Positions 1 through 64,000 of a stretch of 64,000 bases of DNA are shown in pieces (position 1 is the first letter of the stretch; the number at the start of each line of letters is the position of its first letter). Source of the DNA: Haloflavibacter putidus (lineage in GTDB: Bacteria > Bacteroidota > Bacteroidia > Flavobacteriales > Flavobacteriaceae); the NCBI RefSeq assembly GCF_006546625.1, contig NZ_VIAR01000008.1, forward strand, positions 62,001 through 126,000. The letters run 5' to 3'. Made by a program: the position numbers and the translations under genes. The notes below the pieces were generated by a model, which saw only the letters and a list, made by a program, of their open reading frames with translations, was not told where the DNA came from and made no database searches.

Positions 1-543
1 AGACAAATTGTACAATGGACTTTTTCTGAAGAAACGAAAGCTGGTGATATAAAAAGATTTGACACGCCAAACGGTTATGTGGTGGTGCAAGTTACTGCAG
101 TAAACAAAAAGGGTTTGATGAGCGTAGAAGAAGCTTCGCCAAAAGTAACACCTGTATTGCGTAGAGAGAAAAAAGCAGAGAAAATAAAAGCGGAAATTAA
201 CAGTAGCTCTTTAGCAGAAATTGCCAGCAGTCAAAATGCCTCTGTGCAAACCGCTAACGCTGTTACTAGAAAAAATCCAACTATTCCTGGGGCGTCTAGA
301 GAGCCTAAAGTAGTAGGTGCTGCTTTTGCTTTAGAAACCGGAGAAACCAGCAAGCCTATTGCAGGCAGAAAAGGAGTTTATGTAGTAGAGGTAACTAACA
401 AAACAGAAGCTCCAGAGCTAGGGTCTTATGCTACTTTTGCTAAGCAGGAAACACAAGCGAGTAATGCAAGAGTAACACAACGCCTGACAGAGAGTTTAAA
501 AAATAGCGCAGAGATAGAAGATAACCGTGCTAATTTTTACTAA
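1..543 (+). CDS. C-terminal part of a SurA/PpiD-type peptidylprolyl isomerase (5' end outside window)
   Basis: The frame is open from base 1 and gives about 180 residues, so the true start lies upstream. The visible part has the lysine/glutamate-rich, helical look of the tail of the large periplasmic PPIases (SurA_N/PpiC type, often near 700 residues in Flavobacteriaceae): a strand ending in GYVVVQVT, a charged helix, then a second similar unit ending GVYVVEVTNK and a closing helix. Such proteins are membrane-anchored chaperones that help fold exported and outer-membrane proteins. The catalytic rotamase domain is not in view, so the assignment rests on the tail only. A hairpin terminator follows directly. 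Confidence 0.65.
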   Translation, partial: RQIVQWTFSEETKAGDIKRFDTPNGYVVVQVTAVNKKGLMSVEEASPKVTPVLRREKKAEKIKAEINSSSLAEIASSQNASVQTANAVTRKNPTIPGASREPKVVGAAFALETGETSKPIAGRKGVYVVEVTNKTEAPELGSYATFAKQETQASNARVTQRLTESLKNSAEIEDNRANFY

Positions 544-563
544 TTGGTAAAAATGAATAATAT

Positions 564-600
564 AAAAAAAAGCTTGTCTGTTTTAAGGCAAGCTTTTTTT
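564..600. terminator. Bidirectional terminator between converging genes
   Basis: A8-GCTTG (564-576) pairs with CAAGC-T7 (589-600) around a 12-nt loop. The A and T tracts flank both sides, so it can stop transcription of the PPIase on the plus strand and of the mevalonate genes on the minus strand. The stop codon of the minus-strand gene lies inside the loop. Confidence 0.8.
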
Positions 601-1530
601 GTTTAAAATCATTTGGTGGTAATCTAAAATGGTAGAATAGTTTTTACTTAAAAAGTAGTTCTTTTGTTTTTGGCTGCCGGTAGCCAAAATAAAATCGCCA
701 CCCCAACCGCCTAAACTCTTTATACTGCCGGAATAATCGGGAAATAAGCGTTGTTTAACAGGGCGAATGTTTAAAGCCTTTGCTACAATTTCTTCGTGCA
801 GATCTAGAAGTCTTTCAAAATCTGACAGATTTTTACATGCTAGGATTTTCTGCGTGACCTTATTTATTGCTTTTAAAGATTTTTGATGATTCTCCGGCTT
901 TTGTTTGCGATAATGCGCAATAGCTTCTCTACTATCTTGTTTCTGATTAAGGTGTACAAAAAATAATTTTTCCGTAAAGGAAGGTTTAAAATCTACCGTT
1001 TTAATTATCGGTTTCTTATCTTTTAAAGCATATAAAATGGGCGTGTCGTGCATTGCACAGGCAATGTCATAACCGCTGCCGCCAAAACTGTTTTCCAATA
1101 GTTTATACGGATTTATATTTGCCCATTTTGCCAAATTAGCAATTAAAGTAGAAGAGCTGCCCAAACCCCAATCTCTATTAAAATCGAGATGGGTTGTAAA
1201 AGCTAAACTTTTATCGGTAAATAAATCTGGTTTTTCCTTTTTGAGGAAATTTAGAAGCTGTACAATTCTTTCGGCGGTTTTTTCTTCCGTAAAGTTTAAA
1301 TTGTTCTTCAACTTTAGCACGCCAGAATCGTTTTCTAGCTGTAGGGAGAACCAGCAATTTTTTTGGGCATCATAACTTTTCCAGCTAATAGTATTTTCTG
1401 CTTCCGTAAAGCTTTTAACGCGCAAATCCTGGCCGTAATTGCTTGGTAAAGCCAAGGCTGTGGCGCCATCTAAAACAAAATATTCTGCGGTTAAAAGCAA
1501 CTTGCCGTTACTGTAAAACTTATGCTCCAT
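583..1530 (-). CDS. GHMP-family kinase, mevalonate pathway (mevalonate or phosphomevalonate kinase type)
   Basis: This is a 315-residue cytosolic ATP-dependent small-molecule kinase. The GHMP phosphate-binding motif is WGLGSSST at about residues 121-128, followed by GGSGYDIA at 149-157, and the C-terminal glycine-rich loop is SLGGWGGD near residue 275. The start ATG overlaps the last 11 bases of the upstream HMG-CoA reductase gene, so the two are co-transcribed and probably translationally coupled. HMGR makes mevalonate and a GHMP kinase is the next enzyme type, so a role in phosphorylating mevalonate or its phosphate towards isoprenoids is inferred. Which of the two substrates it uses cannot be read from sequence. 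Three copies of CTTTACGGAA lie in the gene, each encoding Phe-Thr-Glu. Confidence 0.85.
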   Translation of the reverse strand: MEHKFYSNGKLLLTAEYFVLDGATALALPSNYGQDLRVKSFTEAENTISWKSYDAQKNCWFSLQLENDSGVLKLKNNLNFTEEKTAERIVQLLNFLKKEKPDLFTDKSLAFTTHLDFNRDWGLGSSSTLIANLAKWANINPYKLLENSFGGSGYDIACAMHDTPILYALKDKKPIIKTVDFKPSFTEKLFFVHLNQKQDSREAIAHYRKQKPENHQKSLKAINKVTQKILACKNLSDFERLLDLHEEIVAKALNIRPVKQRLFPDYSGSIKSLGGWGGDFILATGSQKQKNYFLSKNYSTILDYHQMILNKKSLP

Positions 1531-2824
1531 TTCTAATATTTTCTAGGACTTTTACTACAGAGCTATGCGAAACCGTATGTGATTTAAAGTATTCTATTAC
1601 TTTTTCTTTTTCTGAATTAGTGGCTTGAAACTGGTTTAAAATATTCATTAAATGCATTTTCATATGTCCTTCTTGAATGCCGGTGGTAACCAAACTTTTT
1701 AAAGCTGCAAAATTTTGGGCCAATCCGGCTACGGCAACAATCTGCATTAATTCTTTTGCAGAAGGTTTTCCTAACATTTCTAAAGCCAGTTTAACCAAGG
1801 GATGCAAGCTGGTTAAACCGCCAACGGTTCCTAGAGCTAAGGGCACTTCTATCCAGAATTTAAAAATACCATTTTCTATGCTTGCTTGCGTTAAACTGCT
1901 ATACTGGCCGTTGCGGGCAGCATAAGCGTGTACGCCGGCTTCTACTGCTCTAAAATCGTTTCCGGTGGCTAAGATTACCGCATCTATTCCGTTCATAATT
2001 CCTTTGTTGTGCGTAACGGCACGGTAAGGTTCTATTTGAGCAATTTTAACGGCTTCTACAAACTTTTGCGCAAACAACTTTGCTTCTTCTTTCTCGTCTA
2101 ATAAGTCTGCCACCGGACAAGATACTTCTGCGTGTGCAATGCAATTGGGAACATAATTAGACAAAATACTCATAATAACTTGCGGTTTTTTGTCGTCTAA
2201 TTGCTGGATTGCCAAATTTTTAAAACTGCTAGCTATCTGCTCTAAACACGAATTTATAAAGTTGGCACCCATGGCGTCAAGGGTTTCAAAAGTGCAATAG
2301 AGTTGGTAATAATTCTCTAGGTCTTTTGTTTTATCGCGAAGCTCTAAATCTAAAATTCCGCCTCCGCGCTTAACCATATTGGCGGTAATATTTTCGGTTT
2401 CTTTTAAAAGTTGCGCTTTGTTTTTATGGAAGAAATCTTTTAAAGTAGAAAAATTACCCGCATAAGTAAAGTGAACTTGTCCTACTTTTTGGGTGTCTAT
2501 AACCTTTGCGGAAAAACCTCCTTTGTCATTCCAGAATTTGGCTGCTTTACTAGCCGCGGCAATCACAGAACTTTCTTCGATAGTCATTGGGATAGCATAC
2601 ACCTTATTGTTGATGGTAAAATTTGGAGCTACGCCAAAGGGAAGGTAAAAGTTAGAAATGGTGTTTTCGCTAAACTCGTCGTGCAATTTTTGCAATTTGA
2701 GATCGCTGTTCCAGTACAGTTGCAGTAATTCGCGAGCTTTTTGTGCATTGTCAAAATATTTTGTGGTTAGCCAAGCTATTTTTTCGTCTTTGCTGAATTT
2801 AGAAAAACCGGAAATTTTTGTCAT
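1520..2824 (-). CDS. mvaA: Hydroxymethylglutaryl-CoA reductase, class II (degradative-type fold)
   Basis: The 434-residue protein has the class II HMGR signatures: EESSVIAA near the N-terminus (catalytic Glu), TLDAMGANF, the Lys-containing THNKGIMNGIDAV, GNDFRAVEAG (Asp) and the C-terminal EGHMKMHL with the catalytic His near residue 387. It reduces HMG-CoA to mevalonate, the committed step of isoprenoid synthesis in Flavobacteriia that use the mevalonate route. An ATG exists nine codons upstream at 2851, but it lies inside a good -7 promoter box (2849-2856). I therefore place the start at 2824, where the protein begins MTKISGFSKF. It forms an operon with the downstream GHMP kinase. Confidence 0.9.
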   Translation of the reverse strand: MTKISGFSKFSKDEKIAWLTTKYFDNAQKARELLQLYWNSDLKLQKLHDEFSENTISNFYLPFGVAPNFTINNKVYAIPMTIEESSVIAAASKAAKFWNDKGGFSAKVIDTQKVGQVHFTYAGNFSTLKDFFHKNKAQLLKETENITANMVKRGGGILDLELRDKTKDLENYYQLYCTFETLDAMGANFINSCLEQIASSFKNLAIQQLDDKKPQVIMSILSNYVPNCIAHAEVSCPVADLLDEKEEAKLFAQKFVEAVKIAQIEPYRAVTHNKGIMNGIDAVILATGNDFRAVEAGVHAYAARNGQYSSLTQASIENGIFKFWIEVPLALGTVGGLTSLHPLVKLALEMLGKPSAKELMQIVAVAGLAQNFAALKSLVTTGIQEGHMKMHLMNILNQFQATNSEKEKVIEYFKSHTVSHSSVVKVLENIRNGA

Positions 2825-2848
2825 TCTTTTTTGTGTTCTTGTCTGGTG

Positions 2849-2856
2849 CAAAGATA
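2849..2856 (-). promoter_or_regulatory. Candidate promoter -7 box for the mevalonate operon
   Basis: The minus strand reads TATCTTTG, an exact match to the Bacteroidota -7 consensus TAnnTTTG, 25 bases before the chosen HMGR start codon. No clear -33 TTG was found at the usual spacing, so support is the -7 box and its position only. Confidence 0.5.
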
Positions 2857-3039
2857 CAATTCTTGGCTTTTAAGACTGCTTAATAATGATTTTAGCAAAG
2901 ATTTTTTAGCAAATTCAGCTTTGGTAAATATTCCGCGGAAGCTTAGTTTAACAAAATGTTAGTATTTAACACTAAAAGTAGCCTGTTTTTGCTGTTTTTT
3001 TAGTAAACTTGACCTGCAAAATTTCGACGTATAATTTTT

Positions 3040-5226
3040 ATGAAAACTACAGGTTTATTTTTGGTGACCTTTTTAACGGTTGCCAGTATTTTAACAGCCC
3101 AAAAAAAACAAATTGAATTAGAAGAATTGTGGAACGGCACTTTTAGACAAGAACGTCTACAAGCCTTGCAATCTTTAGATAACGGCAAAGAATATGTGGT
3201 GCAAAACTACAACCGTGCTACGCAAAGTGTAAGCGTAGACAAATACAGTTATAAAACCGGTGAAAAAACCGGAACTTTAATCGATTCTAAAAATATACCG
3301 GAGCTAAATTATTTTCAAAGCTATACATTAAGCGAAAATGAAAATAAAGCTTTGTTGGCTACCCAGTTGCAGCAAATTTATAGACGCTCTGCGAAAGGAA
3401 TTTATTATGTATACGATTTACAATCGGAAAAACTAACCCAAGTTTCGGATAAAAATATACAAGAGCCTTCTTTTTCTCCGGATGCCTCTAAAGTGGCTTA
3501 CGTGTACAACAATAATATTTACGTAAAGAATTTAGAAAACGGAGAAACAAAACAAATAACCTTTGACGGGATAGAAAATAAAATCATAAACGGGATAACA
3601 GATTGGGTTTATGAAGAGGAATTTGCTTTTGTACAAGCATATGAATGGAACAAAACCGGCGATAAAATTGCCTATCTGCGTTTCGACGAAGAAGAGGTTC
3701 CAGAATTTTCTATGGATGTTTATGGCACTTACGGAAAACAACTTTATCCGCAGCAAGATGTTTTTAAATATCCTAAAGCCGGTGAAAAGAATGCAGAAGT
3801 GAGTTTGCATATTTACGATTGGAAAACAGAAGAATCTTCGAAAATAGATTTCGATAAAGATTACGAATATTTACCGCGTTTAAAATGGAGCAACGATAAT
3901 CAAATTTTAAGCGTACAGGCAACCAATCGTCACCAAAACAAATTAGATTTACTCTTTGTAAATACAAAAGATAATAGCACAGAGTTGGTTTTAGAAGAAA
4001 CAGACGAAGCTTATATAGATGTTACAGACAATCTTACTTTTTTAAACGACAATAGCTTTATTTGGACTAGCGAAAAAGACGGATGGAACCATATTTACCA
4101 TTACGGAAAAGATGGCGATTTAATCAAACAAATCACTAAAGGTAACTGGGAGGTTACCAATTATTATGGTTTTGATCCGCAAACAGGTAGAATTCATTAC
4201 CAAAGCACAGAAAACGGCAGCATAAACCGCGATGTATTTTCTATAATGGCAAGCGGTAAAAACAAAGCGCAATTAACCCAAAGACGCGGCACCAACAGTG
4301 CAGATTTTAGTGCAGATTTTACTTATTTTATCAATACTTACAGCAGCGTTTCTACACCAAATGTTTATACACTGCACTTGGCACGAAACGGTAAGTTGGT
4401 GCGTAAAATAAAAGATAATTCTAAACTGGAAGAAAAATTAGAAGACTATAAGATTTCTAAAAAAGAATTGTCTACCATCAATATTAACGGCAACGATTTA
4501 AATATGTCTATGATTAAGCCGTTAAATTTTGATCCTGAAAAGAAATATGCGGTTTTAATGTACCAATATTCCGGTCCTGGTTCACAATCTGTATCCAATA
4601 GTTTTTTGGGCACGAATGATTATTGGTACCAAATGTTGGCAAACGCCCACGATATTATTGTGGTAACTGTAGATGGTCGTGGTACCGGCTTTAAAGGCGC
4701 CGAATTTAAAAAAGTAACCCAAAAAGAATTGGGAAAATTAGAGTTGGAAGATCAAATTGCAGCGGCAAAAAAGTTAGCTCAACGAGAATATATAGATGCA
4801 AATAGAATTGGTATTTGGGGTTGGAGTTTTGGCGGTTTTATGTCGTCTAATGCAATTTTTCAAGCCGGCAATACTTTTGAGTTGGCAATTGCAGTTGCCC
4901 CGGTAACCAGTTGGCGTTTTTACGATAGTATTTATACAGAGCGTTATATGACAACACCACAAGAAAACCCTAGTGGTTACGATCAAAATTCGCCAATTAC
5001 GCACGTAAACGAATTTGACGACAGTAATCATTATTTATTAGTACACGGAAGCGCAGACGATAATGTGCACGTGCAAAACACTATGCAATTAATAGAAGCT
5101 TTGGTGCAAGAAAATAAGCAATTTGATTGGCGTATTTATCCCGATAAAAATCATGGTATTTATGGCGGTAATACCCGTTTGCATCTTTACACGCTTATGA
5201 CAAATTTCTTAAAAGAAAACTTATAA
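3040..5226 (+). CDS. S9 family serine peptidase, dipeptidyl peptidase IV type
   Basis: This 728-residue exported enzyme starts with a signal peptide (MKTTGLFLVTFLTVASILTA). A beta-propeller domain fills about residues 40-480, and an alpha/beta-hydrolase domain fills the C-terminal 240 residues. The catalytic Ser is in GWSFGG (residue about 596), the Asp in HGSADDN (about 673) and the His in DKNHGIYGG (about 705). The double-Glu motif DWVYEEEF (188-195), which anchors the free N-terminus of the substrate, identifies the DPP IV subgroup that releases X-Pro or X-Ala dipeptides. Two POT di/tripeptide transporters follow at once (19-bp gap), so the set looks like periplasmic peptide trimming followed by uptake. 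Confidence 0.92.
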   Translation: MKTTGLFLVTFLTVASILTAQKKQIELEELWNGTFRQERLQALQSLDNGKEYVVQNYNRATQSVSVDKYSYKTGEKTGTLIDSKNIPELNYFQSYTLSENENKALLATQLQQIYRRSAKGIYYVYDLQSEKLTQVSDKNIQEPSFSPDASKVAYVYNNNIYVKNLENGETKQITFDGIENKIINGITDWVYEEEFAFVQAYEWNKTGDKIAYLRFDEEEVPEFSMDVYGTYGKQLYPQQDVFKYPKAGEKNAEVSLHIYDWKTEESSKIDFDKDYEYLPRLKWSNDNQILSVQATNRHQNKLDLLFVNTKDNSTELVLEETDEAYIDVTDNLTFLNDNSFIWTSEKDGWNHIYHYGKDGDLIKQITKGNWEVTNYYGFDPQTGRIHYQSTENGSINRDVFSIMASGKNKAQLTQRRGTNSADFSADFTYFINTYSSVSTPNVYTLHLARNGKLVRKIKDNSKLEEKLEDYKISKKELSTININGNDLNMSMIKPLNFDPEKKYAVLMYQYSGPGSQSVSNSFLGTNDYWYQMLANAHDIIVVTVDGRGTGFKGAEFKKVTQKELGKLELEDQIAAAKKLAQREYIDANRIGIWGWSFGGFMSSNAIFQAGNTFELAIAVAPVTSWRFYDSIYTERYMTTPQENPSGYDQNSPITHVNEFDDSNHYLLVHGSADDNVHVQNTMQLIEALVQENKQFDWRIYPDKNHGIYGGNTRLHLYTLMTNFLKENL

Positions 5227-5245
5227 AAATAATTTAAACAGCTAT

Positions 5246-7165
5246 ATGGCAGCAACGATAAAACCGGAGAATAAAGAACTATTTGGCCACCCAAGAGGTC
5301 TTTATGTGTTATTTTTTACTGAAATGTGGGAGCGTTTTTCTTATTACGGAATGCGCGCAATTTTGGTACTATATTTAGTAAGTGCAACCACAGATGGCAA
5401 CGCAGGATTGGGATGGACCTCTGCAGAGGCTTTTGCCCTTTACGGCTGGTATACAATGTTGGTATACGTATCTTCCATTCCCGGAGGTATGATTGCCGAT
5501 AAATTGCTTGGTCAGAAAAAAACGGTACTATGGGGTGGCGTAATCTTAGTTGCAGGTCACGGTATTTTGGCTGTAGAAGAAATGTGGGCCTTTTATACCG
5601 GTTTAGTTCTAATTGTAATTGGTGTTGGTATGTTAAAAGCCAATATCTCTACTATGGTAGGTGGTCTTTATAAAAAAGGCGATATTAGGAGAGATAAAGG
5701 TTTTACTATTTTTTACATAGGTATCAACTTAGGAGCCTTACTTTCCAGTATAATAGTAGGTTATGTAGGCGAGCAAATTGGCTGGCATTACGGCTTCGGA
5801 ATTGCTGGAATTGCGATGGCCTTAGGACTATTGGTTTACTGGTGGGGACAACCTTACCTTAGAGAAGTAGGTAATTTACTTTCTAAAGCAGAACGAGGAG
5901 AAGGCGCATCTTTAGGCGGATTATTTAAAGATTTATTTAAAACCCGATTACAGCTTATAATTAGCGCAGGCTTGATGCTTTTTTCAATTTACTGGTTAAT
6001 AGTAGAAGATATAGCTTATGGTCTATTATTTATATTTTTAAGCTTAGTTACCGCGATGATGCTAATGATCTATGAAGATCTTACCACCAAAGTAATGAAA
6101 GACCGTTATATTGTAATTGTACTTTCGTTTTTATTGGTAATTGTTTTCTGGGGAGCTTTTGAGCAAGCCGGCGGTTTAATGAATATTTACGCACTAGAAA
6201 AGACGAACAGAACTTTACCTTTTAGCCTTCCTTTAATCGGATCTGAAGTGCCGGCATCCTGGTTCCAAGCTTTAAATGCCTTGTTTATAATTATTTTTGG
6301 TGTTTTGATTGCCAATTTCTGGGCCAAGCGTAAGATAAAAAATAAAGAGGCTTCCAGTCTTTTTAAAATGGCAACCGGCGTTGTAATTATGGGGCTCGGT
6401 TTCTTGTTTATGGCGGGAGCAGCTTGGCAGTACGAAAATGAAGGCGCCGCAGCTATGTACTGGCTGGTCTTAGCATATTTATTACATACTATAGGAGAGC
6501 TTTGCTCGTCTCCGGTAGCTTTGTCTTTTATTACCAAATTATCGCCGGTACGTTATGCTTCTTTAATGATGGGGGTGTATTTTGCCGCAACCGGTTTGGG
6601 GAATAAAATGGCTGGGGTAATTGGAGAATTTTCGCAAGGTGAACCTACTAAAATAGATCTTATTGCTTCCAAAAGCGAAATAGAACCTTTCTTAAATCCG
6701 CAAGACAGTGTTTTGGTTATGGATAAAAACTTCAAATTAGAAGCTAAAATTTATCCAACCGAAGATGGTGTGCGTACCGAAGAAATAAATACAAACGAAT
6801 CTCTTTTAAACCTGATTAAGTTTCATTCCGAAAAGGGAGAAGACGAAATAGCAGCAGTGTTAAGAGAAGATAATATTACTGCGCAAAATCCTTATCACGC
6901 AGAGCTAAGCTTCAAAAAAGCAGAAGACTCCGCGCAAGCAGAAGAAGGTTTGGGTTATACAGGAACTTTAATTATAGAAGAATTACAAACAGAAATGGAG
7001 TTCCGTACCTTTATAGGTATAACCATTTTTACCGGTTTGTTTGGGTTTATAGTAATCTTAATGCTAAAACCACTTAAGCGTCTAACCCACGGGGTAGAAG
7101 ACAACGAGGTAGAAATGTTAGAACAAGAAGGTTACGAAATATCAGATACAGAAAAAGAGAAATAA
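5246..7165 (+). CDS. POT/PTR2-family proton-coupled di/tripeptide transporter
   Basis: This 639-residue multi-pass inner-membrane protein has the POT family signature near the N-terminus: FFTEMWERFSYYGMRAILVLY (ExxER-type proton/peptide site) at about residues 23-43, and a second motif GINLGALLSSIIVGY. About 12-14 hydrophobic segments are visible. An extra hydrophilic stretch of roughly 110 residues (about 470-585, acidic) sits before the last membrane segment, which is not in the minimal family. The gene lies 19 bp after the DPP IV peptidase and 1 bp before a second POT gene, indicating an operon for import of small peptides. Confidence 0.9.
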   Translation: MAATIKPENKELFGHPRGLYVLFFTEMWERFSYYGMRAILVLYLVSATTDGNAGLGWTSAEAFALYGWYTMLVYVSSIPGGMIADKLLGQKKTVLWGGVILVAGHGILAVEEMWAFYTGLVLIVIGVGMLKANISTMVGGLYKKGDIRRDKGFTIFYIGINLGALLSSIIVGYVGEQIGWHYGFGIAGIAMALGLLVYWWGQPYLREVGNLLSKAERGEGASLGGLFKDLFKTRLQLIISAGLMLFSIYWLIVEDIAYGLLFIFLSLVTAMMLMIYEDLTTKVMKDRYIVIVLSFLLVIVFWGAFEQAGGLMNIYALEKTNRTLPFSLPLIGSEVPASWFQALNALFIIIFGVLIANFWAKRKIKNKEASSLFKMATGVVIMGLGFLFMAGAAWQYENEGAAAMYWLVLAYLLHTIGELCSSPVALSFITKLSPVRYASLMMGVYFAATGLGNKMAGVIGEFSQGEPTKIDLIASKSEIEPFLNPQDSVLVMDKNFKLEAKIYPTEDGVRTEEINTNESLLNLIKFHSEKGEDEIAAVLREDNITAQNPYHAELSFKKAEDSAQAEEGLGYTGTLIIEELQTEMEFRTFIGITIFTGLFGFIVILMLKPLKRLTHGVEDNEVEMLEQEGYEISDTEKEK

Positions 7166-7166
7166 A

Positions 7167-9290
7167 ATGGCAGCAATAGCTTCAAACGAGCACGAAGAGT
7201 TTTTTAAAAGTAAAGTATTAGGTCATCCCGCCGGACTTTTCGTATTATTTTTTACTGAAATGTGGGAGCGTTTTTCCTTTTACGGAATGCGTGTTTTGCT
7301 TATCAACTTTTTAACAATGGCAGCGGTTGGCTACAATCCTGGTTGGGAATGGACCACCGAAAATGCCGGAGCACTTTTTGGTACCTATGCAATGTTGCTT
7401 TACATTACGCCAATTATTGGTGGGGTTATAGCAGATAAACTTACCGGTTATCGCTGGGCAGTTGTAATTGGAGCAGTAATTATGACGTTGGGGCACGCCG
7501 CAATGGCTGTTGAGACAGAATTTTGGCTGTATGTAGGGCTTGCGCTCTTAGTAATTGGTACCGGTTTCTTTAAACCAACTATGACTTCTATTATTTCTGA
7601 AATGTATAAAGATCTTCCTAAAAAGAAAGATGGAGCATATACCATATTTTATATGGGAGTAAATGCAGGGGCTTTCTTTGGAATGATGCTTTGCGGTTAC
7701 TTGGCAGAACGTGTAGGTTGGTCTTGGGGCTTTGGTTTAGCCGGAGTTTTTATGCTTTTAGGAACTTTACAATTTTGGCTTGCCAAACCTTTATTTGGTA
7801 AAATAGGAGATGTGCCCAATAAAGAGGAAGAAACAGAAGAAATTACTGAAGGAGAAACCACTACCAGAAAAGAGAAGAAAAATATTAAGTACAATCCGTT
7901 TACGGCTTTAGATAAAATACTTATTGTAATTACTTCAATAATAGGGTTGGCTTATGCTATAAACGATCCTTTATCAAAAATTGCTAACTTTAACTTATTC
8001 CCGTTTGAGTTTCAAGGTATGGAAGGTCAGTATGTAGTAGTGCTTTTTGGCTTGGTCTTATTCTTATATTTGGTAATAAGCAGGATAAATAGATATGCGC
8101 CGGTTGTTAGAAATAGAATGTATGCTGTAATAGTTTTTGCTTTTTTTACGGTTTTATTCTTTTTAGGATTTGAGCAAGGCGCGACTTCTCTTGTCTTGTT
8201 TGCACGAGATTATATAGACAGAGAACTCATAGGAAATGCGGCAATAATATTTAATATCGTAAACGCCCTTTTAACTATTGTGCCATTAGCCATTATTACC
8301 TACGTTCTTATATTATTGGCAAAACGAACCTTTGGGAAAATTCCCGGTTCAAACATTGTTTTAGCCATCTGTTTTATTGGTATTTGGGGCGTAGTAATTT
8401 ATATGCTAAACCGCGATTTTAACACTACGGCTTACGAAGTAGAGTTTGATGCACAAAAAGTGGCGGTAATAGATGAAAATACCGGTGAACCGAAAGTAAC
8501 CAAAAACGGTGATTTTGTATATTTAGAAGTTCCTGTTTCTACAGACCAAAATATAGACGAAGTAGAAAATGAAACTTTCTCTAAAAAAATGGTTATTGGT
8601 GAAGCTTTTAGCGATTTTAAAGAAGGTCAAGAGATTAATATTATTACCAAAGACGAGAATTACAATAAATTTGGATATTTAACCCCAGAGCGTTTAGAAG
8701 ATGCAGAGAAAAATGCAGAAAGTTTGGGTAGAGATAGCGGGGTTGTAAAAGCCACCGTTACCGAAGTAAAAAACCATTGGGTAGAGATTACTGCCTCTTG
8801 GTTTAGTATTTTAAACTCTTTCTTTATCATTGCTTTTGCCAGCCTGTTTTCTAAGTGGTGGGAAAGCAAGTACAATCCTTCGGCACCACAAAAATATGGT
8901 ATAGGTCTTATTTTATTAGCTTTAGGCTTTGGAATGCTAGCCTTTGGTACCTTTGGTGTTGCAGAAGGCGTAAAAGTAAGTATGATTTGGCTTATTCTGG
9001 CCTACCTCTTCCATACCTTTGGCGAGCTTTGTATATCGCCGGTTGGTCTTTCTTACGTAAGTAAACTGGTGCCGGCAAGAATGATAGCTTTTATGTTTGG
9101 TATGTGGTATTTGGCAATTGCCATAGGAAATAAATTTGCCGCCGTTCTAGGAGGTCAATTAGAAAATATTCGCGAAGAATACTCGTTAACCACCTTCTTT
9201 TTAATTTTTACCGTAGTACCAATTTTAGCCGGTTTATTAATTATTGCTATTAATAGACCTATCAAAAAATTGATGCAAGGGGTGAAATAA
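7167..9290 (+). CDS. Second POT/PTR2-family peptide transporter, with extra membrane segments and soluble domain
   Basis: This 707-residue paralogue of the preceding gene shares the signature FFTEMWERFSFYGMRVLL and a GVNAGAFFGMMLCGY motif. It is longer because of a large insertion. After FEQGATSLVLF there are two additional hydrophobic segments and then a soluble stretch of about 120 residues (roughly 420-535), before the conserved ASWFSILNSFFII helix. The first paralogue has its own extra domain at a different place. The gene is separated from its neighbour by one base. Likely function is proton-coupled di/tripeptide uptake; the inserted domain could alter substrate range or contact a peptidase, which is inference. 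Confidence 0.88.
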   Translation: MAAIASNEHEEFFKSKVLGHPAGLFVLFFTEMWERFSFYGMRVLLINFLTMAAVGYNPGWEWTTENAGALFGTYAMLLYITPIIGGVIADKLTGYRWAVVIGAVIMTLGHAAMAVETEFWLYVGLALLVIGTGFFKPTMTSIISEMYKDLPKKKDGAYTIFYMGVNAGAFFGMMLCGYLAERVGWSWGFGLAGVFMLLGTLQFWLAKPLFGKIGDVPNKEEETEEITEGETTTRKEKKNIKYNPFTALDKILIVITSIIGLAYAINDPLSKIANFNLFPFEFQGMEGQYVVVLFGLVLFLYLVISRINRYAPVVRNRMYAVIVFAFFTVLFFLGFEQGATSLVLFARDYIDRELIGNAAIIFNIVNALLTIVPLAIITYVLILLAKRTFGKIPGSNIVLAICFIGIWGVVIYMLNRDFNTTAYEVEFDAQKVAVIDENTGEPKVTKNGDFVYLEVPVSTDQNIDEVENETFSKKMVIGEAFSDFKEGQEINIITKDENYNKFGYLTPERLEDAEKNAESLGRDSGVVKATVTEVKNHWVEITASWFSILNSFFIIAFASLFSKWWESKYNPSAPQKYGIGLILLALGFGMLAFGTFGVAEGVKVSMIWLILAYLFHTFGELCISPVGLSYVSKLVPARMIAFMFGMWYLAIAIGNKFAAVLGGQLENIREEYSLTTFFLIFTVVPILAGLLIIAINRPIKKLMQGVK

Positions 9291-9326
9291 TTTTTTTTTG
9301 GAATGAAATTTGAAATAATGTACAGT

Positions 9327-9872
9327 ATGAGATGGATATACACACTTGTAATTTTTTTATCAGTTTTTGGCCTTTCGGCACAAGAAATTAATTGGATGAC
9401 GATGAACGAGGCTTTAGAAGCTCAAGAAGAAAAACCCAAGAAAATTTTTATGGATGTTTACACAGATTGGTGCGGTCCGTGCAAATTACTAGATAAAAGA
9501 ACCTTTAAAAATAAAGATGTTGTAAATTATGTAAACAAACATTTTTATCCGGTAAAATTCAATGCAGAAGGTACAGAAAAAATAGACTATCAAGATTTTA
9601 CCTATACCAACCCAAATTACAAAGCCAGTCGTAAAGGGCGTAACAGTCAGCATTTATTTGCACATGCACTTAAAATAACGGCTTATCCTAGTATGGTCTT
9701 TTTCGATGAGAATTCAGATATTATATCGCCGGTTACCGGTTATAAAACAGCAGAAGAATTAGAGGTTTTTTTAAAAATGATAGCTTCAAACGATTATAAA
9801 GAAGTAACTACAGGCGAAGCTTGGAAGGATTACCAAAAGAATTTTAAAGGTACTTTCAAAAATAAAAACTAA
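9327..9872 (+). CDS. Exported thioredoxin-fold protein
   Basis: The protein of about 181 residues has an N-terminal signal peptide (MRWIYTLVIFLSVFGLSA) followed by a thioredoxin-like domain with the redox motif WCGPC at about residues 48-52 (MDVYTDWCGPCK). ATGs at 9303 and 9318 are also in frame; 9327 was chosen because it puts Arg directly before the hydrophobic core. It follows the POT pair by about 40 bp on the same strand and may belong to the peptide-use operon. Periplasmic thiol-disulfide exchange or folding of secreted proteins is the family role; the specific substrate is unknown. Confidence 0.8.
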   Translation: MRWIYTLVIFLSVFGLSAQEINWMTMNEALEAQEEKPKKIFMDVYTDWCGPCKLLDKRTFKNKDVVNYVNKHFYPVKFNAEGTEKIDYQDFTYTNPNYKASRKGRNSQHLFAHALKITAYPSMVFFDENSDIISPVTGYKTAEELEVFLKMIASNDYKEVTTGEAWKDYQKNFKGTFKNKN

Positions 9873-9899
9873 ATTGAGGTTGAAAATTCGCTAAGATGT

Positions 9900-11939
9900 T
9901 CAATACTCAATTACAAAAGCTCCTTTTTTAGTAGTGTTATAAAAAAGGAGCTTTTTCTTATTACAAGTTTTCTTCCAACGCTTTATATAACTACGATAAT
10001 TACTTCCGTCTGCTATGATAGTTGTAGGTTGCAAATACTGCAAAGCACGCTCTAAATTTATTTTAGGAGAATTGCGCAATAAGAGATATTCTACAGGAAA
10101 ATTGCGTTTAGGATACACACCTAAACTGTCTATTACCAGCAACTTTTTTTCAGCCAGCTTATAATAATCGGGTATGGGTTTTACTGTATTTTGTCGGCTG
10201 GCCTGATGTGTTAAAACGGGGTCTAATAAATATTTCTTTACGGAAGCAGTTAATGCAGAATCACTAAAAACAGTTAAACCGCTATGTTGTTTATCTGCCA
10301 AAATCGTACGTTTATATTGCTGAAAAACATAAAATTTCTTTACGGAATTTAACGCGCTTCGTTCCCAAATATAAATACCTTGAAACATGATTATGCCTGC
10401 CATAAATGCAAATAGCCAAACTTTTTTACGCTGGTAAATATAAAATAACAACAAAAGCAAAAATCCGTAGAAAGACACCAACAAAAGTTCCGAAAAATAG
10501 ATGTTTTTCATCACATAGGCTTTTTGCGAAGAAACCATTTCTACCGTTTGTAGAAGTAAGTTTAATCCGGTTTCTAAAGTCAATTTTAAAAATTCGGGTA
10601 AGATACCGGCCAAACTTAAAAAAACACTTAAAATACCCAGTGCCAATAAAATTCCTAAAAAAGGAACAATTAAAAGATTGCTTATAAAAAACAATCCCGG
10701 TAACTGATGAAAATAGAACAAACTTAGCGGCAAAACCCCAATTTGCGCGGTAAAAGTGACACTAAAAATTCCCCAGAAATAGTTTACAATTTTATTTTTT
10801 GGTCGCAGCAAGCCATAAATTTTAGGTTGAAAACAAACAATCATAAATACGGCAGCATAACTCAACTGAAATCCCACCGAAAAGATAAAATAAGGTTCTG
10901 CTATTAACAACACCAAGGCAGACAAAGCCAGCATATTTAAAGAAAACACTTTCCGGTTGCTTGCCAAGCCTAAACCCAGGAAGGAAAACATAGTAACTGC
11001 GCGCAAAACAGAAGGACTAAACCCCACCAAAGCTGCATATAACCATAGTAAAATAATGGCAATAAGCATACGTATTGTTTTTCCTTTACGGAATCTTCCC
11101 AACGGAAATAACAAAGCATAAAGCAAATAAAGTATAATACCTACGTGCAAGCCCGAAACTGCCAAAACATGCACCACGCCGGCTTCGGTAAAGCTGGTAT
11201 AAACATCTTTAGAAAGTTCTTGTTTTTGTCCCAGAATTAAAGCTTGTATAAGATTAATATGCGCGGTACTAAACCCGTTTTTTGCCAGAGATTGGGTAAT
11301 AGAAGTTCGTATGTGCGAGGTTTTAGTAAACAAATTTTGTGCAACCGGCAAAACCCGAATATTTTCTTGATCAAAACTAACGGCTTGTCTTAAAACTCGT
11401 TGTTTTTCTAAATAATTTCGGTAATCAAATTGGTGCGGATTTCCAGATTTAAAAACTGGTTTTAATTGTGCATTTAGCATAAGACGTTGCCCCGGCGTGT
11501 AAACAATAGAAGAAGAATCTTTTCTAACAGAAAATAAAATTTTCCCTTGGGTAGTTTGGTTATTTAGACGGTTTATTTCTGCTATATAATTATGGTAAAA
11601 AGCAGAAGATTTTAGTTGTTTACCAATTTTAATCGCAATGCTGGCTTGGGTTGGAGCTTTTTCAGTAAAATGAATATAATGCTGTTTGTTGTTTTGTGGT
11701 TGCTTATTAAGTGCCGCCAGATAACCCAAACAAATAAAAGCCAAAACTGCGCCACCGGCAAAAAACCGATCTTGAAAAAGTAAGAAATGTGTACGGATAA
11801 AACTTCCCAAAAAAACGAGGAAACTCGCTGCAAAACAGAACCAAAAATAGCCTGATCCAAAGTTAAAATTTAAACAAAGGATAATACCAATTATAAACGA
11901 AAAGCAAAGCAATAAAATTGCAGGATTGAGCAGTTTCAT
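9900..11939 (-). CDS. comEC: ComEC/Rec2-family DNA-uptake channel protein
   Basis: The 679-residue multi-pass membrane protein has an N-terminal DUF4131-like OB region (about 30-180) and a central Competence domain with the diagnostic segment GVVHVLAVSGLHVG (about residues 250-265), followed by at least six more membrane helices to about residue 530. The last 150 residues do not show the HxHxDH metallo-beta-lactamase signature of longer ComEC proteins, so this is the short form. The family forms the inner-membrane channel for single-stranded DNA in natural transformation. It converges on the thioredoxin gene. Three CTTTACGGAA motifs fall inside it. Confidence 0.87.
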   Translation of the reverse strand: MKLLNPAILLLCFSFIIGIILCLNFNFGSGYFWFCFAASFLVFLGSFIRTHFLLFQDRFFAGGAVLAFICLGYLAALNKQPQNNKQHYIHFTEKAPTQASIAIKIGKQLKSSAFYHNYIAEINRLNNQTTQGKILFSVRKDSSSIVYTPGQRLMLNAQLKPVFKSGNPHQFDYRNYLEKQRVLRQAVSFDQENIRVLPVAQNLFTKTSHIRTSITQSLAKNGFSTAHINLIQALILGQKQELSKDVYTSFTEAGVVHVLAVSGLHVGIILYLLYALLFPLGRFRKGKTIRMLIAIILLWLYAALVGFSPSVLRAVTMFSFLGLGLASNRKVFSLNMLALSALVLLIAEPYFIFSVGFQLSYAAVFMIVCFQPKIYGLLRPKNKIVNYFWGIFSVTFTAQIGVLPLSLFYFHQLPGLFFISNLLIVPFLGILLALGILSVFLSLAGILPEFLKLTLETGLNLLLQTVEMVSSQKAYVMKNIYFSELLLVSFYGFLLLLLFYIYQRKKVWLFAFMAGIIMFQGIYIWERSALNSVKKFYVFQQYKRTILADKQHSGLTVFSDSALTASVKKYLLDPVLTHQASRQNTVKPIPDYYKLAEKKLLVIDSLGVYPKRNFPVEYLLLRNSPKINLERALQYLQPTTIIADGSNYRSYIKRWKKTCNKKKLLFYNTTKKGAFVIEY
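9915..9956 (+). terminator. Terminator for the thioredoxin operon, lying inside the 3' end of comEC
   Basis: AAAAGCTCCTTTTTT (9915-9929) pairs perfectly with AAAAAAGGAGCTTTT (9941-9955) around an 11-nt loop and is followed by T-rich sequence. The hairpin lies within the last codons of the converging comEC gene, so one stretch serves as a terminator on one strand and as coding sequence on the other. Confidence 0.75.
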
Positions 11940-11971
11940 GAATTAAAACTACTAAAAAGCTTTAAAATATC

Positions 11972-12472
11972 CTACAAAATTCTTCTGGCCATTACAAAAG
12001 AACGGTTCCAATATTTTTCGTTTAATGAAGAAATTATAACCCCACGCGAGGTAGAAGAGTGAATAAAATTTACCTCTCCCGGAATAATCTGTACAATTAA
12101 ACCAACGTGGTTAATTCTTCTACCGCTTTTTCCGGTTTTAAAAAACACCAAGTCTCCTACATTGGCTTTGCTTAAATGTATGCGGTTACCGCGCTTGGCG
12201 ATGTCTCTGGAAATTCTGGGTAAAGCTATTCCTTCTTTTTCAAAAGCCAAATATACAAGTCCCGAACAATCTAAACCGCGTTTGCTCATCCCGCCATACT
12301 TATAACGCGTGCCGTGATAATGTAAAGCATTATTGGCTACTCTTTTTGCAATTTCCGGCGGTTCTTGGCGGTAAGAACTGCTTTCTTTTATTGGTGCATT
12401 CCCAATGTTTTTAGAGCTGCCACAAGAGGCCAAAACAAAAACTAAAGCGAGAATCGGAAGAATATTTTTCAT
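11972..12472 (-). CDS. NlpC/P60 (C40) family cell-wall peptidase lipoprotein
   Basis: The 166-residue protein starts with a lipoprotein signal (ALVFVLASC, lipobox Cys at about residue 17). The catalytic domain covers about 45-166, with the Cys in LDCSGLVYLAF, the His in NHVGLIVQI and a third polar residue in FIHSSTSRGV. These enzymes cleave peptide stems of murein (D-gamma-glutamyl-meso-DAP type) in the periplasm. It lies between comEC and lpxB on the same strand with short gaps, so it may be co-transcribed with envelope genes. Confidence 0.9.
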   Translation of the reverse strand: MKNILPILALVFVLASCGSSKNIGNAPIKESSSYRQEPPEIAKRVANNALHYHGTRYKYGGMSKRGLDCSGLVYLAFEKEGIALPRISRDIAKRGNRIHLSKANVGDLVFFKTGKSGRRINHVGLIVQIIPGEVNFIHSSTSRGVIISSLNEKYWNRSFVMARRIL

Positions 12473-12537
12473 ACAAACTTGGCTTATAGTCCCAAATATA
12501 GAAGAAAACTGAAAAGTAGCCTGCCTAGTTTTAAAAT

Positions 12538-13653
12538 TTATTGCCTCAGTTTGTTATAAATAAGTTTTGCGGTGGTTTGGCTTGCTCCTGTTCCGCCAAG
12601 TTTTTCTTCCAATGCATTGTAATTCTCCATCATTTCTGTTCTTTTTTCAGAATTTAGAATTTTGTTGAGTTCTTGTTTTAGACGCTTGGCATTAAAATCT
12701 TGCTGAATTAATTCGGTAACTATCTCTTTATCCATAATTAGATTTACCAAAGAGATGTAATTTAATTTAATGATGCGTTTGGCTATCTCGTACGAAATTT
12801 TGCTGCCTTTATAACAAACTACTTCGGGCACTTTAAAGAGCGCGGTTTCTAAGGTAGCGGTGCCAGAGGTTACCAGAGCAGCCGTAGCAACGCTCAATAA
12901 ATCGTAAGTTTTGTTTTGTATTAAAAAAACATTGCTCTTTTTAAGATAGGGCGCATAAAAAGATTCTTCTTGGCTGGGCGCGCCGGCAATTACAAATTGA
13001 TAGTCCGGAAAGTCTTTGGTTATTTGCAACATGGTTGCCAGCATTTTACTTATTTCTTGCTTGCGGCTGCCGGGTAGTAAAGCTATAATGGGTTTATTGG
13101 AAAGTTTGTACCTTTCTATAAACTGATTAAAATTTATTTCTTTTCTAGCGTGAATAGCGTCTACCAAAGGATGCCCCACAAAATGCACCGGAAAATTATG
13201 TTTGTCTTCGTAAAACTTTTTTTCAAAAGGCAGGATAACATACATTTCGTCTATATCGCGTTTAATTGCGTTAATCCGGTTTTCTTTCCAAGCCCATATT
13301 TGTGGCGAAATATAATAATGGGTTTTATAGCCTTCTTTACGTGCCCATTTAGCAATTCTAAAATTAAAACCAGGATAGTCTATAAAGATAATAACATCTG
13401 GTTTATAGCGTGCAATATCTTTTTTACAGAGCTTGATGTTTTTGAAGATGGTACTAATATTCAGTAAAACTTCTACAAAGCCCATAAACGCTAAATCGCG
13501 ATAATGTTTTACTAAAGTTCCGCCTTGCGCTTGCATCAAATCGCCACCCCAAAACCTAAACTCTGCATTTTTATCTTCGGTTTTTAAAGCTTTCATCAGG
13601 TTGGCAGCGTGTAAATCTCCAGATGCTTCCCCGGCAATTAAATAATATTTCAT
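12538..13653 (-). CDS. lpxB: Lipid-A-disaccharide synthase
   Basis: This GT19 protein of about 371 residues begins MKYYLIAGEASGDLHAANL, the conserved LpxB N-terminus. Other family segments are ISPQIWAWKENR, LPGSRKQEI and VTSGTATLETAL. It condenses UDP-2,3-diacylglucosamine with lipid X to form the lipid A disaccharide at the inner membrane. The ATG at 13659 would add only Met-Pro; 13653 matches the family start. It sits downstream of surE and the small membrane protein, an arrangement I recognise from other Flavobacteriia. Confidence 0.95.
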   Translation of the reverse strand: MKYYLIAGEASGDLHAANLMKALKTEDKNAEFRFWGGDLMQAQGGTLVKHYRDLAFMGFVEVLLNISTIFKNIKLCKKDIARYKPDVIIFIDYPGFNFRIAKWARKEGYKTHYYISPQIWAWKENRINAIKRDIDEMYVILPFEKKFYEDKHNFPVHFVGHPLVDAIHARKEINFNQFIERYKLSNKPIIALLPGSRKQEISKMLATMLQITKDFPDYQFVIAGAPSQEESFYAPYLKKSNVFLIQNKTYDLLSVATAALVTSGTATLETALFKVPEVVCYKGSKISYEIAKRIIKLNYISLVNLIMDKEIVTELIQQDFNAKRLKQELNKILNSEKRTEMMENYNALEEKLGGTGASQTTAKLIYNKLRQ

Positions 13654-13683
13654 AGGCAAAAGTTTAGATTTAGCTATTTTAGG

Positions 13684-13965
13684 TTAGTAAAACTTAAAAT
13701 AAATTATTGCTATTGCGGCAAGTATAGTAGCAATTACCACTCCACGAGAGCGGTAAATTTGTCGTTTTTTTAAGAACACAAAAAACGGTAGAAAATTGGC
13801 AATGGCTCCTAAAGCAATAATACTGCCCATATAATCGCCTTTTATGGCTTTACCCAACGTTACTTCAAAACTATCTGGCGAAAACGCAGCAATATAGAGG
13901 TAAATTCCTGCTAAGTTCGCAAAAACACCCACCAAAAATCCAATAAGAATTTCTTTTTTAATCAT
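13684..13965 (-). CDS. Small conserved membrane protein of unknown function
   Basis: The 93-residue protein has three hydrophobic segments (about residues 6-29, 48-66 and 74-91) with short basic loops (KKRQIYRSRG). Its start overlaps the stop of surE by 8 bases and lpxB follows 30 bases later, so it is translated within the surE-lpxB operon. I do not recognise a characterised family. Its position suggests an envelope-related role, which is inference only. Confidence 0.75.
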   Translation of the reverse strand: MIKKEILIGFLVGVFANLAGIYLYIAAFSPDSFEVTLGKAIKGDYMGSIIALGAIANFLPFFVFLKKRQIYRSRGVVIATILAAIAIIYFKFY

Positions 13966-14740
13966 TTAACTCCCAGTCGTTTAAAGTTTTTATAGCGTGG
14001 TGCGCTGTCAAATCAAATTGTACGGGCACTAGAGAGACATATCCTTCAGAAAGGGCGTGTTCATCTGTATCCAAACCTTCATCTTGATTGATGAATTTTC
14101 CGGTAAGCCAGTAATAATCACGCCCCTGCGGATTGGTTCTTTTGTCAAACTCTTCTACCCAATTTGCTTTTGCTTGTCTACAAACCTTTATACCTTTAAT
14201 TTCCTTTTCGGAAAGTTTTGGGATGTTTACATTTAAAACCACGCCGTCTGGTAAACCATTTTTCAAAACATTTTTGGTAATGGCTTTTACAAATTTAGAA
14301 GTATGGCTAAAATCTGCCGTAAGGCTATAATCTAGTAGAGAAAAACCTATAGCCGGAATCCCTTCGGTGCCAGCCTCTACTGCTGCACTCATCGTACCGG
14401 AATAAATTACATTTATAGAAGAATTAGAGCCGTGATTAATGCCACTAACACACAAGTCTGGTTTGCGTTTTAGAATTTCTTGCTTGGCAATTTTTACGCA
14501 ATCTGCCGGCGTACCGGAACAAGAAAATTCTTTGTGTTTTTCGTTGTTGTTAAGTTTTACAGGATCGCAATATAAATTGTTGCTCACAGTAATAGCATGC
14601 CCCATTCCGCTTTGTGGACTATCTGGTGCTACCACTACCACTTCGGCAATTTCCTTCATTAATTTAATTAAATGTCTAATTCCGGGAGCTGTAATTCCGT
14701 CGTCGTTGGTAACCAAAATCAATGGCTTTTCTTTTTTCAT
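13958..14740 (-). CDS. surE: 5'/3'-nucleotidase SurE
   Basis: The 260-residue protein opens with the SurE metal site LVTNDDGITAPGI (residues about 9-21), followed by VVAPDSPQSGMGHAIT, SGTPADCVK and SGINHGSNSSINVIYSGTMSAAVEA. SurE is a metal-dependent phosphatase acting on nucleoside 5'- and 3'-monophosphates and is linked to stationary-phase survival. It is the first gene of a minus-strand set (surE, small membrane protein, lpxB) and is divergent from the C-terminal processing protease; the 236-bp gap between the two starts holds a hairpin described separately. Confidence 0.95.
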   Translation of the reverse strand: MKKEKPLILVTNDDGITAPGIRHLIKLMKEIAEVVVVAPDSPQSGMGHAITVSNNLYCDPVKLNNNEKHKEFSCSGTPADCVKIAKQEILKRKPDLCVSGINHGSNSSINVIYSGTMSAAVEAGTEGIPAIGFSLLDYSLTADFSHTSKFVKAITKNVLKNGLPDGVVLNVNIPKLSEKEIKGIKVCRQAKANWVEEFDKRTNPQGRDYYWLTGKFINQDEGLDTDEHALSEGYVSLVPVQFDLTAHHAIKTLNDWELND

Positions 14741-14882
14741 AAACTATATTTTTTCGCGCCACAAAAATAAACAATAAATTTGCAAAAAATCCTTTTGTCG
14801 CTTTAAGATAAAGAATTGCTTAGATTATAATTATTTTATGAATTAGGTATAAAAAAAGTCTTACTTTTAGCTTGCCTTTTTT

Positions 14883-14908
14883 AATCTTGCAGTTTTGCAG
14901 GATTTTTT
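14883..14908 (+). terminator. Terminator-like hairpin in the leader of the CTP protease gene
   Basis: AATCTTGCA (14883-14891) pairs with TGCAGGATT (14896-14904), with one G-U pair and a 4-nt loop, followed by four more Ts. The gene to the left is divergent, so no annotated transcript ends here on the plus strand. It could be an attenuator for the downstream gene or the end of a short RNA starting after 14741. Confidence 0.5.
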
Positions 14909-14976
14909 AAAAGTAAAAGATTGGCATAGTTTTTAATGTATTACAGCATAGGATGCGAATGAAATTAACGAAGTAT

Positions 14977-17112
14977 ATGAAAAAGAATTCAAAGATATTT
15001 TTATTAGGGCTACTGCTTGCGGTAGCTTCTTGTAGTTTTACCACCAAAAAATTTGATACAAATTCAGACAAAGACGCTGTTTTAATCGAGTTAATTACTT
15101 ATGTTTTACAAAAAGGGCATTACGACCCAAAACAAATTAACGATGCGTTCTCGCAAGAAGTATTTGATAGTTATATCTTGAGTCTAGACCCGAGAAAACG
15201 CTATTTTTTACAAGAAGACATCGATAAATTTGAGGACTATAGAAATAAAATAGACGATGAAATTCATAATAAAAAAGTAGATTTTTTTAACCTTACCTAT
15301 AATACCTTACAACAACGCATAGAAGAATCTAAAGAGCTTTACGGAAGTATTTTAGACAAACCTTTTGATTATACGAAAGAAGAAGATATCAATACCAATT
15401 ATAAGGAAATACCTTACGCAGAATCTAAAGCTGCGTTAAAAGACCGCTGGAGAAAACAACTAAAGTTTACGGCTTTAAGCAACTTTTACGATTTACAAAA
15501 AGACGAAGAAAATAAAAAGAAAGACGATCAAGAGTACACGCCAAAACCAGACCCGGAGTTAGAAAAAGAAGCAAGAAAATCTACTCAAAACTCGTTGGAA
15601 GAAGCCTATGATATTTTGGATGATGTAGATCGTAAAGATTGGTTTTCTATGTACATTAACTCTATTGTAGAGGTTTTTGATCCGCATACCAATTATTTTG
15701 CTCCTCGCGATAAAGAACGTTTTGATATTCAAATGTCTGGAAGTTTAGAAGGCATTGGTGCTCGACTTCAAAAAAAGATGGATAATATTAAAGTATTAGA
15801 AATAATCTCAGGAGGTCCTGCTTGGCGCGGAGAAGAACTAGAAGTTGGCGATATTATTCAGAAAGTAAAACAAGAAGACGAAGAAGAACCTGTAAGTATT
15901 ATAGGTATGCCATTAGACGATGCGGTAGAACTTATTAAAGGTCCAAAAGGAACCGTTGTTACTTTAACCGTAAAAAAAGTAGACGGCACGGTAGAAGATA
16001 TTAAAATGGAGCGGGATATTGTAGAAATAGAAGAAACCTATGCAAAGTCTTCTTTGGTAGAAAAAGATGATTATAAATACGGACTTATAAACTTACCACG
16101 ATTTTATTTTAACATCGAAGATTACGACAAACGCAATGCTGCCAGCGATATTAAAAAAGAAATAAAGCGTCTTAAAAAAGAAGATATGGACGGCTTGGTA
16201 TTAGATTTAAGAAATAACGGCGGTGGTTCGCTTTCTACAGTAGTAGATATTGCCGGTATGTTTATAGAAAAAGGTCCAATAGTGCAAGTGCGTACTAGTG
16301 ATAATCAACGAGAGGTTTTACACGACGAAGATAAAAGTATTTTGTGGGACGGTCCATTAGTAATTTTGGTAAACGAACTTTCAGCTTCAGCATCAGAAAT
16401 TTTGGCAGCCGCTATGCAAGATTACCAACGTGCAATTATTATAGGAAGTAAACAAACCTATGGAAAAGGTACTGTGCAAAATGTAATAGATTTAAACCGT
16501 TGGATGCGAAACAGCGATTTAGGCGATATGGGAGCTCTAAAAATGACCACGCAAAAATTTTATCGCGTAAACGGTGGTTCCACCCAATTAAAAGGTGTAG
16601 AGAGCGATGTAGTAGTGCCAGACCGTTATAGTTATATAGATATTGGCGAGCGCGATATGGAAAACCCTTTACCTTGGGATCAAATAGAACCGGCAGATTA
16701 TAATAAATGGACCGGTTACGTAGATTTTGATAAAACTATAGCAAAAAGTAAAGATAGAATGACTAAAAGCGCGCAACTAAAATTAATTGACGAAAGCGCT
16801 AAATGGATTGAAGAGCAACGCCAAAAAGACATCTATCCGCTAAACTTTGCTACCTATAAAGAAAAAATACTGTTTAGCGAAGAACAAGCAAAACGTTTTG
16901 ACTCAATAAGCGATTATAAAACCAGTCTTTCTTTTGTCTCGCTTCCTTACGAGCAAAAAATGTTTAAAACAGATACTACTCTTGCAGAAAAAAGAGATCG
17001 TTGGCACGAGAATTTAAGTCAAGACGTATATGTAGAAGAAGCAATTCTGGTCTTGGAAGATATGAAAATCAATTCGTTAAAACGTTCTAAAGTGGCCAAC
17101 TATAAAAAGTAA
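14977..17112 (+). CDS. Carboxy-terminal processing protease (Tsp/Prc type, S41), lipoprotein
   Basis: The product is about 711 residues. Starting at 14977 gives a clean lipoprotein signal (MKKNSKIFLLGLLLAVASC); in-frame ATGs at 14953 and 14959 would lengthen the n-region. A helical N-terminal domain is followed by a PDZ domain (about 240-330, GIGARLQKK and GDIIQKVKQED), the S41 core with catalytic Ser in ELSASASEIL and Lys in YGKGTVQ (about 475-515), and a C-terminal DUF3340-like helical tail. Prc-type proteases cut periplasmic proteins at their C-termini. It ends 3 bp before the ABC permease gene. Confidence 0.92.
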   Translation: MKKNSKIFLLGLLLAVASCSFTTKKFDTNSDKDAVLIELITYVLQKGHYDPKQINDAFSQEVFDSYILSLDPRKRYFLQEDIDKFEDYRNKIDDEIHNKKVDFFNLTYNTLQQRIEESKELYGSILDKPFDYTKEEDINTNYKEIPYAESKAALKDRWRKQLKFTALSNFYDLQKDEENKKKDDQEYTPKPDPELEKEARKSTQNSLEEAYDILDDVDRKDWFSMYINSIVEVFDPHTNYFAPRDKERFDIQMSGSLEGIGARLQKKMDNIKVLEIISGGPAWRGEELEVGDIIQKVKQEDEEEPVSIIGMPLDDAVELIKGPKGTVVTLTVKKVDGTVEDIKMERDIVEIEETYAKSSLVEKDDYKYGLINLPRFYFNIEDYDKRNAASDIKKEIKRLKKEDMDGLVLDLRNNGGGSLSTVVDIAGMFIEKGPIVQVRTSDNQREVLHDEDKSILWDGPLVILVNELSASASEILAAAMQDYQRAIIIGSKQTYGKGTVQNVIDLNRWMRNSDLGDMGALKMTTQKFYRVNGGSTQLKGVESDVVVPDRYSYIDIGERDMENPLPWDQIEPADYNKWTGYVDFDKTIAKSKDRMTKSAQLKLIDESAKWIEEQRQKDIYPLNFATYKEKILFSEEQAKRFDSISDYKTSLSFVSLPYEQKMFKTDTTLAEKRDRWHENLSQDVYVEEAILVLEDMKINSLKRSKVANYKK

Positions 17113-17115
17113 ATC

Positions 17116-18225
17116 TTGCATAGTAAGTCTAAATCATTAAGTCAATTAGCGCTCCAAAAGTTTAAAAAAAACCTTTGGGGCGTTTTGAGTTTTTGGTTTA
17201 TTGTAGCTTGTACTTTTACGGCAATTTTTGCTTATGTCTTAGCACCCGATAATTCTGAAAATGCCAACCAAATGCATTTGGCAATCCATTCTAAACCGCC
17301 TGGTTTTAAAGTGCAGATGTTAGAATTACCAAAGCAAAATAAAAAAGAGAAAGCTTGGTTAGACCAGGTTTTTTTCGGTAAAAAATATACTGCTACACAG
17401 ATACCTATAGAAAGTTATCAGTTTTCGGAGGGAGAGTTAAAAGTATTTCCTTATACAGGTCAAGAAAAAAAAGGTTTGCCAAAAAGCTATTCCTTAATAG
17501 AAACCTTTAAAGGCTATAGCAAAAAAGAAATAAAAGAAAATTTAATTTTCTCCAAAACTTTTCTGTTGGGAACAGATAAATATGGGAGAGATTTACTAAG
17601 TAGAATGTTAATAGGCATTCGCGTATCCTTATCTATTGGTTTTGTAGCGGTTTTTATCTCTTTGGTAATTGGTATTGGTTTAGGAGCTATTGCAGGCTAT
17701 TTTGGCGGCAAAGCAGATGCAGCCATTATGTGGCTCATTAACGTAACCTGGTCTATCCCAACTTTACTTTTGGTAATTGCCATCACTTTAGCACTAGGCA
17801 AAGGTTTTTGGCAAGTGTTTATAGCAGTTGGTTTAACAATGTGGGTAGAAGTAGCCAGAGTAGTGCGCGGCCAAGTAATGGGCATAAAAAAATTACAATT
17901 TGTAACTGCAGCCAAAGCGCTGGGTTATTCTAATTCGCGTATAATTACACGGCATATTTTGCCCAATATTATGGCACCGCTTATTGTAATTTCTGCAGCC
18001 AATTTTGCCGCTGCTATTTTAATAGAAAGCGGCTTGAGTTTTTTGGGCATTGGCGCACAACCTCCTATGCCAAGTTGGGGTGCAATGATAAAAGATCATT
18101 ACAGTTATATAATTTTAGGGAAAGCCTACTTGGCCGTAGTTCCCGGTCTTGCAATAATGAGTATGGTTATGGCTTTTATGCTTATAGGAAACGCACTTCG
18201 GGATGCTTTTGATGTTAAAAGTTAA
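17116..18225 (+). CDS. ABC transporter permease, OppC/DppC-like
   Basis: The 369-residue protein has an N-terminal membrane helix, a periplasmic stretch of about 110 residues, then five helices carrying the BPD_transp_1 signature and the EAA loop (AAKALGYSNSRIITRHILPN, about 270-290) typical of the second permease of di/oligopeptide importers. The codon used is TTG at 17116; the next ATG is inside the periplasmic part, so TTG is the credible start. No ATPase, partner permease or binding protein lies nearby, so it either pairs with subunits encoded elsewhere or acts in an atypical complex. It sits 3 bp behind the processing protease. Confidence 0.85.
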   Translation: MHSKSKSLSQLALQKFKKNLWGVLSFWFIVACTFTAIFAYVLAPDNSENANQMHLAIHSKPPGFKVQMLELPKQNKKEKAWLDQVFFGKKYTATQIPIESYQFSEGELKVFPYTGQEKKGLPKSYSLIETFKGYSKKEIKENLIFSKTFLLGTDKYGRDLLSRMLIGIRVSLSIGFVAVFISLVIGIGLGAIAGYFGGKADAAIMWLINVTWSIPTLLLVIAITLALGKGFWQVFIAVGLTMWVEVARVVRGQVMGIKKLQFVTAAKALGYSNSRIITRHILPNIMAPLIVISAANFAAAILIESGLSFLGIGAQPPMPSWGAMIKDHYSYIILGKAYLAVVPGLAIMSMVMAFMLIGNALRDAFDVKS

Positions 18226-18254
18226 GAAATTTTGTTATTTTTAAAAGAAAAATT

Positions 18255-18644
18255 ATGGCTTCAATATTTACAAAAATAATTAACGGCGAAATACCTGCTT
18301 ATAAAGTTGCAGAAAACGATGATTTTCTGGCCTTTTTAGATGTTAATCCTAATGCTAAAGGTCATACACTTTGTATTCCTAAGAAAGAAGTAAATAAGAT
18401 TTTTGACCTAGATGAAAATACTTATATGGCATTGATGCGCTTTTCGCGGAAAGTAGCAATTGCCTTAGAAAAAACCGTTCCCTGTAAACGCATAGGAATG
18501 GCTGTGGTTGGTTTGGAAGTGCCACACGTGCACGTTCATCTAATTCCGTTAAATGCAATGAACGATATGAATTTTAAAAACAAAGTAGAACTTTCTGAAA
18601 ACGAATTTGAACAATTAGCCGAAAAAATTCGACAGAACTTTTAA
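18255..18644 (+). CDS. HIT-family nucleotide-binding hydrolase
   Basis: The 129-residue protein shows the histidine triad HVHVHLIPL at about residues 95-103 and the N-terminal IFTKIINGEIPAYKVAE of the HINT/Fhit-like bacterial group. These cytosolic proteins hydrolyse adenylated or phosphoramidate nucleotides such as AMP-lysine. It lies 29 bp after the permease on the same strand and converges on the histidine kinase. Confidence 0.93.
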   Translation: MASIFTKIINGEIPAYKVAENDDFLAFLDVNPNAKGHTLCIPKKEVNKIFDLDENTYMALMRFSRKVAIALEKTVPCKRIGMAVVGLEVPHVHVHLIPLNAMNDMNFKNKVELSENEFEQLAEKIRQNF

Positions 18645-18698
18645 TGCTTTAAAAAAATGGCATACAAGGCAAAAAGTTTCTGTTTTTAAGGCTAAAAA

Positions 18699-19847
18699 TC
18701 AGCACTTTAATAGTTTAATTTCAAAGGTGGTGCCTTTATTTGTTTCGCTTTTCAGCACACGAATTTTTCCGTTATGGTAATCTTCAATAATACGTTTGGC
18801 TAAAGACAAGCCAAGTCCCCACCCACGTTTTTTGGTAGTATAACCCGGGGTGAAAATTTTCTTGTAATTAGATTTCGGAATGCCTTTGCCGTTATCGCTA
18901 AGGCAAATTTTAACCCATTTTTGGTCTTCGGTAATTTCTAAATTAATTTTTCCTTTTCCGCGTAAAGCGTCTATAGCATTTTTAACCAAATTTTCTATGG
19001 TCCAACTGTACAATTGCTCGTTGAGTTTTACCATAATTGGGTGAGAAGGCAAACTAATGCTAAATTCTATCAATCTGGAATTGCGAGCTTTAAGATAATC
19101 GTAAGATTGTTTAGTGGCTTCTACAATATTGGTTTCTTTAAGGGTTGGTAAAGAGCCTATTTTAGAAAATCTTTCTGTAATGGTTTTTAAACGGTTAATG
19201 TCTTTTTCCATTTCTTGTAAATAGCTTTTATCTACATTTTCAGATTTTAAAATTTCTGTCCATCCTACCAAAGAAGAAAGTGGCGTACCAATTTGGTGTG
19301 CGGTTTCTTTGGCCATACCGGCCCATAACTTGTTTTGCTCGCTGGTTTTAGAAGTGGTATAAAAATAATAGAGCATTGCCAAAAAGAGTATAACAACTAA
19401 AACAATACCTGCCGGAAAATATTTTAGTTTGGTAAGCAATTCAGAATTTCCGTAATAAATAATACTTAGCAAATCGCCTTGGTCGGTAACTTCAATGGGT
19501 TTATTTTGGGCTTGATAAGAAGCTACCAATTTTTCTATTTCTTCTTTGGTGTCTACATCATTGGGGGCAATATTACGGGTGTCGTAAGTATCTTCGCGCA
19601 ACGAATAAATAATCATTGGCGTAGAAGTATTTTTCTCGATTACTTTTAATTCTACCGAAATCTCATCGTCTAAGCTACTTTGTAAAATTTGGGAATAGGC
19701 GCTTACCCAAATTTCCATCTTATCGCGTTCCTCCTGCTTAATACGATTGAAAAAAATAAAAACATTCCATAAAAAAAGCGCGACAATAATAATAGAAGAA
19801 ATAGTAATAAACCATCTTGTATACCGCTCTTGATCTGAAAATACCAT
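18699..19847 (-). CDS. Membrane sensor histidine kinase with AHQIGTPLSS H-box
   Basis: The 382-residue protein has membrane helices at about 13-30 and 145-165 flanking a periplasmic sensor of about 110 residues. The H-box is AKETAHQIGTPLSSLVGW (about 182-199, phospho-His in AHQ), and the HATPase_c domain carries N (ENLVKNAIDAL), G1 (SDNGKGIP) and G2 (GWGLGLSLAKRI) boxes. No response regulator is adjacent. The unusual H-box, with Gln-Ile-Gly after the His, is shared to my recollection with Bacteroidota kinases of the PorY type that signal to PorX in T9SS control; I cannot confirm that here. Confidence 0.88.
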   Translation of the reverse strand: MVFSDQERYTRWFITISSIIIVALFLWNVFIFFNRIKQEERDKMEIWVSAYSQILQSSLDDEISVELKVIEKNTSTPMIIYSLREDTYDTRNIAPNDVDTKEEIEKLVASYQAQNKPIEVTDQGDLLSIIYYGNSELLTKLKYFPAGIVLVVILFLAMLYYFYTTSKTSEQNKLWAGMAKETAHQIGTPLSSLVGWTEILKSENVDKSYLQEMEKDINRLKTITERFSKIGSLPTLKETNIVEATKQSYDYLKARNSRLIEFSISLPSHPIMVKLNEQLYSWTIENLVKNAIDALRGKGKINLEITEDQKWVKICLSDNGKGIPKSNYKKIFTPGYTTKKRGWGLGLSLAKRIIEDYHNGKIRVLKSETNKGTTFEIKLLKC

Positions 19848-19936
19848 TCTTCTTAAGTTGTTTTTAAAGATTTAAAGATATAGTTTTTATCTTAATTATT
19901 GCCGGCGGCTAAATTTTCATTAGTATTTAGAATAAC

Positions 19937-19944
19937 TATATTTG
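19937..19944 (+). promoter_or_regulatory. Candidate -7 box upstream of the flavin reductase gene
   Basis: TATATTTG matches TAnnTTTG exactly and lies 20 bases before the start codon at 19964. No TTG is seen at the normal -33 distance. Confidence 0.45.
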
Positions 19945-19963
19945 TGAAAATTTATAAGAGTTC

Positions 19964-20836
19964 ATGCACACAATAGATCCTAAGCAAACACCAACGCAAA
20001 AACTTTATGGTTTAATGGTAAGCTCTATAGGGCCGCGGCCAATTGCTTTTGCCAGTACTTTAAATAGCGATGGCAAGCCCAATTTGGCGCCTTTTAGCTT
20101 TTTTAATATGATGAGTCCTAACCCACCAATTTTAGTTTTTTCACCGGTTTTGCGCATAAAAGATGCTTCTAGCAAACACACGTTACAAAATGTGCAAGAA
20201 AATAAAGAAGTTGTTATCAACTTGGTAAATTATGAGATGGTGCAACAAATGTCTCTTGCCAGTTCTAATTATGCCGACGGAGTAAATGAGTTTGAAAAAG
20301 CCGGCTTTACGATGTTAGATTCTGAAACAGTAAAACCAGCTCGTGTTAAAGAATCTCCGGTTCAATTTGAGTGTAAAGTAAAAGATGTTATTAAATTAGG
20401 AGAAGACGGCGGCGCGGGAAATTTGGTGGTTTGCGAAGTTTTAAAAATGCACATTGCCGAAAGTATTTTAGACGATAACCAAAAGATAGATCAGCATAAA
20501 TTAGATCAAGTAGCGCGTATGGGCGGTAATTGGTATACGCGAGCCAATGCCGGTATGTTTGAAGTGCCTAAGCCAATCTCTACTGTTGGAATGGGCATAG
20601 ACAATATTCCTGGATTTATTAAAAACAGTTCTGTTTTAACCGGAAATGATTTGGGTAAATTAGGTACGTTAGAAGAACAACCAACTGCCAAAGAAATAAA
20701 AGAATTTTTAGAACAAGAAGACCTGCATAAGTTGGTAGAAAAAAGCACTACGGAAAAAATACACGCAGTAGCACAAGAATATCTTAAAAAAGACAAGGTG
20801 GAAAACGCCTGGAAATTATTATTAGCAAAAAAGTAA
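19964..20836 (+). CDS. Flavin reductase-like FMN-binding split-barrel protein
   Basis: The 290-residue protein carries the FMN-binding motif near its N-terminus (SSIGPRPIAFAST, then NLAPFSFFNMMSPNPP), as in the flavin reductase/DIM6-NTAB family. The C-terminal 90 residues (after TVGMGIDNIPGF) form an additional helical extension. It is likely a cytosolic FMN enzyme reducing flavin or another small substrate; the true substrate is not known. It is 6 bp from the DUF3127 gene and the two should be co-transcribed. Confidence 0.85.
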   Translation: MHTIDPKQTPTQKLYGLMVSSIGPRPIAFASTLNSDGKPNLAPFSFFNMMSPNPPILVFSPVLRIKDASSKHTLQNVQENKEVVINLVNYEMVQQMSLASSNYADGVNEFEKAGFTMLDSETVKPARVKESPVQFECKVKDVIKLGEDGGAGNLVVCEVLKMHIAESILDDNQKIDQHKLDQVARMGGNWYTRANAGMFEVPKPISTVGMGIDNIPGFIKNSSVLTGNDLGKLGTLEEQPTAKEIKEFLEQEDLHKLVEKSTTEKIHAVAQEYLKKDKVENAWKLLLAKK

Positions 20837-20842
20837 AAAAAG

Positions 20843-21223
20843 ATGGAAGTACAAGGAAAGATTAAAAAAATAGACGAAACAAAAACCTACGGCAGCAATG
20901 GTTTTAGAAAGCGAGAAATGGTAGTTACCACGCAAGAACAATATCCGCAGCATTTATTAATTGAATTTATACAAGATAAATGCGATATTTTAAATAATTA
21001 CCAAGTAGGGCAAGATGTAAAAATTGGAGTAAATCTAAAAGGTCGCGAGTGGGTAAGCCCGCAAGGCGAAACAAAATACTTTAACTCTATACAAGGTTGG
21101 CGAATAGAAAATTTGCAAGCAGAAAATTCTGCCGGACAAGCAAATACGCCTCCGCCGCCACAAGATAATTTTGAACCTACTACAGATTTTAACGAAGAAG
21201 AAAACGACGATTTGCCGTTTTAA
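20843..21223 (+). CDS. DUF3127 protein with an SSB-like acidic C-terminal tip
   Basis: The 126-residue protein has a compact N-terminal domain of about 85 residues that looks like an OB-fold (alternating strands, EVQGKIKKIDETKTYG start, GWRIENLQ end). A Pro/Gln-rich linker follows (NTPPPPQDNFEP), then the tail EEENDDLPF. The last five residues, DDLPF, are identical to the C-terminus of the SSB protein encoded at 58916-59383. That is the peptide through which SSB recruits repair and replication partners. A role as an auxiliary ssDNA-binding or SSB-mimic protein is inferred. Confidence 0.85.
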   Translation: MEVQGKIKKIDETKTYGSNGFRKREMVVTTQEQYPQHLLIEFIQDKCDILNNYQVGQDVKIGVNLKGREWVSPQGETKYFNSIQGWRIENLQAENSAGQANTPPPPQDNFEPTTDFNEEENDDLPF

Positions 21224-21253
21224 ATTTATAAGTTTTTTATAAAATAAAAAGCA

Positions 21254-21285
21254 AAAATCCGACCCCTTAAGGTCGGATTTTCATA
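21254..21285 (+). terminator. Rho-independent terminator after the flavin reductase-DUF3127 operon
   Basis: AAAATCCGACC (21254-21264) pairs perfectly with GGTCGGATTTT (21271-21281), an 11-bp stem with a 6-nt loop, 30 bp after the DUF3127 stop. Confidence 0.88.
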
Positions 21286-21327
21286 TTATAGTCTAATCAA
21301 CCTTAGTAAACAAATTCAAAAAAAGCA

Positions 21328-21396
21328 ATGATGAACAAAATTTATCTCAATAAGGTTGCTTCAAATATCGTTAAAAATTTGATAAAAAACAATTAA
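21328..21396 (+). CDS. Possible 22-residue leader peptide or chance ORF upstream of aat
   Basis: Between the terminator at 21254-21285 and aat there is a short ORF with two adjacent ATGs that encodes a Lys/Asn/Ile-rich peptide (MMNKIYLNKVAS...). It ends 40 bp before the aat start. There is no homology I recognise and the composition matches AT-rich noncoding DNA, so it may well be untranslated. It is recorded because a similar layout (hairpin, then a short ATG ORF) follows tyrS. Confidence 0.15.
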   Translation: MMNKIYLNKVASNIVKNLIKNN

Positions 21397-21436
21397 AACC
21401 CAGTTTTTTTTTTGTAAGTAATTATTATTCAGATAA

Positions 21437-22075
21437 ATGGAAGAAGAACAGTTTCAATATGGTTTTCCGCCTGTAGAAAATGCAAATTCGCAAGGCTTAT
21501 TGGCTTATGGAGGAGATTTGTCTCCAGAGCGTTTAACAGCGGCATATAAATCTGGTATATTTCCTTGGTATAGCAAAGACGAACCAATTTTATGGTGGAG
21601 TCCCGACCCTAGAATGGTGCTATTTCCGCATGAGCTAAAAATTTCTAAAAGCATGCGAAAGCTTTTTAAAAAACAAGAATTTGAAGTTAGTTATAATAAA
21701 GCTTTTGATGCTGTGATAGAAAATTGCGCTACTATTAAAAGAGAAGGCCAAGAAGAAACCTGGATTACGCAAGAAATGTTAACAGCTTATAAAGAATTGC
21801 ATAAAACCGGCCTCGCACAATCCGCCGAGGTTTGGAATAATAATAATTTGGTAGGAGGTCTTTACGGAATTTACCTAAAAGAAAAGCAAGTATTTTGTGG
21901 CGAAAGTATGTTTACCAAAGTGAGCAATGCGTCAAAATATGGCTTTATCAGCTTGGTGCAAAAACTCGAAAAAGAAGGCGTGCAGCTAATAGATTGCCAA
22001 ATTTATACGCCTCATTTGGCAAGCTTGGGCGCTCGCGAAATACCGAGAAAAGAGTTTATACAATATTTACGCTAA
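21437..22075 (+). CDS. aat: Leucyl/phenylalanyl-tRNA--protein transferase
   Basis: The 212-residue protein matches the Aat family over its length: LLAYGGDLSPERL, GIFPWYSKDEPILWWSPDPRM (about 38-58), ETWITQEML, GLYGIYLKEKQVFCGESMF, and the C-terminal IDCQIYTPHLASLGAREI. The enzyme transfers Leu or Phe from aminoacyl-tRNA to proteins with N-terminal Lys or Arg, marking them for ClpAP under the N-end rule. It converges with the DUF2490 gene, 7 bp apart. Confidence 0.95.
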   Translation: MEEEQFQYGFPPVENANSQGLLAYGGDLSPERLTAAYKSGIFPWYSKDEPILWWSPDPRMVLFPHELKISKSMRKLFKKQEFEVSYNKAFDAVIENCATIKREGQEETWITQEMLTAYKELHKTGLAQSAEVWNNNNLVGGLYGIYLKEKQVFCGESMFTKVSNASKYGFISLVQKLEKEGVQLIDCQIYTPHLASLGAREIPRKEFIQYLR

Positions 22076-22082
22076 GCTATAA

Positions 22083-22766
22083 TTACAAATTTACACTAAA
22101 CCCAAGTAAAAAATATAATTGCGAAAATGGATTATTGGTAAAATCTCTATAACGGTATTCAAAACCTACATCTGCGGTTGTGTTTTTGAAAACGGTAAAA
22201 CCTATTTTAGAAGTTAAACGCTGGCCTAAACTTGGTTTTTCATACTTGCCAAATTCGTAAACAGTTTCGGTTTGTATGGCTAGAGATAAGGGTTTTTTAG
22301 CCATTTTTCCGTTTAACGGAAACTCTACTCCAAATCTATAACGGGTTCTAAAAGTAAGTCGTTCTCTATAGCGTTGCGAAAACCGAAACCGGTGTTTAAA
22401 ACTCATTACACCTCTTTTATTTTTATAGCTCAATTGCTGCAAAACCCGTAATTCGTCCTGCTTCTTATCGTCAAAAAGGTTTTTGGTGTAGTAACGAAAA
22501 CCGGCGCCAACTTTAAACCCGCTGCCAATTTTTAATTGGGTAACTTGCGTAATTTCAAAGTGTTGGCCTTGTATTTCAAACCTTTCTTGACCATAAAGCA
22601 CATCGCGTCTGACAAAATCAAAATCGAAGCTCCAAATGCTGTCAGTTTCAAAATTTATATTTGCTTCTACTTCGCTTAAACCAGTAAAATCTTTTTGAGC
22701 CACTACAAAAACAGGAAAAAGCAAGAAGACAAAAAATAAAGAATACTGGGTACATGGTTTTTTCAT
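22083..22766 (-). CDS. DUF2490 outer-membrane beta-barrel-like protein
   Basis: The protein of about 227 residues has a signal peptide (MKKPCTQYSLFFVFLLFPVF) and then alternating amphipathic strands rich in Arg, Tyr and Phe, ending in Phe-containing LGFSVNL, as expected for a small outer-membrane barrel. The DUF2490 assignment is from this pattern (RYRERLTFRTRYRFG, VGFEYRYRDFTN) and from context. The start at 22766 rather than 22784 places Lys-Lys directly before the hydrophobic core. Function unknown. Confidence 0.78.
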   Translation of the reverse strand: MKKPCTQYSLFFVFLLFPVFVVAQKDFTGLSEVEANINFETDSIWSFDFDFVRRDVLYGQERFEIQGQHFEITQVTQLKIGSGFKVGAGFRYYTKNLFDDKKQDELRVLQQLSYKNKRGVMSFKHRFRFSQRYRERLTFRTRYRFGVEFPLNGKMAKKPLSLAIQTETVYEFGKYEKPSLGQRLTSKIGFTVFKNTTADVGFEYRYRDFTNNPFSQLYFLLGFSVNL

Positions 22767-22854
22767 TAGAGGTTTGTTAAGCAAATTTTATAAAAATATT
22801 AATTAAGTAAAAATATTAAACTAATTGCACTGGCAAAACTTCCGTTCATAAAAT

Positions 22855-23415
22855 TTAAAGTTCTTTTTTAAAGCAGGTGTTTTCGTGATCGTCTACCATT
22901 CCTACCGCTTGCATAAAAGCATAAACGGTAGTTGGTCCCAAAAATTTAAAGCCTTTTTTCTTTAATGCTTTGCTTAAATTTTCGCTTAGGGCAGTTTTGG
23001 CAGGCACGTTTTTATAGTTCTTTACGGAATTTACAATAGGCGTATGGTCTACAAATTCCCAAAAATAGTTACTTAATGAACCATGCTCATTTTGTATTTC
23101 GATCACGCGTTGCGCATTGTTTATTGCAGCTTCAATTTTTAATTTATTTCTTACAATACCTGCATCTTGTAGTAGTCTTTCTTTGTCGGTTTCAGTAAAA
23201 TTGGCAACCTTTTGAATATTAAAATCGGCGAAAGCTTTTCTAAAATTCTCTCGTTTTTTTAAAATGCTAAGCCAGTTTAATCCGGCTTGGAAACTCTCTA
23301 AAATCAAAAATTCAAATAAAACTTTGTCTTTATAAACCGGCACACCCCATTCTAAATCATGATATTTCTCATATAATGCGTTTCCTTGGCACCACGGACA
23401 TCGTTTCTTGCTCAT
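22855..23415 (-). CDS. tag: DNA-3-methyladenine glycosylase I
   Basis: The 186-residue protein has the Tag signature: N-terminal Cys/His metal ligands (RCPWCQ, YHDLEWG), a helix-hairpin region with FEFLILESFQAGLNW, and the C-terminal VDDHENTCF supplying the remaining His and Cys of the structural zinc snap. It removes 3-methyladenine from alkylated DNA as the first step of base-excision repair. It is divergent from the thioredoxin-like gene at 23487. Confidence 0.95.
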   Translation of the reverse strand: MSKKRCPWCQGNALYEKYHDLEWGVPVYKDKVLFEFLILESFQAGLNWLSILKKRENFRKAFADFNIQKVANFTETDKERLLQDAGIVRNKLKIEAAINNAQRVIEIQNEHGSLSNYFWEFVDHTPIVNSVKNYKNVPAKTALSENLSKALKKKGFKFLGPTTVYAFMQAVGMVDDHENTCFKKEL

Positions 23416-23486
23416 AATTGCTTAAATTTGGGGAAATTTAAAGAATTGTTTTAAAAAATTCCCCCGAAAGGGAAAAATATATTTTT

Positions 23487-24095
23487 ATGGATACACAAGT
23501 TTTAAATACCGAAATAATCGATGCTTTAAAGAAAAGCATGACCTACGAAGAATTTCAAAATATGGTAGCCAAACTTTATGAAGATGGCAAGGTTACCGGA
23601 GACGAGCAAACAGAAGATTTAATGAATTATACCGAGCTGAATTTACGCCGCATAAAACGTTGGAATAAAACCCTAAAAGTAAACGAGCCGGAAAGAGAAG
23701 TTTTTGAAAATAACGGTAGAGAGGTTTATTGGATTGTTATTGCAGAAGGTTGGTGTGGCGATGTTGCGCATTCTTTGCCCGTTATTAACAAAGCGGCAGA
23801 ACTAAACGAGAAAATAGATTTACGCATTGTTTTGCGCGATAAAAATGTTTCTTTAATGGATCATTTTTTAACCAACGGAGCGCGCTCTATTCCTAAATTA
23901 TTAATGGTAGATAAAGAAACTTTAGAAGTTCTTAATGTTTGGGGTGAGCGACCCGCACCGGCAAAAAAATTAATAAAAGATTATAAACAAGAACACGGTA
24001 AAGTAGACAATTATATTAAAGAAGAACTACAACGTTGGTATAATACAGATAAAGGTCAAACCGCTTTAAAAGAGCTGGCAAATAGTATGAGCTAA
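23487..24095 (+). CDS. Thioredoxin-like protein with a single-Cys WCGD site
   Basis: The 202-residue cytosolic protein (no signal peptide) has a thioredoxin fold from about residue 75 to 165. The usual WCGPC motif reads WCGDVAHS, so the second Cys is absent. The cis-Pro loop is ARSIPKLLMVD. The N-terminal 60 residues are helical. A protein without the resolving Cys cannot be a normal disulfide reductase; it may form mixed disulfides with glutathione-like thiols or act as a chaperone, which is inference. Confidence 0.82.
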   Translation: MDTQVLNTEIIDALKKSMTYEEFQNMVAKLYEDGKVTGDEQTEDLMNYTELNLRRIKRWNKTLKVNEPEREVFENNGREVYWIVIAEGWCGDVAHSLPVINKAAELNEKIDLRIVLRDKNVSLMDHFLTNGARSIPKLLMVDKETLEVLNVWGERPAPAKKLIKDYKQEHGKVDNYIKEELQRWYNTDKGQTALKELANSMS

Positions 24096-24195
24096 AAGTT
24101 TTTGTAAAGAAAAACATAGCGTTAATTGTGATAGGCGTTTTCTGAAAAGAATTCGCCTATTTTTGTTTTAGAAATAATAAGCAAATTTTAAAAGC

Positions 24196-24909
24196 CTATT
24201 CTTGTTGAGGTTTTGGAGGAAGTTTATAGATAAACTCCTCTAAACTCATAGCATTTTCTATAGTAAAATCTCCAATTTTAGTTCTTCTCAGCGAAGAAAG
24301 ATGTGCGCCGCTGTTTACGGCTTTTCCAAAATCGTGCGCTAAACTTCGTATATACGTTCCTTTGCTGCAGGTAACTTTAAAATCTACTTCCGGCAAGGCT
24401 ATCCGCGTAAGCGTAAAGGAAGAAATACTAACCTCTCTCGGGTCAATTTTTACTTCTTCTCCTTTTCTGGCGTACTCGTATAAACGTTTTCCTTCTTTTT
24501 TTAAAGCAGAAAATACCGGTGGGTATTGTTCTATTTTTCCGGTAAATTGTTTGGTGGCGTTGTTGAGTTGCTCTTTGGTTAGGTGTTTGGTTTCAAAAGT
24601 TTGGTCTATTTCTGTTTCCAAATCGTAAGATGGAGTAGTGGCGCCCAAAGTAAAAGTGCCGGTGTATTCTTTTTCTAAGCCTTGCAACTCTTGTATGCGT
24701 TTGGTAAACTTGCCGGTACAAATAAGTAACAAGCCGGTAGCAAGCGGATCTAAAGTACCGGCGTGACCAACTTTTATTTTTTTAATTCCGTAACTTTTCT
24801 TGATAAGCCAACGCACTTTATTAACCAACTGAAAGGAAGTCCATTCTAAAGGTTTGTCGAGTAATAAAAGTTGTCCGTTTTTAAAATCTTCTAACGTAAA
24901 ATGTTTCAA
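24196..24909 (-). CDS. truB: tRNA pseudouridine(55) synthase
   Basis: The 237-residue protein begins GQLLLLDKPLEWTSFQLVNKVR and contains the catalytic loop VGHAGTLDPLATGLLL (Asp in GTLDP, about residue 54), YTGTFTLGATTPSYD, and CSKGTYIRSLAHDFG. It converts U55 to pseudouridine in the T-loop of tRNAs. It is the last gene of the minus-strand set ftsX, DUF3098, uppP, truB. Confidence 0.96.
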   Translation of the reverse strand: MKHFTLEDFKNGQLLLLDKPLEWTSFQLVNKVRWLIKKSYGIKKIKVGHAGTLDPLATGLLLICTGKFTKRIQELQGLEKEYTGTFTLGATTPSYDLETEIDQTFETKHLTKEQLNNATKQFTGKIEQYPPVFSALKKEGKRLYEYARKGEEVKIDPREVSISSFTLTRIALPEVDFKVTCSKGTYIRSLAHDFGKAVNSGAHLSSLRRTKIGDFTIENAMSLEEFIYKLPPKPQQE

Positions 24910-24938
24910 AAAAATGGCTTTTAAAAATTAGTGTTTAT

Positions 24939-25724
24939 TTAATAGCTCAAGGCTATGGCAATAATACCTACTATCAAGCAATAAATGGCAAAATAAGATA
25001 ATTTGCTTTTACGCACCAAGGCAATCATCCAGGTGCAAGCAAAAAGTCCGGCTACAAATGCTGCAATAAATCCTACAATAAGCGATAAGTTATTTCCGCT
25101 ATGGGTTAAATCTCCGCTTAAAAAATCTTTGGCAATTTTGCCTAAAATAAGTGGTACCACCATCAAAAAAGAAAAACGTGCAGCTTTAGTTTTGTCGTTT
25201 CCCAATAAAACCGATGTAGAAATAGTAGCGCCACTTCTGGAAATGCCGGGTAGCATGGCAACTGCCTGCGCAAGCCCAATTACAAAAGCGTTTTTATAAC
25301 TTACTTTTTTCTGGGTATTTTTTGCTTTGTCTGCCAACCAAAGTAAAAGCGCGGTAATAATAAGCATAAAGCCAACCAATAATACGCTGCCGCCAAAAAG
25401 TTGTTCGAGTTCTTTTTCAAACAACAGGCCAATAATCACGGCGGGAAACATAGAGACAATAATCTTTAGGGAGAATTTGCTCTCTTCGTTCCATTTAAAT
25501 TGAAATAAACCACGCAAGATTTCCCAAACATCTTTTCTAAACACAACCAAGGTACTTAAAGCGGTGGCAAAATGTAGCACCACGGTAAAAAGCATAGATT
25601 CTTGCGGAATGCTGTTATCGCCCAAAATGGCTTTTCCTAATTCTAAATGACCGCTGGAAGATACCGGGAGAAACTCTGTTAAACCTTGAATAATACCAAG
25701 AATCAACGCATCTATTACACTCAT
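24939..25724 (-). CDS. uppP: Undecaprenyl-diphosphatase
   Basis: The 261-residue protein with about seven to eight membrane helices has both UppP motifs: EFLPVSSSGHL (about 17-27) and GISRSGATIS (about 160-169). It recycles undecaprenyl pyrophosphate to the monophosphate carrier for peptidoglycan and O-antigen synthesis and confers bacitracin tolerance. Its start overlaps the DUF3098 stop by 4 bp (ATGA), showing tight coupling. Confidence 0.97.
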   Translation of the reverse strand: MSVIDALILGIIQGLTEFLPVSSSGHLELGKAILGDNSIPQESMLFTVVLHFATALSTLVVFRKDVWEILRGLFQFKWNEESKFSLKIIVSMFPAVIIGLLFEKELEQLFGGSVLLVGFMLIITALLLWLADKAKNTQKKVSYKNAFVIGLAQAVAMLPGISRSGATISTSVLLGNDKTKAARFSFLMVVPLILGKIAKDFLSGDLTHSGNNLSLIVGFIAAFVAGLFACTWMIALVRKSKLSYFAIYCLIVGIIAIALSY

Positions 25725-25993
25725 TTCTGCTTTTTGTCGGGATTAAGGAGTATGGCATATATTTGTATGGCAAAGCCCAACAAAACCAAGGTTGGTGCCA
25801 AGCGTATCCTGCGCCAGCTGTAAATTTCGGGATTAAATACCGCGGGATCGTCACTGCCGCCACCTGCCATTAAAATAAAGCCTAAAGCAATTACACCAAG
25901 GCCAATAGCCATTACTTGGTAGTTTTTCTTTTCGAAAATAAAATAGGGTTTGGTTTTTTCTTGGGTTTCTATTTTTCGTTTTTTCTCTCCCAT
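25721..25993 (-). CDS. DUF3098 small membrane protein
   Basis: The product is about 90 residues: a basic N-terminus, one hydrophobic helix (MAIGLGVIALGFILMAGG), a short segment with SWRRIRLAPTLV, and a second helix. DUF3098 proteins lie between ftsX and uppP in many Bacteroidota and have no assigned function. The start at 25993 was preferred over 25999, which would add only Met-Ile. Linkage to division and envelope genes suggests an envelope role. Confidence 0.85.
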   Translation of the reverse strand: MGEKKRKIETQEKTKPYFIFEKKNYQVMAIGLGVIALGFILMAGGGSDDPAVFNPEIYSWRRIRLAPTLVLLGFAIQIYAILLNPDKKQK

Positions 25994-26022
25994 AATCAAA
26001 TTTTTAGCAAAGGTAGGCTTAT

Positions 26023-26901
26023 TTAATAATAAAGCTCATCTGTTTTAAGGTTTAAGAAACGTTGTGTGGCAAAGAAAGTGCTTAGCCAAGCAATAAGCAA
26101 ACCAAGTATAAACACGCCTGCAAATAAGCTTGCTAAAATTATTTTATCTGCCAGCAAGTGCAATTCGGGGAAACCGCGATTTACATAATATAAAACTGCG
26201 GCCATACCTATAAGTGCCAAAACAGCGCCAATTATTCCTAATTTAATATTTTTCCAGATAAACGGGCGGCGTATAAAACCTTTTGTGGCACCAACCATTT
26301 GCATGGTTTTTATGGTAAACCGCTTGGCATAAACAGAAAGTCTAATCGAGCTGTTTATTAGTAAAACGGCTATAAAAGTAAATATGCCGCAGATTACCAA
26401 AATCCAGAAGCTAATGCGTTTTATATTTTCGTTAAGTAAAGAAATAAGGGGTTTATCGTAAATTACTTCGTCTACAAAGCTTTTTTCTTGTAAGTCTCGA
26501 GAGATTTCGGCAATTTTTACTTCAGAAACATAATCGGCGTTAAAAAATACGTCTATCGAATTCTGTAAGGGGTTATACCCTAAGAATTCCATAAAGTCTT
26601 CGCCAATTTCTTTACTGTGCGCTTTTGCCGCTTCTTCTTTAGAAACAAAATTGGTGCTTTTGGTATAATCTGCCAAAGCAAGACTTTTTTCTAATTGGTT
26701 TATTTCTACTTCTTTTGCCGTGTCTTTTAAATAGATGCTCAAAGCAATTTGCTCTTTAAAATGGTCTGCCACTTTTTTAGTGTTTAATACCAGCAAACCC
26801 AGTAATCCTAACAAAAATAAAACCAAGGCAATACTAATAACTACCGAAAAATAGGAAGAAATCAAGCGCCTTTTTTGGTATTTTTCAAACGATGAACTCA
26901 T
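26023..26901 (-). CDS. ftsX: Cell-division permease-like protein FtsX
   Basis: The 292-residue protein has four membrane helices (about 17-38, 168-190, 215-240, 258-280) and a periplasmic domain between the first two, the FtsX layout. Family motifs are the N-terminal RRLISSYFSVVISIALVLFL and the VYAKRFTIKTMQMVGATKGFIRRPF loop. With FtsE (not in this window) it couples divisome activity to periplasmic murein hydrolases. It is the first gene of the ftsX-DUF3098-uppP-truB operon. Confidence 0.92.
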   Translation of the reverse strand: MSSSFEKYQKRRLISSYFSVVISIALVLFLLGLLGLLVLNTKKVADHFKEQIALSIYLKDTAKEVEINQLEKSLALADYTKSTNFVSKEEAAKAHSKEIGEDFMEFLGYNPLQNSIDVFFNADYVSEVKIAEISRDLQEKSFVDEVIYDKPLISLLNENIKRISFWILVICGIFTFIAVLLINSSIRLSVYAKRFTIKTMQMVGATKGFIRRPFIWKNIKLGIIGAVLALIGMAAVLYYVNRGFPELHLLADKIILASLFAGVFILGLLIAWLSTFFATQRFLNLKTDELYY

Positions 26902-27205
26902 ATAAATTTCAAAAGATTTTCTGTAAAAATAGTAAAGTAATTGAAATGCTACTATTATAAACGACCGCTTTTTGCAATAATTGCTTAATTCTTTTTTACA
27001 GCTAATGCTCTTTTTAGCCTTTACGGAAGTTTATTGCAAACTTTACGGAAAAATTAAAAATTTTCTTGCCGTAAATAAAGTAGCTAAAAAATGTTTTTTT
27101 AAACTAAACCAAGCTTTTGAGATAAGTATTCAATAGAAAAATACAAAAAGCAGCAGTTCTCAAACTATTTGTGTGCCTTGGGTTTAGTACTTTCAACATT
27201 AATAG
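26902..27205. other. Intergenic region between ftsX and leuS with repeated motifs and an inverted repeat
   Basis: This divergent spacer (26902-27257 in full) holds no credible gene. It has two direct copies of CTTTACGGAA (27019-27028 and 27041-27050). It also has a long imperfect inverted repeat: CTAAACC-AAGC plus TTTTGAGA (27104-27122) against TCTCAAA plus GCCTTGGGTTTAG (27158-27187). The repeat lies just upstream of the leuS -7 box, so it would act on DNA (a binding site or remnant of an insertion) rather than in the leuS mRNA. Confidence 0.4.
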
Positions 27206-27213
27206 TATTTTTG
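27206..27213 (+). promoter_or_regulatory. Candidate -7 box for leuS
   Basis: TATTTTTG matches TAnnTTTG and lies 44 bases before the leuS ATG. The spacing to the nearest upstream TTG (25 bases) is longer than usual. Confidence 0.45.
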
Positions 27214-27257
27214 TGCTTTAAAATTCAGCAGTTGTAACGCCGAAAATCCAAAAAGAA

Positions 27258-30200
27258 ATGAGTTATAATTTTAACGATATCGAGGCCAAGTGGCAAGCCT
27301 ATTGGCACAAAAACCAAACTTTTAAAGCCGCTAATCATAGCGATAAAGAAAAATTCTATGTGTTAGATATGTTTCCGTATCCGTCTGGCGCGGGTTTGCA
27401 CGTTGGGCATCCGTTAGGTTATATAGCAAGCGATATTTATGCGCGTTTTAAACGCCATCAAAATTATAATGTTTTACACCCGCAAGGCTACGATTCTTTT
27501 GGTTTGCCAGCAGAACAATATGCTATCCAAACCGGGCAACATCCTGCTATTACTACAAAAACTAATATAAAACGCTACCGAGAACAATTAGATAAAATTG
27601 GTTTTTCTTTTGATTGGAGTCGGGAGGTACGCACTAGCGATCCGGATTATTATAAATGGACACAATGGATTTTTATTCAGCTTTTTGAAAGCTGGTACGA
27701 TTATAAAGAAGACAAAGCCCGCGATATTGCAGAATTAAAAGAGATTTTTACTTCCAAAGGTAACACGAGCGTAAATGCTGCTTGCGATACAGATGTATCT
27801 GAATTTTCTGCGGAAGAATGGAAAAGTTTTTCTACGCAAAAACAACAAGAAATACTACTAAAATACCGCCTAACCTACCTTGCCGAAACAGAAGTAAACT
27901 GGTGTCCGCAATTAGGAACCGTTTTGGCCAACGACGAGATTGTAAACGGCGTTTCAGAACGTGGCGGCTATCCGGTAGTGCGTAAAAAAATGAAACAATG
28001 GAGTATGCGCATCTCAGCCTATGCAGAGCGTTTATTGCAAGGTTTAGAAAGCCTAGATTGGACAGATAGCTTAAAAGAAAGTCAGCGTAATTGGATTGGC
28101 AAATCTGTTGGGGCGATAGTTGAATTTCAGGTGCTTTCTTCAGATAGAAGCAAAACTGCCTCCCATCCCCAACCCTTCCCCGAGGGAAGGGAGAGTGCAC
28201 AGGAAAAAGAATACTATAGACGGCTAACCGGTAATCCTAAGATAGCTGGAGAATTGCTAAAAAGAGCAAAAGAAATGCGCAAAAATCCTACGGATGCAGA
28301 AAAAAAAATGTGGGATAGTTTAAGAGCGAAAAAATTAGGAGTAAAATTTAGACAGCAACACCCAATAGATAATTATATTGTAGATTTTGTATGTCTTGAT
28401 AAAAAATTAATTATTGAAGTTGATGGAGAAATCCATCAGTTCCAAAAAGAAAAGGATGAAGAACGTCAGCTTATTTTAGAGCAAAAATTAGGTTATAAAA
28501 CTTTACGTTTTACTAACGATGAGGTGAAAAACTTTCATTCTAAAGTAATAGATGAAATTAAAGCGAAATTAGAAGTCCTCCCCTCAGGGGAGGATTTAGG
28601 AGGGGATGCCTCATCAACAGCCTCGTCTAAAAAAAACAACGACAATAATTTAAAAGAGAACGCTTCCTTCACAAACTCAATCCAAAACTCAAACCACAAA
28701 TTTGAAGTTTTCACCACCCGCCCAGATACTATTTACGGCGTAACTTTTATGACCTTGGCACCGGAACATGAATTGGTAGATCATATTACCACAAAAGAAC
28801 AAAAAGAAGCGGTACAAGCTTATAAAGAAAAAACCGCCAAACGCAGCGAGCGCGAGCGTATGGCAGATGTAAAAAGCATCACCGGCGTCTTTACCGGCGC
28901 GTATGCAGAGCACCCGTTTACCAAAGAAGCTATTCCTATTTGGATTGGAGATTATGTCTTGGCAAGCTATGGCACCGGAGCGGTAATGGCCGTTCCTTGT
29001 GGCGACCAGCGCGATCACGATTTTGCTAAGCATTTTGAAGGAAAACCCGGCATGCCGCCAATCAAAAATATTTTTAAAGATGTAGATGTTTCGGAAGCTG
29101 CATACAGCGGAAAAGAAAACACGGTAATCACTAATTCTGATTTTTTAAGTGATTTACCTTATAAAAAAGCCTTAAAAAGAGCCATTTTTGAACTGGAAAA
29201 AACCGGGCAGGGCAAAGGAAAAACCAATTACCGTTTGCGCGATGCCGTTTTTAGTAGACAGAGATATTGGGGCGAGCCGTTTCCGGTATATTATGTAGAT
29301 GGTTTACCGCAAATGATTGCAGAAGAACATTTACCTTTAGAATTGCCTGAGGTAGAAAAATATTTACCTACAGAAGAAGGCGAGCCGCCTTTGGGAAGAG
29401 CAGATGTTTGGGCGTGGGATGCTAAAAACAAGAAAGTGGTAAAAAACCATTTAATAGACCACACTACTGTATTTCCGTTAGAACTAAATACCATGCCGGG
29501 TTGGGCAGGTAGCTCTTGGTATTTTTTCCGTTATATGGAAAAAGAAAAGCGGCAAGATGTTTTCGCTTCCGCGGAAGCGTTAAATTATTGGAAAAACGTA
29601 GACTTGTACATTGGTGGTAGCGAGCATGCCACCGGGCATTTACTTTATGCCCGTTTTTGGACAAAATTTTTAAACGATAGAAATTTGGTGCCAGTACAAG
29701 AACCCTTTAAAAAATTGATAAACCAAGGCATGATTTTAGGGGAAAGTGCTTTTGTGTATAGATTAGAAGGAGAAAATAAATTTGTGAGCGCAAATAAAAT
29801 CAAGGACTTGAAAGTGCAACCCATTCACGCCGATGTTGTTTTAGTAAATGCCTCTAATGAATTAGATATAGAAGCCTTTAAAAACTGGCGCCCCGAGTTT
29901 AAAGAAGCAGAATTTATTACTGAAGAAGACGGCAAATACATTGTTGGTCGCGAGGTAGAAAAAATGTCTAAATCTAAATACAACGTAGTAAATCCCGATG
30001 ATATTTGCGAAGAATACGGCGCAGACACTTTACGGATGTACGAAATGTTTTTAGGTCCCTTAGAACAATCTAAACCTTGGAGTACCGCCGGACTTAGCGG
30101 CGTACATAATTTTTTAAAGAAACTTTGGAAACTTTACCATAATGGCGATGAGTTTCAGGTTAGCGAAGAGGCGGCAAGCAAAGAATCGTTAAAAACCCTG

Positions 30201-30641
30201 CACAAAACCATCAAAAAGGTAACCGATGATATTGAGGAGTTTAGTTTTAATACCTCCGTCTCTACTTTTATGATTTGCGTAAACGAGCTTAGTTCACAAA
30301 AATGCAATAACAGGGAAGTTTTAGAACCTTTAGCAGTATTAATTGCCCCATACGCGCCGCATATCGCCGAAGAGTTATGGCAAAAATTAAGAAATAAATC
30401 GAGTGTTGCTTTTGCTGCGTATCCAAAATTCGAGGAAAAACACGTAAAAGAAAGTGCAAAAACCTACCCGATTTCCTTTAACGGAAAAATGCGCTTTACT
30501 TTAGATTTAGCCTTAAATTTATCGAAAGAAGAAATCGAAAAGATTGTTATGGAAGACGAACGCACGCAAAAACAACTTAATGGACGCGAACCTAAAAAAG
30601 TAATAATCGTACCGGGAAAAATTGTTAATATTGTCGGGTAA
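27258..30641 (+). CDS. leuS: Leucyl-tRNA synthetase with an in-frame DUF559 endonuclease-domain insertion
   Basis: The 1127-residue protein exceeds the 920-950 residues I expect for Bacteroidota LeuRS. The Rossmann core has HVGH (48-51) and KMSKS (902-906). The editing domain retains TTRPDT (486-491) and the Asp in GDQRDHDF, and the anticodon-binding and C-terminal domains follow to the end. The excess is one block at about residues 292-479, between the editing-domain strand VGAIVEFQVL and the strand FEVFTTRPDT. Within it, residues 320-438 form a DUF559 (Vsr-like) domain; the rest is Ser/Asn/Lys-rich linker. All synthetase motifs survive, so charging of tRNA-Leu is expected to work. The insertion is described as its own entry. 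Confidence 0.95.
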   Translation: MSYNFNDIEAKWQAYWHKNQTFKAANHSDKEKFYVLDMFPYPSGAGLHVGHPLGYIASDIYARFKRHQNYNVLHPQGYDSFGLPAEQYAIQTGQHPAITTKTNIKRYREQLDKIGFSFDWSREVRTSDPDYYKWTQWIFIQLFESWYDYKEDKARDIAELKEIFTSKGNTSVNAACDTDVSEFSAEEWKSFSTQKQQEILLKYRLTYLAETEVNWCPQLGTVLANDEIVNGVSERGGYPVVRKKMKQWSMRISAYAERLLQGLESLDWTDSLKESQRNWIGKSVGAIVEFQVLSSDRSKTASHPQPFPEGRESAQEKEYYRRLTGNPKIAGELLKRAKEMRKNPTDAEKKMWDSLRAKKLGVKFRQQHPIDNYIVDFVCLDKKLIIEVDGEIHQFQKEKDEERQLILEQKLGYKTLRFTNDEVKNFHSKVIDEIKAKLEVLPSGEDLGGDASSTASSKKNNDNNLKENASFTNSIQNSNHKFEVFTTRPDTIYGVTFMTLAPEHELVDHITTKEQKEAVQAYKEKTAKRSERERMADVKSITGVFTGAYAEHPFTKEAIPIWIGDYVLASYGTGAVMAVPCGDQRDHDFAKHFEGKPGMPPIKNIFKDVDVSEAAYSGKENTVITNSDFLSDLPYKKALKRAIFELEKTGQGKGKTNYRLRDAVFSRQRYWGEPFPVYYVDGLPQMIAEEHLPLELPEVEKYLPTEEGEPPLGRADVWAWDAKNKKVVKNHLIDHTTVFPLELNTMPGWAGSSWYFFRYMEKEKRQDVFASAEALNYWKNVDLYIGGSEHATGHLLYARFWTKFLNDRNLVPVQEPFKKLINQGMILGESAFVYRLEGENKFVSANKIKDLKVQPIHADVVLVNASNELDIEAFKNWRPEFKEAEFITEEDGKYIVGREVEKMSKSKYNVVNPDDICEEYGADTLRMYEMFLGPLEQSKPWSTAGLSGVHNFLKKLWKLYHNGDEFQVSEEAASKESLKTLHKTIKKVTDDIEEFSFNTSVSTFMICVNELSSQKCNNREVLEPLAVLIAPYAPHIAEELWQKLRNKSSVAFAAYPKFEEKHVKESAKTYPISFNGKMRFTLDLALNLSKEEIEKIVMEDERTQKQLNGREPKKVIIVPGKIVNIVG
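28173..28191. repeat. Left-end hairpin of the DUF559 cassette
   Basis: CCCTTCCC (28173-28180) and GGGAAGGG (28184-28191) form a perfect 8-bp stem with loop CGA. It is strikingly GC-rich compared with the surrounding leuS sequence and is translated as part of the linker (PQPFPEGRE). Confidence 0.85.
28576..28594. repeat. Right-end hairpin of the DUF559 cassette
   Basis: TCCTCCCC (28576-28583) and GGGGAGGA (28587-28594) form a perfect 8-bp stem with loop TCA, followed by TTTAGGAGGGGATG. It is translated as VLPSGEDLGGD. The stem-loop geometry equals that of the left end, although the sequence differs. Confidence 0.85.
29564..29579. repeat. 16-bp perfect palindrome in leuS
   Basis: CGCTTCCGCGGAAGCG is a perfect palindrome inside the leuS coding region. 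Its core TTCCGCGGAA recurs at 2931-2940 (intergenic) and 54398-54407 (in the second cupin gene). Confidence 0.7.
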
Positions 30642-30733
30642 AAAACCAAAGCAGGCAAGTTGGCAGTTTTAAAACGAATTGGCGGGGTTTTTGCTTTAGT
30701 TTAATTTCAATTTAAAAAAACAAATAAAAAAAT

Positions 30734-31426
30734 ATGTTTGGATATTATATACTTATCGGGCTTATTATGTTGACCAGTTGGTATGTTAGCCATAAGCTAA
30801 AAACCAAATTTAAGAAATACTCAAAAGTTCATTTGCAAAACGGAATGAGCGGAAAAGAAATTGCCGAGCAAATGTTGACAGATAATGGTATTACAGATGT
30901 AAAGGTAATTTCTACACCGGGACAATTAACAGATCATTATCATCCTACAAAAAAAACCATAAATTTAAGCGAATCGGTTTATAATCAACGTAACGCTGCC
31001 GCCGCTGCTGTTGCTGCGCACGAATGCGGCCACGCCGTACAACACGCTCAAGCTTATAGTTGGTTAACGATGCGCAGCACCTTGGTTCCTGTTGTTAGCG
31101 TTGCTTCTAACCTTAGTCAATGGGTAATTATGGGCGGTTTAATTTTAATGGGTATGGTTTCGGTAGGTGTCGGACAAATGGTTTTACTTGCCGGAATTGT
31201 TATGTTTGGCTTAGGAACCCTGTTTAGCTTTATTACCTTGCCGGTAGAATACGATGCAAGTAACCGCGCATTAGCTTGGCTTAAAGCCGAAAATATAGTA
31301 ACTCCCCAAGAATATGAAGGCTCTGAAGACGCCTTAAAATGGGCTGCCAGAACTTATGTAGTTGCCGCAATTGGCTCTTTGGCTACCTTATTATATTTTA
31401 TAGGAATATTTTTAGGAAGAGATTAA
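30734..31426 (+). CDS. YugP-type neutral zinc metallopeptidase, membrane-bound
   Basis: The 230-residue protein has an N-terminal helix, a zinc-binding AAHECGHAVQHA motif (about 95-106, HExxH) and three later membrane helices, with VEYDASNRALAWL providing the expected third-ligand region. It belongs to the PF04298 group of membrane zinc peptidases typified by Bacillus YugP; substrates are not known. It lies 92 bp after leuS and ends at a strong bidirectional terminator. Confidence 0.9.
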   Translation: MFGYYILIGLIMLTSWYVSHKLKTKFKKYSKVHLQNGMSGKEIAEQMLTDNGITDVKVISTPGQLTDHYHPTKKTINLSESVYNQRNAAAAAVAAHECGHAVQHAQAYSWLTMRSTLVPVVSVASNLSQWVIMGGLILMGMVSVGVGQMVLLAGIVMFGLGTLFSFITLPVEYDASNRALAWLKAENIVTPQEYEGSEDALKWAARTYVVAAIGSLATLLYFIGIFLGRD

Positions 31427-31441
31427 AAAAAAATTAAGCAT

Positions 31442-31481
31442 AAAAAAGAGCTGTTTCTAGAAATTGAAACAGCTCTTTTTT
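31442..31481. terminator. Bidirectional terminator
   Basis: AAAAAAGAGCTGTTTC (31442-31457) pairs perfectly with GAAACAGCTCTTTTTT (31466-31481), a 16-bp stem with an 8-nt loop, A-rich on one side and T-rich on the other. It separates the converging metallopeptidase and saccharopine dehydrogenase genes. Confidence 0.93.
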
Positions 31482-31496
31482 TACTACAAGTTCCTA

Positions 31497-32867
31497 TTAG
31501 CCTACAATATTATCTATATTATAGCCTAAATATTCGCGTTCGGTTTCTGTAAACTCGATGCCGTTTTCTGCTAGTTCTTTTAAAATAGGGTTGTAAACCT
31601 CTTTTAAAATAGGGCGCAAAACACCGGGAGTTGTTATTTCTTTATTCAAGATTTTAAGCGTAGCAATGGCAACAGGCAACCCAACGGTTTTTGCCATAGC
31701 GGTGTAAGTTTGATCTTCGCCTATATGCACCATAGTGGAGTCTATTTGCTTTTTTTCGCCGTCAAGCTCATAGCCAAATTTATGATACATTACAATCATA
31801 TCTTTGTCTTCTGGGGCTAGCGTCCATTTCTCTTCTAAAATCTTTTGCAAGGCTTGCGCCGGCGTAGTATCTTTTAAACCTATTTTTTTATTCGGATTAA
31901 AGATGTCTAACTCTTCCAGTTTATCCCACATCAAATCGTCTTGATCTATTTTTAAACTGTGACGCATTTTAAGTTCTACAGAATCTGTAGGAGAATAGGG
32001 TAAAAAAGAGTTTACAAAATCGCGATAACTCATATTTTCAGAGTTTTGCATTGCATAGGTGTCGTCTGTCATTCCCAGTTGTACAAACATATTCCAGGCT
32101 TTGCTAAAACCAACTCTTCTAAGCGTTCCGCGATAAAGGGTTTTTATATCTTCTAAACCGTAAACGCCTCTGTATTTTAAAGAATTTCGGTTAGCTAAGC
32201 CTTCAAACCTTCCGTAACCTTCAATTTCCAAAAATTCTGTTCTTCTAAACAAACGGTGATACGGAATGTATTTATATTGTCCTTCTTGAATAAACTCTGC
32301 CGCGCCACCTTGTCCGGCAACCACAACATTTCTTGGGTTCCATGTAAATTTGTAATTCCATAAATTGGTATCGCTTTCGGGAGCTACCAGACCACCGGTA
32401 AACGACTCGAATAACAGCATTTTGCCACCTGCATCTCTAATTTTATCAATTACCTGCATAGCACTCATATGGTCTATACCTGGATCTACGCCAATTTCGT
32501 TCATAAATACCAAACCTTTTTCTTTTACCATATTATCTAAGGCTTGCATTTCTTCACTTACATAAGAGGCCGTAACCATGTTTTTATTAAAGGCAACGCA
32601 ATCTTTAGCCACTTGAATGTGGAAACGCGCCGGCAACATAGAAATAACTATATCTGCCTCTTTTACGGCTTTTTGGCGTTCTTCTTCTTTAAAGATGTCC
32701 AATTCAATTGCTTTAGACCTGTTATGGTTACCGGCAACTTTTTTGGCGTTCTCTAAAGAAATATCTCCAATGGTAAGTTGCAGATCTTCAGATTCACTTT
32801 TTTCTTTTAGGTATTTAATGAGCGAAGAAGTAGATTTTCCTGCTCCTATAATTAAAATATTTCGCAT
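31497..32867 (-). CDS. Saccharopine dehydrogenase family protein
   Basis: The 456-residue protein has an N-terminal NAD(P)-binding Rossmann fold (ILIIGAGKSTSSLIKYL; the third Gly of the usual GxGxxG is Thr or Ser) and a saccharopine dehydrogenase C-terminal domain from about residue 130. Typical segments are IGVDPGIDHMSAM and GLVAPESDTNLWNYKFTWNP. Family members act in lysine catabolism (saccharopine to glutamate plus aminoadipate semialdehyde) or in carboxynorspermidine synthesis. The sequence alone does not separate these, and no partner gene for either path is adjacent. Confidence 0.87.
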   Translation of the reverse strand: MRNILIIGAGKSTSSLIKYLKEKSESEDLQLTIGDISLENAKKVAGNHNRSKAIELDIFKEEERQKAVKEADIVISMLPARFHIQVAKDCVAFNKNMVTASYVSEEMQALDNMVKEKGLVFMNEIGVDPGIDHMSAMQVIDKIRDAGGKMLLFESFTGGLVAPESDTNLWNYKFTWNPRNVVVAGQGGAAEFIQEGQYKYIPYHRLFRRTEFLEIEGYGRFEGLANRNSLKYRGVYGLEDIKTLYRGTLRRVGFSKAWNMFVQLGMTDDTYAMQNSENMSYRDFVNSFLPYSPTDSVELKMRHSLKIDQDDLMWDKLEELDIFNPNKKIGLKDTTPAQALQKILEEKWTLAPEDKDMIVMYHKFGYELDGEKKQIDSTMVHIGEDQTYTAMAKTVGLPVAIATLKILNKEITTPGVLRPILKEVYNPILKELAENGIEFTETEREYLGYNIDNIVG

Positions 32868-32936
32868 ATTATTATTACTTGATTAAATTTGTTTTTTCAA
32901 AGTAATTAATAAATTATTGTATATAAAAATTAAATC

Positions 32937-33326
32937 ATGCATCAAAGGTTATTGATTTTAGGAAGTATTTACGGAATGACGGCAGTAATACTTGGAGCTT
33001 TTGGCGCTCATGGTTTAGAAAAAATACTGGATACCAGTTCTTTAGAAACATTTGAAGTAGGAGTGCGTTACCAATTTTATCACGCTTTATTTGCATTGGT
33101 TTTGGGTGCAACAAATTTTTTACAAAATAAAACTAAAAATAGTGTGTTTTACTTGCTTTTGGTTGGGCAGATTTTATTTTCGGGCTCCATTTATTTACTA
33201 GCTACAAATTCTCTTACACAAATAGATTTTACTTCTATTGCATTTAGCACTCCAATAGGCGGTTTATTATTGATAATAAGTTGGTTGTTGGTGCTTATAA
33301 AAGCTATAAAATATAAAAAAGGTTAA
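32937..33326 (+). CDS. DUF423 membrane protein
   Basis: The 129-residue protein has four membrane helices. The N-terminal LGAFGAHGLEKIL and VRYQFYHALFALVLG are the DUF423 hallmarks (YwdK/YgdD-like). The function is not established. It is a stand-alone gene between the divergent saccharopine dehydrogenase and pckA. Confidence 0.9.
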   Translation: MHQRLLILGSIYGMTAVILGAFGAHGLEKILDTSSLETFEVGVRYQFYHALFALVLGATNFLQNKTKNSVFYLLLVGQILFSGSIYLLATNSLTQIDFTSIAFSTPIGGLLLIISWLLVLIKAIKYKKG

Positions 33327-33364
33327 ATATCACCTCTAAATCTTCAATTATCTGGTATTATTTA

Positions 33365-33372
33365 TATTTTTG
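33365..33372 (+). promoter_or_regulatory. Candidate -7 box for pckA
   Basis: TATTTTTG fits TAnnTTTG and is 27 bases before the pckA start codon; a -33 TTG is not clear. Confidence 0.45.
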
Positions 33373-33399
33373 TTTATCAAACACAACAATTAAAATTTT

Positions 33400-34995
33400 A
33401 TGGTGTCTAATAACCACACAACAAAAGAAATTTCGTTAAGCAAATACGGAATTGAAAACGCAACAATTCACTACCAACTATCTTCAGAAGAACTACACCA
33501 AGAGACTTTAAAAAAAGGAATGGGTGTAGAAACCAAATCTGGCACTTTAGCTGTAAATACCGGTGAATTTACCGGAAGGTCTCCCCAAGACAGGTTTATA
33601 GTTAAGGATGCGATTACAGAAGATAAAGTTTGGTGGGGAAACATCAACATTCCGTTTGAAGCTGATAAATTTGATAAATTGTATGATAAGGTAATGGCTT
33701 ATTTGTCTGATAAAGAAATATATGCCAGAGATTCCTATGCTTGTGCAGATCCCGAATATCGTTTAAATATACGCGTTATAAACGAATACCCGTGGAGTAA
33801 TATGTTTGCTCATAATATGTTTTTACGTCCAACCGAAAAAGAATTAGAGAACTTTGAAGAAGATTGGTTGGTAGTAAATGCTCCGGGTTTTGAAGCAAAC
33901 CCAGAAGAAGATGGTACACGCCAACATAATTTTGCTATTTTAAACTTCAGTAAAAAAATTGCTTTAATTGGTGGCACCGGATACACTGGCGAGATTAAAA
34001 AAGGTATTTTCTCTGCTCTTAATTTTATTTTACCGGTAGATAAAAATGTTTTGCCAATGCACTGCTCTGCTAATATTGGAGAAGAAGGAGATACTTCTAT
34101 TTTCTTTGGGTTATCCGGTACGGGAAAAACCACGCTTTCTGCAGATCCTAGTCGTAAGTTAATTGGAGACGATGAACACGGATGGACACCAAGCAACAAG
34201 GTTTTTAATTTTGAAGGTGGTTGTTATGCTAAAGTAATTAACCTTTCGCAAGAAAACGAACCGGATATTTTTAATGCAATCAAACCGGGGGCAATTCTTG
34301 AAAACGTTATCTTAAACAAAGACAAAGAAGTAGATTTTGAAGATACCAGTATTACGCAAAATACGCGGGTAAGTTATCCTATCTATCATATAGACAACAT
34401 ACAGCAACCCTCTATTGGTAGCAATGCTAAAAATATATTCTTTTTAACCGCAGACGCTTTTGGTGTTTTGCCTCCTATAAGCAAATTAACACCCGGGCAA
34501 GCGGCTTATCATTTTATTAGTGGTTATACAGCCAAAGTAGCCGGAACAGAAGCTGGAGTAGATGAGCCCGTACCAAGTTTTTCTGCTTGTTTTGGCGCGC
34601 CATTTATGCCGTTGCACCCAACAAAATATGCAGAAATGCTTAGCGCGAAAATGAAAGACAACGGCGTTAATGTATGGTTGGTAAATACCGGTTGGACCGG
34701 CGGACCTTACGGTACCGGTTCGCGTATGAAGCTTAAATATACCCGCGCTATGATAACCGCAGCTCTAGAAGGTAAATTAGAAAAAGCTTCGTATACCAAA
34801 CATCCTATTTTTGGTTTGGAAATGCCGGAAGAATGTCCTAATGTTCCTTCAGAAGTTTTAAATCCTAAGGAAACATGGAGTGATGCTGAGGCTTATGATA
34901 AAAAAGCAGAAGCTTTATCGCATTTCTTTAAAGATAACTTTAAAAAGTTTGAAGAATATGCCAACGATGAAATCATGGATGGCAGTCCAGTTTAA
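33400..34995 (+). CDS. pckA: Phosphoenolpyruvate carboxykinase (ATP)
   Basis: The 531-residue protein shows the ATP-type PEPCK features: GEFTGRSPQDRFIV near residue 50, the kinase-1a loop FFGLSGTGKTTLS (about 232-244), IGDDEHGW with the metal-binding Asp (about 253-260), and VWLVNTGWTGGPYGTGSRM. It converts oxaloacetate and ATP to PEP and CO2, the gateway to gluconeogenesis, which suits an organism living on peptides. A strong terminator follows within 20 bp, so it is monocistronic. Confidence 0.97.
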   Translation: MVSNNHTTKEISLSKYGIENATIHYQLSSEELHQETLKKGMGVETKSGTLAVNTGEFTGRSPQDRFIVKDAITEDKVWWGNINIPFEADKFDKLYDKVMAYLSDKEIYARDSYACADPEYRLNIRVINEYPWSNMFAHNMFLRPTEKELENFEEDWLVVNAPGFEANPEEDGTRQHNFAILNFSKKIALIGGTGYTGEIKKGIFSALNFILPVDKNVLPMHCSANIGEEGDTSIFFGLSGTGKTTLSADPSRKLIGDDEHGWTPSNKVFNFEGGCYAKVINLSQENEPDIFNAIKPGAILENVILNKDKEVDFEDTSITQNTRVSYPIYHIDNIQQPSIGSNAKNIFFLTADAFGVLPPISKLTPGQAAYHFISGYTAKVAGTEAGVDEPVPSFSACFGAPFMPLHPTKYAEMLSAKMKDNGVNVWLVNTGWTGGPYGTGSRMKLKYTRAMITAALEGKLEKASYTKHPIFGLEMPEECPNVPSEVLNPKETWSDAEAYDKKAEALSHFFKDNFKKFEEYANDEIMDGSPV

Positions 34996-35014
34996 ATTTT
35001 CAATAGAACAGTAT

Positions 35015-35048
35015 AAAAAAGCCCGAAATAATAATTTCGGGCTTTTTT
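35015..35048. terminator. Bidirectional terminator after pckA
   Basis: AAAAAAGCCCGAAAT (35015-35029) and ATTTCGGGCTTTTTT (35034-35048) form a perfect 15-bp stem with a 4-nt loop, between the converging pckA and hemD. Confidence 0.93.
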
Positions 35049-35077
35049 ATACTTCTAATCTGTAGCGTAGTTTTTTT

Positions 35078-35824
35078 TTATTTTTTATTGTTCTCTTTTA
35101 TATAGCGTTCTAAAGCCATTGTCATAGAAGGCGTTTCGGGTGTTGGTGCTTTTATGTTTACCGTTAATCCGTGGGCTTTGGCAGCTTTTATAGTAGAATT
35201 ACCAAAAACGGCTATTCGCGTATCTTTTTGTTCAAAATCCGGAAAATTTTCAAACAGAGATTTAATACCGCTGGGACTAAAGAAAACCACAACGTCGTAA
35301 AATACTTCTTTTAAGTGAGAGAGATCGCTAACTACAGTGCGATAAAATATACCGCGCGTCCAGGTAATTTTAAGCTTGTCTAACTGCTTTGGAATTGCCG
35401 GTTTTAGCATATCTGAAGACGGTAAAAGAAACTTTTCGTTTTTATATTTTTTAATAAGTGGTAACAGCTCTGGAAAAGTACGTTTACCTACATATATTTT
35501 ACGTTTTCTGTATACCACGTATTTTTGAAGATAATAAGCCACAGCTTCACTTTGGCAAAAATACTTTAAGCTATCCGGTACTTTAAAGCGCAATTCTTCG
35601 GCTATTCTAAAAAAATGGTCTACAGCGTTTCGGCTCGTTAGAATGATGGCTGTAAACTGCGATAAATCAATTTTTTGTTGTCTAACTTCCTTAGAGGAAG
35701 CCCCTTCCACATGAATAAACGGAATAAAATCAATTTTTACTTTTTGCTTTTGCTCCAGCTCAAAATAAGGTGAGTTTTCAACCTTTGGTTCCGGCTGTGA
35801 GATCAAAATTGTTTTCACTTTCAT
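35078..35824 (-). CDS. hemD: Uroporphyrinogen-III synthase
   Basis: The 248-residue protein has the two-lobed HemD pattern: ILTSRNAVDHFFRIAEEL in lobe 1 and DVVVFFSPSGIKSLFENF with RIAVFGNSTIKAAKAHGL in lobe 2. The family is very divergent in sequence; these segments and the neighbourhood (DUF4271, polyprenol-phosphate glycosyltransferase) support the call. It cyclises hydroxymethylbilane to uroporphyrinogen III for haem. It follows the DUF4271 gene by 23 bp. Confidence 0.88.
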   Translation of the reverse strand: MKVKTILISQPEPKVENSPYFELEQKQKVKIDFIPFIHVEGASSKEVRQQKIDLSQFTAIILTSRNAVDHFFRIAEELRFKVPDSLKYFCQSEAVAYYLQKYVVYRKRKIYVGKRTFPELLPLIKKYKNEKFLLPSSDMLKPAIPKQLDKLKITWTRGIFYRTVVSDLSHLKEVFYDVVVFFSPSGIKSLFENFPDFEQKDTRIAVFGNSTIKAAKAHGLTVNIKAPTPETPSMTMALERYIKENNKK

Positions 35825-35847
35825 AGGCGGTATTTTTAGGGTATAGT

Positions 35848-36510
35848 TTAGCTCGCAAGCGTAAATACTTTATATAAAATGAAATACGGTGCGATTTCAA
35901 GGGTGCAAAGGTACAAAATAAAATAAAACCAATGCCCTAAAACTATGTTTTGATTTTTTTTGTAATAAGAGATCAAAGCAAAAAAATTAAATGCTAGAAA
36001 AATCACTATGGCTATTATGACTCCTATTTTGTTTGGTTGCCAAGCGTAAAAGAATATTAAAATTATGGGTAAAAAAACCAAGGCAAGGAGGTTTTTAAAA
36101 GTTAATTTATAAAATAAATAATTATCAAATATTTTTTCTATACTGAATAAGTTAGCAACTATTTTTTCTAAAAGATACTTACCTCCAACTATAATATTAT
36201 AAAGTACAAAAATTTGTAGAAAGAGTGTAAATTCATTTTGCTGCGCAGGCAAATCATAAACACGCCAAGCTATATAAATACCCAAACTTAAAATAGCCGC
36301 CTTCAATAAATAAAGGTAAAAACTAAAAAAGTTAAGCACTTTTAAGGATTTTTTATGTGTGGTAAAATATTTATTGGAAAAAGCTATTCTAGAAAAATCA
36401 TAAAAACGGCCTGGGTAGCTGGTTTTTATCAAAACCAATCCGCAAAGAATAAATACCAGTAAAAGAGTAACCCAGTCTAAAGAGGTTATATTTCTTTCTA
36501 TGGCTTCCAT
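35848..36510 (-). CDS. DUF4271 integral membrane protein
   Basis: The 220-residue protein has about six membrane helices spread over its length and few charged loops (SNKYFTTHKKSLK, YYKKNQN). DUF4271 proteins are restricted to Bacteroidota and typically precede hemD as here. Function unknown; co-transcription with hemD is likely. Confidence 0.83.
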   Translation of the reverse strand: MEAIERNITSLDWVTLLLVFILCGLVLIKTSYPGRFYDFSRIAFSNKYFTTHKKSLKVLNFFSFYLYLLKAAILSLGIYIAWRVYDLPAQQNEFTLFLQIFVLYNIIVGGKYLLEKIVANLFSIEKIFDNYLFYKLTFKNLLALVFLPIILIFFYAWQPNKIGVIIAIVIFLAFNFFALISYYKKNQNIVLGHWFYFILYLCTLEIAPYFILYKVFTLAS

Positions 36511-36579
36511 TATTTATTTTTCGGCAAAGTTAAAAATTAAATAGGTGTAATTCTTAGAAAAATACATCTTAAAAATATA

Positions 36580-36587
36580 TACATTTG
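36580..36587 (+). promoter_or_regulatory. Candidate -7 box for the glycosyltransferase-pyrC operon
   Basis: TACATTTG matches TAnnTTTG exactly and lies 13 bases before the start codon, implying a very short leader of about 5-8 nt. Confidence 0.45.
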
Positions 36588-36600
36588 CGAAAAAGAAAAA

Positions 36601-37329
36601 ATGGCCACGCGCTTAGTCATAATTCCAACTTTTAACGAAATTGAAACAATAGAACGTATTGTACGTAATATCTTTGCGCAGCCACACCATTTTGATATTT
36701 TGGTGGTAGACGATAATTCGCCAGATAAAACTGCCGATAAAGTTAGAGAATTACAACAAGAATTTTCTGAGCAGCTTTTTTTGGAAGTCCGTAAAAATAA
36801 ATCAGGTTTGGGTACGGCCTATATTCATGGTTTTAAGTGGGCGTTAAAACGCGATTACGAATATATTTTTGAGATGGATGCAGATTACAGCCATAATCCA
36901 AACGATTTGATTAGGCTGTATAAAGCCTGTAAAAAAAATAAGGCGCAGATGAGCATAGGCTCGCGATATGTTACCGGTGTTAACGTCATAAATTGGCCTA
37001 TGAAGCGAGTTTTATTATCGTGGTTAGCTTCTAAATATGTAAAAACCATTACCAGAATGGATATAGAAGACACTACAGCCGGTTTTGTTTGTTACCATCG
37101 CAAAGTTTTAGAAAAAATAAATTTAGATAGTATACAGTTTGTAGGCTATGCTTTTCAAATAGAAATGAAATTTAAAGCCTATTTACTGAATTTTAAAATA
37201 GTAGAAGTGCCGGTAATATTTACAGATCGTACTAAGGGCAAATCTAAGATGAATAGCAATATTATTTCTGAAGCTGTTTTTGGGGTTATAAAAATGAAGA
37301 TAAAAAGTTTACTGGGTAAAGAAGTTTAA
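36601..37329 (+). CDS. Polyprenol monophosphomannose synthase (GT2, dolichol-phosphate mannosyltransferase type)
   Basis: The 242-residue protein has the GT2 fold of DPM1-like enzymes: VIIPTFNEIETIERIV, DILVVDDNSPDKTA (nucleotide-sugar Asp motifs), GLGTAYIHGFKWAL, FEMDADYSHNP (DxD) and GSRYVTGVNVINWP. There are no obvious membrane helices, so it is the soluble or peripheral form. It transfers a hexose from a nucleotide sugar to polyprenyl phosphate, supplying donors for lipid or protein glycosylation. It is 3 bp from pyrC, in an operon with pyrC and DUF4296. Confidence 0.92.
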   Translation: MATRLVIIPTFNEIETIERIVRNIFAQPHHFDILVVDDNSPDKTADKVRELQQEFSEQLFLEVRKNKSGLGTAYIHGFKWALKRDYEYIFEMDADYSHNPNDLIRLYKACKKNKAQMSIGSRYVTGVNVINWPMKRVLLSWLASKYVKTITRMDIEDTTAGFVCYHRKVLEKINLDSIQFVGYAFQIEMKFKAYLLNFKIVEVPVIFTDRTKGKSKMNSNIISEAVFGVIKMKIKSLLGKEV

Positions 37330-37332
37330 AAA

Positions 37333-38676
37333 ATGGAGAAAAAAATACTAATTAAAAACGCCAACATCGTTAACGAAGGAAAAGTTTTTGAAGGCGATGT
37401 TTATATAGAAGGCGATAGCATTGTAGAAGTTGCAAGCAGTATTAGTGCAAAATCGCAAGATGTGCAGGTTATAGATGCAGAAGGCCAATATTTGCTGCCC
37501 GGTGCCATAGATGACCAAGTTCATTTTAGAGAACCCGGATTAACGCACAAAGAAGATATAGCTTCCGGCTCTAGAGCAGCTGTAGCGGGCGGAATTACTT
37601 CTTTTATAGAAATGCCCAACACCAATCCGCAAACCACTACTATAGAAAAACTAGAAAGTAAGTTTGCCTTAGCGGAAAAAAACGCCTACGCTAATTATTC
37701 GTTTATGTTTGGCGGTACGAACGATAATCTAGAAGAAATAAAAAAAATAAACCCGAAAACCACCGCAGCATTAAAACTGTTTTTAGGTTCTTCTACCGGT
37801 AATATGCTGGTAGATAACGAAAAGGTTTTGGAAGAAATCTTTAAAAATTCTCCTGTTTTAATCGCTACCCATTGCGAAGACGAAGACACTATTCAAAAGA
37901 ACTTGGCAAAACAAAAAGAGAAATATGGTGATGACATTCCTATAGAAAATCATCCTAAAATAAGAAGCGAAGAAGCTTGCTATTTATCTTCTTCTAAGGC
38001 CGTGAGTCTGGCAAAAAAAACCGGCGCACGTTTACACGTTTTTCACTTGTCTACCGCGAAAGAGCTGAAATTATTCAGTAACAAAAAACCATTAAAAGAT
38101 AAGAAAATAACAGCAGAGGTTTGTATTCATCATTTGTGGTTTAACGATTCGCAATATGCAGAAAAAGGTACCTTTATAAAATGGAATCCGGCGGTAAAAA
38201 CAGCAAAAGACCAAGAAGCTTTATTAAAAGCTTTAAAAGATGATAAAATAGATGTTGTTGCCACAGACCATGCGCCACATACCAAAAAAGAAAAAGAAAA
38301 TGTTTATACCAAAGCCCCAAGTGGCGGACCTTTGGTACAACACGCTTTACCAGCAATGTTAGAGTTTTACCATAGCGGAAAGTTATCTTTAGAAAAAATT
38401 GTAGAAAAAATGAGCCATAATCCGGCAATTTTATTTCAAATAGAAAAACGCGGTTTTATAAAAGCCGGGTTTAAAGCAGATTTGGTTTTAGTAGATTTAA
38501 ATGCGCCGTGGACGGTAAAAAAAGATAATGTTCTTTACAAGTGTGGATGGTCTCCTTTCGAGAAAACAACTTTTAAATCTAGGATTACCCATACTTTTGT
38601 TAACGGTCGTTTGGTTTATAAAAATTTTAAAGTTTTAGAAGTCAAAAACGCCCAACGCCTAACTTTTAACCGATGA
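37333..38676 (+). CDS. pyrC: Dihydroorotase-type amidohydrolase with altered metal motif
   Basis: The 447-residue cyclic amidohydrolase has PGAIDDQVHFREPGLTHKED at about residues 55-74, ATHCED (about 178-183), RLHVFHLSTAKE (about 236) and VATDHAPHT (about 311-319). In typical type I enzymes the first motif is HxH; here the first His is Gln (QVH), which I recall as common in the Bacteroidota version. The likely role is conversion of carbamoyl aspartate to dihydroorotate in pyrimidine synthesis, provided the changed site still holds metal. It overlaps the DUF4296 gene by 4 bp. Confidence 0.87.
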   Translation: MEKKILIKNANIVNEGKVFEGDVYIEGDSIVEVASSISAKSQDVQVIDAEGQYLLPGAIDDQVHFREPGLTHKEDIASGSRAAVAGGITSFIEMPNTNPQTTTIEKLESKFALAEKNAYANYSFMFGGTNDNLEEIKKINPKTTAALKLFLGSSTGNMLVDNEKVLEEIFKNSPVLIATHCEDEDTIQKNLAKQKEKYGDDIPIENHPKIRSEEACYLSSSKAVSLAKKTGARLHVFHLSTAKELKLFSNKKPLKDKKITAEVCIHHLWFNDSQYAEKGTFIKWNPAVKTAKDQEALLKALKDDKIDVVATDHAPHTKKEKENVYTKAPSGGPLVQHALPAMLEFYHSGKLSLEKIVEKMSHNPAILFQIEKRGFIKAGFKADLVLVDLNAPWTVKKDNVLYKCGWSPFEKTTFKSRITHTFVNGRLVYKNFKVLEVKNAQRLTFNR

Positions 38677-39098
38677 AAAAAGTAGTTTTTACCGTTTTAG
38701 TTCTCGGTTTGTTTGCAGCCTGCCAAAGCGTAGAAAAAACAGAGAAACCGGAAAATTTAATTCCGGAAGATAAGATGATCGAGGTTTTAACAGACTTAGC
38801 CAAGTTAGACGCTAGCCGGAGTTATAACGAAACCTCTTTTAGTAAACGCGACGTAAAAATTAAAAAACTTATTTACGCAAAATACGGGATAGATAGTACA
38901 CAGTTTGCCAAAAGCAGTAATTATTACGCAGAAGATTTTAATGTAAATCAACGTCTGTACGATAGCGTTAGAGTTAGGTTAGAAAGAGATAAAGCACGCG
39001 TAGACGCGTTGATTAAAAAAGAAGACAGCCTAAAAAACGCCAAAAAACAAGCAATTATAAAAAAATCCGAAAAACTTTCTAAAAAAGAGAATAATTAG
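38673..39098 (+). CDS. DUF4296 lipoprotein
   Basis: The 141-residue protein has a lipoprotein signal (LVLGLFAAC, Cys at about 17), the DUF4296 core PEDKMIEVLTDLAKLDASR, and a highly charged C-terminal coiled-coil-like helix ending in Lys/Glu repeats. The ATGA overlap with pyrC shows translational coupling. DUF4296 is Bacteroidota-specific and of unknown function. The stop overlaps the converging SDR gene by 4 bp. Confidence 0.85.
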   Translation: MKKVVFTVLVLGLFAACQSVEKTEKPENLIPEDKMIEVLTDLAKLDASRSYNETSFSKRDVKIKKLIYAKYGIDSTQFAKSSNYYAEDFNVNQRLYDSVRVRLERDKARVDALIKKEDSLKNAKKQAIIKKSEKLSKKENN

Positions 39099-40108
39099 TT
39101 GCGACTTTTTATAAACGCTTTAGCTGTTTCTTTTATACTTTTAGAAATAGGCGTAAACTTATTATTAATAGCCTTTTTTACTTTGTGGTTATCAAAATAA
39201 GATTGGTTGCTAAAACCTTTGATAGATTGGTAAGTTATTTCTTGTTTGGTATTAAATAGACCGTTACCTATACTTTGTATAAGCCAGGCCATAAAAACCA
39301 TCCAAGGTTTTAAAGCCTTTTTGGGTTTGGGTTTGTTGAGGTTTTCGGCTATTTGATCTAATACTTGTTTAAAGCTTAGATTTTCTCCTACCAAAATATA
39401 ACTTTCATTTTTTATAGTAGAATTGGTAAGTTGTATCATAGTTTTTACCACATCTTCTACGGCTACAAAGCCTGTTGTTAGTGGTAAATAATATGATAGA
39501 CCTTTATTTATGCGCTCAAATAAACGTCCGCTGCCGCTTTCCCAAAAACCTTTGCCAATTATTAATCCCGGATTAACAATTATTACCGGCAAACCTTCTT
39601 GCGATGCACGCCAAACTTCCATCTCTGCGCCGTATTTACTAATAGAATAGTTGCTGTGTGGTTTTTCGTTATTACGCGGAGAGTTTTCGGTAATTTTTTT
39701 CTTGCCAATTTCTTCGCCCAGAGCTGCAATAGAACTAACGTGACAAAATTTCTTTACGGAATTTGCCAAAGCAATATTTACCATATTGGCCGTGCCTTCT
39801 ATATTTATTTTCCGTAGTTTTTTGTAATCACGAACATCATATGAAATAAAACCGGCGCAGTGATAAACAATTTTAATGTCTTTAAAAGCGTCTTGCAAAG
39901 CCGGTACGTTGGTTATGTCTGTTTGCACCCATTCAATATTATTGTAATTGGGTAAGTTTTCTTCCGTAAAGTAAGAAGCAATAATACTTTTACACTCTGC
40001 TATTTTTGCTTTATTGCGATATAAAGCCCGTATTTTTACATCTTCTTGCACCAAATGCGCAAGTAGGTGCGCGCCTACCAATCCTGTTGCTCCGGTAACT
40101 AAAATCAT
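39095..40108 (-). CDS. NAD-dependent epimerase/dehydratase-like extended SDR
   Basis: The 337-residue protein has the extended SDR pattern: VTGATGLVGAHLLAHL (GxxGxxG, residues 4-19), YHCAGFISYDV, SSIAALGE, and the active site YSISKYGAE (YxxxK, about 153-161). The middle resembles 3-beta-HSD or dihydroflavonol-reductase-like proteins (VNPGLIIGKGFW). The substrate is unknown; steroid-like, sugar-nucleotide and isoprenoid alcohol substrates are all possible. It converges on the pyrC operon and is divergent from tyrS. Confidence 0.85.
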   Translation of the reverse strand: MILVTGATGLVGAHLLAHLVQEDVKIRALYRNKAKIAECKSIIASYFTEENLPNYNNIEWVQTDITNVPALQDAFKDIKIVYHCAGFISYDVRDYKKLRKINIEGTANMVNIALANSVKKFCHVSSIAALGEEIGKKKITENSPRNNEKPHSNYSISKYGAEMEVWRASQEGLPVIIVNPGLIIGKGFWESGSGRLFERINKGLSYYLPLTTGFVAVEDVVKTMIQLTNSTIKNESYILVGENLSFKQVLDQIAENLNKPKPKKALKPWMVFMAWLIQSIGNGLFNTKQEITYQSIKGFSNQSYFDNHKVKKAINNKFTPISKSIKETAKAFIKSRN

Positions 40109-40154
40109 TTGGTAAATATAGGAATTTCTGTAGCGAAAAAAATTAGGTTTCTAG

Positions 40155-40162
40155 TATCTTTG
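40155..40162 (+). promoter_or_regulatory. Candidate -7 box for tyrS
   Basis: TATCTTTG matches TAnnTTTG exactly, 29 bases before the tyrS ATG. No canonical -33 TTG is seen. Confidence 0.5.
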
Positions 40163-40191
40163 TCATTCGTTAAAAATAAAAGAAAGAAAAG

Positions 40192-41487
40192 ATGGCCAAA
40201 AATTTTGTTGAAGAATTAACCTGGCGCGGAATGTTAAACGACGCAATGCCGGGAACCGAAGAACATTTGCAAGAAGCAATGCGAACCGCTTATGTTGGGA
40301 TAGATCCTACTGCAGACTCGCTGCACATTGGTCATTTGGTGGGCGTAATGATGTTAAAGCATTTTCAGTTGGCCGGTCATAAACCGGTTGCTTTAATTGG
40401 TGGCGCAACGGGAATGATTGGCGATCCGTCTGGGAAATCGCAAGAGCGAAATTTGTTGGACGAAGAGAGTTTACGTCATAATCAAAATGCAATTAAAGCG
40501 CAATTAGAGCGGTTTATAGATTTTTCTACCCAAGATGCCAATAACGCGGTTTTGGTAAATAATTACGATTGGATGAAAGATTTTTCTTTTCTAGACTTTG
40601 CCCGTGATGTAGGAAAACACATTACCGTAAATTATATGATGGCAAAAGATTCTGTAAAAAAACGTCTAGCTACAGAATCTAAAGAAGGTATGAGCTTTAC
40701 GGAATTTACCTACCAACTTATACAAGGTTATGATTTCTTGCACCTTTATAAGAATTTAGATTGTAGTTTGCAAATGGGCGGTAGCGACCAGTGGGGCAAT
40801 ATTACCACCGGAACAGAATTGGTGCGAAGAATGGCTGGCGGCAAAGCTTATGCGCTTACTTGTCCGTTAATTACCAAGGCAGACGGCACAAAATTCGGTA
40901 AAACCGAAGGCGGCAATATTTGGTTAGATAAAGAACGCACTTCTCCTTATAAATTTTACCAATATTGGTTAAATACAAGTGATGAAGATGCAGAAAAGTA
41001 TATAAAGATTTTTACTTTTTTGAGTAAGGAAGAAGTAGAGGCTCTCGTAAAAGAGCACCAAGAAGCACCGCATTTGCGTTTGCTGCAAAAGCGTTTGGGC
41101 GAAGAAGTAACAAAGATGGTACATTCTGAAGAAGATTTAGAAAACGCCAAACAAGCTTCTGAAGTTCTCTTTGGAAAAAGCACCGCCGAAGCTATACGAA
41201 AACTAGATAATAAGACATTTTTAGATGTTTTTGAAGGCGTGCCACAAGCTGAGGTAGAACGCAATAAGTTAGAAGAAGGTTTAGATATGATTGCAGCACT
41301 TTCTGCAGAAACCAATTTCTTAAGCAGTAACGGAGAAGCAAGAAGGGCTTTAAAAGCAAATTCTGTTTCGGTAAACAAAGAAAAGATAAAAGAAGATTAT
41401 AAGATTGGTACAGAAGATCTTATCAATAATAAATACGTTATTATAAATAAGGGAAAGAAAAACACTTATATAATTTCGGTAAAATAG
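40192..41487 (+). CDS. tyrS: Tyrosyl-tRNA synthetase
   Basis: The 431-residue class Ic synthetase has the HIGH motif in SLHIGHLVG (about 43-51), the KMSKS equivalent KFGKTEGG (about 224-231), the tyrosine-binding [13 protein letters not shown] and [12 protein letters not shown], and a C-terminal S4-like RNA-binding domain (about 370-431). It charges tRNA-Tyr. It stands alone with its own promoter box and a downstream hairpin. Confidence 0.97.
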
Positions 41488-41500
41488 TGCTAAAAAGAAA

Positions 41501-41521
41501 CCCCGAGAGTAAATCTCGGGG
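41501..41521 (+). terminator. Hairpin after tyrS, probable terminator
   Basis: CCCCGAGA (41501-41508) pairs with TCTCGGGG (41514-41521) around GTAAA. The T tract after the stem is weak (CTTCC), so termination efficiency is uncertain. Confidence 0.6.
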
Positions 41522-41546
41522 CTTCCAACTAACTAACCAATCTATT

Positions 41547-41576
41547 ATGAAAAAACTTCATCTTAGCACTATATAA
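41547..41576 (+). CDS. Possible 9-residue ORF after the tyrS hairpin
   Basis: ATG at 41547 begins a nine-codon frame (MKKLHLSTI) right after the hairpin and an AACTAACTAACCAATC stretch. It is too short to support by coding statistics and is listed only because the layout repeats that at 21254-21396. Confidence 0.1.
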   Translation: MKKLHLSTI

Positions 41577-41631
41577 GACGTAGAAAAGTGGCTTTTATTA
41601 CATGCCTTAACAAAAGAATAACAATTTTAAC

Positions 41632-42612
41632 TTATAAAGCCATTAAATTACACCCTCTAACGTCACTATTGTCAAATCTACCTAAAATCTCGTATTGATT
41701 TGTTCCTGTTTTTTTGCCTAAATCTTGGGTTGCAATAAAAGCACAGGAGTATAAATTGGCTAAATCTACCACATTTATGCCACCGGTTTTATTTTCTGGT
41801 AGAAGACTAAGAGCATCTTCGGGATCTCGAATTAGAAATTGCATATGTTTGGGACACTCAAAAATACCGTCTCCCTTAGAATAAGCTTGTGAAAATAATT
41901 CTGTCATGCCGTATTCGCTGTGAATTTTACTTACGCCAAAACCGTTTTTTAAAATTTCGTGCAATTCTTTCCTAATAATTTCTTTCCGCCTACCTTTCAT
42001 CCCGCCAGTTTCCATAACAATGGTATTCTTTAACCGAAATTTTTTTTGCTCTATCAAGTCTAAAAGAGCAAAGGAAACACCTATTAGCAAAATCTTTTTT
42101 CCGGTTTTATCCAGTTTTTCTAAGAATTTACCCAGTTGCTCTAGCTCATTTAAATAAAAACCACTTTCAGGATGTTTACTTTCTTTAATAAAATAATCTG
42201 CCATAGTAACCAAAGAACTTCCTTTGCGCTCCAGATATGACGGTAATAAAGCCAGAACTACATAATCTTTAATGGCACCGTAACTTTCCGTAAAGCAATT
42301 TATAAAACTCTGTTGGTATAAGCTTAGCTTTTTTACCGGATGTCTGCTGGGCGTACTTCCTGTGGTGCCGCTGCTGGTAAAAACAATTTCTGGAGAAAAA
42401 CTGGTGGTTTTAATGCTGTGCGATTTAAAAAAAGAAATGGGTAAAAAAGGAATATCTTCTAATTCTTTTACGGTATTAGGATGTCTGTTTATAAGCGAAC
42501 AAAATTTATTATAAACCGTATTATTTTGATACTGAAATTGAAAAACCTCTAAAGCAGTTTGCTTAAAATCTTGTTGGTTTTTAATAGAGAAAATAGCCTT
42601 TTCCAGTTGCAT
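41632..42612 (-). CDS. LuxE/PaaK-like acyl-protein synthetase (acyl transferase)
   Basis: The 326-residue protein belongs to the adenylate-forming LuxE group: FLPISFFKSHSIKT, the phosphate-loop-like FTSSGTTGSTPSRH (about 79-92), METGGMKGRRKEI, and SEYGMTELFSQAY (about 230-242). LuxE-type proteins activate fatty acids as acyl-AMP and pass them to a Cys or a partner. No luciferase or reductase genes are nearby, so this is not a lux operon; a role in fatty acid or polyketide-like lipid metabolism is inferred. Confidence 0.8.
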   Translation of the reverse strand: MQLEKAIFSIKNQQDFKQTALEVFQFQYQNNTVYNKFCSLINRHPNTVKELEDIPFLPISFFKSHSIKTTSFSPEIVFTSSGTTGSTPSRHPVKKLSLYQQSFINCFTESYGAIKDYVVLALLPSYLERKGSSLVTMADYFIKESKHPESGFYLNELEQLGKFLEKLDKTGKKILLIGVSFALLDLIEQKKFRLKNTIVMETGGMKGRRKEIIRKELHEILKNGFGVSKIHSEYGMTELFSQAYSKGDGIFECPKHMQFLIRDPEDALSLLPENKTGGINVVDLANLYSCAFIATQDLGKKTGTNQYEILGRFDNSDVRGCNLMAL

Positions 42613-42642
42613 GCGCTTTTTTTTACAAAAGTATTAAAATAA

Positions 42643-42672
42643 GAAAAGCGCCCCTAATGCAGAGCGCTTTTC
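42643..42672 (-). terminator. Terminator of the T9SS cargo gene
   Basis: GAAAAGCGC (42643-42651) and GCGCTTTTC (42664-42672) form a perfect 9-bp stem with a 12-nt loop, 24 bp after the stop of the minus-strand gene. Confidence 0.75.
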
Positions 42673-42695
42673 CAAATAATTGTTTATTTAATTGC

Positions 42696-44429
42696 TTACT
42701 GAACAATCAATTTCTTGGTAGCGGTTTTACCTTCTTGCGTGATTTGCAATAAGTAAACGCCAGTAGCCAAAGTTTGTATGTTTAAGCTATTGTTTACAGT
42801 TTTTGTCATTACTTGTTTCCCTAACATATTAAAAACATTCACTTGTATACTTCCAGCTTCTTTAGTTTGTATGTTTACCATATTACCGTTAGCAGGGTTA
42901 GGGTAAATGCTTACATCTGTCAAAACAGGATTGTCTGTTGCTAGGTTTGCATTAAAATCTGCCAAGCTTCTAGGGAAGATTTGTGGTTCTACAGGATCTG
43001 TACCATTGTCAAATTGTGCTGCAATACCAACAAGATTATCTAAAGTGGTAGCAGGAATTTCTGTACCAATATAATCTGCATCATAAAATTGTGTTCTTAA
43101 AACAATGTCCAAACTTCCGTTGGTTAAGGTGTAGTTGGTGCCGGTGCTAAAGGTTGCAGTACCATCTCCTTCTGCAATAGAAACGTTTTCAAAGGCAATA
43201 ACTTCAGACTCATAATCTTCATAGTTTGCAATATACTCACTCAACGTGATTATTTGTGGGCCAACAACGTTTCCCGTTGTGGTGGGAGTTCCCGGATCTT
43301 CGGTAGGAATTAACTGCATAATTCCGTTATATTCGTTTAACTCTCCGGTAATAGCGGTAATACCATCGCCCATATTATAAGTAGTAGTTATAACGCCAGA
43401 AGGATCGTCTATAAGAATAGCTCCAGTATTATCTTCGATATACTTTTGGCCTCTAAAGTCTTGTTGAAAAGTTAGTATTACTTCTCCTGTAACTGTATAA
43501 ATCTCACCAACTGTGCCTTCTCTTAATTCTGAGATGGTCAACACCTCGTTAGCAGGATCGCAAGTTGGAGCTGTAATAGTGTTTGTGATATCACAATTGC
43601 CACCAATAATAGAGTAATCAAAGTTTACACCCTCGTCTACGCCGGTAATATTGATTACACCAGTTTCTTGCGTAGATGGATCGTCACCGCCAATAGTGCC
43701 TTCTGTAGATGTAAGCGTGTAAGTTTCAGAGCCGCCACCGCTAAATTCTATAATGGTAGTATACGTGTCTGTTCCGGCAGTTTCTGCATCGCAAGTAATG
43801 GTTTCAGAAATAACTACTAACATACAAGAATTTGCTCCCGCAGAGAAAGTTCCTATCTCTATAATAGATTCAAAAGTACTTCCACCTTGGCAAGTTCCTT
43901 CGCCGTCTAATACGCCGTTAAAGTAGGTCCAATCGCTTGCATTAAAAGTTCCGGTAGCAGTTGTGCCATTGTTTCTTTTGGCATAACCATCTTTGTATTC
44001 CCAAACTTCGCCGGTACCATCAACGCTGTCTTCACCATATTGGTCAATAACTGCACTGTTACTATCCTGTATAATTCTAATACGGTCATCTCCGTTAAAA
44101 TTCACTACAGAAGAAGTAGTGGCAAGAGTAATGCTGGCACTCGGGTATTCTGAAGAAAAAGATGCATCGTCTGCATAAACGTAAACAAAATCATCTGTTA
44201 CTGTACCCAAATCTGCTAAGTTTAGCGTGTTGCCCCAATCTGTATTTGCATTGGTTTGATTTTCTAAAGAGTAGTTAGAAAAATCTACAGTGCCTTGTGC
44301 GTAAATTTCCACTATCTTAGGATTTCCACCCGGGCAGTCCCCATCAGAAATCATCGTCAAGATAGGTGTTTGTGCAAATGTTGCTATAGAAGCAAACATT
44401 AGCAAGGTTAAAAAAGTAATTTTTTTCAT
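42696..44429 (-). CDS. Secreted protein with lamin-tail-like domain, DUF5689-like domain and T9SS type A sorting signal
   Basis: The 577-residue protein has a signal peptide (MKKITFLTLLMFASIATFA). An N-terminal lamin-tail-like domain follows (about 25-170, KIVEIYAQGTVDFSNYSLEN...WTYFNG). A middle Thr-rich region leads to a DUF5689/OB-like domain (about 300-490, VLTISELREGTVGEIYTVTG). The C-terminal Por sorting domain (about 500-577) carries DVSIYPNPANG, VNVFNMLGKQVM, GVYLLQI and TATKKLIVQ. Such proteins cross the outer membrane by the type IX system and are released or anchored. LTD plus OB-like modules often accompany secreted nucleases, but no nuclease core is seen. Strongly acidic, Thr/Gly-rich composition. 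Confidence 0.88.
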   Translation of the reverse strand: MKKITFLTLLMFASIATFAQTPILTMISDGDCPGGNPKIVEIYAQGTVDFSNYSLENQTNANTDWGNTLNLADLGTVTDDFVYVYADDASFSSEYPSASITLATTSSVVNFNGDDRIRIIQDSNSAVIDQYGEDSVDGTGEVWEYKDGYAKRNNGTTATGTFNASDWTYFNGVLDGEGTCQGGSTFESIIEIGTFSAGANSCMLVVISETITCDAETAGTDTYTTIIEFSGGGSETYTLTSTEGTIGGDDPSTQETGVINITGVDEGVNFDYSIIGGNCDITNTITAPTCDPANEVLTISELREGTVGEIYTVTGEVILTFQQDFRGQKYIEDNTGAILIDDPSGVITTTYNMGDGITAITGELNEYNGIMQLIPTEDPGTPTTTGNVVGPQIITLSEYIANYEDYESEVIAFENVSIAEGDGTATFSTGTNYTLTNGSLDIVLRTQFYDADYIGTEIPATTLDNLVGIAAQFDNGTDPVEPQIFPRSLADFNANLATDNPVLTDVSIYPNPANGNMVNIQTKEAGSIQVNVFNMLGKQVMTKTVNNSLNIQTLATGVYLLQITQEGKTATKKLIVQ

Positions 44430-44454
44430 AATGTGTTGTTTTTATTAATTTATA

Positions 44455-44462
44455 CAAAGATA
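44455..44462 (-). promoter_or_regulatory. Candidate -7 box for the T9SS cargo gene
   Basis: The minus strand reads TATCTTTG, an exact TAnnTTTG match, 25 bases before the start codon at 44429. Confidence 0.5.
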
Positions 44463-44831
44463 AATGTTTTTTAATAGATGGCAGGGTTTAAATAGAATAG
44501 GAATAAAGATATAATCTTAATTTAACATTGAACTGCAATAGTTTATAACCAATAACGGCTTTGGCAGTGCAGAAAAAGGGAAAAAGCGTTGCTTTACGGA
44601 AAGAGAACTATATTGAAAAATATTATTAGCCTTAACGGAAAAGGTGATAATAAAAAGCCGGCTTTTGAGAAGGTAGAATTAACTAGAAGTTTATGGAATT
44701 AGTAATGCTCAATTCCGTAAAGTTATTTTAAAAATTTATAATTATTAACAATTATTTCACGCCGCGCTAATTTTTGGCTAACGGTGGCTTGAAAAATTAT
44801 ACGTATTTTTACTACTCAAAAATTAGTAAGA
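44463..44831. other. Divergent intergenic region upstream of the two-component operon
   Basis: No gene is seen. The stretch has two exact CTTTACGGAA motifs in opposite orientation (44592-44601 plus, 44713-44722 minus) and a variant CTTAACGGAA near 44632. AT-rich sequence close to 44804 (TATTTTTA) could be a weak promoter for the response regulator gene. Confidence 0.4.
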
Positions 44832-45515
44832 ATGGAAAATAGCGCTGTAAAAATACTCTTGGTAGACGATGAGCCCGATATTTTAGAAGTAATAGGATAT
44901 AATTTGTCTAATGAAGGGTATCAAGTAATTACCGCAGATAACGGAAAAGAGGGTTTAAAAAAAGCAAAAAAACACCAACCGCAACTCATTATTTTAGATG
45001 TGATGATGCCAGAAATGGATGGCATTGAAACTTGCGAGCGTATAAGAAAAGAAGCTTCGCTAAAAAATAGCATTATAACTTTTTTAACCGCTCGTGGCGA
45101 AGATTATTCGCAAGTTGCCGGCTTAGATGCGGGCGCAGACGATTATATTACCAAGCCCATTCGGCCTAAATTGCTGGTGAGTAAAGTAAAAGCTTTATTG
45201 CGCAGGCTAGAAAACCGAGAAAGTACCAATAATTTACTTGAAGTAGGTAATTTGACCATTAACAGAGAAGAATATACCGTTACCAACAATAAAAGAGAAA
45301 TCAATTTGCCGCGCAAAGAATTTGAATTGTTGGCTTTATTGGCCTCCAAACCCGGTAAAGTCTTCAAACGCGACGAGATTTTAGATGAAATTTGGGGAAA
45401 CGAAGTTGTAGTTGGCGGTCGTACAATAGATGTGCATATTAGAAAATTACGAGAGAAAATAGGAAAAGATACTTTTAAAACCGTAAAAGGAGTGGGATAT
45501 AAATTAGAAATCTAA
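44832..45515 (+). CDS. OmpR/PhoB-family response regulator
   Basis: The 227-residue protein has a receiver domain (about 7-120) with acidic pocket DDEPD, phospho-acceptor Asp in LIILDVMMPEMDG, Thr in FLTARGE and Lys in DDYITKPI. A winged-helix DNA-binding domain follows (about 135-227, LPRKEFELLALLASKPG...VDVHIRKLREKIG type). Its TAA stop overlaps the ATG of the histidine kinase by one base, so the two form a classical two-component operon. Confidence 0.95.
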   Translation: MENSAVKILLVDDEPDILEVIGYNLSNEGYQVITADNGKEGLKKAKKHQPQLIILDVMMPEMDGIETCERIRKEASLKNSIITFLTARGEDYSQVAGLDAGADDYITKPIRPKLLVSKVKALLRRLENRESTNNLLEVGNLTINREEYTVTNNKREINLPRKEFELLALLASKPGKVFKRDEILDEIWGNEVVVGGRTIDVHIRKLREKIGKDTFKTVKGVGYKLEI

Positions 45516-46567
45516 TGGCAAAAGCTTTTAAACGTTCTTACAAATTTGCGCTGTTTACTGCTTTTTTTATTAGTGTTTTTGCTACGGTATTTTTTGGTGT
45601 TTTTTTATTTATTTATGCGGAGGTTGAGGTCGTGGCTTTAGTATTATTTGCCGCTGTATTTTTTGTGTTTTCTTTTTTAATAATTCAATTGCGTATAGAG
45701 CATTTTATCTACAAGCGGGTAAAAGAAGTTTATGATAATGTATCTTTATTAGAGTCTGCAAATTTGCAAGAAAGCCCAATAACTTCAGATATGGTTACAC
45801 TTACCAAAGAAGTTAAACGTTTTGCCGAAGGAAAAAAGCTCGAAATAGAAGCGCTTAAAATTCGCGAAAATTACCGCAAAGAATATATGGGTAATATTTC
45901 GCACGAGTTAAAAACGCCGTTATTTACCGTGCAAGCTTATATATTGACGCTTTTAGATGGAGCGATGCACGACAAAACTTTACTTGAAAAATACTTAAGA
46001 CGCACCAATAAGGGCGTAGAGAGGCTACTTTATATCGTAAAAGATTTAGATATGATCACCAAGCTGGAAGTTGGCGAATTGCGCTTGCAGATTAAAGTTT
46101 TTGATCTGGTAGAAGTTATTAAAAACGTTTTTGACCTTTTAGAAATGAAAGCTACCAAAAAAAATATAAGCTTTGATTTTCAAGAAGAATACACCACTCC
46201 AATTTGGGTAAAAGCAGATCCCGAACAGATACAACAAGTAATTATTAATTTGATGGTAAACTCTATTAAATACGGACAAGAAGGTGGCACCACAGAAGTG
46301 TATATAGAAGATATTACTACAGATAAAATAATGCTTTGCATTACAGATAACGGCGAAGGAATTCCGCAAGAGCAATTGCCGCGTATTTTTGAGCGTTTTT
46401 ATCGCGTAGATAAAAGCGGCTCGCGCAAAGAAGGCGGTTCCGGCTTAGGTTTGTCTATTGTAAAACATATTATAGAAGCGCACGACCAAAAAATATACGT
46501 AGAAAGCGATTATGGTATTGGAAGCGAATTTTCTTTTACTTTACAAAAAGCCGAAAAACCTACCTAG
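45515..46567 (+). CDS. PhoR-like membrane sensor histidine kinase
   Basis: The 350-residue protein has two adjacent membrane helices (about 10-32 and 36-56) with almost no periplasmic loop, so it probably senses membrane or intracellular cues or an accessory protein. It contains HisKA with ISHELKTPLF (phospho-His about 130), the N box INLMVNSIKYG, G1 TDNGEGIP, F box FERFYRVD and G2 GGSGLGLSIV. It is the partner of the preceding regulator. The last 27 bases overlap the converging glycosyltransferase gene. Confidence 0.94.
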   Translation: MAKAFKRSYKFALFTAFFISVFATVFFGVFLFIYAEVEVVALVLFAAVFFVFSFLIIQLRIEHFIYKRVKEVYDNVSLLESANLQESPITSDMVTLTKEVKRFAEGKKLEIEALKIRENYRKEYMGNISHELKTPLFTVQAYILTLLDGAMHDKTLLEKYLRRTNKGVERLLYIVKDLDMITKLEVGELRLQIKVFDLVEVIKNVFDLLEMKATKKNISFDFQEEYTTPIWVKADPEQIQQVIINLMVNSIKYGQEGGTTEVYIEDITTDKIMLCITDNGEGIPQEQLPRIFERFYRVDKSGSRKEGGSGLGLSIVKHIIEAHDQKIYVESDYGIGSEFSFTLQKAEKPT

Positions 46568-47593
46568 GTCTTGGTTGTGCTCCAAATCAGGAAAACCCTT
46601 ATAATTCTCTAAAGTTTCTAATTTTTCTAGATCAAAAGTATCTTGCTGGCAAAAATTGGCAATCTTCTGTTGTTTTAAGCGTGCGGCCAAATATTGCTGC
46701 TCAAACTGTCCCGGCGTAGGAATAAAAAAAGCTTTTTTGGTGGTTTGTGCCAAATCCATAATGGTAGAATAACCGGAGCGGGCAATAATCAATTCACTTT
46801 GTGCAATTGCTTTCGCAAGGTCTTGACCAGTTAAAAAATTATAGATTGTAAGATTTTTATGCTGTTCTTTTGTAGCCTTTTTCTCCATAACGCCTTTTAC
46901 AAAAAGTACCGGTTTGGGGTAATCTTTCAGTATTTTAAACAAGCGCTTTTCTAAATATTCTCGCTGTGGTTCTGGTCCGGAAAGTAAAACCAAAATTGCA
47001 TATTTATTAGATTCTGTTTGTTTTTGCAGCCGACTTAACATTCCTATATATTTGATAGGAATTGGGAATTTCTTTTTTAAATGGCTCAACTTTCCGCTTA
47101 AATTGGGTTCTTGTGCAAAATCTGGCACCCAACATTCATCAAATTTTTTAATATAAAATTGGTGCAATTTGGTGCTAAAATAAGTAGTTGCGCCACTTAA
47201 AACTTGTAATTGGTGGGTAAGGTAAACACTGGGTACATCTTTAGAGTGCACGCCAAGCCTGTTGTCTGAGATAATGCCTTGTATATTTTCTTTTTCAATT
47301 ATTTTTTGGGTAAGTGCAAATTCTTTACGGATTGCTTTTTGCAATTGTACAGATTTAGAAAGCAGCTTTAATTTTAAAAAATAGCCACGCTTGCTGTAAC
47401 GCACTTTATAAGAAGGTAACCTGTATATTTTTAAAGTAGGAAACTCGTGTTGCAAAAGTCGTAATGCTTCGCCGTTAGAAGCCAAAACCGGCAAGAAATT
47501 ATTTTCCAGCAAACTGTAGATAATAGGTATGCACCTGGCAGCGTGTCCCAACCCCCAGTTTAATGGTGCTACTAAAATCTTTTTTTTCGGCAT
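46541..47593 (-). CDS. MurG-like glycosyltransferase of unknown acceptor
   Basis: The 350-residue protein has a GT-B fold: N-terminal VAPLNWGLGHAARCIPI (glycine-rich acceptor loop, residues about 7-23) and a GT28-like C-terminal donor domain with LLSGPEPQRE, and ELIIARSGYSTIMDLAQTTKKAFFIPTPGQFEQQYLA (about 270-305). It is related to MurG and monogalactosyl-diacylglycerol synthases but lacks a full MurG match, so it probably glycosylates another lipid or polymer. It converges on and overlaps the histidine kinase gene by 27 bp. Confidence 0.82.
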   Translation of the reverse strand: MPKKKILVAPLNWGLGHAARCIPIIYSLLENNFLPVLASNGEALRLLQHEFPTLKIYRLPSYKVRYSKRGYFLKLKLLSKSVQLQKAIRKEFALTQKIIEKENIQGIISDNRLGVHSKDVPSVYLTHQLQVLSGATTYFSTKLHQFYIKKFDECWVPDFAQEPNLSGKLSHLKKKFPIPIKYIGMLSRLQKQTESNKYAILVLLSGPEPQREYLEKRLFKILKDYPKPVLFVKGVMEKKATKEQHKNLTIYNFLTGQDLAKAIAQSELIIARSGYSTIMDLAQTTKKAFFIPTPGQFEQQYLAARLKQQKIANFCQQDTFDLEKLETLENYKGFPDLEHNQDLGRFFGFL

Positions 47594-47862
47594 AAATAAA
47601 ACAGTTGATTTTTGGGCAAAACAAATCAGTTATGCATATATAAGCTTTTTACCCAAGTTAATTAATTATATTTCTATTTTTAGGAAATATTTTTGACTAT
47701 TAAAGCTTATTTCAGTAAAAAATTAACAGCCAGCTAAGAAGTTTTTCTTCCGTATAGTAAAAAGTAGCAAGAGTTGAATTATAAAGACATAATTGCTCTT
47801 TTATGTATAAGCAGGGAGAAATGAAAATAATTTTTTTAATTTTGAAAAAATTTTAACAAAAA

Positions 47863-48537
47863 GTGGGAAGCAAAAATAAATTACAACGTTTTAAAGAAAA
47901 CGAAACTTTTACTAATGTTATACAACCTAAACGAGAAGAAATTGTAGATGGTAATTTTCCCTTAAAGGGAAAGTGGGGCAGCGAGTTTTTTAAAAACAAC
48001 CAGCCAATTGTTTTAGAATTAGGCTGCGGCAAAGGAGAATACTGCATAGGCCTTTCTAAAATGTTTCCCGATAAGAATTTTCTGGGCATAGATATAAAAG
48101 GTGCCAGATTTTGGCGTGGCGCTAAAACAGCCTTAGAAGAAGATAAAGAAAACGTAGGTTTTTTACGAACACAAATAGAGCTGGTAGATCAAATTTTTGC
48201 AGAAAACGAAATAGACGAAATCTGGATAACTTTTCCGGACCCGCAAATAAAATATAAACGCACAAAGCACCGCTTAACCAATAGTGAGTTTTTACAGAAA
48301 TACAAAAAAATACTAAAACCTGAAGGTCAAGTGCATTTAAAAACAGATAGCGAGTTTATGCACGGTTACACCTTAGGGCTTTTGCACGGCGAAGGGCACG
48401 AAATTATAGATGCCAACCATAATGTTTATAAAAATGAATATTCGTCAAAAGAAGTTGTAAATATTCAAACATTTTACGAAAAGCAGTATCTTGAAGAAAA
48501 TAAAAAGATAACCTACATCAACTTTAGAATTAAATAA
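47863..48537 (+). CDS. trmB: tRNA (guanosine(46)-N7)-methyltransferase
   Basis: The 224-residue protein has the SAM-binding LELGCGKGEYCIGLSKMFP (about 52-70), the IDIKGARFWRGA segment, and the TrmB signature WITFPDPQIKYKRTKHRL (about 122-139). It adds m7G46 in the variable loop of tRNAs. The start codon is GTG at 47863; no upstream in-frame ATG exists. It leads a plus-strand run (trmB, lysE, alkyltransferase-like) with very short spacings. Confidence 0.95.
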   Translation: MGSKNKLQRFKENETFTNVIQPKREEIVDGNFPLKGKWGSEFFKNNQPIVLELGCGKGEYCIGLSKMFPDKNFLGIDIKGARFWRGAKTALEEDKENVGFLRTQIELVDQIFAENEIDEIWITFPDPQIKYKRTKHRLTNSEFLQKYKKILKPEGQVHLKTDSEFMHGYTLGLLHGEGHEIIDANHNVYKNEYSSKEVVNIQTFYEKQYLEENKKITYINFRIK

Positions 48538-48544
48538 CAAAAAC

Positions 48545-49174
48545 TTGGAAGAAGTTAAACTATTTATCTTTACCTATTTTGCTGCTTTATTGGGGGTTTT
48601 GCCTCCTGGTTTGGTAAATATGACGGTAGCAAAAACCTGTGTAGATAAAGGTAAGCAGAGCGGTATTTTTGTTGCTTTGGGATCTACGCTAATAGTTTTT
48701 TTCCAAGCTTTGGTTGCCATTCTAATGGCTAAATATATTTTTACGCATCCGTACGTACGCACAATGTTGTTGCGAGCGGGGTTGGTTATTTTTGTCATTT
48801 TGGCTATATATTTTTTTATACAAGGCAGGAATAGTGAAAACAAAAAGATAAAAACGGCTAAAAAGCATAGAACCAAAAGCTTTTTAAAAGGTTCTACCAT
48901 AGCCTTATTAAACGTATTCCCAATACCGTATTTTGTAGTTTTAAGTACTTTGTTTAACGCTCAAGGCGGATATGATTATGGCATGCTAAGCATTATTTTG
49001 TTTTCGACAGCTGCGGCTTCCGGTAGTTTTAGCTCGTTATACATATATGTAGTGTTTTTTATGAAAATTGAAAAGCATACCCAGAAATTTGCCAAATATT
49101 CCAATTACTTTATGGCAGGTTTAATGGTGCTTTTAATTATTGTTGCATTAATAAGAATGTATTTTACAGCGTGA
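48545..49174 (+). CDS. LysE-family transporter
   Basis: The 209-residue inner-membrane protein has six hydrophobic segments and the LysE-like opening LLGVLPPGLVNMTVAKTCVDKGKQSG (PPG motif, about residues 17-42), then GSTIALLNVFPIPYF. The family exports amino acids or related metabolites; the substrate is not predictable. The start codon appears to be TTG at 48545, 7 bp after trmB. It overlaps the next gene by 4 bases (GTGA). Confidence 0.85.
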   Translation: MEEVKLFIFTYFAALLGVLPPGLVNMTVAKTCVDKGKQSGIFVALGSTLIVFFQALVAILMAKYIFTHPYVRTMLLRAGLVIFVILAIYFFIQGRNSENKKIKTAKKHRTKSFLKGSTIALLNVFPIPYFVVLSTLFNAQGGYDYGMLSIILFSTAAASGSFSSLYIYVVFFMKIEKHTQKFAKYSNYFMAGLMVLLIIVALIRMYFTA

Positions 49175-49488
49175 AAGATAAAAATTTCTTCGATAAAGTT
49201 TATAGCGTAGCAGCACAAATTCCTTACGGAAGAGTTACCAGTTATGGCGCTATTGCCAAAGCAATTGGAGCGGCAAAAAGCGCCAGAATGGTTGGCTATG
49301 CTTTAAATAGCGCTAAAGATAAACCAGAAGTGCCCGCACATCGTGTTGTAAACAGAAAAGGATTGCTAAGCGGCAAACAACATTTTGGCGGCACCAATCT
49401 TATGCAGCAATTGTTAGAGAGTGAAGGGGTTGTGGTAAAAGACAATCAGGTGCAAAACTTTGCGGAAATTTTCTGGGATCCTCAATAA
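49171..49488 (+). CDS. Alkyltransferase-like (ATL) protein, MGMT fold without the reactive Cys
   Basis: The 105-residue protein matches the MGMT DNA-binding domain: IPYGRVTSYGAIAKAIG (about 17-33), ARMVGYALN and the active-site region VPAHRVVNRKG. The alkyl-acceptor Cys of PCHRV is replaced by Ala, so it cannot repair O6-alkylguanine itself. ATL proteins bind such lesions and flag them for nucleotide excision repair. GTG start at 49171, coupled to the LysE stop. Confidence 0.9.
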   Translation: MKDKNFFDKVYSVAAQIPYGRVTSYGAIAKAIGAAKSARMVGYALNSAKDKPEVPAHRVVNRKGLLSGKQHFGGTNLMQQLLESEGVVVKDNQVQNFAEIFWDPQ

Positions 49489-49575
49489 AAACAGCAAATT
49501 CCACTACAAAAAATCTACAGTCCGCAGGCATATATAAATTCCTGTAAACTACTTCTTAATCTTATACTTAAACTG

Positions 49576-49583
49576 TATATTTG
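49576..49583 (+). promoter_or_regulatory. Candidate -7 box for the Mrp-NifU Fe-S operon
   Basis: TATATTTG matches TAnnTTTG and lies 46 bases before the Mrp start codon. Confidence 0.45.
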
Positions 49584-49629
49584 TACTTTAGAATAATTCT
49601 AAGTAAGCAATAAAATAAAATAATTTCTA

Positions 49630-50766
49630 ATGAAATTAAAGAAGCAAGATATTCTTAAAGCATTGGAAACCATTAGTGTTTCTGGCGAAGGAAAAAATAT
49701 GGTAGAAAGTGGCGCAGTAAAAAATATAGTCACTTTTGGAGACGAAGTAGTAGTAGATTTACAATTGGCAACTCCTGCTTTACACATAAAAAAACGTGCA
49801 GAAGTAGACGTTTTAAAAGCTATTCACGAGCATGTCTACGATAAAGCAAAAGTAAAAGTAAATATAAAGGTAGAAGCACCGCCAAAAGAAGATGCCAATA
49901 AAATTAAAGGCAAACCAATACCCGGTATAAAAAATATAGTTGCCGTGGCTTCTGGTAAAGGTGGCGTAGGAAAATCTACAGTTGCGGCCAACTTAGCCGC
50001 CAGTTTATCTGAGATGGGCTTTAAAGTAGGTCTTTTAGACGCAGATATCTATGGGCCGTCCGCAACCATTATGTTTGATGTAGAGCGCGAACGTCCTTTA
50101 TCTGTAAAAGTTAACGGAAAATCTAAAATGAAACCCATAGAAAACCATGGGGTTAAAATTTTATCTATAGGGTTTTTTACAAAACCAGATCAAGCGGTTA
50201 TCTGGCGCGGACCAATGGCTGCAAAAGCATTAAATCAAATGATTTTTGATGCAGATTGGGGAGAGTTAGATTTTCTGTTGGTAGATTTACCTCCGGGAAC
50301 CGGCGATATTCACTTGTCTATAATGCAAAGTTTGCCCATAACCGGTGCAGTAATTGTTAGTACGCCGCAAAATGTAGCCTTGTCAGATGCCAAGAAAGGT
50401 GTGGCAATGTTCCGTCAAGAAAGCATAGATGTGCCTGTTCTTGGTATAATAGAAAACATGTCGTATTTTACTCCAGAAGAATTGCCGGACAATAAATATT
50501 ACATTTTTGGCGAAAAAGGAGCTAAAAACTTAGCAGACGATTTACAAATACCATTCTTAGGAGAATTACCTTTGGTGCAAAGCATTAGAGAGTCTGGAGA
50601 TATTGGTAGACCTGCAGCCTTGCAAAAAGACACCCCGGTTGCAAAAGCAATGGGAGAAATAACCAAAAATGTAGTGCAACAAACGGTTAGTCGTAACGAA
50701 AATCTACCACCAACCGAAGCAATAAAAATCACGACAATGGCCGGCTGTAGTGCCGTTAAAAAATAA
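49630..50766 (+). CDS. Mrp/NBP35-family Fe-S cluster carrier ATPase
   Basis: The 378-residue protein has an N-terminal DUF59/MIP18-like domain (about 1-85) fused to a P-loop ATPase with the deviant Walker A GKGGVGKST (about 111-119), DADIYGPSATIMF, and LVDLPPGTGDIHLS. It also has the C-terminal ending TMAGCSAVKK. Mrp proteins carry [4Fe-4S] clusters to target enzymes in the cytosol. The Cys-x-x-Cys seen in some members is not evident here. The NifU gene follows 11 bp later. Confidence 0.94.
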   Translation: MKLKKQDILKALETISVSGEGKNMVESGAVKNIVTFGDEVVVDLQLATPALHIKKRAEVDVLKAIHEHVYDKAKVKVNIKVEAPPKEDANKIKGKPIPGIKNIVAVASGKGGVGKSTVAANLAASLSEMGFKVGLLDADIYGPSATIMFDVERERPLSVKVNGKSKMKPIENHGVKILSIGFFTKPDQAVIWRGPMAAKALNQMIFDADWGELDFLLVDLPPGTGDIHLSIMQSLPITGAVIVSTPQNVALSDAKKGVAMFRQESIDVPVLGIIENMSYFTPEELPDNKYYIFGEKGAKNLADDLQIPFLGELPLVQSIRESGDIGRPAALQKDTPVAKAMGEITKNVVQQTVSRNENLPPTEAIKITTMAGCSAVKK

Positions 50767-50777
50767 ATAGCTAAACC

Positions 50778-51029
50778 ATGACAACAGTTGATGAGAATTT
50801 GAAAGCGAATGTAGAAAAAGCTTTAGAAGAGATAAGACCATTTCTAAATAACGATGGTGGTGATATTTCTTTAATAGAAATAGACGAAAAAGAAAATGTT
50901 GTAAAAGTGCAATTAGAAGGCGCTTGTGTGGGATGTAGTGTAAACCAGATGACCTTAAAATCTGGCGTAGAAATGACGATAAAAAAATACGCACCACAAA
51001 TAGAAAAGGTAGTAAATATAGAAGCTTAA
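50778..51029 (+). CDS. NifU C-terminal-domain Fe-S scaffold protein
   Basis: The 83-residue protein is a single NifU C-terminal domain with RPFLNNDGGDISLIEID and the cluster-binding LEGACVGCSVNQMTLKSGVE (CxxC at about residues 54-57). It assembles or delivers Fe-S clusters. Its place directly after Mrp and before a ferredoxin reductase and ferredoxin supports an Fe-S maturation module. Confidence 0.94.
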   Translation: MTTVDENLKANVEKALEEIRPFLNNDGGDISLIEIDEKENVVKVQLEGACVGCSVNQMTLKSGVEMTIKKYAPQIEKVVNIEA

Positions 51030-51114
51030 GCTGATAATTGTCATAGTATATGAAGCATTATTTCTCGAATTTTACCGAGAAAATTGTTGTTTTTAATTCG
51101 AAGGATTTCCATTT

Positions 51115-52176
51115 ATGATTAAAACAGATATATTGATAATAGGTGCAGGACCAACAGGCCTGTTTACCGTATTTGAAGCAGGACTATTAAAATTAAAATG
51201 CCATTTAATTGATGCTTTGCCACAACCTGGCGGCCAATGTGCAGAAATATACCCAAAGAAACCTATTTATGATATTCCGGCCTTTCCGGAAGTTTTGGCG
51301 GGAGATTTGGTGAATAATTTAATGGAGCAAATAAAGCCTTTTGAACCGGGCTTTACCTTGGGCGAAAGAGCAGAAGATATAGAAAAACTAGAGGATGGTA
51401 GTTTTATAGTAACTACCAACAAAGGTACAAAACACCACGCACCAATTGTTGCTATAGCAGGAGGTTTGGGTAGTTTTGAACCTCGTAAGCCGCCTATTCC
51501 CAATTTAGCAAATTACGAAGATAGAGGCGTTACTTATATGATAAAAGATCCCGAACAGTATCGGGGAAAACACGTAGTGATTGCCGGAGGGGGAGATTCT
51601 GCTTTAGATTGGAGTATTTTCTTGGCAAATGTCGCCGCCGAAGTTACTTTGGTGCATCGCAGAAATGAGTTTCGTGGTGCATTAGATTCTGTAGATAAAG
51701 TAAAAGAGCTTAAAAATTTGGGTAAAATTAATTTGATTACCCCGGCCGAAATTGTTGAGGTTGACGGGGAAACCAAATTAGAGTCGGTTTTAATACGTAA
51801 AAACGACGAAGCCAAAGAAGAGATTCTTTTAGAGGTAGATTATTTTATTCCGTTATTTGGGCTTTCGCCAAAATTAGGTCCTATAGCAAATTGGGGCTTA
51901 GAAATAGAGAAAAACGCTATAAAAGTAGACAATAGTTTAGATTATCAAACCAACATACCTGGTATTTATGCTATTGGAGATGTAAATACCTATCCGGGAA
52001 AATTAAAATTGATTTTATGCGGTTTTCACGAAGCAACCTTAATGTGTCAAAGTGCTTACCAACGCATTTTTCCGGATAAAAAATATGTAATGAAATATAC
52101 AACGGTTGGCGGCGTAACTGGATTTGATGGCTCTAAAAAAGAGGCGCCAAAAGCGGTAGTAAAAGCCATAGATTAA
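51115..52176 (+). CDS. Ferredoxin--NADP reductase, thioredoxin-reductase-like type
   Basis: The 353-residue flavoprotein has the FAD-binding LIIGAGPTGLFTVFEAGLL (about 5-23), PQPGGQCAEIYPKKPIYDIP, the NAD(P)-binding VVIAGGGDSALDW (about 156-168) and the C-terminal GIYAIGDVNTYPGKLKLI. The redox CxxC of thioredoxin reductases is absent, which marks the YumC-type FNR group. It ends 1 bp before a 2Fe-2S ferredoxin gene, the likely electron partner. Confidence 0.9.
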   Translation: MIKTDILIIGAGPTGLFTVFEAGLLKLKCHLIDALPQPGGQCAEIYPKKPIYDIPAFPEVLAGDLVNNLMEQIKPFEPGFTLGERAEDIEKLEDGSFIVTTNKGTKHHAPIVAIAGGLGSFEPRKPPIPNLANYEDRGVTYMIKDPEQYRGKHVVIAGGGDSALDWSIFLANVAAEVTLVHRRNEFRGALDSVDKVKELKNLGKINLITPAEIVEVDGETKLESVLIRKNDEAKEEILLEVDYFIPLFGLSPKLGPIANWGLEIEKNAIKVDNSLDYQTNIPGIYAIGDVNTYPGKLKLILCGFHEATLMCQSAYQRIFPDKKYVMKYTTVGGVTGFDGSKKEAPKAVVKAID

Positions 52177-52177
52177 T

Positions 52178-52510
52178 ATGGAAAACGAAGTAAATATTAC
52201 TGTTGTAGATAGAGAAGGAGAAAGTCACGATATTTTGGCGCCAACAGATATGGCAATGAACCTAATGGAGGTTGTACGCTCTTACGAGTTAGCGCCCGAG
52301 GGAACTATTGGTATTTGTGGCGGAATGGCAATGTGCGCCTCCTGCCAATGCTATGTGATGAGCGATCACGATTTACCGGAGATGCAAATGGATGAAGAAG
52401 CCATGCTTGCAGAAGCTTTTTATACCAAAGACAATAGTAGGTTGGGATGTCAAATACATATCACGCCAGAGCTAGAAGGTTTAAAAATTGAACTGGCACC
52501 AGAGTCCTAA
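52178..52510 (+). CDS. 2Fe-2S ferredoxin (adrenodoxin type)
   Basis: The 110-residue protein has the four cluster ligands in ICGGMAMCASCQCYV (Cys at about 47, 53 and 56) and SRLGCQIHI (about 92), the spacing of adrenodoxin/ISC ferredoxins. It carries electrons, probably from the adjacent NADP reductase, to Fe-S assembly or to an oxygenase. It is the last gene of the Mrp-NifU-FNR-Fd run. Confidence 0.93.
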   Translation: MENEVNITVVDREGESHDILAPTDMAMNLMEVVRSYELAPEGTIGICGGMAMCASCQCYVMSDHDLPEMQMDEEAMLAEAFYTKDNSRLGCQIHITPELEGLKIELAPES

Positions 52511-52813
52511 AAAAGAATAGGTTATTCTAAAAAAATCTAAAACTTATTTGCAGAAATCGATGCTAATTCTCTTAAAATTTAATTAGTTTGTGCTAGCAAT
52601 TAGCTTTTTTCTTTTTATTTGTTTTTATATTCCTGTAAAATTTGTAATATTACTAAATGTTTAAAAATTAGGCTTGGGGTATCCTAGTTTTTATATGAAA
52701 GCTTCGGTCTAACCGGAGCTTTTCTTTTTATTTGCTTTTCTTTAAGATAGATATAAAAAGAGGTTTTATACTTTTGTAAGTGGTGGGTAAAACGCCGTAT
52801 AATAAGAGTTTCT
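52511..52813. other. Intergenic region between the Fe-S operon and the cupin pair
   Basis: A 303-bp spacer with no convincing ORF. Its one clear element is the hairpin at 52699-52721 (separate entry). The sequence from about 52660 to 52720, AT-rich then structured, could be the 3' UTR of the ferredoxin operon or a short independent RNA. Confidence 0.4.
52699..52728 (+). terminator. Rho-independent terminator, about 190 bp after ferredoxin
   Basis: AAGCTTCGGT (52699-52708) pairs with ACCGGAGCTT (52712-52721), a 10-bp stem with one G-U pair and a 3-nt CTA loop, followed by TTCTTTTTA. Confidence 0.8.
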
Positions 52814-53680
52814 ATGCAATTAAAACAAATAAATCGTGTGGCCTTTACTGAAAAAGAAGCGTTTATAAACTATTATGTAAAACCAAAGAAACCGGTAGTA
52901 TTTACCAATCTATCTAAAAATTGGCCTGCATATAAAAAATGGAACTTAGACTACTTTGCAGAAACAGCCGGCAATATAGAGGTACCACTTTACGACAGTG
53001 AACCCGCTAAAGGAAAAGAAAATTCTAGAAAGCCTGCCAAAATAATGAAAATGAAAGATTATGTGACCCTTTTAAAAAAAGGCCCTACAGATCTTCGTAT
53101 TTTCTTTTTTAATATTCTGCAAAAATCTCCGCAATTAATAGAAGACTTTAACTATCCCGATATTGGCTTAAAATTCTTTAAACGCTTGCCAGTATTGTTT
53201 TTTGGCGGAAGTGGTTCACGTGTTTTGTTGCATTATGATGTAGATTTGGCAGATAATATGCATTTCAATTTTCAAGGTACTAAACGCGTTATTTTATTTC
53301 CGCACGAGCAAAAAAAACACCTTTATCACGTACCGTATTCTATTGTTTCTATAGAGGGAATAGAATTTGATAAACCGGATTATAAAAAATACCCAGCATT
53401 AAAATTGGCAAAAGGTTATAGTGTAGACTTACAACCGGGAGAAACGCTTTACATTCCCAGTGGCTATTGGCATTATATACGTTATCTGAGCCCTTGTATT
53501 TCTATGACGCTGCGCAGTCTTCCAACATCTTTTCCTGAAATTTTAAAAGTTGCTAAAAATGTCTTGTTTATGATGAATTTTGATAACCTTATGCGTAAAA
53601 TTAGAGGACAGTCTTGGGTAAATTATAAGAATAACAAAGCTATTGTAAACACGCATCAAAAGAGCAATGTTCGCTTATGA
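52814..53680 (+). CDS. Cupin-like (JmjC/FIH-type) protein, first of a tandem pair
   Basis: The 288-residue protein has the cupin_8 pattern: KPVVFTNLSKNWPAYKKWN near the N-terminus, the metal-binding HYDVDLADNMHF (HxD at about 138-140), GTKRVILFPHEQ, and the second His in GETLYIPSGYWHYIRY (about 220). These are predicted Fe(II)/2-oxoglutarate hydroxylases of protein or tRNA substrates, as in FIH or TYW5. It overlaps its paralogue by 4 bp (ATGA). Confidence 0.87.
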   Translation: MQLKQINRVAFTEKEAFINYYVKPKKPVVFTNLSKNWPAYKKWNLDYFAETAGNIEVPLYDSEPAKGKENSRKPAKIMKMKDYVTLLKKGPTDLRIFFFNILQKSPQLIEDFNYPDIGLKFFKRLPVLFFGGSGSRVLLHYDVDLADNMHFNFQGTKRVILFPHEQKKHLYHVPYSIVSIEGIEFDKPDYKKYPALKLAKGYSVDLQPGETLYIPSGYWHYIRYLSPCISMTLRSLPTSFPEILKVAKNVLFMMNFDNLMRKIRGQSWVNYKNNKAIVNTHQKSNVRL

Positions 53681-54552
53681 AGGAAAATGACCTAAACTTG
53701 ACGGAAATACCACGTCTACAAAATTTTAATAAGAAAGAATTTTTACAAAAATATTTTAAGCCACAAAAACCGGTAGTAATTGAAGGTTTTATAGAAGATT
53801 GGCCGGCACACAAAAAATGGAATTTAGATTATATGAAAAAAGTGGCCGGCGATAAAATTGTACCGCTTTACGACAACCGGCCGGTGAGGCACGAAGAAGG
53901 TTTTAACCAAGCTCACGCCAAAATGAAAATGAGCGAGTATATAGATTTATTAAAGCGCGAGCCAACTAAATACCGTATTTTTCTTTGGAATATTTTAAAA
54001 GAAGTGCCAGAACTGCAAGAAGATTATTGGTATCCAGATTTTGGTATAAGATTAATGAAAGGCTTGCCAATGCTTTTCTTTGGCGGAAGAGATTCGTACA
54101 CGTTTATGCACTATGATATAGATTTGGCCAATATTTTTCACTTTCATTTTCACGGAAAAAAAGAAGTTATTTTATTCGACCAAAAGCAGAACGATTATTT
54201 ATATAAAATTCCACATTCTTTAATTGTACGAGAAGATATTGATTTTTCTAAACCAGATTTTAATAAATGGCCGGCATTAAAAAAAGCAAAAGGTTTTAAA
54301 GCGAATTTAAATCCTGGTGATATTTTGTATATGCCAGAGGGCTATTGGCATTATATGAAATATGTAACTCCCGGATTTTCGATGAGTCTTCGTGCTATTC
54401 CGCGGAAGCCTAAAAATCTTTCTAAAGCTTTGTACAACATTTTTATTATGCGACATTTTGATAATCTGATGCGTAGAATAAAAGGTCAGGATTGGATTGA
54501 TTATAAAAACAAAAAAGCCGTTGAAAAAACCAATAAAATAAATGGGTTATAA
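53677..54552 (+). CDS. Cupin-like (JmjC/FIH-type) protein, second of a tandem pair
   Basis: This 291-residue paralogue of the preceding gene has the same order of motifs: KPVVIEGFIEDWPAHKKWN, HYDIDLANIFHFHFHGKKEVILF (HxD) and GDILYMPEGYWHYMKY. The C-terminal HFDNLMRRIKGQDWIDYKN mirrors NFDNLMRKIRGQSWVNYKN in the first copy, so the two arose by duplication and are translationally coupled. Metal ligands are intact in both, arguing that both are active and perhaps form a heterodimer (inference). Confidence 0.87.
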   Translation: MKENDLNLTEIPRLQNFNKKEFLQKYFKPQKPVVIEGFIEDWPAHKKWNLDYMKKVAGDKIVPLYDNRPVRHEEGFNQAHAKMKMSEYIDLLKREPTKYRIFLWNILKEVPELQEDYWYPDFGIRLMKGLPMLFFGGRDSYTFMHYDIDLANIFHFHFHGKKEVILFDQKQNDYLYKIPHSLIVREDIDFSKPDFNKWPALKKAKGFKANLNPGDILYMPEGYWHYMKYVTPGFSMSLRAIPRKPKNLSKALYNIFIMRHFDNLMRRIKGQDWIDYKNKKAVEKTNKINGL

Positions 54553-54590
54553 TCTTCAAGAGAAGATGTTTAAAATAGAGCCGCTTTAAC

Positions 54591-55064
54591 CTAGTTATCT
54601 ATTTCTTGTAATTTTTCGTATACCAGATTGCTTTCATAGCCCCGGTACAAGAGATAATCTGCTACTTTCTTTTTACGTTTATAAAGGTTTTTTTCGGTTA
54701 TGGAATTTAGGCGTTTTTGGAATAAATCGTCCAGATTTTGGCTGTATTCTTCGTCATTTATTTCAGTCATGCCATATTTAATGTTATAGGCAGATAGATT
54801 GCGCTTTTTAAGTTCGCGTTTAATGCGTAGGCGTCCCCATTTTTTTATTCTGAATTTACCGCGTACAAAAGTCCGTGCAAAGCGTTCTTCGTTCAAAAAA
54901 TCTTCTTGCAGTAAAGTGTTGATTATTTGTGCCCGAGCTTCGGGAATCATGCGCAAAGCAATTAGCTTTTCTTCTACTTCTTGATGGCAGCGCTCTTGGT
55001 AGGCGCAATAAGCCATTAGTTTTGCTGTGGCTTCTTTTACGGTATGTGACGTATGCTTTTGCAA
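54591..55064 (-). CDS. recX: RecX-family regulator of RecA
   Basis: The 157-residue all-helical protein has three-helix repeats typical of RecX: MAYCAYQERCHQEVEEKL (YxxxRxxSxxEL-like), LLQEDFLNEERFARTFVRGKFRIKKWG and LYRGYESNLVYEKL. It is rich in basic residues. RecX binds in the RecA filament groove and modulates recombination. recA is not adjacent here. Confidence 0.9.
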   Translation of the reverse strand: MQKHTSHTVKEATAKLMAYCAYQERCHQEVEEKLIALRMIPEARAQIINTLLQEDFLNEERFARTFVRGKFRIKKWGRLRIKRELKKRNLSAYNIKYGMTEINDEEYSQNLDDLFQKRLNSITEKNLYKRKKKVADYLLYRGYESNLVYEKLQEIDN

Positions 55065-55123
55065 AATGGTTGAGCTTTTTTACAATATAGTTGCGTACAA
55101 AAATAAGAGACTTAATGTAATTT

Positions 55124-55177
55124 AAAAGCTATTTAAAGCCTATGCAAAGGTTATGTAAGGCTTATTAAAGGTTATAC
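55124..55177. repeat. Degenerate 11-bp tandem repeat between recX and a small membrane protein gene
   Basis: Five successive units read AAAAGCTATTT, AAAGCCTATGC, AAAGGTTATGT, AAGGCTTATT and AAAGGTTATAC, a degenerate period of 10-11 bp close to one DNA helical turn. The array lies 60 bp upstream of recX on its promoter side. Confidence 0.6.
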
Positions 55178-55240
55178 AGAGTATATTCAATAATTAGTGG
55201 CAAATATCACTCTTAGAAATACGGGTTATATTCTTAAGTT

Positions 55241-55447
55241 TTAACTACGGATTGTTATGCATTGCCTCCGGATAAATTCCGTAAAGAAAAATATAGAATA
55301 AGATAGTATAAACAGCATAGAGAGCATACCAAAAAACTCTATAAAACGCATAATTGTGCTTGGTTCTTTTGGGTCGTTATCTAGCAAAAAACCAATTATG
55401 GTAAGAAATAATGAAAAGTAAAAGAGGTAACGCGTTTTGGTTTTCAT
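55241..55447 (-). CDS. Small hypothetical membrane protein
   Basis: The 68-residue protein has two hydrophobic helices (about residues 7-22 and 37-56) separated by DNDPKEPSTIM. I do not recognise the family. It lies after the RNase G terminator and upstream of recX on the same strand. A CTTTACGGAA motif (minus strand) falls near its 3' end. Coding status is plausible but not certain. Confidence 0.5.
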   Translation of the reverse strand: MKTKTRYLFYFSLFLTIIGFLLDNDPKEPSTIMRFIEFFGMLSMLFILSYSIFFFTEFIRRQCITIRS

Positions 55448-55537
55448 AGCTTTTAAAAGTTGGTTAAGTCTGGTATAACGATTTTTTGTTACAGTTAATT
55501 GTATTGGTTATTGACAATTTACATAGATACCGTCCAT

Positions 55538-55568
55538 AAAAAAACCCCATTAAAATTTTAATGGGGTT
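55538..55568 (-). terminator. Terminator of the RNase G transcript
   Basis: AACCCCATTAAAA (55543-55555) and TTTTAATGGGGTT (55556-55568) form a 26-bp perfect palindrome. On the minus strand it is followed by a T7 run. It lies just after the rng stop. Confidence 0.85.
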
Positions 55569-55573
55569 GTGTA

Positions 55574-57115
55574 TTAAATTTTTATCACTTCGCCGTCTTT
55601 ATCGTGAAAGTGATATTCTAGGTACGTGTAAGCGTCTCTTGGTAAAATTTTTACCCAGCGTTTATGGTCAAAAAACCATTTGCTTCTGGGCGATGGAATG
55701 CCTCTTGTTAAATAGGCAGCTACAAAAGGATGCGCGGTTATGCTCAGCTTTTTATAGTCTTTTTTAATTAGTTTTTGTAAGTCGGCATTAATTTTATTTA
55801 TCAAAACAATAGGAGCTTCAATTTCCCCGTTTTGGTTGGGGTTTTCTTCTCTTGTTTTAATATTCATTTCCGGTCTTACGCGTTGTCTTGTAATTTGAAT
55901 CAGTCCAAATTTGGTTGGGGGTAAGATTTTGTGCTTTGCACGGTCGTCTTTCATTTCGTCCCGAAGATGGTTATAAAGCTTTTTTCTATTATCGGCTTTT
56001 CCCATATCTATAAAATCTACCACAATAATACCACCCATATCTCTTAATCTAAGTTGTCTGGCAACTTCTGAGGCGGTTATAAGGTTTACCTCTAGGGCAG
56101 TTTCTTCTTGTGATTTTGATTTGTTGCTACGGTTACCACTATTCACGTCTATAACGTGCATAGCCTCGGTATGTTCTATTACCAAATAGGCACCTTTGCT
56201 TATAGATACAGTTCTGCCAAAGGCCGTTTTTATTTGCCTTTCTATACCAAATTTTTCAAAAATGGGAGCTTTGGATTGATACAAGTTTACGATAGACTCT
56301 TTTTCTGGCGAAATTGTACTTACGTAATCTTTAATTTGTGTGTAGAGCGCCTCGTCATCTGTGTGTATTGCGGTAAAACTATCGTTAAACATATCGCGTA
56401 AAAGCGAGTTTGCTCTACTTAGTTCTCCCAATACTTTAGATGGTTGGTTTGCTCGTTGCAATTTTTTGCACATTCCTGCCCATCTATCTTTTAGATTTTG
56501 CAGGTCTCTGTCTAGGTCTGCTACTTTTTTGCCTGTTGCTACGGTACGTATAATAACACCAAAACCTTTGGGTCTTATACTTTTTACCAATCTTTTTAGC
56601 CGGGCTTTTTCGTCTTTGTCTTCAATTTTTTGAGACACAGATATTCGGTCTGAAAAGGGTACCAAAACCACATATCTTCCGGCAAACGAGAGTTCGCTGC
56701 TAAGACGTGGACCTTTGGTAGAGATTGGTTCTTTTACTATTTGCACCAATAGCGATTGATTTGATTTTAAAACATCGGTAATACTTCCGTTTTTATCAAT
56801 ATCTTTTTCAAAAGAATAATTCTTTAAAGAAAAATCTTTTATTTTACCTGTGCTTACACGTTTTATGAATTTTAATAAAGTAGCTACTTGCGGGCCTAGA
56901 TCGTGATAGTGTAAAAAACCATCTTTTTCGTAACCTACATTAACAAAAGCAGCGTTTAAGCCGGGTACAGTTTTTCTTATCTTGGCTAAAAATATGTCGC
57001 CAACAGAAAAGTTACTGTTATCGTCTTCTTTATGTAATTCAATTAGTTTTCCATCTTTTAATAAGGCCAAATCAATAGCAGAGGAATCTGATCTTATAAT
57101 GAGTTCCTTTGTCAT
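55574..57115 (-). CDS. rng: Ribonuclease E/G family protein
   Basis: The protein of about 513 residues starts MTKELIIRSDSSAIDLALL (57115); the upstream ATG at 57136 would add a non-conserved heptapeptide. It has an S1 domain (about 33-125, VGDIFLAKIRKTVPGLNAAFVNVG) and the RNase E/G catalytic domain with THVIDVNSGN-type motif (MHVIDVNSGN) and GGIIVVDFIDM supplying the catalytic Asp residues, followed by QITRQRVRPE. It processes rRNA and mRNA in the cytoplasm. It is downstream of HU and the 29-codon gene in the same direction. Confidence 0.95.
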   Translation of the reverse strand: MTKELIIRSDSSAIDLALLKDGKLIELHKEDDNSNFSVGDIFLAKIRKTVPGLNAAFVNVGYEKDGFLHYHDLGPQVATLLKFIKRVSTGKIKDFSLKNYSFEKDIDKNGSITDVLKSNQSLLVQIVKEPISTKGPRLSSELSFAGRYVVLVPFSDRISVSQKIEDKDEKARLKRLVKSIRPKGFGVIIRTVATGKKVADLDRDLQNLKDRWAGMCKKLQRANQPSKVLGELSRANSLLRDMFNDSFTAIHTDDEALYTQIKDYVSTISPEKESIVNLYQSKAPIFEKFGIERQIKTAFGRTVSISKGAYLVIEHTEAMHVIDVNSGNRSNKSKSQEETALEVNLITASEVARQLRLRDMGGIIVVDFIDMGKADNRKKLYNHLRDEMKDDRAKHKILPPTKFGLIQITRQRVRPEMNIKTREENPNQNGEIEAPIVLINKINADLQKLIKKDYKKLSITAHPFVAAYLTRGIPSPRSKWFFDHKRWVKILPRDAYTYLEYHFHDKDGEVIKI

Positions 57116-57198
57116 GCGTATTAGATTTTTATCCACACTTCTTGGTGGGAAGCATAGATGGATTAAACAAAATTTATCACAGGGTTTTATTTCCTGCA

Positions 57199-57216
57199 GA
57201 AGTTTTAAAAAACTTC
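57199..57216. repeat. Palindrome in the RNase G leader
   Basis: GAAGTTTT-AA-AAAACTTC is an 18-bp perfect palindrome about 85 bases upstream of the rng start. In RNA it would form a hairpin in the 5' UTR, where autoregulation of RNase E is known to act in enterobacteria. Any such role here is inference. Confidence 0.5.
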
Positions 57217-57236
57217 GTTTTCAATGAACGTTCTTA

Positions 57237-57264
57237 ATTAAAAAAAGTAGTGTGAAAACTACTT
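57237..57264 (-). terminator. Probable terminator after the 29-codon gene
   Basis: AAGTAGT (57245-57251) and ACTACTT (57258-57264) make a 7-bp stem with loop GTGAAA, and the minus strand continues into a T run. The stop codon of the small gene lies in the hairpin. Read-through would supply rng. Confidence 0.6.
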
Positions 57265-57348
57265 CTTTTTATGGCGGTTAGCTCTCCTTCTTTTTTTACG
57301 TTTGTGCGTTGCTACCTTATGTCTTTTTCTTTTTTTACCACTTGGCAT
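57259..57348 (-). CDS. 29-residue highly basic conserved peptide, possibly ribosome-associated
   Basis: An ATG at 57348 opens a 29-codon frame starting MPSGKKRKRHKVATHKRKKR and ending RHKKK, with 18 of 29 residues Lys, Arg or His. I recognise this peptide as a tiny gene kept between hup and rng in Bacteroidota. Its composition is that of a small ribosomal protein of the THX kind, but I cannot tell which ribosomal name, if any, applies. It has its own terminator-like hairpin. It is short enough to be missed by gene finders. Confidence 0.75.
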   Translation of the reverse strand: MPSGKKRKRHKVATHKRKKRRRANRHKKK

Positions 57349-57377
57349 ATAAATATAGTTTTAATTAATAAATTTTT

Positions 57378-57668
57378 TTATTTTACTTCTACGTTTGTTT
57401 TAACACCTTCCAAAAACACTTTGGCTGGTTTAAATGCAGGGATATTATGTGCAGGTATCTTTATAGTAGTATTTTTAGATATGTTTCTACCGGTTTTTTC
57501 TGCACGGGTTTTAATTATAAAACTCCCAAAGCCTCTTAGGTAAACGTTGTCGCCGCTTTCCAAAGAAGTTTTTACCTCATCCATAAAGGTTTCTATAGTA
57601 GCTTGCACGTCGCCTTTCTCCATTCCTAATTTCTCTGAAATGTTTGCTACAATATCTGCTTTCGTCAT
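57378..57668 (-). CDS. HU/IHF-family DNA-binding protein
   Basis: The 96-residue protein has the HU fold: MTKADIVANISEKLGM, the dimer helix, LRGFGSFIIKTRAEKTGRN (about 44-62, HU signature with the beta-arm following), and the C-terminal PAFKPAKVFLE. It bends DNA and organises the nucleoid. It is first in the run HU, small basic peptide, rng. Confidence 0.95.
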   Translation of the reverse strand: MTKADIVANISEKLGMEKGDVQATIETFMDEVKTSLESGDNVYLRGFGSFIIKTRAEKTGRNISKNTTIKIPAHNIPAFKPAKVFLEGVKTNVEVK

Positions 57669-57709
57669 CTTTATATATTTTTATAATGGGTTTACTAAAT
57701 TTCAGGGTG

Positions 57710-57717
57710 CAAATATA
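57710..57717 (-). promoter_or_regulatory. Candidate -7 box for the HU gene
   Basis: The minus strand reads TATATTTG, an exact TAnnTTTG match, 41 bases upstream of the HU start codon. TTG motifs lie 15 and 23 bases further upstream. Confidence 0.5.
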
Positions 57718-57801
57718 ATAATTTAAAATTCAAATAATCAATCTAATCCTTTAAATAGTAAGTGAATAAAGATTTATCATTGCAAAACAAGATTTCACAC
57801 T

Positions 57802-58878
57802 ATGCAATTTAGTAAAACACTGTTAACTTGGTACTTAGAGAATAAAAGAGATTTGCCTTGGCGTAAAACCGAGCAGGCTTATCGTATTTGGTTAAGCGAA
57901 ATTATGTTACAACAAACCAAAATTGCGCAAGGTTTGCCTTATTACAATCGTTTTATTGAGCATTTTCCTACAGTTTTTGATTTGGCAAAAGCCCCAGAAG
58001 AAAAAGTTTTAAAACTTTGGCAAGGATTGGGTTATTATTCGCGCGCAAGAAATTTACACCACACCGCAAAATATATAGCAGAAGAATGTAATGGGGTTTT
58101 TCCTTCTTCTTATAAAGAACTAAAAAAATTAAAAGGAGTGGGAGAGTACACAGCCGCCGCCATTGCATCTATAGCATTTAATGAAGCGGTTGCAGTAGTA
58201 GACGGTAATGTGTATAGAGTTTTGTCGCGCGTTTTTGGTATAGAAACACCAATAGATAGCACAGAAGGTAAAAAGGAGTTTAAGGCTGTAGCCGAAAAAT
58301 TACTGGCTAAACAAGATCCTAAACATTACAACCAGGCGATAATGGAGTTTGGAGCCTTACATTGCACACCCAAGAAACCACTTTGTACTACTTGTCCGTT
58401 ACAAAATAACTGTATAGCTTTTCAGCAAAATAAAGTAGCTGTTTTACCTATAAAAGCCAAAAAGACCAAAGTGCGCAACAGGTATTTTAATTATCTGGTG
58501 TTGTTAGAAAACAAAAATGCTACTACTTATACGGTTCTACAACAACGTTACGGAAAAGGTATTTGGCAAAATTTGTTCGAATTTCCGCTTATAGAGAGTA
58601 AAAATTCTTTAACCAAAGAGCAACTTCTAAAAAACGCCGCTTTTAAAGAGCTTTTAGAAGGTTCTTTTAATAAATTAGAATTATTTAACGCAACTCCTAT
58701 AAAACATGTACTTTCGCACCAGAGAATTTATGCTAATTTTTGGGTGATTTATCTAGAAAATATACCGGTTGCAAATTTTAAGAAACCGCTTAAAAAGCTT
58801 GCAGTTACTGAAATTGAAAAATTTCCCGTACCGGTTTTAGTGCAAAATTTTATAGAGAATTTTAATTTTTCCAACTAA
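57802..58878 (+). CDS. mutY: A/G-specific adenine glycosylase
   Basis: The 358-residue protein begins with the MutY-type RDLPWRKTEQAYRIWLSEIMLQQT (catalytic Glu in SEIML). It has the helix-hairpin-helix LKGVGEYTAAAIASIAF with VDGNVYRVLSR (catalytic Asp). The 4Fe-4S loop C-x6-C-x2-C-x5-C is in CTPKKPLCTTCPLQNNC (about 192-208). A C-terminal NUDIX-like 8-oxoG recognition domain follows. It removes A opposite 8-oxoguanine. It is followed by ssb, gldE and gldD in the order known from gliding flavobacteria. Confidence 0.96.
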   Translation: MQFSKTLLTWYLENKRDLPWRKTEQAYRIWLSEIMLQQTKIAQGLPYYNRFIEHFPTVFDLAKAPEEKVLKLWQGLGYYSRARNLHHTAKYIAEECNGVFPSSYKELKKLKGVGEYTAAAIASIAFNEAVAVVDGNVYRVLSRVFGIETPIDSTEGKKEFKAVAEKLLAKQDPKHYNQAIMEFGALHCTPKKPLCTTCPLQNNCIAFQQNKVAVLPIKAKKTKVRNRYFNYLVLLENKNATTYTVLQQRYGKGIWQNLFEFPLIESKNSLTKEQLLKNAAFKELLEGSFNKLELFNATPIKHVLSHQRIYANFWVIYLENIPVANFKKPLKKLAVTEIEKFPVPVLVQNFIENFNFSN

Positions 58879-58915
58879 TTCTTTTTGCTTACATTTACTT
58901 AAAAACAATATTATT

Positions 58916-59383
58916 ATGGCAGGAACACTTAATAAAGTAATGCTTATAGGCCACACCGGCGATGATGTAAAAATGCATTATTTTGAAGGTGGCGGCTGTG
59001 TTGGTAATTTTCCGTTGGCAACCAATGAAGAGTACTTAAATAAAACTACAGGAGAAAAAGTTAGCAATACAGAATGGCACAATATTGTTGTACGGAATAA
59101 AGCAGCAGAAGTTTGCGAAAAATACCTTAAAAAAGGAGATAAAGTTTATATAGAAGGTCGCATAAAAACCAGAAAATGGACAGACGATAAAAACCAAGAT
59201 CGCTATACAACAGAAATACAATGTACAGAGTTTACGTTTTTAACGCCAAAAGAAAAAAGCGGTATGCAAACCGGCTCTTCATCGCCGGCGCAAAACCAAA
59301 CCAAAGAGCCGCAAAATAAACAGCAAAATTATACTGCTCCGGAAAATGATCCGGTAGACGACGAAGACGATTTACCTTTTTAA
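58916..59383 (+). CDS. ssb: Single-stranded DNA-binding protein
   Basis: The 155-residue protein has an N-terminal OB-fold (about 4-110; NKVMLIGHTGDDVKMHYF, WHNIVVRNKAAEVCEKYLKKGDKVYIEGRIKTRKW) followed by a Gln/Asn-rich linker and the acidic tip DDEDDLPF. It coats ssDNA and recruits repair and replication partners through the tip. It lies between mutY and gldE on the same strand. Confidence 0.96.
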   Translation: MAGTLNKVMLIGHTGDDVKMHYFEGGGCVGNFPLATNEEYLNKTTGEKVSNTEWHNIVVRNKAAEVCEKYLKKGDKVYIEGRIKTRKWTDDKNQDRYTTEIQCTEFTFLTPKEKSGMQTGSSSPAQNQTKEPQNKQQNYTAPENDPVDDEDDLPF

Positions 59384-59401
59384 AATAGAATCACGCTAAT
59401 T

Positions 59402-60715
59402 TTGGATCCAGAACCGGTCAGTTTTATACTATTTAATGTTCTGCAAGCACAAGATATTTTCGGGCTTGTTTTGCTTTTGTTGTTATTGGTTTGCTCTGCG
59501 CTTATTTCAGGTTCAGAAGTGGCTTTGTTTTCTTTAAAACCAACAGACTTTGAAGTAGAGAGCGGAGAACTTTCTGCAAAACAACAAATTCTTGTCCGTC
59601 TACTTGATAGGCCCAAAAAGCTTTTGGCCACTATTTTGGTAACCAACAATTTTGTAAATATTGCCTTGGTTTTATTGTTTGATTCGTTGGGCGATGTAGT
59701 TTTAGGCGATTTAAACATAATTTGGTATGGCATAAACCTTCAATTTATTATAGAGGTGGTAGTTATTACCTTTTTAATTTTACTGTTTGGCGAGATTTTA
59801 CCCAAAATATATGCAAGCAGAAATCGTGTGGCGTTTTCTAACTTTATGGCGTATCCGTTGGGATTTTTAGATAAATTTTTTGCGGTCTTTAGTCTTCCTA
59901 TGCGGCATGTAACGGTTTTAATACACAGGCGTTTGGGTAAACAAAAATCTAATTTTAGCGTAGATCAACTTTCACAAGCTTTAGAACTAACCAGCGAGGA
60001 AGACACAACGCAAGAAGAGCAAAAGATTCTTAAGGGTATTGTTTCCTTCGGTAATACCGAAACCAAACAAGTTATGTGTCCGCGTATGGATGTTTTTGCC
60101 ATTTCTATAGAAGAAAATTTTTCTAAAGTAGTAAAAGAAATTGTAGAAAATGGTTTTTCTAGAATACCGGTTTACGAAGAAAATTTAGATACCATAAAGG
60201 GAATTCTATACATTAAAGATTTGTTGCCATATTTGGATAAAACAGATTTTGAATGGCAAAAACTGTTACGAGAGCCTTACTTTGTGCCGGAAAATAAAAA
60301 GTTAGACGATCTTTTAAACGATTTTAAACTAAAGAAAAACCACTTGGCTATTGTGGTAGACGAATACGGCGGTACCAGTGGTCTTATAAGTTTAGAAGAT
60401 ATTATAGAAGAAATTGTTGGCGATATAAGCGATGAGTTTGACGACGAAGATTTAATTTTTTCGCAGTTAGACGAAAAGAACTTTGTTTTTGAAGGGAAGA
60501 CCTCTTTAAAAGACTTTTATAGAGTAATAGATTTAGAGGACCCAAGTTTGTTTGAGGAAAATAAAGGAGAAGCAGAAACCATTGCCGGTTTACTATTAGA
60601 AATTTCCGGAGGTTTTCCGAAAAGAAACGAGAGTATAATTTTTGAAAATTATACCTTTGTTATAGAAGCTATAGACAATAAACGTATTAAGCAGATTAAA
60701 GTTTCTATAAAGTAA
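59402..60715 (+). CDS. gldE: Gliding motility-associated protein GldE (CorC/HlyC-type transporter fold)
   Basis: The 437-residue protein has an N-terminal DUF21 membrane domain (about 15-190, four helices, LISGSEVALFSLKPTDFE), a pair of CBS domains (about 205-330, MCPRMDVFAI, GFSRIPVYEENLDTIKGILYIKDL) and a C-terminal CorC_HlyC domain. The start is TTG at 59402, 18 bp after ssb. The one-base boundary with gldD and the family position identify it as GldE, which supports GldD in T9SS-based gliding in F. johnsoniae. Confidence 0.94.
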   Translation: MDPEPVSFILFNVLQAQDIFGLVLLLLLLVCSALISGSEVALFSLKPTDFEVESGELSAKQQILVRLLDRPKKLLATILVTNNFVNIALVLLFDSLGDVVLGDLNIIWYGINLQFIIEVVVITFLILLFGEILPKIYASRNRVAFSNFMAYPLGFLDKFFAVFSLPMRHVTVLIHRRLGKQKSNFSVDQLSQALELTSEEDTTQEEQKILKGIVSFGNTETKQVMCPRMDVFAISIEENFSKVVKEIVENGFSRIPVYEENLDTIKGILYIKDLLPYLDKTDFEWQKLLREPYFVPENKKLDDLLNDFKLKKNHLAIVVDEYGGTSGLISLEDIIEEIVGDISDEFDDEDLIFSQLDEKNFVFEGKTSLKDFYRVIDLEDPSLFEENKGEAETIAGLLLEISGGFPKRNESIIFENYTFVIEAIDNKRIKQIKVSIK

Positions 60716-61279
60716 ATGCGATACACTCTACTTATTCTTATTATTTTACTCTCTTGTAATGCTTGCCAAGACAATGTGCAACCTAAACCAAAGGCATATT
60801 TGGCATTAGAATATCCTACACCAAAATACACCAAGCTAAAAACCAACTGTCCTTACGTTTTTGAAGTTAATACTCTAAGCAAGATAAAAACTTCAAGAAC
60901 GGGAAATCCTTGCTGGTTAAACATAGAATACCCGCAAATGAAAGGTACTATTTTTATAACTTATCGTCGTATAAACAATAATTTGCGAAGCCTTTTAATA
61001 GACGCGCAAAAACTACCATTAGAACACACGAGTAAAGCAGACGAAATAGAAGTAGATACCTACACCAACGAGAAGCATAATGTTTTTGGTAATTTTTATG
61101 AAGTAAAAGGTAACGCAGCCTCACAAGCACAATTTTATGTTACAGATAGTACCAAAAATTTTATTACCGGCTCTATTTACTTTGATGCCCGCCCCAATTT
61201 TGACTCTATAATTCCGGCCGCCAATTATCTAAAAGAAGATATAAGGCATTTAATGGAGAGCGTGCGCTGGAAAGAATAA
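60716..61279 (+). CDS. gldD: Gliding motility lipoprotein GldD
   Basis: The 187-residue protein has a lipoprotein signal (LLILIILLSCNAC) and the GldD core: YLALEYPTPKYTKLKTNCPYVFEVN, CWLNIEYPQMKGTIFITYR, and the C-terminal YLKEDIRHLMESVRWKE. It starts directly after the gldE stop. GldD is needed for gliding and for T9SS activity in F. johnsoniae, which predicts surface gliding here. Confidence 0.95.
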   Translation: MRYTLLILIILLSCNACQDNVQPKPKAYLALEYPTPKYTKLKTNCPYVFEVNTLSKIKTSRTGNPCWLNIEYPQMKGTIFITYRRINNNLRSLLIDAQKLPLEHTSKADEIEVDTYTNEKHNVFGNFYEVKGNAASQAQFYVTDSTKNFITGSIYFDARPNFDSIIPAANYLKEDIRHLMESVRWKE

Positions 61280-61353
61280 GCTTTTATTCTTGGTGCATTC
61301 AAAAATTTAACCGCATTTTTGCAGCTTTTTAGGAATTTAAAGCATTAAAACTT

Positions 61354-62268
61354 TTGGGAAGACAACAGCTAAAATGGTTTTATTTAATTGCACTGGCTCT
61401 GGTTTGGGGCAGTTCTTTTATTTTGATTAAAAAAGGATTGGTTGGTCTTACCCCAATACAATTAGGTGCTTTAAGAGTTTGTTTTGCTTCCGTATTTATA
61501 TTTTTAATAGGTGCTAAGAGCATTAAGAAAATCAAAAAAGAACACTGGCGGTATATTGCTTTATCCGGGTTTCTAGGTACATTTTTTCCTGCTTTTCTGT
61601 TCGCTTTTGCGGAAACTAAAGTAGATAGCGGCATAGTTTCTATCTTAAATTCTACTGTGCCAATTTTAGCCTTAATAATAGGAGCTTTAGTCTTTAAAAT
61701 TAAAGCCACTAGTAACCAAATACTGGGAGTGGTTGTAGGATTGTTAGGTTCTATATTTTTAGTGGGAACAGAGGCCGTTTCTATTGGAAAAACAAATTTT
61801 ATTTATGCTTTTCTTCCGCTTATTGCAACGGTTATGTATGCTTTTAATGTGCATATTATTAAACGTTTTTTGCAAGAGGTATCAGCACTTAGTATAACCT
61901 TGGGCTTTTTTATTGTATTATTCCCTTTTGCTTTAGGAGTATTATTCTTCACAGGGTTTTTTAATGAACAAGTTTTGACGAATCCAAAAGTACAAACCTC
62001 AATTTTTTATATTGCAATATTGGCCGTTTTTGGTACCGGTATTGCTAAAATAATCTTTAATAGATTGGTGCAATTGTCTACGCCTCTTTTTACAACTTCT
62101 GTAACCTATCTAATTCCTGTAATTGCTTTAATGTGGGGTTTGTTAGATGGAGAGAAATTTAGTTTTATGCAACTTTTGTCTGGTTTGTTTATTCTTATTG
62201 GGGTGTATTTGGCCAATAAAAAAACCGGCACAAAGGCCGGTTTAGATAAAAAATTTAGCAAAAGCTGA
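61354..62268 (+). CDS. EamA/DMT-family transporter
   Basis: The 304-residue protein has ten membrane helices in two EamA repeats (about 5-140 and 150-290), with opening YLIALALVWGSSFILIKKGL and a matching second-half pattern ending LIGVYLANKK. The family exports metabolites such as amino acids or their analogues. The start is TTG at 61354. The gene ends next to the converging M16 peptidase stop. Confidence 0.9.
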   Translation: MGRQQLKWFYLIALALVWGSSFILIKKGLVGLTPIQLGALRVCFASVFIFLIGAKSIKKIKKEHWRYIALSGFLGTFFPAFLFAFAETKVDSGIVSILNSTVPILALIIGALVFKIKATSNQILGVVVGLLGSIFLVGTEAVSIGKTNFIYAFLPLIATVMYAFNVHIIKRFLQEVSALSITLGFFIVLFPFALGVLFFTGFFNEQVLTNPKVQTSIFYIAILAVFGTGIAKIIFNRLVQLSTPLFTTSVTYLIPVIALMWGLLDGEKFSFMQLLSGLFILIGVYLANKKTGTKAGLDKKFSKS

Positions 62269-64000
62269 TTATTCAAAATCTTCTGCTGTTAGGTTTTGAT
62301 TTACCTTTACTTCGTCTACTTTCATTTCTACACTTTGTGGACCAAAACTTAAGCTTAGACTGTGTGGTATCTTTACGCCGCTCACAGCTTTATAATTACT
62401 CAATTGTGTAGTATTGGTCATTGTTTGTCCAGCTTGTGAAATAGTTGTTACTTCTTGCACTTTTAAACCGGTATTGGTGTCGTAATAGGCTTTGGTATCT
62501 TCAGCTTCTTGCACTACGTAGGCATCATTGCCATCTACACTTTCTATACCTATTAATTTAGCATCTGGGTTTGCTTTTAACTCTGCAAACAAGCCTGCAC
62601 TTTCTTTGGTTTCAGTAATATCTTCTTCTGTATACTGCATTTTTTGGCCTTGTACAGAGCGGTAACCGCTTTTGCCATTAAAAACATTTTTATTTAAAAC
62701 CATACCGTTCATGGTGGTTTCTTCTTTAATTTTACCATCTGCAGTTTCTACACGTATAAACTTAATTGGATTTCCTTGTACAGAAGCGCTTCCTTTTATA
62801 CTAATATTATTAATGTCTTTTACTGCTTTTTCGCCACCTATAGCTTTTATATAAGCATCGTAAACATCTGTTACGCTCATGCCTTCCGGTACTTCTTTAT
62901 TGTACTCCGGCTTTTCTATGGGATTGGCGTGTTTGTCGTAATAACGTACCGGTATTTTCTTGCCGTTTAATTTGATGTTCTCTAAGTTTTCGGCAACTTC
63001 ACTTCCTTTTCCAACTACCACAAGTTGCATATTATCTGTTTTGTAGTACTTATTGGCTACACGCAAAATATCTTCTGGCGTTACAGCATTTATTTTCTTT
63101 AAAAATTGCTTGTAAAAGTCTTTTGATAAATCACGAGTTTCAATATTTACTGCATAATCTGCAATTGTACCCGGATTCTCTAGACGTAAAACAAAATCTC
63201 CTGCAAATTTGTTTTTTGCATTATTTAGAGCTTCAAAAGAAACTTTTTCAGATTTTATTTTATTTATTTCTTTTAAAGACTCTACAATAGCGCTATCACT
63301 TACCGCATTACGTACGCTGGTTGCTACTACAAATCTACTTGCGTACTTATCTGCTCCTGTGCTTGATCTAACGCCGTAAGTATAACCGTTGGCTTCTCTT
63401 AAATTCATGTTTAAGTAACTGCCAAAACTACCTCCTAAGATTTGATTGGCAACCAAAACAGGAAAATAGTCTTCGTCTTTCATTTGCAAATCAATAGTAT
63501 TTTGCAAACGCAATACACTTTGTACGGCATTTGGTAAATCTATAAAATTAACTTGCGTATACTGGGCTTCTTGAACCTTTGGCAAGCTAATATTTGGTGG
63601 CGTGCCGGCAGACCAACTGCCAAAATGTTTGCGTGCTAATTTTTTAACATCTGCCACATCTACATCTCCAACTACTACCAAATAGGCGTTTTTTGGCGAA
63701 ATGTAGTTTTGGTAGTACGTTTTTACATCGTTTAGCTTAATGTTATTAACAGACTCTTCTGAGGCAAATTCCCCGTAAGGGTGATTTTTACCATAAGCTA
63801 AAGCGGCACTAGCATTACTTGCAATAAATGCTGCACTTTTTTGACCGGATTTTAAACCTTCTAATATGATATCTCTCTGGTCTTCAAATTCTTCTTGTGT
63901 AAATTTAGGATGCAACAAACCTTCTGCCATTAAACCTAAAACTTCTGGAAAGAATTTAGATAAAGATCTAGCCGAAGCACTTTCTGCACCGTAAGAAACA
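62269..64000 (-). CDS. M16 family metallopeptidase with C-terminal lipoprotein-sorting-like domain (5' end outside window)
   Basis: The reading frame is open to the window edge and about 577 residues are visible. The N-terminal zinc-site half (HxxEH) is outside. What remains has the end of the first M16 lobe (KFFPEVLGLMAEGLLHPKF), a second lobe with SLPKVQEAQYTQVNF, GGSFGSYLNMNLREANGYTYGVRS and a helical region. From about residue 370 of the visible part there is an extra domain (GEKAVKDINNISIKGSASVQG...HSLSLSFGPQSVEMKVDEVKVNQ), a beta-rich fold like LolA/outer-membrane lipoprotein-sorting proteins. These are periplasmic peptide-degrading enzymes, often paired with a second M16 gene. Confidence 0.87.
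   Translation of the reverse strand, partial: VSYGAESASARSLSKFFPEVLGLMAEGLLHPKFTQEEFEDQRDIILEGLKSGQKSAAFIASNASAALAYGKNHPYGEFASEESVNNIKLNDVKTYYQNYISPKNAYLVVVGDVDVADVKKLARKHFGSWSAGTPPNISLPKVQEAQYTQVNFIDLPNAVQSVLRLQNTIDLQMKDEDYFPVLVANQILGGSFGSYLNMNLREANGYTYGVRSSTGADKYASRFVVATSVRNAVSDSAIVESLKEINKIKSEKVSFEALNNAKNKFAGDFVLRLENPGTIADYAVNIETRDLSKDFYKQFLKKINAVTPEDILRVANKYYKTDNMQLVVVGKGSEVAENLENIKLNGKKIPVRYYDKHANPIEKPEYNKEVPEGMSVTDVYDAYIKAIGGEKAVKDINNISIKGSASVQGNPIKFIRVETADGKIKEETTMNGMVLNKNVFNGKSGYRSVQGQKMQYTEEDITETKESAGLFAELKANPDAKLIGIESVDGNDAYVVQEAEDTKAYYDTNTGLKVQEVTTISQAGQTMTNTTQLSNYKAVSGVKIPHSLSLSFGPQSVEMKVDEVKVNQNLTAEDFE

Follow-up and report, generated by a model that had tools for sequence, protein, structure and literature searches.

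How can leucyl-tRNA synthetase (LeuRS), an essential enzyme, carry a nuclease domain in the middle of its chain? It is widely held that a mobile nuclease lodged in an essential gene depends on splicing, either of RNA or of protein. We asked this question of leuS in a 64,000-nucleotide stretch of the Haloflavibacter putidus genome (contig NZ_VIAR01000008.1, positions 62,001 to 126,000), referred to here as the window. A first-pass annotation had described leuS as a single open frame with the synthetase and editing motifs and a complete DUF559 domain inside it, and both descriptions were borne out. The frame is uninterrupted, its product is identified as LeuRS by NCBIfam (TIGR00396, 897.5 bits), and HIGH, KMSK, TTRPDT, and further editing motifs are all present. 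DUF559 (PF04480) matches within the turn between NWIGKS and the VFTTRPDT editing motif with an E value of 2.8e-33 and 114.5 bits, compared to a curated Pfam cut-off of 20.6. A Pfam scan of the whole protein (E up to 0.1) returned synthetase domains and DUF559 only, with no Hint or splicing domain, in line with the earlier view that the block is carried without splicing. The leuS frame contains no transposase domain, and the enzyme in the cassette is DUF559. These data suggest that the nuclease block is translated, apparently without splicing. A defence-system reading was rejected, the sole PADLOC match being DpdF with an E value of 5.4e-4. The extension ahead of the domain is common to inserts of other hosts and therefore belongs to the element (Table 1).

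Table 1. Features of leuS and its insert (positions in the window), and paired cassette-type ends elsewhere in the same genome (positions in L517).
Feature	Position	Strand	Details
leuS, leucine--tRNA ligase, host gene of the insert	27258..30641	+	One uninterrupted frame, 1127 aa/codons
Left cassette end, CATCCCCAACCCTTCCCCGAGGGAAGGGAG	28164..28193	+	Hairpin 28173-28191, perfect 8-bp stem; translated HPQPFPEGRE
N-terminal extension of cassette protein, conserved	28203..28256	+	aa 316-333; common to inserts in other host genes
DUF559 (Vsr-like) nuclease-type domain	28257..28571	+	LeuRS aa 334-438; E348, D376, E387, D389, H393
Right cassette end, GTCCTCCCCTCAGGGGAGGATTTAGGAGGGGATG	28575..28608	+	Hairpin 28576-28594, perfect 8-bp stem; imperfect inverted copy of left end
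Ser/Asn-rich linker, cassette to VFTTRPDT	28609..28706	+	Shorter in G014; absent from other occupied congeners
Tandem 181-bp units with both cassette-type ends, without nuclease	~755-935 and ~952-1132 of L517 (G000:C4)		MITE-like

We compared LeuRS across 16 genomes of the genus, including the window genome (G000); the 15 other leuS genes encode 938 to 1150 aa. DUF559 occupies the turn in five of the 16 (G000, G006, G008, G012, and G014), while eight contain a plain turn of 11 residues, compared to approximately 190 residues in the window LeuRS. The remaining three contain other small repeats at this position: a short palindromic repeat in G003 and G007 and an EFRVQ-type repeat in G010. With 11 of the 16 aligned genomes lacking the nuclease and eight of these having a plain turn, the block is an insertion rather than a conserved domain, as had been proposed. 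Unrelated small dispersed repeats are found in frame at the same turn in G003, G007 (L148, L152), L409, L417, L418, L425, L433, L441, and L454, with repeat types including MLKQVQHD..HSELDSESHH, ASEAKQS, and TERSRS. The turn is a hot spot for coding repeats. A second variable stretch of LeuRS, between GMILG and KMSK, has tens of extra residues without DUF559 in G001, G005, G012, and G013 (L146, L150, L156, L157).

Site occupancy was also surveyed with loci ranked by similarity of the upstream segment. The best 50 of 147 LeuRS matches contained two nuclease loci (one being the window), 41 short loci, and seven longer ones, some of which are unrelated dispersed repeats; nuclease rows G148 and G139 lie in the same rank range outside this set, and 4 of 52 is the fairer figure. 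At the RecG site, 30 loci from 99 of 100 genomes comprised 24 short, two nuclease, and four longer loci. At MetH site B, none of 30 loci contained the nuclease (10 short, 14 longer, and six unread). The empty and occupied alleles compared here come from different species, and junctions and target duplications are not readable from them. One of the four longer RecG loci (L496) resembles an in-frame fusion of the two cassette ends with the nuclease gone, and is probably a deletion scar of a cassette. The first-pass annotation had suggested that the host cannot lose the nuclease by a simple frameshift without killing LeuRS; judging by this locus, a host may be able to lose it.

The first-pass annotation had regarded DUF559 as usually a stand-alone protein, a generalization that our search does not support as worded: among the matches listed, many copies are embedded in the frames of further housekeeping genes. 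PF04480 was matched in 188 of 397 genomes from the family and in 182 of 395 from the class, and the matches listed are those with the best scores. Regions were taken from matches listed in frames of approximately 300 aa or more, namely 57 (58 rows) plus three genus loci in the first set and 76 in the second; with a local profile, 61 domains were recovered in 60 frames of the first set and 76 domains in 76 frames of the second. Two peptide patterns, scanned against named genomes, contributed a further 80 loci, the best of 575; they hold 81 domains, of which 71 are in frames of 300 aa or longer. Once repeats were removed, the set comprised at least 199 distinct in-frame domains (61 + 76 + 62; frames of 300 aa or more) and 36 stand-alone domains. 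Among the 199 sampled domains, 75 are at the LeuRS site of the window and 13 lie in LeuRS before TMPGWAG, while the remaining internal inserts are in MetH (25, at three sites), RecG (12), IleRS (9), Acs (8), RecJ (3), ValRS (1), and other hosts (31). Nine HemD, eight other N-terminal, and five C-terminal fusions complete the set. Because frames were read from stop to stop, an N-terminal fusion may in fact join two separate genes; 177 of the 199 domains remain when these three classes are set aside. HemD N-termini read in frame with DUF559 occur in nine genomes (L061, L072, L075, L081, L088, L089, L090, L092, L098) and form one deep tree group.

NCBIfam naming gave 19 representative host types besides LeuRS. 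Those above the cut-off are RecG, MetH, IleRS, HisD, Acs, RecJ, MutS, HisF, guanylate kinase, ValRS, MetRS, IspF, PriA, TsaD, and IcmF; those named by their best match below it are HemD, an RluA-family synthase, a RecB-like helicase, and a SiaA-like phosphatase. The L188 frame matched DUF559 only. Copies outside Bacteroidota were found in a LeuRS of Paceibacterota (L298) and an alphaproteobacterial PriA (L288), both from metagenome bins that may be mis-binned. In addition, 61 viral contigs encode DUF559 relatives with 26-51% identity (L344-L404).

We found that the nuclease of the window is flanked by an imperfect inverted pair of GC-rich hairpins, which the first-pass annotation did not see. 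The cassette that they bound is 445 bp long in the window leuS and 418 bp in MetH of G229. Enough flanking sequence was available for 197 of the 199 in-frame domains, and a strong GC-rich hairpin lay within 150 nt to the left of 122 and to the right of 122; 153 domains had one on at least one side and 91 on both, compared to 11 of 388 control windows from the same ORFs. That only 91 of 197 have strong hairpins on both sides counts against the cassette reading. The two ends of one cassette are more alike than ends of different cassettes (score of at least 40 in 51 of 197 versus 13 of 590), and in the IleRS insert L218 they are identical at 32 of 32 bases. Covariation was tested in the linkers of LeuRS inserts (27 of 35 left and 23 of 40 right). 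Double-changed cells in the stems numbered 40 on the left, versus 18.5 in shuffles, and 24 on the right, versus 8.2 (0 of 500 shuffles each), and they exceeded every version in which the partner was slid by 1-3 columns (2-17 left, 0-9 right). There was no excess over shuffles in left pairs with a double change (4 versus 3.7) or in further pair types (6 versus 10.8 left, 10 versus 10.1 right), and Rfam gave no match near the gathering score. Our data indicate that the hairpin stems covary in other LeuRS inserts and that the ends are conserved at the DNA level. Our data further indicate that the LeuRS domain is a member of a family of hairpin-ended cassettes that lie in frame in many housekeeping proteins of Bacteroidota. 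In-frame hairpin-type repeats are stacked next to the DUF559 domain in L334, L274, and L279.

The ends also occur apart from the nuclease. The right-end pattern CTCCCCN{1,6}GGGGAG is found at one place in the window genome, in leuS, while for the left-end type G000 has five places and G014 has 11, leuS being among them in both; G008 and G012 have one each, and the 12 other genus genomes none. An initial reading of the hairpin as single-copy in the window genome was rejected, as it is true only of the right-end pattern. The outer arm, CATCCCC or CATCTCC, is kept in the left-type copies of G000, G014, and G008, and the G012 match is in frame within a 382-aa open frame. Two of the G000 copies start the tandem units listed in Table 1. 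Hairpins of the CTCCCC..GGGGAG type occupy ten places in G012, including both ends of its IleRS cassette, and four in G001; this type is distinct from the left end, and G001 has no DUF559 cassette. MetH site B without the nuclease contains one hairpin in L064 and two in L059. The association of cassette type with dispersed ends counts as one evolutionary case, G000 and G014 being sisters. Three left-type ends with a regular 143-bp spacing form a tandem array in L525 (G014:C35). The hairpin CTCCCCCCAAGGGGGAG occurs three times within 7 kb of G001 (G001:C73:133688-140690; L528, L529), a congener whose LeuRS site is empty.

Left ends at five and 11 places, together with paired ends lacking the nuclease, give more weight to a purely end-directed transposition, a Vsr-fold counterpart of REP/RAYT in which the nuclease would mobilize hairpin ends, alone or with the cassette, and only in-frame insertions at harmless turns would survive in genes, same-site clustering reflecting the small number of permissive sites. 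MetH of G229 fits such movement, with two 418-bp cassette copies at two sites and similarity that ends at the hairpins; it is a within-gene duplication bounded by hairpins. The spread over approximately 20 host gene families with several sites per gene, and the unrelated small repeats accepted by the LeuRS turn, point in the same direction. Against it, inserts of one genome group with same-site inserts of other genera and not with each other, and the right-end hairpin is single-copy in G000. We consider this explanation possible, although somewhat doubtful.

Is the nuclease itself maintained? D376, E387, and D389, which had been assigned to catalytic-type positions, correspond to D60, E71, and D73 of the domain alignment and are invariant in its 68 rows. 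E348 is kept in 199 of 199 in-gene rows and H393 in 197, and all five residues are present in 196 of 199 in-gene domains, a sample in which decayed copies are under-represented. The anticipated Vsr/PD-(D/E)XK fold was supported by fold comparison, which relates the domain to Vsr and to the homing endonuclease I-Bth0305I, and profile comparison also links it to I-Bth0305I; a viral fold library returned phage DUF559 and homing-endonuclease rows (best E 3.9e-7). Across 37 same-site pairs, the pN/pS of the domain was 0.19, equal to that of the host, which indicates that the domain is under purifying selection as strong as that on the host enzyme. These results make it unlikely that the nuclease is cargo without a selected activity, carried by dispersed repeats that pile up in permissive turns, even though repeats without nuclease do occupy the same LeuRS turn in G003, G007, L409, and L418, and hairpins without it the MetH site in L059 and L064. 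The cassette encodes a domain of roughly 120 aa without a separate DNA-binding module, which leaves its specificity unexplained and counts against our preferred reading.

We asked whether the inserts descend with their hosts. In a tree of 74 domains, RecG (97/88), IleRS (97/91), MetH (100/100), HisD (100/98), and HemD (100/99) inserts each form one group, and LeuRS inserts form at least two lineages. In-gene copies make up one clade (100/92) in this tree, with 13 stand-alone rows and HemD outside; a strict single clade fails in a quick tree of 235 rows, where it takes 8 changes once HemD, N-terminal, and C-terminal fusions are excluded. Mapping host labels onto the quick tree takes 52 changes, compared to a least possible 14 and a shuffled mean of 148. 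A target in the shared TTRPxT motif would predict that the ValRS insert L342 lies near LeuRS inserts; the rows closest to it, from IleRS, RecG, and LeuRS, are all at distances of 1.27-1.29.

In the LeuRS host tree, occupied G008 joins empty G002, occupied G006 joins empty G001, and hosts of different insert lineages are joined (G383 with G217; G409 with G392 and G236). Two lineages share the LeuRS site within the genus; identity between lineages is 80-82% for the hosts and 45-52% for the inserts (G006, G012, and G014 being assigned to their lineage by identity). At synonymous sites, after Bonferroni correction, the insert was less diverged than its host in two of 37 same-site pairs (G006/G012 and RecJ L222/L235) and more diverged in one (Acs L260/L244, p 1.8e-4). 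The window pair G000/G014 has the more diverged insert, which counts against our preferred reading: the insert pS was 0.65 versus 0.38-0.45 for the host, and 0.55 versus 0.44 in the 37-pair analysis (p 0.12). Descent of a single ancient domain by vertical inheritance alone was set aside because occupied and empty species are interleaved and lineages are mixed. An old domain with many losses that now serves its host, for example in LeuRS, would agree with purifying selection as strong as on the host and with one site being occupied across many genera. Such a history is improbable given that one genus has two lineages at a single site, that sister hosts carry inserts of different lineages, that in two pairs the insert has diverged less than its host, and that the domain is present in approximately 20 unrelated enzymes. 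Same-site clustering may nevertheless be partly due to vertical descent with losses.

We favor the reading that the LeuRS block is probably a copy of a selfish nuclease cassette with hairpin ends, which spreads mainly at one and the same site, with occasional moves to others, and which the host tolerates as translated sequence rather than splicing it out. The cassette consists of GC-rich hairpins inverted at its ends and a nuclease domain encoded in frame with the host. It could persist in essential genes by sitting in turns or linkers, keeping the frame, and having hairpins that read as linkers rich in Pro, Gly, Ser, and Glu, so that no intron or intein would be needed. The nuclease may act on its own ends, on empty alleles, or on both; recombination would then bring the cassette, in a homing-like manner, into the corresponding site of other genomes, and more rarely the ends may carry the cassette, or non-autonomous hairpin pieces, to new places. 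The activity, target, and homing of the nuclease are what we infer from sequence. More tentatively, it is quite possible that these cassettes represent a splice-free selfish system. In it, a Vsr-type endonuclease that is permanently translated within essential enzymes would cleave empty alleles of its host gene, its own hairpin ends, or both; it would be copied to the same site of further genomes and would also spread non-autonomous hairpin pieces. Like an intein, it would be sheltered by an essential gene, in this case with no splicing involved.

Many Bacteroidota tolerate a nuclease cassette, apparently without splicing, in their tRNA synthetases, DNA repair helicases, mismatch repair, and one-carbon enzymes. 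This looks like a strategy by which selfish DNA can reside in genes that the cell must keep. If the cassette moves by its own nuclease, it would be a further solution beside introns and inteins. The cassettes also mark natural insertion-tolerant sites in well-studied enzymes, suggest a role for part of the large DUF559 family, and make the birth of domain insertions from selfish DNA testable. A literature search at the title and abstract level, without bioRxiv and with few subscription papers, found no description of DUF559 inside housekeeping enzymes, which is not proof of absence.

Inteins with homing endonucleases place an in-frame nuclease in conserved genes, are patchy in occurrence, and are spliced out; the cassette shares the in-frame nuclease and the patchiness, but a splicing domain was not found in the window LeuRS. 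Rickettsia palindromic elements (RPEs), which to our knowledge encode no enzyme, resemble it as palindromic elements translated in frame within a coding gene, whereas here a nuclease domain under purifying selection lies between two hairpins. The accounts available to us place inteins in housekeeping genes (PMC9410109) and describe RPEs as palindromic DNA that is in frame in genes and translated (PMC3733652, PMC10969869), with a length of approximately 150 bp (PMC10969869). EDxHD/Vsr, named as a homing-endonuclease domain in the part of the source available (PMC12350094), is similar in the fold and profile of the I-Bth0305I catalytic domain; going by such partial descriptions, the cassette differs from these homing endonucleases in being a lasting internal domain of a host enzyme. 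Caulobacter VsrA, described in an account available in part as a stand-alone DUF559/Vsr-like nuclease (PMC12907096), and NGO0050 have the same domain but are free proteins, for which the descriptions at hand report neither the hairpin ends nor the in-frame host seen here. REP elements with RAYT are described as palindromes that bracket the gene of a DNA-processing enzyme, with additional copies scattered through the genome (PMC3733652), and the cassette likewise has palindromes that flank an enzyme gene and recur elsewhere in the genome. Unlike RAYT, a Y1 tyrosine transposase, its enzyme has another fold, the nuclease copies studied are in frame inside enzymes, and dispersed copies are few (five left-type ends in G000, 11 in G014, and one right-end hairpin in G000). 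The cassette thus shares features with each of these systems while failing a defining one of inteins, RPEs, and REP/RAYT.
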